Virus record (IMG/VR): IMGVR_UViG_3300041016_000100
Span: 1 to 25,820 of that record
Reading direction: 5' to 3' (one strand)
Source: a virus
DNA length: 25,820 bases
Within the stretch, counting starts at the first letter, position 1; each line of letters opens with the position of its first letter. Below the pieces are notes generated by a model that was given only the letters and a program-made list of their open reading frames with translations, was not told the origin of the DNA and did not search any database. This document shows, in pieces, positions 1-25,820 of the stretch. A program made the position numbers and the translations under genes.

Positions 1-1564
1 AACTCATAATGGATTGCTGAAACCCATTATCCCATAATTCAAAAATTAAACCACCTGAACTATTAATATAAATATATGCAAAACTTCCTCCACTAATTAA
101 TTGAATTGGCAAAATTCCACTAATATCATATTTGCCCGTAAAATCAAAATCAACAAACATTACTCCCTCACTCTGCCCAATTAAACTACTTATCCCCGTT
201 TTGAAACAAGCATCCGCCACCCTTGTTGCGCTTGATGATGTGGTGGGGATGTAGGAGGTGGGGTAAGATGATGCTTCGCACTGATATCCCCATAAACCAA
301 TTCCGCTTGTTCCGTTGCCCGTGTATGTTGAATTACCCGCACTATCTAATAAATACAATTGGATATTCGCACTTGTTGCAAAATCTTTTAAGCAAAAAAT
401 TGTGCATCTATACCAACCATTGCCGTAATTTTCTATTTTACCCGTTCCGCTACTTACAACTCCCGTTGATAAATTGAAATAACTAATACCCCCTACCGCT
501 TGGTTATTGTCGTAAAATAAAATCTGCGAACGCCCTTCTGCTTTGACAAATACACTTATACAATAAGGACTACTGTCAACCGTTCCACCTAACGAAACGC
601 TGAAGGTGACTGCGTGTGTTGAATTGCTTGTGCTTTCAATTATTTTGTCTGCGTTGGTTGTTCCGTCTGGACTTGTTAAACTATTTTCCGAAGATGTAAC
701 ATTGACTAAATTGTAATTTGTAGAATTAATCTGCTCTGAATACAAAACAACATTCGTACTCTGCTTCTCCAACAACAAACTAGGACACCCCCCGCCCCCA
801 TTTTGATAAGTTAATCGGGGTACATTTAGGCGGTCGGTAGTGGGGAAATAGGGTTTGGCGGTTGAGCCGATGTTTAGTTGCGCGCCCCATACATACATAA
901 AATCCGTACCATTACCCGTAAAAGTAATTGACCCATAAGCACCAATTGTTGGAGTTGCTGAATTACTGAAACGAACACGCAAACCACGAATTTCGTCACT
1001 TGTTACGGTGTAAGTAAGTGCGCATCTATACCAACCATTGCTAACGCTGGTAACATCGTATGAATTTAGTGTATACGAGCCACTATTTCCACTTTGTGTT
1101 ACTGCACCATTGGTTAAATTAATTACTATGTAAGCATAGTTTGAACCATTTGAGCCATTGTCACCAATCAAAGCATAATCGGAATTTCCTTTTTTCAAAT
1201 ATACGCTTGTTGTATATTGACCGAAAATTGATGTATACAAAGAATTGTATAGAACATGCTCACTTGTCCCCGTTCCAATTGTTAATTTATCCGCCGTATT
1301 TGTGCCATTAGGTGCAGTTGTTTGATTTGTAGTTACTGATAAATCAACTGCACCCCAATTCGCATTGCCAAAATCTTCTGAATATGTAACCAAATTCCAC
1401 GGAACCACCTCAACCAACCCCGCACTATTTACACGGGTTCCGTTGGATGCACGGGTGAACGCTAAATCGCCGTTTCCGTTTTCGGGAATAACCGAATAGA
1501 CCACATCTTCCTTGTAGCCACTCGGAATCATAATTAAACTCGCTTGTTCTAATAATGTACTCAT
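1..1564 (-). CDS. Tail fibre / receptor-binding-type protein, 3' end cut by window
   Basis: Starts at an ATG (1564-1562) that overlaps the stop of the small upstream gene as ATGA. I read the frame without a stop to the left edge, about 521 codons, so the C-terminus lies outside the window. The N-terminus (SLIMIPSGYKEDVVYS, then FTRASNGTRVNSAG) is of a kind I know from Bacteroidota phage fibre-like proteins. It is followed by two copies of a roughly 200-residue beta-rich module, at about residues 55-265 and 270-470. Each begins YSE, has an APNGT/SPDGT..AD block, carries NGWYRC in the middle and ends with a variant of the SYPTSYIPT type. After the second copy a new beta-rich stretch begins, possibly a concanavalin-like domain. 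Likely role is binding of surface glycans by the virion. Family assignment is by motif memory; the duplication is seen directly. Confidence 0.8.
   Translation of the reverse strand, partial: MSTLLEQASLIMIPSGYKEDVVYSVIPENGNGDLAFTRASNGTRVNSAGLVEVVPWNLVTYSEDFGNANWGAVDLSVTTNQTTAPNGTNTADKLTIGTGTSEHVLYNSLYTSIFGQYTTSVYLKKGNSDYALIGDNGSNGSNYAYIVINLTNGAVTQSGNSGSYTLNSYDVTSVSNGWYRCALTYTVTSDEIRGLRVRFSNSATPTIGAYGSITFTGNGTDFMYVWGAQLNIGSTAKPYFPTTDRLNVPRLTYQNGGGGCPSLLLEKQSTNVVLYSEQINSTNYNLVNVTSSENSLTSPDGTTNADKIIESTSNSTHAVTFSVSLGGTVDSSPYCISVFVKAEGRSQILFYDNNQAVGGISYFNLSTGVVSSGTGKIENYGNGWYRCTIFCLKDFATSANIQLYLLDSAGNSTYTGNGTSGIGLWGYQCEASSYPTSYIPTTSSSATRVADACFKTGISSLIGQSEGVMFVDFDFTGKYDISGILPIQLISGGSFAYIYINSSGGLIFELWDNGFQQSIMS
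404..1041. repeat. 20-base exact direct repeat marking the duplicated fibre module
   Basis: Positions 404-423 and 1022-1041 are identical over 20 bases. They lie 618 bases apart, a multiple of three, so both encode the same in-frame NGWYRC segment of the two fibre modules. This fits tandem duplication, or conversion between the copies. Confidence 0.8.
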
Positions 1565-1716
1565 ACCCTTAATGCGTTTAATTTAACTTCCAAACATTCA
1601 ATACCTTCATAATATCCACCATCTGCCGTGACACGGGCAATATACCCCAATACAATCTCATCCGCCAATGGCGAATAAAAAGGGTGTACACCAACAAATG
1701 GCCCTTGATTAAACAT
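1561..1716 (-). CDS. Small virion-region protein, 51 aa
   Basis: ATG at 1716-1714 overlaps the end of the upstream 90-aa gene by 8 bases. The TGA at 1563-1561 overlaps the ATG of the fibre gene, giving the ATGA junction that is typical of this genome. The product begins MFNQGPFVGVHPFYSPL and ends with KLNALRV, with a central GYIARVTADGGYYEGIE that looks like a short beta-rich structural protein. No known domain recognised. Its place between a small virion-like protein and the fibre suggests a minor structural or fibre-assembly role. A different frame over this interval (1578-1859) looks like a shadow: it is rich in Trp, Cys and Arg and does not respect the gene junctions. Confidence 0.7.
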   Translation of the reverse strand: MFNQGPFVGVHPFYSPLADEIVLGYIARVTADGGYYEGIECLEVKLNALRV

Positions 1717-1981
1717 TGTACAATATAATTGTACCGCTTGTTAAGGTGATTGATGAAATATAAGTTCCATCGGGAACACAAACAAACCCACCTTGACGGA
1801 TCGTTACACTTGTTAATCCCAATGATGTCATCAATGTTGCACTCGCCTGGTCTAAACACGCTGAAACCACGCAGTCACTATTGACTACAAAGCCACGAAA
1901 TTGACCAACCTTTGCGGATGTATTGGCAACGACTACACTTCCCGTGTAACCCGCCGAAAATGAACTTGCGTTAATACTCAT
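1709..1981 (-). CDS. Small beta-rich virion-type protein, 90 aa
   Basis: Starts MSINASSFSAGYTG and is rich in Ser, Thr, Val and Gly, with a closing IPS-like pattern (PDGTYISSITLTSG) typical of small phage structural proteins. No named family recognised. The start is preceded by TTTTATAGAT directly before ATG, an A/T-rich leader that recurs before other genes here. It overlaps the 51-aa gene downstream by 8 bases, so the two are probably translated together. Probably a component of the tail tip or fibre region by position; this is inference. Confidence 0.7.
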   Translation of the reverse strand: MSINASSFSAGYTGSVVVANTSAKVGQFRGFVVNSDCVVSACLDQASATLMTSLGLTSVTIRQGGFVCVPDGTYISSITLTSGTIILYNV

Positions 1982-2009
1982 ATCTATAAAACGATTAAAT
2001 TGTTACTTG

Positions 2010-2195
2010 TTAGGGGTTCGCCGTAATTGGGCCAATGCCTTGCGCCCACAATGTTCCATCACAACATTTTTTGGAATATGTTAATTTGTCTTTGCAGAAA
2101 CATGACCGTGTTCCACCTCCTTGTGGTGAACTCCGTGATGGGGTCTTCCAACCTTGTGCGGGTTGAGTTGTGTTATCGTAATTTTGGTTCTTCAT
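2010..2195 (-). CDS. Small Cys-rich protein, 61 aa
   Basis: Begins MKNQNYDNTTQPAQGWKTP and carries Cys in CFCKD and KKCCDG, followed by LWAQGIGPI. The paired Cys could bind a metal or form disulfides. I recall similar short proteins at this place in other Bacteroidota phages, without a known function. The ATG at 2195 overlaps the stop of the spanin-like gene as ATGA, so the two are probably translationally coupled. Confidence 0.75.
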   Translation of the reverse strand: MKNQNYDNTTQPAQGWKTPSRSSPQGGGTRSCFCKDKLTYSKKCCDGTLWAQGIGPITANP

Positions 2196-2698
2196 CTCCT
2201 TGCTAATAAAAATAATAATAAACCCAATAATATCAATCCTAAACCAACGCCAACAACCTGGGGAACTTTGATGCGTTCCGTATACTTAATCTGTGCGGGT
2301 AATGTGATGGTCTTGGTGAAACGGATCGTGTCTGCTTTAACAATTGTCTTAATTCTTATTACATCGTGGTTTCTGTAAACTATTGTTCTAACGCCATCTT
2401 TTTCAATTGTGATGGTATCGACCTTTTGCGTGGTGAAAGTGTCTGTAATGGTCACAGAATCGCGTACAAATAGCGTATCAATGCCATACACACTGATTTG
2501 TGCCATTGCGGGATTCTTTTTGATGGCTTGTTTCAAATACCATTGACTTGAACATCCCGTAAAAAGTATGATAACCAAAACGGACTTGGTAAATAAATGA
2601 CATGTTACCTTAACAACACTTTTTAATTGTGTCATGTATTGGGTCAATTTCTTGACCTTTTCTTCCTTGGGTTTGTATGTCTTTTTTACAAATTCCAT
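2192..2698 (-). CDS. Spanin-like membrane protein (candidate u-spanin)
   Basis: From the ATG at 2698 the product has 168 residues and overlaps the upstream gene by 13 bases. An internal ATG at 2635 would give 147 residues with a lipoprotein-like N-terminus: a basic n-region, the hydrophobic SVLVIILFTG, then Cys28 followed by Ser-Ser. The middle is a Thr/Val/Asp-rich stretch with repeated DTI- and DTL-type segments, probably beta. The last 21 residues (VVGVGLGLILLGLLLFLLARR region) form a clear transmembrane helix with an Arg-Arg cytoplasmic end. Outer-membrane lipid anchor plus C-terminal inner-membrane helix is the layout of unimolecular spanins, which disrupt the outer membrane at lysis. 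The lipobox (FTGC) is not ideal, and no holin or endolysin was recognised nearby. A structural membrane protein is the alternative. Confidence 0.7.
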   Translation of the reverse strand: MEFVKKTYKPKEEKVKKLTQYMTQLKSVVKVTCHLFTKSVLVIILFTGCSSQWYLKQAIKKNPAMAQISVYGIDTLFVRDSVTITDTFTTQKVDTITIEKDGVRTIVYRNHDVIRIKTIVKADTIRFTKTITLPAQIKYTERIKVPQVVGVGLGLILLGLLLFLLARR

Positions 2699-3198
2699 GT
2701 TACGAAATTCGATGGGTTTGTATTTGGGTATTCTCCCGATTCTTGGTTGGCGGTATATTCGGGGTATCTCTGTGGGAAATACGATAAGTAATCCACGCAA
2801 CGCCTCCGATAAGTTTCGGCAATGTTTCTTTGTCTTTGAACAATGGTGTCTAATTCTTCCTTGCTTGGCAACTGCGTGTTTTCTGGTGAATTACGAACAA
2901 TACCCGCATTTGTTACCTCATAGCCATGGAATAATAACAAATCACTCATTGCATAATGAATCAACAAAGGTTGCAAATAGTGTGATACCAACAAAAGGTA
3001 ATATCCCGCCAAGGTGCTTGACTGCACATCATCCAACAACCTACGATACAAAACAGTACCGCACAATTCTTGAACTTGAATGTCTTGGGCTATCTTGATA
3101 AATGGGGTTATTTTATCCACATCAAAATTCCCACTCAATTGGGTGTATTTGAATATGTCCTCCTTGGTGATTAATAATACATCATCGTTTGCGTACAT
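2686..3198 (-). CDS. Head-tail connector (gp6-like / DUF6712-type)
   Basis: 170 residues, mostly helical, beginning MYANDDVLLITKEDI with the segment IAQDIQVQELCGTVLYRRL near residue 37. This is the pattern of small head-completion proteins that form the ring below the portal and receive the tail. It follows the portal gene by one base, which fits that role. The family name is from memory and the exact family is not certain. Confidence 0.7.
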   Translation of the reverse strand: MYANDDVLLITKEDIFKYTQLSGNFDVDKITPFIKIAQDIQVQELCGTVLYRRLLDDVQSSTLAGYYLLLVSHYLQPLLIHYAMSDLLLFHGYEVTNAGIVRNSPENTQLPSKEELDTIVQRQRNIAETYRRRCVDYLSYFPQRYPEYTANQESGEYPNTNPSNFVTWNL

Positions 3199-3199
3199 C

Positions 3200-4978
3200 T
3201 TATTTATTTTTTAATGATCCTTGATTTGGCATATCAATGGGCCGTGTCTTTGCGGTATCCCACCCACTTGGTGAAAATGGTACACCCGCGTTATCGGCAC
3301 TCTTATTTGATACTTCGTTATAATTTTCTAAATCCCTATTCTCACCGCTTTCATTTGATTGCTTGGGTAAAAATTTACCCTTGATTTGCTTCCGTCTGAA
3401 TGTCAATCGTTCCCATCTGTGGTGACAAGATACTCCACCTTTGTACTTCCAAATAGAATATGAGCTTGTGCCACTCGGTGCAAATTGTCCGTTGACTCCC
3501 GCATCACCCATCGCAATAATATCTTCCCGTCTGTAAATTACTCCCCCTTGGGATTCGGAAACCATTGCAGTACAAAATTGCCTTGAATTGTCGGATACGA
3601 TATGAGGGCCATACCGATAACGGATTTTGTAAACCCCTTTATCATCACCACTTTTTTTATTGGGGTTTTCATAGGCCATCTCAAACTTCATTTCCTCATC
3701 CGCATCCGTTACCTCCGTGACATCAATCAATTCCCATACATCGGTGTTAATTATTTCCCCCCTATTTTGCAAATGTTCCAACCACGATTTACCATCGTCA
3801 TCGGTCATGTCTAACTCAATCTTTTTTTTTAATGACAAAGCAATACCAGTTTCCTCCTCACGGGTTTCATCATCAATTACATTGCCCGTTAAATCTGTAA
3901 ATTCAAGTGGTTGTAAGGTCTTGAAATACATATTTAAGTTATACCCATTGTGGTTCAATACCTTGGTGACTGCATCAATTACCAATCTTTGGAATGGTCT
4001 GATAACAACATTGTCAAACAATATAGATGCTGACTTTAATTCCTCCGCGTTATTGCCGAATCCCGTTCCATCCTTAATCCCCAATAACAAAGGTGATACC
4101 ACCCTATGTGATATCATTACTTTGGTCATGGATTCTGTGGATAAAAATTGATATTGGTTGTGGGCATCACTCAATTGCACTGGGGTAATATCCGCAGCCG
4201 AATCCTTGCCATCATTCCAACTGATAATAAACCGCCCCGCATTGCTTGATCCACCGAACTTTGATTTGATTTGTGCTTCAACAGTATCCTTAACCTCGGC
4301 GGGTGGCTGCCCATTGTTGAAGTTTATCAACATAGAAGGTGCAAGACCATTCATGATGTTGTTGATGTGGAAATTGGAAATCTCCGCTTCCAAGTTTGCA
4401 TATTGCGTACCGCCTTGGTAGTCCACGGGTGCGAAGTAAAACGAACCCGTTGAATATGGTTTGATTGTTAATATACATTCGTTTGAAGATTCATCATAAC
4501 CCCATGCCCGTATTTCGGTGGGTTGTGTGCCACGCTTGATATTGGCCCAATCTGGGTAATAATAATACTTTTCAATCTCGCCCTTATCGTTGCACTTGGC
4601 GGGGCGAAGTGTTTGTTGTGGGAAATGCTTGGCCTTAACATACTTTTTCTTGTCCTTTGACTTGATGAGTTGAAACGATGCTTGGCCCAACATCTTCAAA
4701 TCCATGATAATTGCCCGTAAATCATCCGCACTAAACATGGTTTTGAAATCAATGTAACCTGGCAAGTTCCGTGATGTGCTTGTTACCTCTAATCCCAAAC
4801 CATAGATTTGATCCGCTATGCCTTTAATACACGCATTGTTCGTGGGTGAACCATGATACAAGTCAATCAAATACTGATAATAATTATTGTCATCGCCGTA
4901 TTGTACCCAATCCTTGTTTTTTTGTTCAATGATTGATGGGGCGGTGTATGATTGTAGTTGTATAAATTCTAAACTCAT
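3200..4978 (-). CDS. Portal protein with an extra C-terminal domain
   Basis: The start MSLEFIQL at 4978 is chosen because its ATG overlaps the TGA of the preceding gene (ATGA); a start at 5029 would overlap by 55 bases. This gives 592 residues. The first ~440 residues look like a phage portal: GDDNNYYQYLIDLYHGSPTN near the N-terminus, IKGIADQIYGLGL, and a central region ending in ADEEMKFEMAYENP. The portal is the dodecameric ring at the capsid vertex through which DNA is packaged. The last ~140 residues are a separate domain with RYRYGPHIV, SRQFC, YRREDIIAMG, and KGGVSCHHRWER, so it has conserved-looking Cys and His. I have seen this domain after other Bacteroidota portals but know no function for it. 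The downstream connector gene follows immediately. Confidence 0.9.
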   Translation of the reverse strand: MSLEFIQLQSYTAPSIIEQKNKDWVQYGDDNNYYQYLIDLYHGSPTNNACIKGIADQIYGLGLEVTSTSRNLPGYIDFKTMFSADDLRAIIMDLKMLGQASFQLIKSKDKKKYVKAKHFPQQTLRPAKCNDKGEIEKYYYYPDWANIKRGTQPTEIRAWGYDESSNECILTIKPYSTGSFYFAPVDYQGGTQYANLEAEISNFHINNIMNGLAPSMLINFNNGQPPAEVKDTVEAQIKSKFGGSSNAGRFIISWNDGKDSAADITPVQLSDAHNQYQFLSTESMTKVMISHRVVSPLLLGIKDGTGFGNNAEELKSASILFDNVVIRPFQRLVIDAVTKVLNHNGYNLNMYFKTLQPLEFTDLTGNVIDDETREEETGIALSLKKKIELDMTDDDGKSWLEHLQNRGEIINTDVWELIDVTEVTDADEEMKFEMAYENPNKKSGDDKGVYKIRYRYGPHIVSDNSRQFCTAMVSESQGGVIYRREDIIAMGDAGVNGQFAPSGTSSYSIWKYKGGVSCHHRWERLTFRRKQIKGKFLPKQSNESGENRDLENYNEVSNKSADNAGVPFSPSGWDTAKTRPIDMPNQGSLKNK

Positions 4979-5316
4979 AGTGTTATCCATTGGGGTGTAA
5001 CTGGGGCCGTGGTATCCCACTGCTTCCAAGTGTTGTTAATGTTTGTCGTTCCCGTAATCCAATACCCTAAATACTCCCATACCAAATGGTCTGCATTGAA
5101 TATACGAATCAATATCTCATCCGTATTTTGTGCAACTAAATTGATTGGTGTTAAGGTAGGCAAATTCATCGTGTAGAACGAATATAATTCGCTTGGTGTA
5201 CTCGTAGCCGTTACCATTGTTTTGGTTGGCTTGTGCCACACCTCAATCACTGATACACCCGTAAATTCAACAAAGGATGTGAAGGTGATATTAGTGGATG
5301 CGTTATTGATGTGCAT
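4975..5316 (-). CDS. Hypothetical virion-region protein, 113 aa
   Basis: I chose MHINNAST at 5316 over an ATG 15 bases upstream because it is directly preceded by TTTTATAGGT, the same leader seen before the gene at 1981. The product has alternating hydrophobic residues and aromatic clusters (VWEYLGYWITG), suggesting beta structure. No family recognised. It sits between the tail tube and portal genes, behind a terminator hairpin, and its stop overlaps the portal start, so it is expressed with the portal. A minor head or neck protein is the likely role, by position only. Confidence 0.65.
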   Translation of the reverse strand: MHINNASTNITFTSFVEFTGVSVIEVWHKPTKTMVTATSTPSELYSFYTMNLPTLTPINLVAQNTDEILIRIFNADHLVWEYLGYWITGTTNINNTWKQWDTTAPVTPQWITL

Positions 5317-5353
5317 ACCTATAAAACGCAATTATCAATTTTTGTTATAAATG

Positions 5354-5380
5354 AAAAACCCCCACCGAATGGCAAGGGTT
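5354..5380 (-). terminator. Rho-independent terminator after the tail tube gene
   Basis: Read on the minus strand, a 10-bp stem (5380-5371 with 5366-5357, three G-T wobbles) closes on an ATTC loop and is followed by three further T. It lies 23 bases past the tail tube stop. Confidence 0.7.
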
Positions 5381-5403
5381 CACATAGAAATATGATTAAA
5401 CGC

Positions 5404-5970
5404 TTAAACTGGCATTGTTGGTGTAATAACCAACGCGATACTTGCTGATGAATTGGCATCCACGATTCCTGGTGGCAATTTCTCTTGGCTTGAAAAAGTG
5501 ATGGTATTCAAACGAGCATCACCCATTTGTACACCCCATGAACTTGATCCGCCATTGGCATCACAACCCAAAGTTTCACCCAACAACCACATTTGGTCGT
5601 TCCTATCCCAAACAATAATCTGCCATCTTCCTTTGGTCAAGGTTTGAATTGCATCCATATCGGCATCTCCCGTTACTTCGGTCAATCCGCTTGGCTTAAA
5701 TGACAAAGTAAAAATGGTTTCATACATTGATGTTCCATTATCGCGTGATGCGGTGATGGTTGTTTCCATGGTTGACAAACCTTTCAATTCCCAGAATGGG
5801 GCTGCAAGGGGCGTTGAATTTACACCATTGTCAATCAATGTGATAATTCCACTTCCGTCTTTGGTAACGCGGTTTGCAAATTCAAATGGTACAAAGTATG
5901 CTACTTTAATTCCACCGACATACTGCTTACACGGTTCGTATCTTCCTAATAATGTTCCACAACTTGGCAT
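5404..5970 (-). CDS. Major tail tube-type protein
   Basis: 188 residues beginning MPSCGTLLGRYEPCKQYVGG. The middle has the pattern TITASRDNGTSMYETIFTL, then KGRWQIIVWDRNDQMWLLGE and a closing TFSSQEKLPPG, the order seen in Bacteroidota siphovirus tail tube proteins as I recall them. This protein would polymerise around the tape measure to form the tail tube. It is the only gene between two intrinsic terminators (behind 6023-6000 and before 5380-5357), with no promoter-like site in the 29 bases before its ATG, so expression probably depends on partial read-through from the capsid gene. Confidence 0.75.
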   Translation of the reverse strand: MPSCGTLLGRYEPCKQYVGGIKVAYFVPFEFANRVTKDGSGIITLIDNGVNSTPLAAPFWELKGLSTMETTITASRDNGTSMYETIFTLSFKPSGLTEVTGDADMDAIQTLTKGRWQIIVWDRNDQMWLLGETLGCDANGGSSSWGVQMGDARLNTITFSSQEKLPPGIVDANSSASIALVITPTMPV

Positions 5971-5991
5971 GTTCTTGTTCTTATCTTGGTT

Positions 5992-6023
5992 AAAAAAAAG
6001 GGGCGGGTGTTTATGCCCACCCC
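5992..6023 (-). terminator. Strong rho-independent terminator after the major capsid gene
   Basis: On the minus strand an 8-bp stem (6023-6016 with 6007-6000, one T-G pair) with an 8-base loop is followed directly by eight T (5999-5992). It sits 23 bases after the capsid stop and 21 bases before the tail tube ATG. Confidence 0.9.
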
Positions 6024-6046
6024 AAGTTTATATCTATCCTATATTA

Positions 6047-6967
6047 TTAGGTTACATTAATTACAACTTGTTGAGTTGGGTTAGTTGCAATGATACCACC
6101 CGTGAAACGCATGATTGTACGAACATTCTGACTTCCGTCAATGTCGGCCATATCAATTACCTTCACTTCGTTGTAATCGCTTAACAATCCCGTTCCAAAG
6201 TGCAAATCACTTTTAAGACCCAATACACAATCCGAATCGTTAAGACCAGGACACATGGTTACGGGAATACCTTGGAAGTTCATTGGCTTCTCACCAACAT
6301 AGAATTGGAAGTTGTAGTTACCCGCAGATAACGCCGCTTGATACGCCTTCATAGTAACGGGGCCAACATAGTATTGGTAACCTTCTTTGCCATATAATGC
6401 AGCGGGTGAATAATCCAACGCTTCTTGCAAACGAGCAACAACATTTGATCCACTTGTTGCACCAGAGAATGGGCGAACAACTGATGAGTTATCAATCAAG
6501 TATTGAACCATACCACCCGTGTAGAATGTGTTGGTTTTCCAAATACCTAATTCAACACCTTGGGCAACTTCTGCGGCAACTTGGGCCAACAAAAATTCCT
6601 CAAATGTTGCGGGTAATTTCTCAAATGCACTGAATCCCGCTTGGGCTGCTTCCCATGTTGTACGCAAATTGTTCTTACACAAAGTTAAGTTTACTTGCTT
6701 TTCCACTGTGGTCAACACATATTCACCCAAAGTGATTGATGAGTTGTCCGCGTAATCGCAAGATGCAGAATCGATTGATACCGAGTTCTGCCAGTTACGG
6801 ATCACTTCTTTGAAAGCCACATTGGGGTGCAATGTGATAAGTTCTTTTGACAAGGTTTCACCCGACAAAAGGGCAGCGGCCACATACTTGCCACTCCAAA
6901 GACCCGCGTAGGTATTGGGGGAAACTGTTGGGCCACTTAAATTGATTTTGTTTAAATTATTGTTCAT
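6047..6967 (-). CDS. Major capsid protein (HK97-fold type)
   Basis: 306 residues, beginning MNNNLNKINLSGPTVSPNTYAGLWSG. Central segments such as TFEEFLLAQVAAEVAQGVELGIW, YYVGPVTMKAYQAAL and GIPVTMCPGLNDS are of the type found in HK97-fold capsid proteins of Bacteroidota phages: a long spine-like helix followed by A-domain strands. It follows the XkdF protease and scaffold genes, the usual order for a capsid gene, and is followed by a strong terminator, as expected for the most abundant product. No separate decoration protein was recognised. Confidence 0.85.
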   Translation of the reverse strand: MNNNLNKINLSGPTVSPNTYAGLWSGKYVAAALLSGETLSKELITLHPNVAFKEVIRNWQNSVSIDSASCDYADNSSITLGEYVLTTVEKQVNLTLCKNNLRTTWEAAQAGFSAFEKLPATFEEFLLAQVAAEVAQGVELGIWKTNTFYTGGMVQYLIDNSSVVRPFSGATSGSNVVARLQEALDYSPAALYGKEGYQYYVGPVTMKAYQAALSAGNYNFQFYVGEKPMNFQGIPVTMCPGLNDSDCVLGLKSDLHFGTGLLSDYNEVKVIDMADIDGSQNVRTIMRFTGGIIATNPTQQVVINVT

Positions 6968-6974
6968 TTCGTGG

Positions 6975-7604
6975 TTAGTTGAATAGTTGATTAAATACTC
7001 TGTCTTTTACTGATTCGGCTCTTTTATTGCCCATGTGGAATTGCAATTTTTTTGCTTCTCCGTTTGATTCTGGGTTGTGCAATGTGTGTGGGGCGGGTTC
7101 GGTTGCCAATCTGTTTGTCAATTCCTTGTTCTCCTCACTTAATTGTACTTTTTCTAATTCCAATGCTGATAAACGGGCTTCAAATCTTGCTTCCAATTCT
7201 GTCATCTGTTTGCTGAAATAAGATTCTTCCATTTCGGTTTTGCTTTTAACAACCCTCTTGGCCATTGGCATTTTTTCCATTGGTTCTTCCATTGGCATAT
7301 CCTCGGCTTCAACGATGGCTTCTTCCTCGGGGGCTTCTTCCTCCTTGGTTGCTACCTCTGTGATTGTTCCGTTTGGATCAACCGTAATTACATTGCCATT
7401 TTCTAATGCAAATTCACCTTCTGGGCATGGAATGTTACCATCTGGTGTTACGATAAATACCGCTTCACCAACGGCAAAATTGTCTGATTCAAATGTGGCT
7501 TGACCATCTTCGGTCTTAACTTGTGCCAAATCAACCTCTATTGTGGCTTCGGACTTTAATCCCAAAGTTGCCAATACGCGGTTTAATGTTTCGGTTGCGT
7601 TCAT
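6975..7604 (-). CDS. Scaffold-like head assembly protein
   Basis: 209 residues. The N-terminal ~85 residues form a small beta-rich domain with repeated DG/NG turns (TPDGNIPCPEGEF, ENGNVITVDPNG). A Glu-rich acidic stretch follows (about 85-110), then a charged coiled coil (about 125-165, ELEARFEARLSALELEKVQL) and a C-terminal segment ending DRVFNQLFN. Acidic linker, coiled coil and short basic tail are what scaffolds look like, and it sits between the protease and capsid genes. It is probably removed from the procapsid by the XkdF-like protease. The start is preceded by ATTTTAGATATG, a variant of the recurring leader. Confidence 0.75.
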   Translation of the reverse strand: MNATETLNRVLATLGLKSEATIEVDLAQVKTEDGQATFESDNFAVGEAVFIVTPDGNIPCPEGEFALENGNVITVDPNGTITEVATKEEEAPEEEAIVEAEDMPMEEPMEKMPMAKRVVKSKTEMEESYFSKQMTELEARFEARLSALELEKVQLSEENKELTNRLATEPAPHTLHNPESNGEAKKLQFHMGNKRAESVKDRVFNQLFN

Positions 7605-7616
7605 ATCTAAAATACT

Positions 7617-8234
7617 TTAATTGTTTATGTTGTTTGATTTTTGAAATTCAGTGAGTATGTCAATTACCTTGGCCAATTTCTCATCATCGGTTTGAACCTT
7701 TGACAATGGCATTGACTTGTCGGCAAAATAACCTTCGATTGAAAATCCTTTAACACGACCCGTCTTAACATAGTCGTTCCAAATCTCATCGTTGGTAACC
7801 TTCAAACATCCCATCCAAGTTCCAATCGGATCGGTCATACCATAGATGGCCGTCTTATCCTTTTCCATGTCCTCTTTAATCCACGATTCAACCATGCAAA
7901 TACCTTGCAACGCCATATCGTGTTCCAATGTGGCTTTCCCTTGGTTGCCTTTCATCAAGAACATTTGTGATGCACGGGATACCGTGTTCTTTGAAAAGTA
8001 CACATAAAATTCTTGCATCTCCCCATTCATTATTTGTTTGCGGAATATCGGTTTGTCGGGTATTAATACTGGCCCCATTAAAATGCGTTTTTCTGCATCC
8101 ACTTGGGCAAACTTAATTTCGTGTGCTTTCAATGCAATGAAATTGGATTCAATGGCGGGGGCTTCCACAATGCTTATCGCATCAATGCCACTTGCCAATT
8201 GTTGGTCATCCAATATCAATTCAATTATTCTCAT
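7617..8234 (-). CDS. XkdF-like prohead protease
   Basis: 205 residues. Matches the PBSX XkdF pattern: GPVLIPDKPIFR near residue 54, FYVYFSKNTV, a conserved EHD at about 100, ICMVESWIKED, DPIGTWMGCLKVTND and VKGFSIEGYF toward the end. XkdF-type proteins are predicted serine proteases that process scaffold and capsid in the procapsid; I cannot name the nucleophile with confidence. Start ATG overlaps the stop of the small upstream gene as ATGA, and the scaffold-like gene follows after 12 bases, the expected protease-scaffold-capsid order. Confidence 0.85.
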   Translation of the reverse strand: MRIIELILDDQQLASGIDAISIVEAPAIESNFIALKAHEIKFAQVDAEKRILMGPVLIPDKPIFRKQIMNGEMQEFYVYFSKNTVSRASQMFLMKGNQGKATLEHDMALQGICMVESWIKEDMEKDKTAIYGMTDPIGTWMGCLKVTNDEIWNDYVKTGRVKGFSIEGYFADKSMPLSKVQTDDEKLAKVIDILTEFQKSNNINN

Positions 8235-8503
8235 AATTTATTTAAGTCGTTTAAATACTGGCCTTTTACTTCCATCTCCATCATCATTGTATTTAATTCT
8301 TTTGGTTCGATACCAAACTTTTCTTTCATCTTTGCAATTTTTCCACATAACATTTTTGCTGCCTTGTAATGTACAATCGCTTTTATAATATCACTTTTAA
8401 TGTTATCATGTTTGCTTCTGATACTTTGAACTTTTGCTCTTAACAATCCCATTTCTTTGGTCAAATCTGATGATATCGATAATTCTATTCCTTGTAATTG
8501 CAT
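8231..8503 (-). CDS. Small helical protein, 90 aa
   Basis: Predominantly helical with many charged residues and a run of Met (TMMMEME) near the C-terminus; probably a coiled coil. No family recognised. It lies between the tape measure and the protease, the junction of the tail and head modules, and its stop overlaps the protease start. The start is preceded by TTTTTTATGATATG, close to the recurring leader sequence. A small assembly factor is possible. Confidence 0.65.
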   Translation of the reverse strand: MQLQGIELSISSDLTKEMGLLRAKVQSIRSKHDNIKSDIIKAIVHYKAAKMLCGKIAKMKEKFGIEPKELNTMMMEMEVKGQYLNDLNKL

Positions 8504-8518
8504 ATCATAAAAAACGAA

Positions 8519-10354
8519 TTAACCAGGGAATGTTGCATTTGTTTGTATTCTCCTATCAAGTGCTTGTTGTGAACTCATGTCGTTACCCACCACATACGCC
8601 TTTGCGGGTTTGTTCATGCTCTTATTTAAACTCGCTGCCATTTGTGCGGATGGATCAACTGTACCACCAATGATTGAAACACTAGGCCCCATACTTTGTG
8701 CTGATTGACCCGTATCAGATTGACCTGGCACTTTCACGGATAAGATTTTTTTAACATTCATTAAACCCGTCGCAATAATTGCCGCAGCATTTATGTACCC
8801 TAATGGTGGTGTTGCTGCCCCCGCTTCCAATGCTTTGTTTGCACCCGTATAGGTAGCAATAATCGCACTTGCTACTGACAACGCTTTTCCCATTGCCGTT
8901 TGTTCACCAACTAATTGTGAGAATGTTGATAATGCGTTTGCCGTGGCATCTAATATAGCCATTTTAGCATCAAGTGTCTTTTTTGCTAAATCTTTTTCTT
9001 TCGCAGCATTGTCTTTTTCAATTTGGAATTTTTTGTCAGCCAATGTTTGCGCGTTTTTTAGTTCTAAATCCGTAACTGCTAATCCCGCTGCTTTTCGTGA
9101 TTCAATCAATGCGTTGGTTCTATCAATTTCCATTTGATACAATGCTTCTTGTAGATCCTTTTCGTTTTGTATGGTATTATATGCTTCTAGTTTTTTAGCA
9201 TCTATTTGTTTATTGATGCTATCTTCCTTGGCTTTTTGCAATTCTTCTAGTCGTAATTTTTCCGCATCTAACGCAGCCTTTTCTGCATCGTCGGCTGATT
9301 TTAATGCTTCTTTTCTTTTTGCTGCATCTTCTTTATTTAATGATTCAATTCCTTTAATTAATTTTCGTTTACGTAAAATTGATTGGGCTTCTAATTCATA
9401 AACTTTGGATTGTGCATCTGCTGATTCTTGGGCCATTTCATCACTAACATCACTAAGAGAATTGCGTTGGTTAATTAAAGCCAATTTCTGTTTGGCAATT
9501 TTCATTTCTTTTGCCAACAAATTATCTTCCGCAGTACCAACTTGTTGCAATGCTTTTATTCTTTCTTCTAATGTGGCGTTTTCATCTTCCATCATTAATC
9601 TGGCCGCTGCTAATTCTTTATTTTGTTTTGACCTTTCTACTCCTAATGCTCTTTCTGCATCCTCAATTTTGGCAAATTGTTTTTCAATGTTTGCTGCAAT
9701 ATTTGCTTCTCGTTGGGCTTCATCCATTACTTTTCCTATTGCCTTTCCCGCTGCATCAAGTTTGCCCGTCATATCTTCAACTCCTAATGCAACTTTGGCA
9801 ACTGCGTTGGTAGCAACTTTTCCCGCTTCTGAAAATTCCCCAGAAAATAATAAACCAATTGCTTTACCTAATTGTGGCAACAATTCCAATAACCCTTCAA
9901 AACGATTAATGATGTTTTCTTTTAACATTCCAGCAAAATCACTTAATGCTTTTTGTGGATCTTCAAATATGGATATTAAAATTTTGGCCACTTTAACCAA
10001 TACATCTCTAAATACATTCATGACCGCACTTAAACCAGCCATGATTTGATCTACCTTTTCACCACCTTCATCCGTGGATGTGAATGCCTTGTACAACAAT
10101 CCTAACGCTGCCGTAATAGCCGTAATGGTCAACATGACGGGATTTGCTGCCAATACCATTAATGATTTGCCAAATCCTTGCACGGCTTGAACTGCTTGAC
10201 CAACGGGGCCTTTGATCCCCGCTAATTTTTCACCAATACCACTTGCTTTTTGCGCAGATGTTCCAACACCATCTAAACTTGAATTTAGATTGTCTACACT
10301 TTGAACTGCATCCTTAGTATTGATATTTACATTGTAATTTATTTGCTCGGCCAT
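8519..10354 (-). CDS. Tape measure protein
   Basis: 611 residues. N-terminal Ala/Gly-rich region, then hydrophobic segments around residues 65-90 (MVLAANPVMLTITAITAAL) and 110-160. A long charged coiled coil follows at about 200-465, rich in Ala, Glu, Lys and Gln. A second hydrophobic region is at about 470-535, and the C-terminus has AYVVGNDMSSQQALDRRI, a tail end I know from Bacteroidota tape measures. Tape measures set tail length at roughly 1.5 angstrom per residue, which would give a tail near 90 nm. It is short for the family. The gene follows the tail-tip genes rather than the chaperones, which is unusual. Confidence 0.9.
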   Translation of the reverse strand: MAEQINYNVNINTKDAVQSVDNLNSSLDGVGTSAQKASGIGEKLAGIKGPVGQAVQAVQGFGKSLMVLAANPVMLTITAITAALGLLYKAFTSTDEGGEKVDQIMAGLSAVMNVFRDVLVKVAKILISIFEDPQKALSDFAGMLKENIINRFEGLLELLPQLGKAIGLLFSGEFSEAGKVATNAVAKVALGVEDMTGKLDAAGKAIGKVMDEAQREANIAANIEKQFAKIEDAERALGVERSKQNKELAAARLMMEDENATLEERIKALQQVGTAEDNLLAKEMKIAKQKLALINQRNSLSDVSDEMAQESADAQSKVYELEAQSILRKRKLIKGIESLNKEDAAKRKEALKSADDAEKAALDAEKLRLEELQKAKEDSINKQIDAKKLEAYNTIQNEKDLQEALYQMEIDRTNALIESRKAAGLAVTDLELKNAQTLADKKFQIEKDNAAKEKDLAKKTLDAKMAILDATANALSTFSQLVGEQTAMGKALSVASAIIATYTGANKALEAGAATPPLGYINAAAIIATGLMNVKKILSVKVPGQSDTGQSAQSMGPSVSIIGGTVDPSAQMAASLNKSMNKPAKAYVVGNDMSSQQALDRRIQTNATFPG

Positions 10355-10494
10355 GATTTTGATTTTCGTTTATAGATTTTCCATACTTGCTTCCAAGTTT
10401 GTGCGTATTGGTTTTTACCTTTGGCAATTTCTACCGTATCCGATACCCCATACCATTCTTGGGCTTGTGCTAATTTTATAATGAGTAATATCAT
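10339..10494 (-). CDS. Small hypothetical protein before the tape measure, 51 aa
   Basis: Fills the gap between the tail-tip gene and the tape measure. ATG at 10494 overlaps the TGA of the 930-residue gene as ATGA, and the TAA at 10341-10339 lies 16 bases inside the tape measure gene. The product starts MILLIIKLAQAQEWYGV and ends in a Lys/Trp-rich basic stretch (QVWKIYKRKSKSWPSK). No family recognised. Such a protein between tail genes may be a small tail chaperone-like factor, but this is inference. The exact fit to both neighbours is the main support. Confidence 0.7.
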   Translation of the reverse strand: MILLIIKLAQAQEWYGVSDTVEIAKGKNQYAQTWKQVWKIYKRKSKSWPSK

Positions 10495-13283
10495 TTTTTC
10501 AGTATTAAAAAGTTAGATGAAACGATCGTGATGGTGTGGGATCCACCAGAAAAAAACTTCCACATTAATTGTACTTCATCGGTTGTTGAAAGGTCTAAAA
10601 TTGTGGATAAATAAGCCACTCCATAATCACTTCCAAATCCACTGAACGCACTTGTTTTTACTCCATTGACCATAATAGCAAAGGTGATGTGGTGACTTCC
10701 ACTTTGTGATACTTCCACCATTGCCGTAAACTTGTATTGACCACCATCAGTGCATATATATTTTGCCGTTGCCAAATCAGATGTAATGTTGTCAACATAG
10801 CCAATGGATACCTCCAATTCTTGTGGAACGGGAATGAATGTCGTTCCTTCCGTTGTGGATGACACGGAAGTTTCACGATACATTGTGATTTGGTTGAATT
10901 GTACAATCGCTTGTAAGCTTTCAACTTGTTGTGCAAGGTCACTAACACTATTTTGGTTGAATGTCGTGTCTTGGTTGCTATTCAAATAATCTTCCGTGCC
11001 ATAACGATACGAGTTCATAATACCTTTGGCCACAACATAATCTTGTAAATATGACAATCCGTTAACATTGATAACCACATCCGTGAAATCGGGTTTTTGC
11101 CCCGTGGTTGTGAACGACATAATATCAACATCTGGGTATGTCACCAATTCAAGGTTAGCCCATTGCGTTAACATATCGTATTTCACCGACTGCACTTTGT
11201 AATAATTGCCACTAATTGCGATGGTGTCGTTCAATTCAAAATTTAACCATTCACCCACGGGAATATACGCACCCACTTTTACCAACCTTGATTGTGTGGA
11301 ATACATACGAGATAAATACTCGTTCCAATACATCAAATACAATGTGTTTATGGGGGCATCTCCACGAACTGAATACTCCAACCCAAACGCCATTGAATAA
11401 CTTGATGAAATGGTTGGATAAGCGGAATATGATGTCATTAATGGCAATACATATTGGTTTACATTGTTGAAATAATATGGATCACTAATTGATTGCAAAC
11501 CACCATAATAAAACAATGTCAAATCTTGTTGCACCGCCTTGTTATCCTTATCCATAAACCTGGGGATGTTTAATTCCGTTGACCTTACTTTTTGATTATT
11601 GGCATTGGTTTCATCTAATGTTTGGGGGCATATTACATTGAACGGGGTTTCTAACTTAAATTCATCTGTTGGGTAATCAATCACGGGTGAAAATGTAACC
11701 GATCCATATTCCCTTCGATTGATGTTTCTGTAATACTCATTTGCCAAACATTCCGATGCCTTGTGGGTCATTGATACCACTTTTGGAATAGGTAATTTGG
11801 TATGCTCAATGTCTTTTGTATCAATAAATTCCGACCAATTCTTTGTCGTTCCTAACGCATACCAATCTTGAAGGTTGTGTATTTCTATGGTTGATGAGCT
11901 TGTCGGAATCAAAATGCAATTGTATGCTTTTATTACACCATTCACAAAGTCCTTAATCTTGGTTTGTGGCATAGCATCCTTCATGTCAATTGTACTTCCA
12001 TTAATCCCTTGGGGTGCAACTGTACACTCAAATGACATTGTATATGGTGATGATACATTGGCGGTCATTGTTCTATATCCATACGATACTTCGTCACCAC
12101 TTGTTAACACATAATCAAAATTTAGATAAGCGGGTGAAATAAATGTGTTCACATTGGTTGTAAATGTGCGACTTTTCATCACTCGGCCATTTAACATCAC
12201 TACAAATGTGATTACTTGCCCCGCAATGGGTGAATTAAATTGCACATACAACGACATTTCAAAGGTGTAATTACCCTTGCGATTTGCCGTGTATATGCCA
12301 GATGTTAAATTGTAGTTCCCAGATGGGTTCGTGGCCACTGTGGGAAATATAAGTGTCTTATAATTTAAGTTTGCAATTGTGAATTGTGTATAAGTAAATG
12401 TACTTACATACGCCGTTGCCAATCCCGATGCCACATACTCTGGGTCATACAATGGCCCCGCCGTTCCCATTGGTAAAATATAAGCATCATCCATTTCGGG
12501 TCGGTCTAAAAACGAACCACTTAATGTGTAAAGGGCTTCTGCAAATACCGTTGTTAACATTGCCTTCAATCTGATTGCGGGTCGTAAATCATCTACCTCC
12601 ACACCATTAGGATTCCGTATGTTTCCATTTATTCCCGATGCCAACGAATACCGCCAATTCTGATTATAGTCAGCAATGGGCCATAATATATCTCCACCCA
12701 CTAATGTTTGATTCCAAGATGCAACAATGTTTGTATAATTGGCCGTGTGGTCATACGCACCCCACATATTATAATTCAATAACTTCTCACCCCATACATC
12801 CAATATCTTTTTGGTCGTTCCGTAAAATACGATGTTGTAAAGTTGTGGGATGCCGTCTTTGTACTTACACCCAATAAACTCCACCCGCCCATCGTAAACG
12901 GGTAACGAGTGAATGTAAAGCGTGGCATTTTTACCAACATTGGGATTCCATCCACCCAATACTACATTCTCATCAAACCAATCCGCAAAGATTTGGTTGT
13001 TTGTTTCTGACGCGGGGATTTGAAAGTTCTGGGTGTAATCTGTCCATACTGTGGATAAATCTTGTAAATCTTTTAACTGTCTATTTAATTCGACACTTTC
13101 ATCCTTGAATAAATCAACGGGCAACAATTCATTGAACGCCCCACCCAATGCCATTAAACTTTCAATACAACAATCTTGGGCTTCGGTAAACCCACCAACC
13201 GCCCTTGTATATAACGCAGTCATGATTGGGGTGATGGTATCTTCAACCCCGTTGTCAATGGTCAATGAAAATCTTAACTCCAT
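10491..13283 (-). CDS. Large tail-tip / baseplate hub protein
   Basis: 930 residues. Near residues 60-100 it has DESVELNRQLKDLQDLS and FQIPASETNNQIFADWF, the signature I associate with the hub protein of Bacteroidota tails. The centre and C-terminus each contain a beta-sandwich module of similar pattern: GNYTFEMSLYVQ..VVMLNG..TSGDEVSYG at about 335-405, and GQYKFTAMVEVS..AIMVNG..STTDEVQLM at about 840-915. These resemble C1q/TNF-like or carbohydrate-binding jelly rolls. A predicted coiled coil (SDLAQQVESLQAIVQFNQ) precedes the last module. The ATG overlaps the upstream TAA as TAATG. It probably sits at the tail end and contacts the cell surface. Confidence 0.8.
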   Translation of the reverse strand: MELRFSLTIDNGVEDTITPIMTALYTRAVGGFTEAQDCCIESLMALGGAFNELLPVDLFKDESVELNRQLKDLQDLSTVWTDYTQNFQIPASETNNQIFADWFDENVVLGGWNPNVGKNATLYIHSLPVYDGRVEFIGCKYKDGIPQLYNIVFYGTTKKILDVWGEKLLNYNMWGAYDHTANYTNIVASWNQTLVGGDILWPIADYNQNWRYSLASGINGNIRNPNGVEVDDLRPAIRLKAMLTTVFAEALYTLSGSFLDRPEMDDAYILPMGTAGPLYDPEYVASGLATAYVSTFTYTQFTIANLNYKTLIFPTVATNPSGNYNLTSGIYTANRKGNYTFEMSLYVQFNSPIAGQVITFVVMLNGRVMKSRTFTTNVNTFISPAYLNFDYVLTSGDEVSYGYRTMTANVSSPYTMSFECTVAPQGINGSTIDMKDAMPQTKIKDFVNGVIKAYNCILIPTSSSTIEIHNLQDWYALGTTKNWSEFIDTKDIEHTKLPIPKVVSMTHKASECLANEYYRNINRREYGSVTFSPVIDYPTDEFKLETPFNVICPQTLDETNANNQKVRSTELNIPRFMDKDNKAVQQDLTLFYYGGLQSISDPYYFNNVNQYVLPLMTSYSAYPTISSSYSMAFGLEYSVRGDAPINTLYLMYWNEYLSRMYSTQSRLVKVGAYIPVGEWLNFELNDTIAISGNYYKVQSVKYDMLTQWANLELVTYPDVDIMSFTTTGQKPDFTDVVINVNGLSYLQDYVVAKGIMNSYRYGTEDYLNSNQDTTFNQNSVSDLAQQVESLQAIVQFNQITMYRETSVSSTTEGTTFIPVPQELEVSIGYVDNITSDLATAKYICTDGGQYKFTAMVEVSQSGSHHITFAIMVNGVKTSAFSGFGSDYGVAYLSTILDLSTTDEVQLMWKFFSGGSHTITIVSSNFLILKK

Positions 13284-14389
13284 TATCGTACAATCTTGTT
13301 AATCTTGGGTTGACTGTACTCGAATTGTATGGTGTATTGGATAAGGTATTCGTTTAATACTTTTTTCTTTTCAAATGCTGAATCAATTACTCGCGAAGCC
13401 AATACAATGTTACCATCCAACATTAAAATGTTGTTTGAGTAAAACACTTGTTCCAAGGCATCAATATCCGCTTCGTTGATCCAATCCGTGTTTACCATCA
13501 TAGTCAATTTTGAGTTGACTAAATACGAAGTGGTAACCCCTACGCCATAACTCCAATCTTGACCCAAATCCGCTTGTTTGAAAATCGGTTGTGAATATGT
13601 TTCTTTTTCAACTCCGTAATTGTCACGGCTTAATGCGTTGAATAAATAGGAATCATAAACCCCGTATTTGTTTAGGAACAACGCATCTTGTTGACCATAC
13701 TTATTCTGGCAATCAAATACCACGGGCATCACAACATCATTCCCCGTTTTTACAAAAGTGATATTGGAATCCGTACCCCATACTCCACCCGCCGTCATCA
13801 ATTGCTTTATTTCAATTCCTTGGATTAACTGCGATTGTGTTGTAATTGCATTTGGTGTTACCGTTGCACTTCCACAAGTGATGGATGTAATCACACTTGC
13901 ATCGTACCATAAATACGCTTGGGGGGTTTCGGTTGTCAATGTAACTTGTGATTTGTCCGTATAGACATACTTAGCCCCGTAACCGACATTAAATCCATCT
14001 TGGGTGTATGTGTATCCACTTGTGGCCAATATCGTGTTAGAAGTGATTAATGATGTTGATGTGCTTGAATAAAACCCTTGGCAAGTTACCACCACTCGCA
14101 TTGCACCATCACCGATATTTGGTTGGTATGTACCCGTTAAGAAATAATCCCGTTTTACATATTGACTGACAATTTTGTGTACATCAATCCATCCCCTTCC
14201 CCCACCAAATTGGTCGGGTACTCTGTTAATGGTTACAATCGGGGTTGCGGGTAATGTGGCCGTGCCACTCCATACATAAACCTTAAATTCATAATAGAAT
14301 CCCGTGACTGCATAATTGCCGTCATATCCTTGGTAAATAATTGGGGAATTGCACCCCACAATTGAATCTGGTTGTTCCGTGAAGTTCAT
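13283..14389 (-). CDS. Tail protein (distal tail type)
   Basis: 368 residues, strongly beta-rich. Starts MNFTEQPDSIVGCNSPIIYQ with FYYEFKVYVWSG and VTINRVPDQFGGGRGWIDVHKIV, and ends YTIQFEYSQPKIN. I recall proteins of this pattern directly before the hub gene in Bacteroidota phages, where they are called tail or distal tail proteins; catalytic motifs were not seen. ATG overlaps the upstream stop as ATGA, and its own stop overlaps the hub gene, so the two large proteins are coupled and likely assemble together. Confidence 0.7.
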   Translation of the reverse strand: MNFTEQPDSIVGCNSPIIYQGYDGNYAVTGFYYEFKVYVWSGTATLPATPIVTINRVPDQFGGGRGWIDVHKIVSQYVKRDYFLTGTYQPNIGDGAMRVVVTCQGFYSSTSTSLITSNTILATSGYTYTQDGFNVGYGAKYVYTDKSQVTLTTETPQAYLWYDASVITSITCGSATVTPNAITTQSQLIQGIEIKQLMTAGGVWGTDSNITFVKTGNDVVMPVVFDCQNKYGQQDALFLNKYGVYDSYLFNALSRDNYGVEKETYSQPIFKQADLGQDWSYGVGVTTSYLVNSKLTMMVNTDWINEADIDALEQVFYSNNILMLDGNIVLASRVIDSAFEKKKVLNEYLIQYTIQFEYSQPKINKIVR

Positions 14390-14937
14390 TTCTTGAATAG
14401 TCCTTTTTTAATATCTTGTGACATCGCTTGGGTCAAAGCTTTATTGAACGATGGTAAAATTTGTTGTCTTGCTTGTGTTACAAATGGGAATGGCTCAATA
14501 CCAAAATACTTTATTTTGCGATTCATCATAAACCGCATGGCGTTTTCATCTGCCTTGCCTTTGAATCTTCCCGTTCCCATATCCCTTGGTTGGATGCGTT
14601 TCATCTTTGTCCAATTACGCATTGAATCCAATGGAATCCCCTTACCTGGTTTTCTTCCCCTCTGTACATAATCCGCCGTCTTGTTCATCGTGATTCCCAA
14701 TGTCAAACCATTCGGATCGGGTTGAATAGAACCCACCAATTGCCCAGATGCTACATAATTACCACGGAATGTCTTTTTGGTTGCTGACACCACTTGCCAT
14801 CCACCACCTACCTTTTTCCACTTGGCACGGATTGAAACACGGGGGCGTTTTATTTCCAACATATTCCGACAAGCAATTGCCCACTTCTTGGAATAATCCG
14901 CAACAACGGAAACGCTATTCTTAAACGCAATCGCCAT
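14386..14937 (-). CDS. HK97 gp10-like tail completion protein
   Basis: 183 residues, basic. N-terminal helix with KKWAIACRNML, a central strand region with SGQLVGSIQ and the characteristic DYVQRGRKPGKGIP at about 89-103, and a C-terminal helix with PFPFVTQARQQI. This is the layout of the HK97 gp10 / tail-joining family, which closes the tail-proximal end. Overlaps the upstream gene by 17 bases and the next gene as ATGA. Confidence 0.7.
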   Translation of the reverse strand: MAIAFKNSVSVVADYSKKWAIACRNMLEIKRPRVSIRAKWKKVGGGWQVVSATKKTFRGNYVASGQLVGSIQPDPNGLTLGITMNKTADYVQRGRKPGKGIPLDSMRNWTKMKRIQPRDMGTGRFKGKADENAMRFMMNRKIKYFGIEPFPFVTQARQQILPSFNKALTQAMSQDIKKGLFKK

Positions 14938-15412
14938 CAGTAACCCAAGGGTTGATTAAATCAATTGTAACTTGTATTTGAAATCCCGCTAATACTGAAT
15001 CCATCGTTTCAACAAATGGCATAAAGTTTATGGGGCGTTGGAATTGGATTTGATTAAAATAGGTTTGTTCTAACAACCACAATCCTTTTGACATTTGCAC
15101 ATACATTTCTTGTAAAATATGCCCATAGTTTTCATTCTCCGTGTATCCGTATTGGTCGTAAACTGTAATCAAGTTTAACTGTTCGTTCTCACCTTTCAAA
15201 AAGTTTACACGATCCGCAATCATTACATTCATTTGAATGGATGCGATTTGGTCGGTCAACGCCACATTTTGAATTGAACAGTGCATCAACGGGAATACCG
15301 TGAACGCCTTGAAATCTAACTCTGTTAATGTTCCGTGGCTATAATTCCATCCTTCCGTTGTGGCTATGTCCTTGAATACCTTGAATGCCGTTCCTATGTG
15401 ATTATTGTTCAT
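14921..15412 (-). CDS. Tail terminator-like protein
   Basis: 163 residues. Mixed alpha/beta with HGTLTELDFKAFTVFPLMH near the start and FMPFVETMDSVLAGFQIQV near the end, a pattern I have seen in small tail proteins that cap the tube. It stands between the chaperones and the gp10-like gene, as tail terminators often do. The ATG at 15412 overlaps the TGA of the -1 chaperone frame as ATGA. Confidence 0.6.
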   Translation of the reverse strand: MNNNHIGTAFKVFKDIATTEGWNYSHGTLTELDFKAFTVFPLMHCSIQNVALTDQIASIQMNVMIADRVNFLKGENEQLNLITVYDQYGYTENENYGHILQEMYVQMSKGLWLLEQTYFNQIQFQRPINFMPFVETMDSVLAGFQIQVTIDLINPWVTDGDCV

Positions 15413-16148
15413 CGCTTGTAACTTTGTTTAATGATTTTTTGTTCCATTTCCGCAATGTCGCTCTCGTAAGCGGTGAAATACAAAGCGGTGTGAATGGTCT
15501 TAGTATACACATCTTCCAATTGTAGGAAATTTCTTGAAGCGAGTCGATAGACCATTCCAAACCATCCCCATTTTTTGGTAAGGCGGTTTTCATCTGCTGA
15601 CCCATCTCCCCCTCCAAATACTTCTGGATAGAATTCAGTAAGTCGATTCCTAAACTCCAAAAAAAAACCATGGCCCCAAATGTGGTGTTGCAATCCAAAT
15701 CTTTGAACCCAGTAACAAGGTTTGCGGAATAGGGTGCAATCTCATACCTTCCGTTCTGTCCGCTATGCGTTACGGGGCGATATAAGACACTCATCACTCT
15801 CCATAGGTCGTGGGTTTCCTTTGTGTATGTTTCGATGTCTATAAACTCACCCACCGACATATCATCCAAGTTGGGGATAAATCCGTATTCAACGCCATCC
15901 ATTTTGAACTTGGGTGTGAATGTTGGTGATTCGGTTAACATCAAAGTGATCCGTTCAACCGCCTTGGTTAAAACATCAAACGGCATGGCCATAACCTCGG
16001 TCATGGTCAATTCACAAAAAATGGAAACGGCTTCCAATTGTCGTTGGGTATCATCCATCTCGGGTTTGAGGGATTCATACGCCAACATTTGATGCAACTT
16101 CACATCTTTAAGCGATGTGGGTACTAATATGCTTTTGGATTCAATCAT
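15402..16148 (-). CDS. Tail assembly chaperone G (zero-frame product), 248 aa
   Basis: Starts MIESKSILVPTSLKDVKLHQM and includes FGAMVFFWSLGIDLLNSI, typical of the first chaperone protein in Bacteroidota phages. Tail chaperones coat the tape measure and bring tube subunits to it. The zero frame passes the T9 run at 15667-15659 and remains open for a further ~85 codons to 15402. After about residue 195 the sequence (WKMCILRPFTPLCISPL) looks less like a conserved protein than the -1 frame. The upstream gap of 33 bases has the TTTTATAAT leader before ATG. Confidence 0.75.
   Translation of the reverse strand: MIESKSILVPTSLKDVKLHQMLAYESLKPEMDDTQRQLEAVSIFCELTMTEVMAMPFDVLTKAVERITLMLTESPTFTPKFKMDGVEYGFIPNLDDMSVGEFIDIETYTKETHDLWRVMSVLYRPVTHSGQNGRYEIAPYSANLVTGFKDLDCNTTFGAMVFFWSLGIDLLNSIQKYLEGEMGQQMKTALPKNGDGLEWSIDSLQEISYNWKMCILRPFTPLCISPLTRATLRKWNKKSLNKVTSDEQ
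15409..16148 (-). CDS. Predicted GT chaperone made by -1 frameshift
   Basis: The zero-frame gene, read to the T9 run and then shifted -1, joins the frame that ends at 15409. That frame carries KKWGWFGMVYRLA, LEDVYTKTIHTALYFTAYES and EMEQKIIKQSYKR, the pattern of the second chaperone of Bacteroidota phages. Its 5' end has no ATG before FGMVYR; the first start codon is a TTG at 15693, so ordinary initiation would miss the conserved part. Its TGA overlaps the ATG of the next gene as ATGA, the junction type of this genome, whereas the zero frame runs 7 bases further. This supports programmed slippage as in lambda G/GT. A sequencing indel in the homopolymer would also join the frames. Confidence 0.65.
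15659..15667 (-). other. Slippery T9 run for -1 frameshifting
   Basis: On the minus strand the zero frame reads ATG GTT TTT TTT TGG, so T TTT TTT is a legal X XXY YYZ slip heptamer. Moving back one base joins the zero frame to the frame that carries the second chaperone. I did not identify a clear downstream pseudoknot. Confidence 0.65.
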
Positions 16149-16181
16149 CTATTATAAAACGACTGAATTGGGGTTTGTTGT

Positions 16182-16628
16182 TTACACCTCCAATGCCTCG
16201 TTCAATAATACGGTGACTTTACCATATTGCCTTTGCACTTCTTTGTCTGACCACATTATGTTTCCAAATTCCCTCACTGAATTAATAATGGTTGAATGGT
16301 CGCGGTGGCTGATGTTTCCAATTTCGGTTAATCCCATCACCAATCGCTTTCTGCAAATGTAATTAAACATGTGACGGGCAAATAGCTTTGACCTTTTCCG
16401 CGATGGGCAAAGTATTTCATCGGGTGTTAAATCGGTTACCGTACACACCGCCCTTAATACTTCCTTCCAATGTGTGGGGGTATCGTTTAATTGAATGCGG
16501 GGTTTGATTATTTCCCTTTTTAATTCCTTGACCTGGGAATGGCAATCACTTTGTATTGCTACAATTAATAATCGCAATCGTTTAACTTCTTGTTTGAGTA
16601 AGTGTATTTGTTGGTAATGGCTTGTCAT
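16182..16628 (-). CDS. Stand-alone DnaA domain IV-like DNA-binding protein
   Basis: Start at 16628 (MTSHYQQIHLL) chosen because its ATG overlaps the methyltransferase TGA as ATGA; an ATG at 16715 would overlap by 90 bases. 148 residues. Residues 1-40 form a charged coiled coil. Residues ~53-145 match the C-terminal DNA-binding domain of DnaA: HWKEVLRAVCTVTDLTPDEIL, SRKR (76-79), FARHMFNYICR, LTEIGNISHRDHSTIINSV, including the HRDHST signature at 108-113. The AAA+ ATPase domain is absent, so it could bind DnaA boxes but not act as a full initiator. It may regulate replication or host DnaA activity, and the coiled coil may dimerise it. Confidence 0.8.
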   Translation of the reverse strand: MTSHYQQIHLLKQEVKRLRLLIVAIQSDCHSQVKELKREIIKPRIQLNDTPTHWKEVLRAVCTVTDLTPDEILCPSRKRSKLFARHMFNYICRKRLVMGLTEIGNISHRDHSTIINSVREFGNIMWSDKEVQRQYGKVTVLLNEALEV

Positions 16629-23736: not shown

Positions 23737-24987
23737 TGGGGATGAAATTTTTGGTTCGGTATTTTCCCGATAACTTGTTAACCGCCCTTCGTAAAAAGTC
23801 GGGATGGTTGCACACTCCCCGTTTCTGTTCTTCATAATTATCAATTGAGCATCCTCAACCTCGGGTTTATCATCCAAATAATATGCGGGGCGAAATGGAA
23901 ACATAACGATGTCGGCATCTTGCTCAATGGCCCCCGATTCTCTTAGGTCTGACAACATTGGTCGTTTATCTGCCCGTTCCTCACACTTGCGTGATAATTG
24001 TGCCAATATCATTACAGTCATTTTTAATTCCTTTGCCAACAATTTAAGCCCCCGCGATATTTCTGCAATTTCTTGTTCCCTCATATCCTTTGTACCTTTC
24101 ATCAACTGAATGTAATCAATGACCAATAACCCCAACCCGTGGCGTGACTTGTGTATTTTGGCCTTTGCTTTGATTTGTGATAACCTGGTGTCCACATCAT
24201 CATCTACCCAAAAATTAATTGTCTGTGTATTTGCCATCTCAATTACACTATCAATTTCGTGTCGTTGTAACGATCCGTTTCTAATCTTCCAATTGTCTAT
24301 GTTACCCAATAATGAAACATATCTTTTTGCCAATTGCTCGGATGACATTTCCAAAGATAAAAACAACGCTTTGCCACCCAACTTTGCAAACTCCTTTGTG
24401 AGTGATAATGCCAATGCGGTTTTGCCCATCCCAGGTCTACCCGCCACCACTATCAAATCCCCCTCGTTGTAACCACCCAAATACTTATCCAAAAACTTCC
24501 ACCCCGTTTCACGGCCCGTTAATGCGTTTCCTTTATTGGTGTTCTCAATGATTTTGTCAACCACATTATTCGTCAACTTTATTATTTCCTCGGGTTCTTT
24601 GTTGGTTGAAAATGTTGCCATCTCCATGGCGGTTTGAATATCCTCAACCAAGCTTTGCAAATTCTTATTAATGTCAATCATGCTAATTTTACGCACCAAC
24701 TCATCTCGCAGATACTCATATTCAAGATGTTGTAAATGTGGTTTGATGTCATATATTCCACTTGCTTCTTGTTGTATCTTGATGATTTTAACCATTTCGG
24801 GTCGGTTAAAATGATTCCCCAGTGTTACAATATCAATGGTTTCATCCTCCAAATACATATTGGTCATAACCTCAACCAATCGTTTTGCAAATGGATCGGT
24901 AAACCAATTTTTGTTTACTTGGGGTAAAAAATGACGGGCCGTGTCATAATAAAGAATGTTGGCAAGTACGATTTGTTGTTTGTTCAT
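23725..24987 (-). CDS. dnaB: Replicative DNA helicase (DnaB family)
   Basis: 420 residues. N-terminal primase-interacting region (about 1-100), then GWKFLDKYLGGYNEGDLIVV and Walker A GRPGMGKT at 183-190. LFLSLEMSSEQLAKRYVS follows, then Walker B LLVIDYIQL at 287-295 and the RecA-type LAKELKMTVMILAQLSRK with SDLRESGAIEQDADIV further on. It is the 5'-3' replication helicase of the phage. ATG overlaps the initiator stop as ATGA, an initiator-helicase pair like lambda O/P. No separate loader was seen. Confidence 0.95.
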   Translation of the reverse strand: MNKQQIVLANILYYDTARHFLPQVNKNWFTDPFAKRLVEVMTNMYLEDETIDIVTLGNHFNRPEMVKIIKIQQEASGIYDIKPHLQHLEYEYLRDELVRKISMIDINKNLQSLVEDIQTAMEMATFSTNKEPEEIIKLTNNVVDKIIENTNKGNALTGRETGWKFLDKYLGGYNEGDLIVVAGRPGMGKTALALSLTKEFAKLGGKALFLSLEMSSEQLAKRYVSLLGNIDNWKIRNGSLQRHEIDSVIEMANTQTINFWVDDDVDTRLSQIKAKAKIHKSRHGLGLLVIDYIQLMKGTKDMREQEIAEISRGLKLLAKELKMTVMILAQLSRKCEERADKRPMLSDLRESGAIEQDADIVMFPFRPAYYLDDKPEVEDAQLIIMKNRNGECATIPTFYEGRLTSYRENTEPKISSPFEF

Positions 24988-25664
24988 AGGGTGGCAAGTT
25001 TATGTTTATTTGGTGCAATATCAAGTGGTTTAATTATTTGATATGGTAATTCATCATTCCAACGCTTCTGATTGATGAATGTAGTAAAATGCGGGATGAA
25101 CTCCATTTTCTTGGCATCCTCATGGTTTTGTACATACTTTGGTATAAAGGTCAATAATAATTCCTTTTCGTCATTTCTCAATTTGTTAAATGCCTTTTCG
25201 GCGGTGGCCTTCGTTCCTTTTCTTTTGTATAAATCCCAAAAATGTTGAAACTCATATATACTTTTATTATTTATACTTATAGTATTATCATTATTACTAT
25301 TACAATTCTGATATGAGGGTGGTATCAAATCTGATATGACCCCTCCCTTCAATTCTGATACTACCCCCCTATCCGTTTTGATATGAGGGTAAATCTTCCG
25401 TGCAATGATTTGCATTGATTCATCACGGATTAATTCCCTAGTTAAAAACCCACCTTGTTCCAATATGGCTAATTCCCTTTGAACTGTAATTGTTGTCATG
25501 TTCAAAATCGTTCCAATTGTTTTGTTGGATGGATATGCATACCCACTTCTTTTTGCCATCCCGATTAACATTCCCATTAATACGGCTTGTCTGGGTGTCA
25601 TGTGTTCCAAATACTCGGTGGGGAATAACACAAATAATCCTAATTCTTCGTTCTCATTTTTCAT
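24984..25664 (-). CDS. Replication initiator with winged-helix domain (lambda O-like role)
   Basis: Start MKNENEELGLFV at 25664 chosen because the in-frame ATG at 25736 would force translation through a strong terminator hairpin. 226 residues. The N-terminal ~90 residues form a helix-turn-helix / winged-helix: AYPSNKTIGTILNMTTITVQRELAILEQGGFLTREL. A Ser/Asn-rich linker follows at ~110-135. The C-terminal domain has EFQHFWDLYKRKGTKATAEKAF and HFTTFINQKRWNDELP, of the type seen in phage replication proteins. The linker is encoded by iterons and an AT-rich block. It likely binds the origin and loads the helicase encoded next. Confidence 0.8.
   Translation of the reverse strand: MKNENEELGLFVLFPTEYLEHMTPRQAVLMGMLIGMAKRSGYAYPSNKTIGTILNMTTITVQRELAILEQGGFLTRELIRDESMQIIARKIYPHIKTDRGVVSELKGGVISDLIPPSYQNCNSNNDNTISINNKSIYEFQHFWDLYKRKGTKATAEKAFNKLRNDEKELLLTFIPKYVQNHEDAKKMEFIPHFTTFINQKRWNDELPYQIIKPLDIAPNKHKLATL
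25254..25302. other. AT-rich candidate unwinding element
   Basis: Only 5 of 49 bases are G or C. It lies directly next to the iteron cluster and encodes the Asn/Ser linker of the initiator. On the coding strand the order is iterons then AT-rich block, as in the lambda origin. Confidence 0.65.
25303..25390. repeat. Four iterons, candidate phage replication origin
   Basis: Four 18-bp imperfect direct repeats on the + strand start at 25303, 25326, 25350 and 25373, so they are spaced 23, 24 and 23 bases. The core is C-AATTCTGATATGAGGGT, with variants in the last six bases of copies 2 and 3 and in the first bases of copy 4. The regular spacing within a coding linker, next to an AT-rich block, indicates binding sites for the initiator. 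Confidence 0.75.
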
Positions 25665-25669
25665 AAAAT

Positions 25670-25720
25670 AAAAAACCCCATCAAAATAGTGCAGTTGCGG
25701 TGCGACTATTCTAATAGGGT
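25670..25720 (-). terminator. Intrinsic terminator / attenuator just before the initiator gene
   Basis: On the minus strand a 16-bp stem (25720-25705 with 25690-25675, some G-T pairs) with a 14-base loop is followed by a T tract that reaches 25670. The initiator ATG begins 6 bases after this tract. It may end transcription from upstream genes, or attenuate initiator expression. Confidence 0.75.
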
Positions 25721-25736
25721 AAAAATTGTTTAACAT

Positions 25737-25820
25737 GAGGAATCCGCAACAATCCCGTTAACACAACGAATATAAAATAAAAATCTTATATTTGCATCAT
25801 CCGTTTGTTATTTGTCATAT
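25737..25820. other. Short non-coding stretch at the right edge
   Basis: AT-rich, no gene seen. A weak minus-strand TATATTCG and a plus-strand TATATTTG (25787-25794) resemble -7 boxes but neither has a matching -33 element at 19 bases. Confidence 0.3.

Follow-up and report, generated by a model that had tools for sequence, protein, structure and literature searches.

The main finding of this study is that, in a phage genome fragment and its many relatives, one gene very likely makes use of a −1 switch of reading frame at a conserved run of at least nine T—a reading that we draw from comparative sequence evidence—and could thereby yield two proteins with a common N terminus, the zero-frame product G and the fusion GT. 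As to how the switch is made, we put it at about even chances that in this large, mostly uncultured phage family the G:GT ratio is set by RNA polymerase slipping on an obligatory run of T≥9, and not by ribosomes, with 55 codons coded in both frames. The sequence analysed is IMG/VR record IMGVR_UViG_3300041016_000100, positions 1 to 25,820; "the window" refers to this whole stretch of 25,820 nucleotides.

Results

The features of the locus are collected in Table 1. The first 163 aa of G are also the N-terminal part of GT, a fusion of 246 aa that would be read in the zero frame up to T9 and in the −1 frame from there. On the minus strand the run stands in the context GCC ATG GTT TTT TTT TGG AGT TTA GGA; past it, the −1 frame reads TTG GAG TTT AGG..., with the product LEFRNRLTEFYPEVFGGGDG...KKWGWFGMVYRLA...KIIKQSYKR. 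The initial annotation had proposed that the zero frame crosses T TTT TTT just where a −1 shift joins it to the second frame, with which coordinates and translations agree, that this second frame has no ATG before its conserved part, and that its TGA (15411-15409) shares bases with the start codon that follows (ATG, 15412-15410, as ATGA). The last two points hold as well; to them may be added that the −1 frame contains TTG codons at −26 and +7 relative to the run. The −1 frame is open for 74 nt upstream of T9 and contains no ATG or GTG there.

The G/GT gene points the same way in the operon as the gene for the tape-measure-like protein and lies upstream of it, with four genes between. The gene order over window positions 2686-18690 is unusual, with terminase, methyltransferase, G/GT, tail genes, and tape measure ahead of protease, capsid, and portal. 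Between the methyltransferase and G, positions 16182-16715 encode a 177-aa protein (phrog_16091, unknown function), the C-terminal part of which resembles by eye the DNA-binding domain of DnaA (SHRDHSTIINSV motif). A second nine-base run (A9, coding minus strand) is found at 3822-3830, where KKK codons occur near residue 400 of the portal protein; the portal profile match spans this run, which speaks against a frame switch there.

Table 1. Coordinates of the G/GT locus and associated features in the window
Feature	Position	Strand	Remarks
Zero-frame product G (248 aa)	15402..16148	−	phrog_32199 match, E 1.6e-14
Putative slip run T9 (A9 on plus)	15659..15667	−	zero-frame codons GTT TTT TTT TGG
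In-register heptamer T TTT TTT	15666-15660	−	inside T9
−1-frame T domain (83 aa, LEFRNRL...KKWGWFG...SYKR)	15409..15660	−	predicted to be made only after the shift; alignment of 38 lineages
Next gene, ATG overlapping the −1-frame TGA	14921..15412	−	ATGA overlap also in 195/287 relatives
Tape-measure-like protein, same tail module	8519..10354	−	phrog tape measure families, E 6e-14
Stretch open in both frames	15409..15658	−	zero-frame openness versus expectation
TAG in third (+1) frame, two codons past the run	15650..15652	−	stop positions across lineages

Scans of viral contigs and bacterial genomes gave 287 distinct loci spanning the site, from near-identical to the window protein down to about 28% identity with it. 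Among them are two flavobacterial MAG contigs and Nonlabens phages P12024L/S, the sole relatives in the phage collection. On this evidence the family is large and mostly uncultured, and where hosts are known its cultured or genome-linked members are in Flavobacteriia. In one relative (L058, 495-665), the −1 frame has a stop inside the T domain—the ORF ends at 665 while the similarity goes on—presumably through a local error or because the copy is broken.

Several lines of evidence show T9 to be the true junction. First, when changes among 32 close relatives are sorted by zero-frame codon position, those up to T9 fall 39/20/175 at positions 1/2/3 (175 of 234 at position 3), whereas those from T9 on fall 7/26/12, a distribution that fits the −1 frame. 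Second, both halves align across 38 lineages, the −1 domain doing so from the residue right after the run. Third, 38 of the 287 distinct relatives have a −1 stop no more than 11 nt upstream of the run, so that in those relatives the −1 frame would have to be entered at the run. The initially proposed switch with two products is supported, as a conserved one, by the frames of substitution and by a run of at least nine T in 287/287 relatives, and no relative among the 287 has the frames fused in DNA.

These data also bear on three other explanations of the locus. One would place the shift 90 nt downstream of T9, at an A6 motif (A AAA AAT) that is in register and conserved within the closest group; zero-frame similarity to relatives continues past T9 (residues 7-197), and A6 marks both the end of this homology and the onset of the strongest conservation in the −1 frame (KWGW). 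However, the −1-frame codon constraint is already in force at T9 and the −1 frame aligns across the 38 lineages well before A6, while the zero-frame similarity past T9 would be accounted for by both frames being coding there, which makes a shift at A6 highly improbable. The candidate site itself (C CAA AAA AT, 15570..15576, minus strand) was rejected, as a heptamer is found near there in only 13/82 lineages. Homopolymer runs are in general error-prone and mutable, and a sequencing or assembly error, or replication slippage of the phase-variation kind, could have split a single gene. This explanation is equally hard to credit, because the same run is found in 287 distinct assemblies (two isolates, P12024L/S, among them), its length differs in 0/262 close pairs, the frames are never fused, and the zero frame past the run is under selection to stay open. 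The third explanation, that the second frame is a separate gene with an internal start and no fusion, can appeal to the 55-aa ORF annotated from an ATG in P12024L/S and to the TTG codons in the −1 frame of the window. It has little to commend it given that the conserved domain starts at the run, some 30 residues ahead of the annotated ATG, that the −1 frame lacks an ATG in 120/165 loci of the first set, and that the upstream stops described above close that frame just before the run.

Comparison across lineages establishes that about 55 codons past the run are coded in both frames. Against an expectation computed with the −1 protein sequence fixed and codons sampled from the family's own usage, the zero frame past the run is open for 57.0 codons on average versus 16.9 expected (sd of mean 1.6), and for at least 50 codons in 79/82 lineages versus 5.5 expected. 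In most relatives it stops about 55 codons past the run (84 codons in the window's clade). This openness goes far beyond expectation, and G thus has a selected tail, some 55 residues long, that overlaps the T domain. A +1-frame stop occurs within 3 codons of the run in 81/82 lineages; we dropped it as extra evidence of slippage and do not count it, since 78.5/82 are expected from the residues that the other two frames encode, which mostly force it.

The length of the run varies little. T9 is present in 38/38 close loci spanning the site and, among the 287 distinct relatives, the run is T9 in 259, T10 in 25, and T11 in 3; a run of 7 or 8 T was seen in 0/287 distinct relatives and 0/82 lineages, and every one of the 287 has an in-register T TTT TTT copy. 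Conservation of T9 at the junction is far above chance, for which the rest of 41 other lineages (148 kb) provides a measure, with five T9 and no T10. On a protein tree of 106 lineages there are about nine changes of register and about seven of length, through which the run stays at nine or more. There are also signs of compensation between its two ends: where ACT, GGT, or AAT precedes TTT TTT, TTG comes directly after these two codons; each of the three lineages to have lost the 5′ T has gained a 3′ T, and both of those with CTG after the run carry TTT before it. Leucine after the run is TTR in 12/12 lineages in which the first codon is not TTT, TTR usage elsewhere being 56%. Tests of compensation give p values of 0.005 and 0.003 that are not tree-corrected; the pattern amounts to three plus one independent events, with which a tree-aware sign test cannot reach significance, and after tree correction compensation is suggestive only.

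TTC as the third codon was never seen in 82 lineages, though in most cases it would leave both protein sequences unchanged, and phenylalanine elsewhere is TTC in 23%. Under a model in which only the heptamer is kept, this absence has p of about 3e-4 over 82 lineages; with coarser lineages p is 0.01 over 47 (60% identity) and 0.18 over 18 (50% identity). When the amino acids of both frames and an all-T heptamer are fixed, a run of at least nine is forced, so the encoded proteins may by themselves account for its length.

The sequences compared show none of the known kinds of ribosomal stimulator at the site. Downstream RNA structure by nested folding has mean z of 0.11 and −0.01 for 55 or 85 nt past the run in 81 lineages, with no systematic stem across them, and single folds past the run have z from +0.1 to −1.7 with no fold in common. 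A pseudoknot in the bases after the run, which the initial annotation had suggested looking for, is likewise not visible in these 81 lineages under nested folding, which can miss pseudoknots. SD-like 4-mers upstream are not enriched (0.18 of lineages versus 0.00-0.39 in control windows).

Discussion

As the mechanism that would make GT, we lean toward RNA-polymerase slippage on T9, for which the sequence pattern argues somewhat. According to this model, one gene would give rise to two tail-assembly-chaperone-like proteins, G and GT, with 163 aa in common. GT would arise mainly because the polymerase slips on T9 and, in some transcripts, adds one U (or loses two); U10 transcripts would be read straight into the T domain by ordinary ribosomes, while transcripts one base short or two long would lead to a stop a few codons on. 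As in lambda, many copies of G and few of GT would coat and bridge the tape measure and the tail tube in tail assembly. With a single extra U, the product is precisely the −1 fusion, the same peptide as ribosomal slippage yields. In bacteria, a run of nine A or T suffices for efficient RNA polymerase slippage (PMC5009743), and conservation of the length of a 9A/9T run across homologues has been put forward as a very likely sign of functional slippage in transcription (PMC1088944). All 287 relatives show such conservation, and this fit of the run-length pattern slightly favours RNA-polymerase slippage over ribosomal frameshifting.

Programmed −1 ribosomal frameshifting, in which two Phe-tRNAs re-pair one base back on U UUU UUU and a fraction of ribosomes enter the T frame, is the main competing explanation, and one to which we give real but lesser weight. 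The canonical heptamer is in register in every relative, U UUU UUU readily causes shifts in E. coli (PMC4066793), every classical shift in a tail chaperone has been described as ribosomal (PMC5009743), and the length of the run may be forced, as noted above, by the amino acids of both frames together with a T7 heptamer. However, seven T would do for ribosomes, yet seven or eight are never found; U UUU UUC, which is among the efficient ribosomal motifs in E. coli (PMC4066793), never replaces U UUU UUU; neither downstream structure nor an SD-like stimulator was found; and register and length vary on the tree with the run still at nine or more. Taken together, the invariance of T≥9, the lack of a visible stimulator, the absence of U UUU UUC, and the long dual coding suggest that the locus may at least equally be a case of RNA-polymerase slippage. 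Searches of the open-access literature turned up no paper describing transcriptional slippage for a tail chaperone or a frameshift in the phage family of phrog_32199/phrog_38404.

The product is probably a tail-assembly chaperone, a role suggested by the architecture of the gene and its place in a tail module. The initial annotation had named it so, and these two features agree; no significant profile or fold link to lambda G, Mu gp41, or solved structures came with them. G belongs to phrog_32199, of unknown function (38/38 members match), and the T domain matches phrog_38404, also of unknown function. Beyond these, there are weak matches only, to phrog_166 tail protein (best 2.4e-4, 9/38 members), phrog_8595 (0.026), and Phage_TAC_7 (0.1); matches in BFVD are to uncharacterised phage proteins and to one weak "tail assembly chaperone". 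These family matches and the BFVD name point weakly to a tail or chaperone role. No homology to lambda G or Mu gp41 was detected with hhalign, and PDB sequence and fold searches and VIA-align gave no significant match to solved structures, an absence that proves nothing. The AlphaFold model is confident for G (pLDDT 84) and not for T (70).

By analogy, the gene would work like lambda G/GT, the likeness being one of arrangement, with a different slip element. As in lambda gpG/gpGT, there would be one start and two products, with a −1 fusion to a second domain, the fusion stop adjoins the following gene, and the locus is in a tail module. In lambda, ribosomes slip on GGGAAAG near the end of G, whereas the element in the window is T≥9; G extends past the slip site by about 5 codons in lambda and by some 55 dual-coded codons in the window's family; and the lambda-type gene is usually, though not strictly, directly upstream of the tape measure, from which four genes separate it in the window. 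The comparison with lambda made in the initial annotation stands for the arrangement, whereas the T≥9 run, the long overlap, and the lack of a visible stimulator point to RNA-polymerase slippage at least as much as to lambda's mechanism. The G/GT-like arrangement is known; what is new is that the run is always T≥9 and that so long a stretch past it is coded in both frames.

Other parallels are with genes in which transcriptional slippage has been described, namely T. thermophilus dnaX, Shigella mxiE/spa13, Citrobacter tssM1, and poly-A IS elements. Like the window, these have a run of at least nine A or T at the junction, a run length conserved where homologues are known, and an other-frame stop soon after. 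Unlike the candidate described here, none of them is a phage tail chaperone; in the window a long conserved domain takes up the alternative frame, the run is of T, and slippage is putative. The closest parallel among cultured phages is P12024L gp40/gp41 (phrog_32199/phrog_38404), which is of the same family (28% identity) and has the same T9 and the same −1 arrangement; unlike in the fused reading proposed here, the two are annotated as unrelated hypothetical proteins. P12024L gp41 (L412 12522-12689; NC_018272.1 24473-24640) and phrog_38404 start at an internal ATG, with about 30 domain residues missing.

The findings have consequences for how such genes are read. The conserved T domain (83-85 aa) is missed or shortened in current annotation. 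G/GT frameshifting in tailed phages has so far been treated as translational; if RNA-polymerase slippage is indeed at work in this family, on a run of just the length that the enzyme requires, then conservation would extend to the ratio of the two products and not to the mechanism that sets it, a situation already seen for dnaX of Thermus and of E. coli.

Follow-up and report, generated by a model that had tools for sequence, protein, structure and literature searches.

A putative lambda-like replication origin inside the initiator gene of a metagenomic phage, and signs that initiator and origin are exchanged together

The window analysed here, a virus record of 25,820 bases whose long open reading frames lie nearly all on the minus strand, appears to carry a phage replication origin within the gene that encodes its initiator protein. 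Judging from the sequence, we put the probability of this reading at about 0.9. Four iterons and an adjoining AT-rich block occupy the linker-coding part of the initiator gene, and the gene of a DnaB-type replicative helicase follows directly, as in a P22-type replication module. The features are:

23725-24987, minus strand: gene of the DnaB-type replicative helicase (DnaB_C E 2e-84; phrog_19 E 1e-84)
24984-25664, minus strand: initiator gene, 226 aa from the ATG at 25664, with a winged-helix-like N-terminal domain, a disordered linker, a helical C-terminal domain and a KLATL tail
24987-25001, minus strand: codons of the initiator's C-terminal tail K-L-A-T-L, a tail common to BLAST-distinct initiator types that precede related helicases
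25254-25302, minus strand: AT-rich block, the presumed unwinding element (5/49 G/C)
25303-25320, minus strand: iteron 4, ACCCTCATATCAGAATTG, by four-copy score and direct reading
25326-25343, minus strand: iteron 3, GGGGTCATATCAGATTTG; its second dyad arm (TGATA) continues just downstream
25350-25367, minus strand: iteron 2, GGGGTAGTATCAGAATTG, by four-copy score and direct reading
25373-25390, minus strand: iteron 1, ACCCTCATATCAAAACGG, by four-copy score and direct reading

A sequence-only reading of this DNA had proposed both the 18-bp iterons at intervals of 23/24/23 in the linker-coding part of the gene and, directly 3' of them on the coding strand, the 49-base block with 5 G/C; the coordinates of each were confirmed. 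The initiator frame is open as far as an ATG at 25736 (24984-25736, 250 aa). Because no alignment of relatives extends upstream of 25664, the ATG at 25664 is probably the true start. The start codon of the helicase gene overlaps the stop codon of the initiator gene (ATGA).

The iterons, 18 bp each with starts 23, 24 and 23 bases apart on the coding (minus) strand, span codons 92-121 of the initiator, 275-362 nt into the coding region, and are pairwise identical at 9-15 of 18 positions. Their first bases fall at codon positions 2, 1, 1 and 3; with three codon phases represented, a repeated peptide therefore does not explain the array. To quantify the repeats we used a four-copy score, the sum of matches over all pairs among four 14-mers at spacings of 20-26 (maximum 84). 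The initiator gene scored 66/84, a value equalled by none of 1000 synonymous-codon shuffles (mean 48.1, maximum 64), while the 12 other window genes scored gave 42-53. The positive controls, lambda O and P22 gene 18, reached nearly the same value (65 each, at their annotated origins), indicating tandem repeats inside the initiator coding sequence beyond coding need. A weaker first statistic, a single-reference chain of 12-mers, found three copies in the initiator gene and was matched by 27 of 400 resampled genes.

Each iteron is an imperfect dyad of the form TATCA-N4-TGATA, and the iterons of lambda and P22 are dyads too. Arm matches averaged 3.75/5 in the window and 4.25/5 in the related locus L007, with 3/500 and 0/500 column permutations, respectively, doing as well. 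Outside the array the window holds no exact match to a 13-mer iteron consensus and three with one mismatch; at up to two mismatches there are 29 matches in the whole window, below shuffle expectation. The shorter core CATATCARA has one further copy, at 25037-25045.

In the direction of the initiator gene the iterons come before the AT-rich block, as in lambda. Synonymous shuffles of the block average 8.5 G/C and only 7 of 2000 were as low as the 5 seen. Its position is also held, the lowest-G/C 49 nt of the gene lying at about the same place in 16/16 relatives (5-10/49).

Searches with the initiator matched phrog_270, replication initiation protein (E 7.8e-25), over residues 43-233 of the 250-aa frame, covering both domains. 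Matches to Pfam HTH_36 (E 7e-5, below the Pfam cut-off) and to the O-like PHROGs 391, 678 and 345 (E 7e-5, 4e-4 and 0.03) were weak. A low-confidence AF2 model (mean pLDDT 54) places helices and strands, winged-helix-like, at 16-93 and helices at 139-197, with pLDDT below 50 at 96-137. Since the iterons occupy codons 92-121, the AT-rich block comes next and the structureless part is 96-137, the putative origin would on this model be written almost wholly into the disordered linker. A sequence search of the PDB returned nothing credible, and Foldseek with the same model (mean pLDDT 54) gave weak winged-helix matches, including the DnaD N-terminal domain, none at E 0.001. Comparison of the initiator profile by hhalign gave a probability of 0.2 both with lambda O and with P22 gp18. 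We therefore do not place the protein in the O-like family of lambda O and P22 gp18, and the earlier remark that it is not visibly related to O holds at the sensitivity used. In contrast, the initiator of Erysipelothrix phage SE-1 aligned over 188 columns with a probability of 97.8%.

Relatives were collected from a viral contig scan (16 loci, designated by L numbers, 63-93% protein identity), and a profile-based second scan added L022 and L024; a profile scan of genome contigs with the initiator alignment turned up none in 76 candidate stretches. Each set of identical sequences entered the counts as one. Clade A (the window and its closest relatives, L001-L006) keeps all four TATCA sites. Clade B (L007-L010, L012 and L016) is without 24 bp holding one clade-A iteron but has an iteron further upstream, giving a spacing of 22/23/23; within it L010 has one mutated site and the flank is variant in L012. 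In clade C (L011, L013-L015) three sites are intact and the fourth is degenerate. The array of L022 scores 60 (z 3.4), and that of L050, on the contig of L024, is weak, with poorer sites (57/84, z 4.2; three-copy test null, z 0.3). The number of iterons and the intervals between them are thus largely retained across loci that differ in sequence, protein and site positions.

The iterons are also conserved at the DNA level. In the six distinct sequences of clade A, synonymous polymorphism affects 1/28 iteron codons versus 58/145 outside the iterons and AT-rich block (Fisher 4.6e-5), and the iteron window is among the three lowest, tied, of 198 thirty-codon windows in synonymous variation. When columns were permuted within amino-acid classes, 0/5000 permutations matched the iterons and 255/5000 the AT-rich block, so that synonymous conservation of the block by itself is borderline. 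Clade B, taken alone, is uninformative, being too uniform to tell (2/20 versus 15/163). The sequence-only reading had suggested aligning related phages and expected an iteron core conserved beyond amino-acid need, which is what clade A displays; the adverse outcome it named, codon-level conservation in relatives and no repeat, did not occur, a result that favours an origin.

The helicase gene offers a second view of this locus. From a helicase scan we took the best 80 of 596 loci, of which 75 had an upstream frame of at least 100 aa; the 5 without one were dropped, leaving, with the window, 76 upstream initiator frames for comparison. (In G003, the record of L095, one TGA lies inside the helicase match at 20028-21260; the frame of L095 is 410 aa, and the TGA may simply be the terminal stop.) The initiators fall into seven BLAST-distinct N-terminal types, N1-N7 (25, 18 including one truncated member, 15, 8, 6, 2 and 2), and three C-terminal types. 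N1 matches DUF6291 and N2, weakly, DUF1376. Representatives of N3, N5 and N6 match phrog_270, and those of N3-N7 match phrog_186. Calling the types unrelated would consequently be too strong, and distant kinship among N3-N7 is likely on these profile matches.

A helicase tree of 75 of the 76 rows (L093, whose helicase frame ends after 38 aa, was left out) requires at least 26 changes of N-terminal type, against a minimum of 6 and a shuffled mean of 43; support is weak for many branches of this tree. In two sets of identical helicases the N-terminal types differ, and the helicases of L078 (N1) and L086 (N5) agree at 400/400 residues. L102 and L098 are grouped in the aligned tree, their ungapped 27/400 being due to a three-residue offset. 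L006 (N3) and L034 (N6) share 98% identity in each of two flanks, one upstream as far as about -777/-720 and one from -28 onward, and the genes between these flanks do not match. In L078/L086, L102/L104, L006/L034 and L070/L082/L085 the helicases are nearly or fully identical and the initiators BLAST-distinct, with highly similar flanks in several pairs. Such pairs, with the same helicase and a differing initiator, probably reflect replacement of an initiator-plus-origin cassette.

Do the other initiator types carry origins of their own? Synonymous differences are far fewer in the linker than elsewhere in N1 (0.021 versus 0.283), N2 (0.006 versus 0.304) and N3 (0.093 versus 0.327), a trough reached in 0/2000, 0/2000 and 1/2000 column permutations, respectively. 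In these whole-type tests the block was picked as the minimum, which biases within-amino-acid counts in its favour; N4 passes only such a within-amino-acid permutation (17/5000) and fails column permutation (109/2000). A search for arrays at spacings of 17-30, covering at most four distinct genes per type, found three-copy arrays in N6 (22/23) and N7 (22/22; two sequences each), two good repeat copies in N2, repeats partly mirroring a repeated peptide in N1, and no convincing array in N4 or N5. Signs of an origin are hence seen in 5/7 types, N1-N3 by the synonymous trough and N6 and N7 by an array, with N4 weak and none found in N5.

In 163 of 164 pairs of differing N-terminal type the linker block and the N-terminal domain stay together, the helicase-side homology beginning 3' of the block (types N1-N4 only, at least 90% identity over the helicase side, 45-nt tolerance; the pairs are non-independent). 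In N1/N2 pairs the homology border lies about -197 to -203 from the helicase start, abutting the 3' edge of the N1 block, and in the other type pairs it is found clearly 3' of the block, at medians of -19 to -80. Inheritance of the block with the DNA-binding domain is expected if the block is that domain's target. Taken together, these comparisons suggest that relatives exchange initiator protein and putative site as one cassette.

All 76 initiator frames end in [IL]-A-[TV]-L, and 71 of 76 in K-[IL]-A-[TV]-L, whatever their N- or C-terminal type; three of the five tail codons are variable in their third position. Our preferred reading is that this is a candidate helicase-docking tail. The same conservation could instead reflect constraint on the start of the overlapping helicase gene, or a seam shared in recombination. 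Building on the docking tail, one may picture an exchangeable origin socket: a near-invariant helicase, the [IL]-A-[TV]-L tail as a universal docking tag that replaces a loader, and at least seven BLAST-distinct DNA-binding domains plugged in repeatedly, each with its own linker origin; competing phages, satellites or host defences that interfere at the origin could be what drives the fast turnover. We regard this wider picture as tentative, at somewhat worse than even odds.

In the mechanism that we propose, the winged-helix N-terminal domain would bind the four dyad iterons as dimers, and the bound iterons, two helical turns apart, could assemble an O-some-like complex. The AT-rich block beside them would then melt, and the C-terminal domain with its tail might deliver the phage-encoded DnaB-type helicase to the opened strand. 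Since the linker beside the DNA-binding domain encodes the sites, protein specificity and target site would be inherited as one unit.

Other functions for the region were weighed. Iteron-binding initiators often autoregulate, and dyads would suit any dimeric winged-helix protein, so that the sites might be operators for the initiator's own control with the origin elsewhere. We think this improbable: the sites are 275-362 nt into the coding sequence, away from the promoter and with an AT-rich block next to them, their layout equals that of the annotated lambda and P22 origins, and none of the 12 other genes scored in the window has a comparable array. The sites could in any case serve regulation and origin function at once. 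An RNA structure in the initiator-helicase mRNA has, in our estimate, a still smaller chance of being what is conserved, and we have mostly rejected it. Predicted folding does exceed chance in the window (z -2.9, 0/200 shuffles as good) and in L001, L013, L022 and L024 (z -2.1 to -2.9), but L007 folds at chance level (z -0.19; 78/200 shuffles as good) and the predicted shapes differ from lineage to lineage. Tandem dyads make hairpins anyway, as is likewise predicted for the lambda iterons in the portion of the literature consulted (PMC7466680), and an RNA function would give no obvious reason for an even spacing close to two helical turns.

The low synonymous variation might also belong to a recombination seam, the linker being young through repeated exchange and having no origin function. 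Initiators are indeed swapped often, and the N1/N2 border abuts the 3' edge of the N1 block; against this, the border in other type pairs is well 3' (medians -19 to -80), placing the block within the moved unit, and a seam leaves the repeat array and the turnover of iterons unexplained. We hold this to be about as improbable as the RNA structure. Least credible of all, to the point of being negligible, is an array produced by chance or by the low complexity of the codons for a disordered linker. Abundant N, S, D, K and I residues in this linker account for part of the AT-rich block, but for the iterons the three codon phases, the 0/1000 shuffles and the 0/5000 within-amino-acid permutations refute it. 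An origin embedded in the initiator gene is the reading that we retain.

A hint at the host comes from the terminase, whose best match among 1018 records, from Flavobacterium psychrophilum phages, shares 52% identity with it; this one gene suggests a Bacteroidota host. GC skew is one-sided with no switch in the window and in a 31.6-kb relative, and is uninformative about an origin because nearly all genes point one way. DnaA boxes show no enrichment in the window (34 when one mismatch is allowed, versus 44 expected); five are exact, none of these near the array, and a one-mismatch site lies at 25224. Far from the putative origin, the product of 16182-16715 on the minus strand contains the C-terminal DNA-binding domain of DnaA (Bac_DnaA_C E 5e-15). 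Also on the minus strand are a C-5 cytosine methylase (16625-17488), a Tet/JBP oxygenase (19544-20380) and an FkbM-type methyltransferase (20301-20993), which together resemble a cytosine hypermodification pathway, as well as ParB-N-like (20990-21565), HNH nuclease (21562-21879), VRR-NUC nuclease (22863-23216) and weakly sigma-70 region 4-like (22277-22927) proteins.

Looking more widely, the results extend the lambda/P22 plan, in a metagenomic phage, to an initiator family with no detectable kinship to O. That the same plan occurs with such a protein suggests convergence, or selection to keep initiator and target on inseparable DNA. Phages with up to 400/400 identical helicase residues and BLAST-distinct initiators are natural experiments in which the proposition that the origin follows the DNA-binding domain is testable. 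We note that the synonymous-site trough is a simple locator of hidden intragenic origins where repeats are too degenerate.

Origins inside replication genes have precedents: SPP1 oriL lies inside gene 38, and lactococcal phages have origins in their rep genes. The type specificity between O and ori is located in the N-terminal half of O. In P22 (NC_002371) the origin is annotated inside initiator gene 18, where four repeats (65/84) precede an A-rich stretch, and the DnaB-like helicase gene 12 is next to gene 18 and overlaps it. P22 differs in its spacing of 20/24/23 (first interval 20 versus 23 in the window), in its iteron sequence and in its initiator, which is annotated as O-like and has no hhalign kinship with that of the window (probability 0.2). 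Lambda (NC_001416) likewise has four annotated 18-bp iterons in mid-O, spaced 20/24/23, which are imperfect dyads adjoining an AT-rich tract; O is not detectably related to the window initiator, and the next gene is P, where the window has a DnaB-type helicase. The parts of the lambda literature consulted describe an origin in mid-O with iterons that are inverted repeats with predicted hairpins and an AT-rich tract (PMC7466680); four O dimers bind this origin, and host DnaB helicase is the binding partner of P (PMC8508860). The lambda layout that the sequence-only reading saw here, iterons and AT-rich block inside the initiator linker, is supported by its retention in relatives and by the score of 66 versus 65 for lambda and P22. 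Its comparison of the neighbouring gene with O/P stands in that a helicase gene is next; gene 18/gene 12 of P22 is the closer parallel, because lambda P acts on the host helicase and the neighbour here is itself the helicase. The same source, as far as consulted, reports repeats within the gene of the O-like gp56 of Pseudomonas phage MD8 (PMC8508860), which resembles the window in having repeats inside the initiator gene and differs in its O-like/P-like pair and its Pseudomonas host.

Nearer in protein sequence, tblastn relatives of the window initiator occur in SE-1 (NC_029078) and Lacticaseibacillus phage R23.9 (OP869848). In SE-1 the gene, whose product is homologous, holds a four-copy array spaced 22/23/24 (z 6.2), and in R23.9 the initiator gene has one spaced 23/22/23 (z 4.5). 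Their iteron sequences are unlike those of the window, no origin is annotated in the stretches examined, and the SE-1 initiator gene is followed by two small genes before the next long one. The Cormatin initiator has an array spaced 24/24/23 (z 3.0), with two in-frame intervals, so that a peptide explains part of it. These three arrays have p of 0.01 or less among the seven named-phage initiator genes tested with 100 shuffles each; that of PVA1 is marginal (p 0.04), and the initiator genes of ANDSL2_ph1, Vibrio 1.091.O and Javan26 showed no array. The seven come from eight stretches (PfAn1, whose annotated CDS misses the match, was left out), a small pick from 76 initiator and 1448 helicase matches. 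In the open-access literature consulted we found no description of an origin inside the initiator gene of a Bacteroidota phage. Embedded origins of this kind are already known from lambda and P22, and what the window and its relatives would add is the initiator family, the probable host group and the arrangement in many cassettes.
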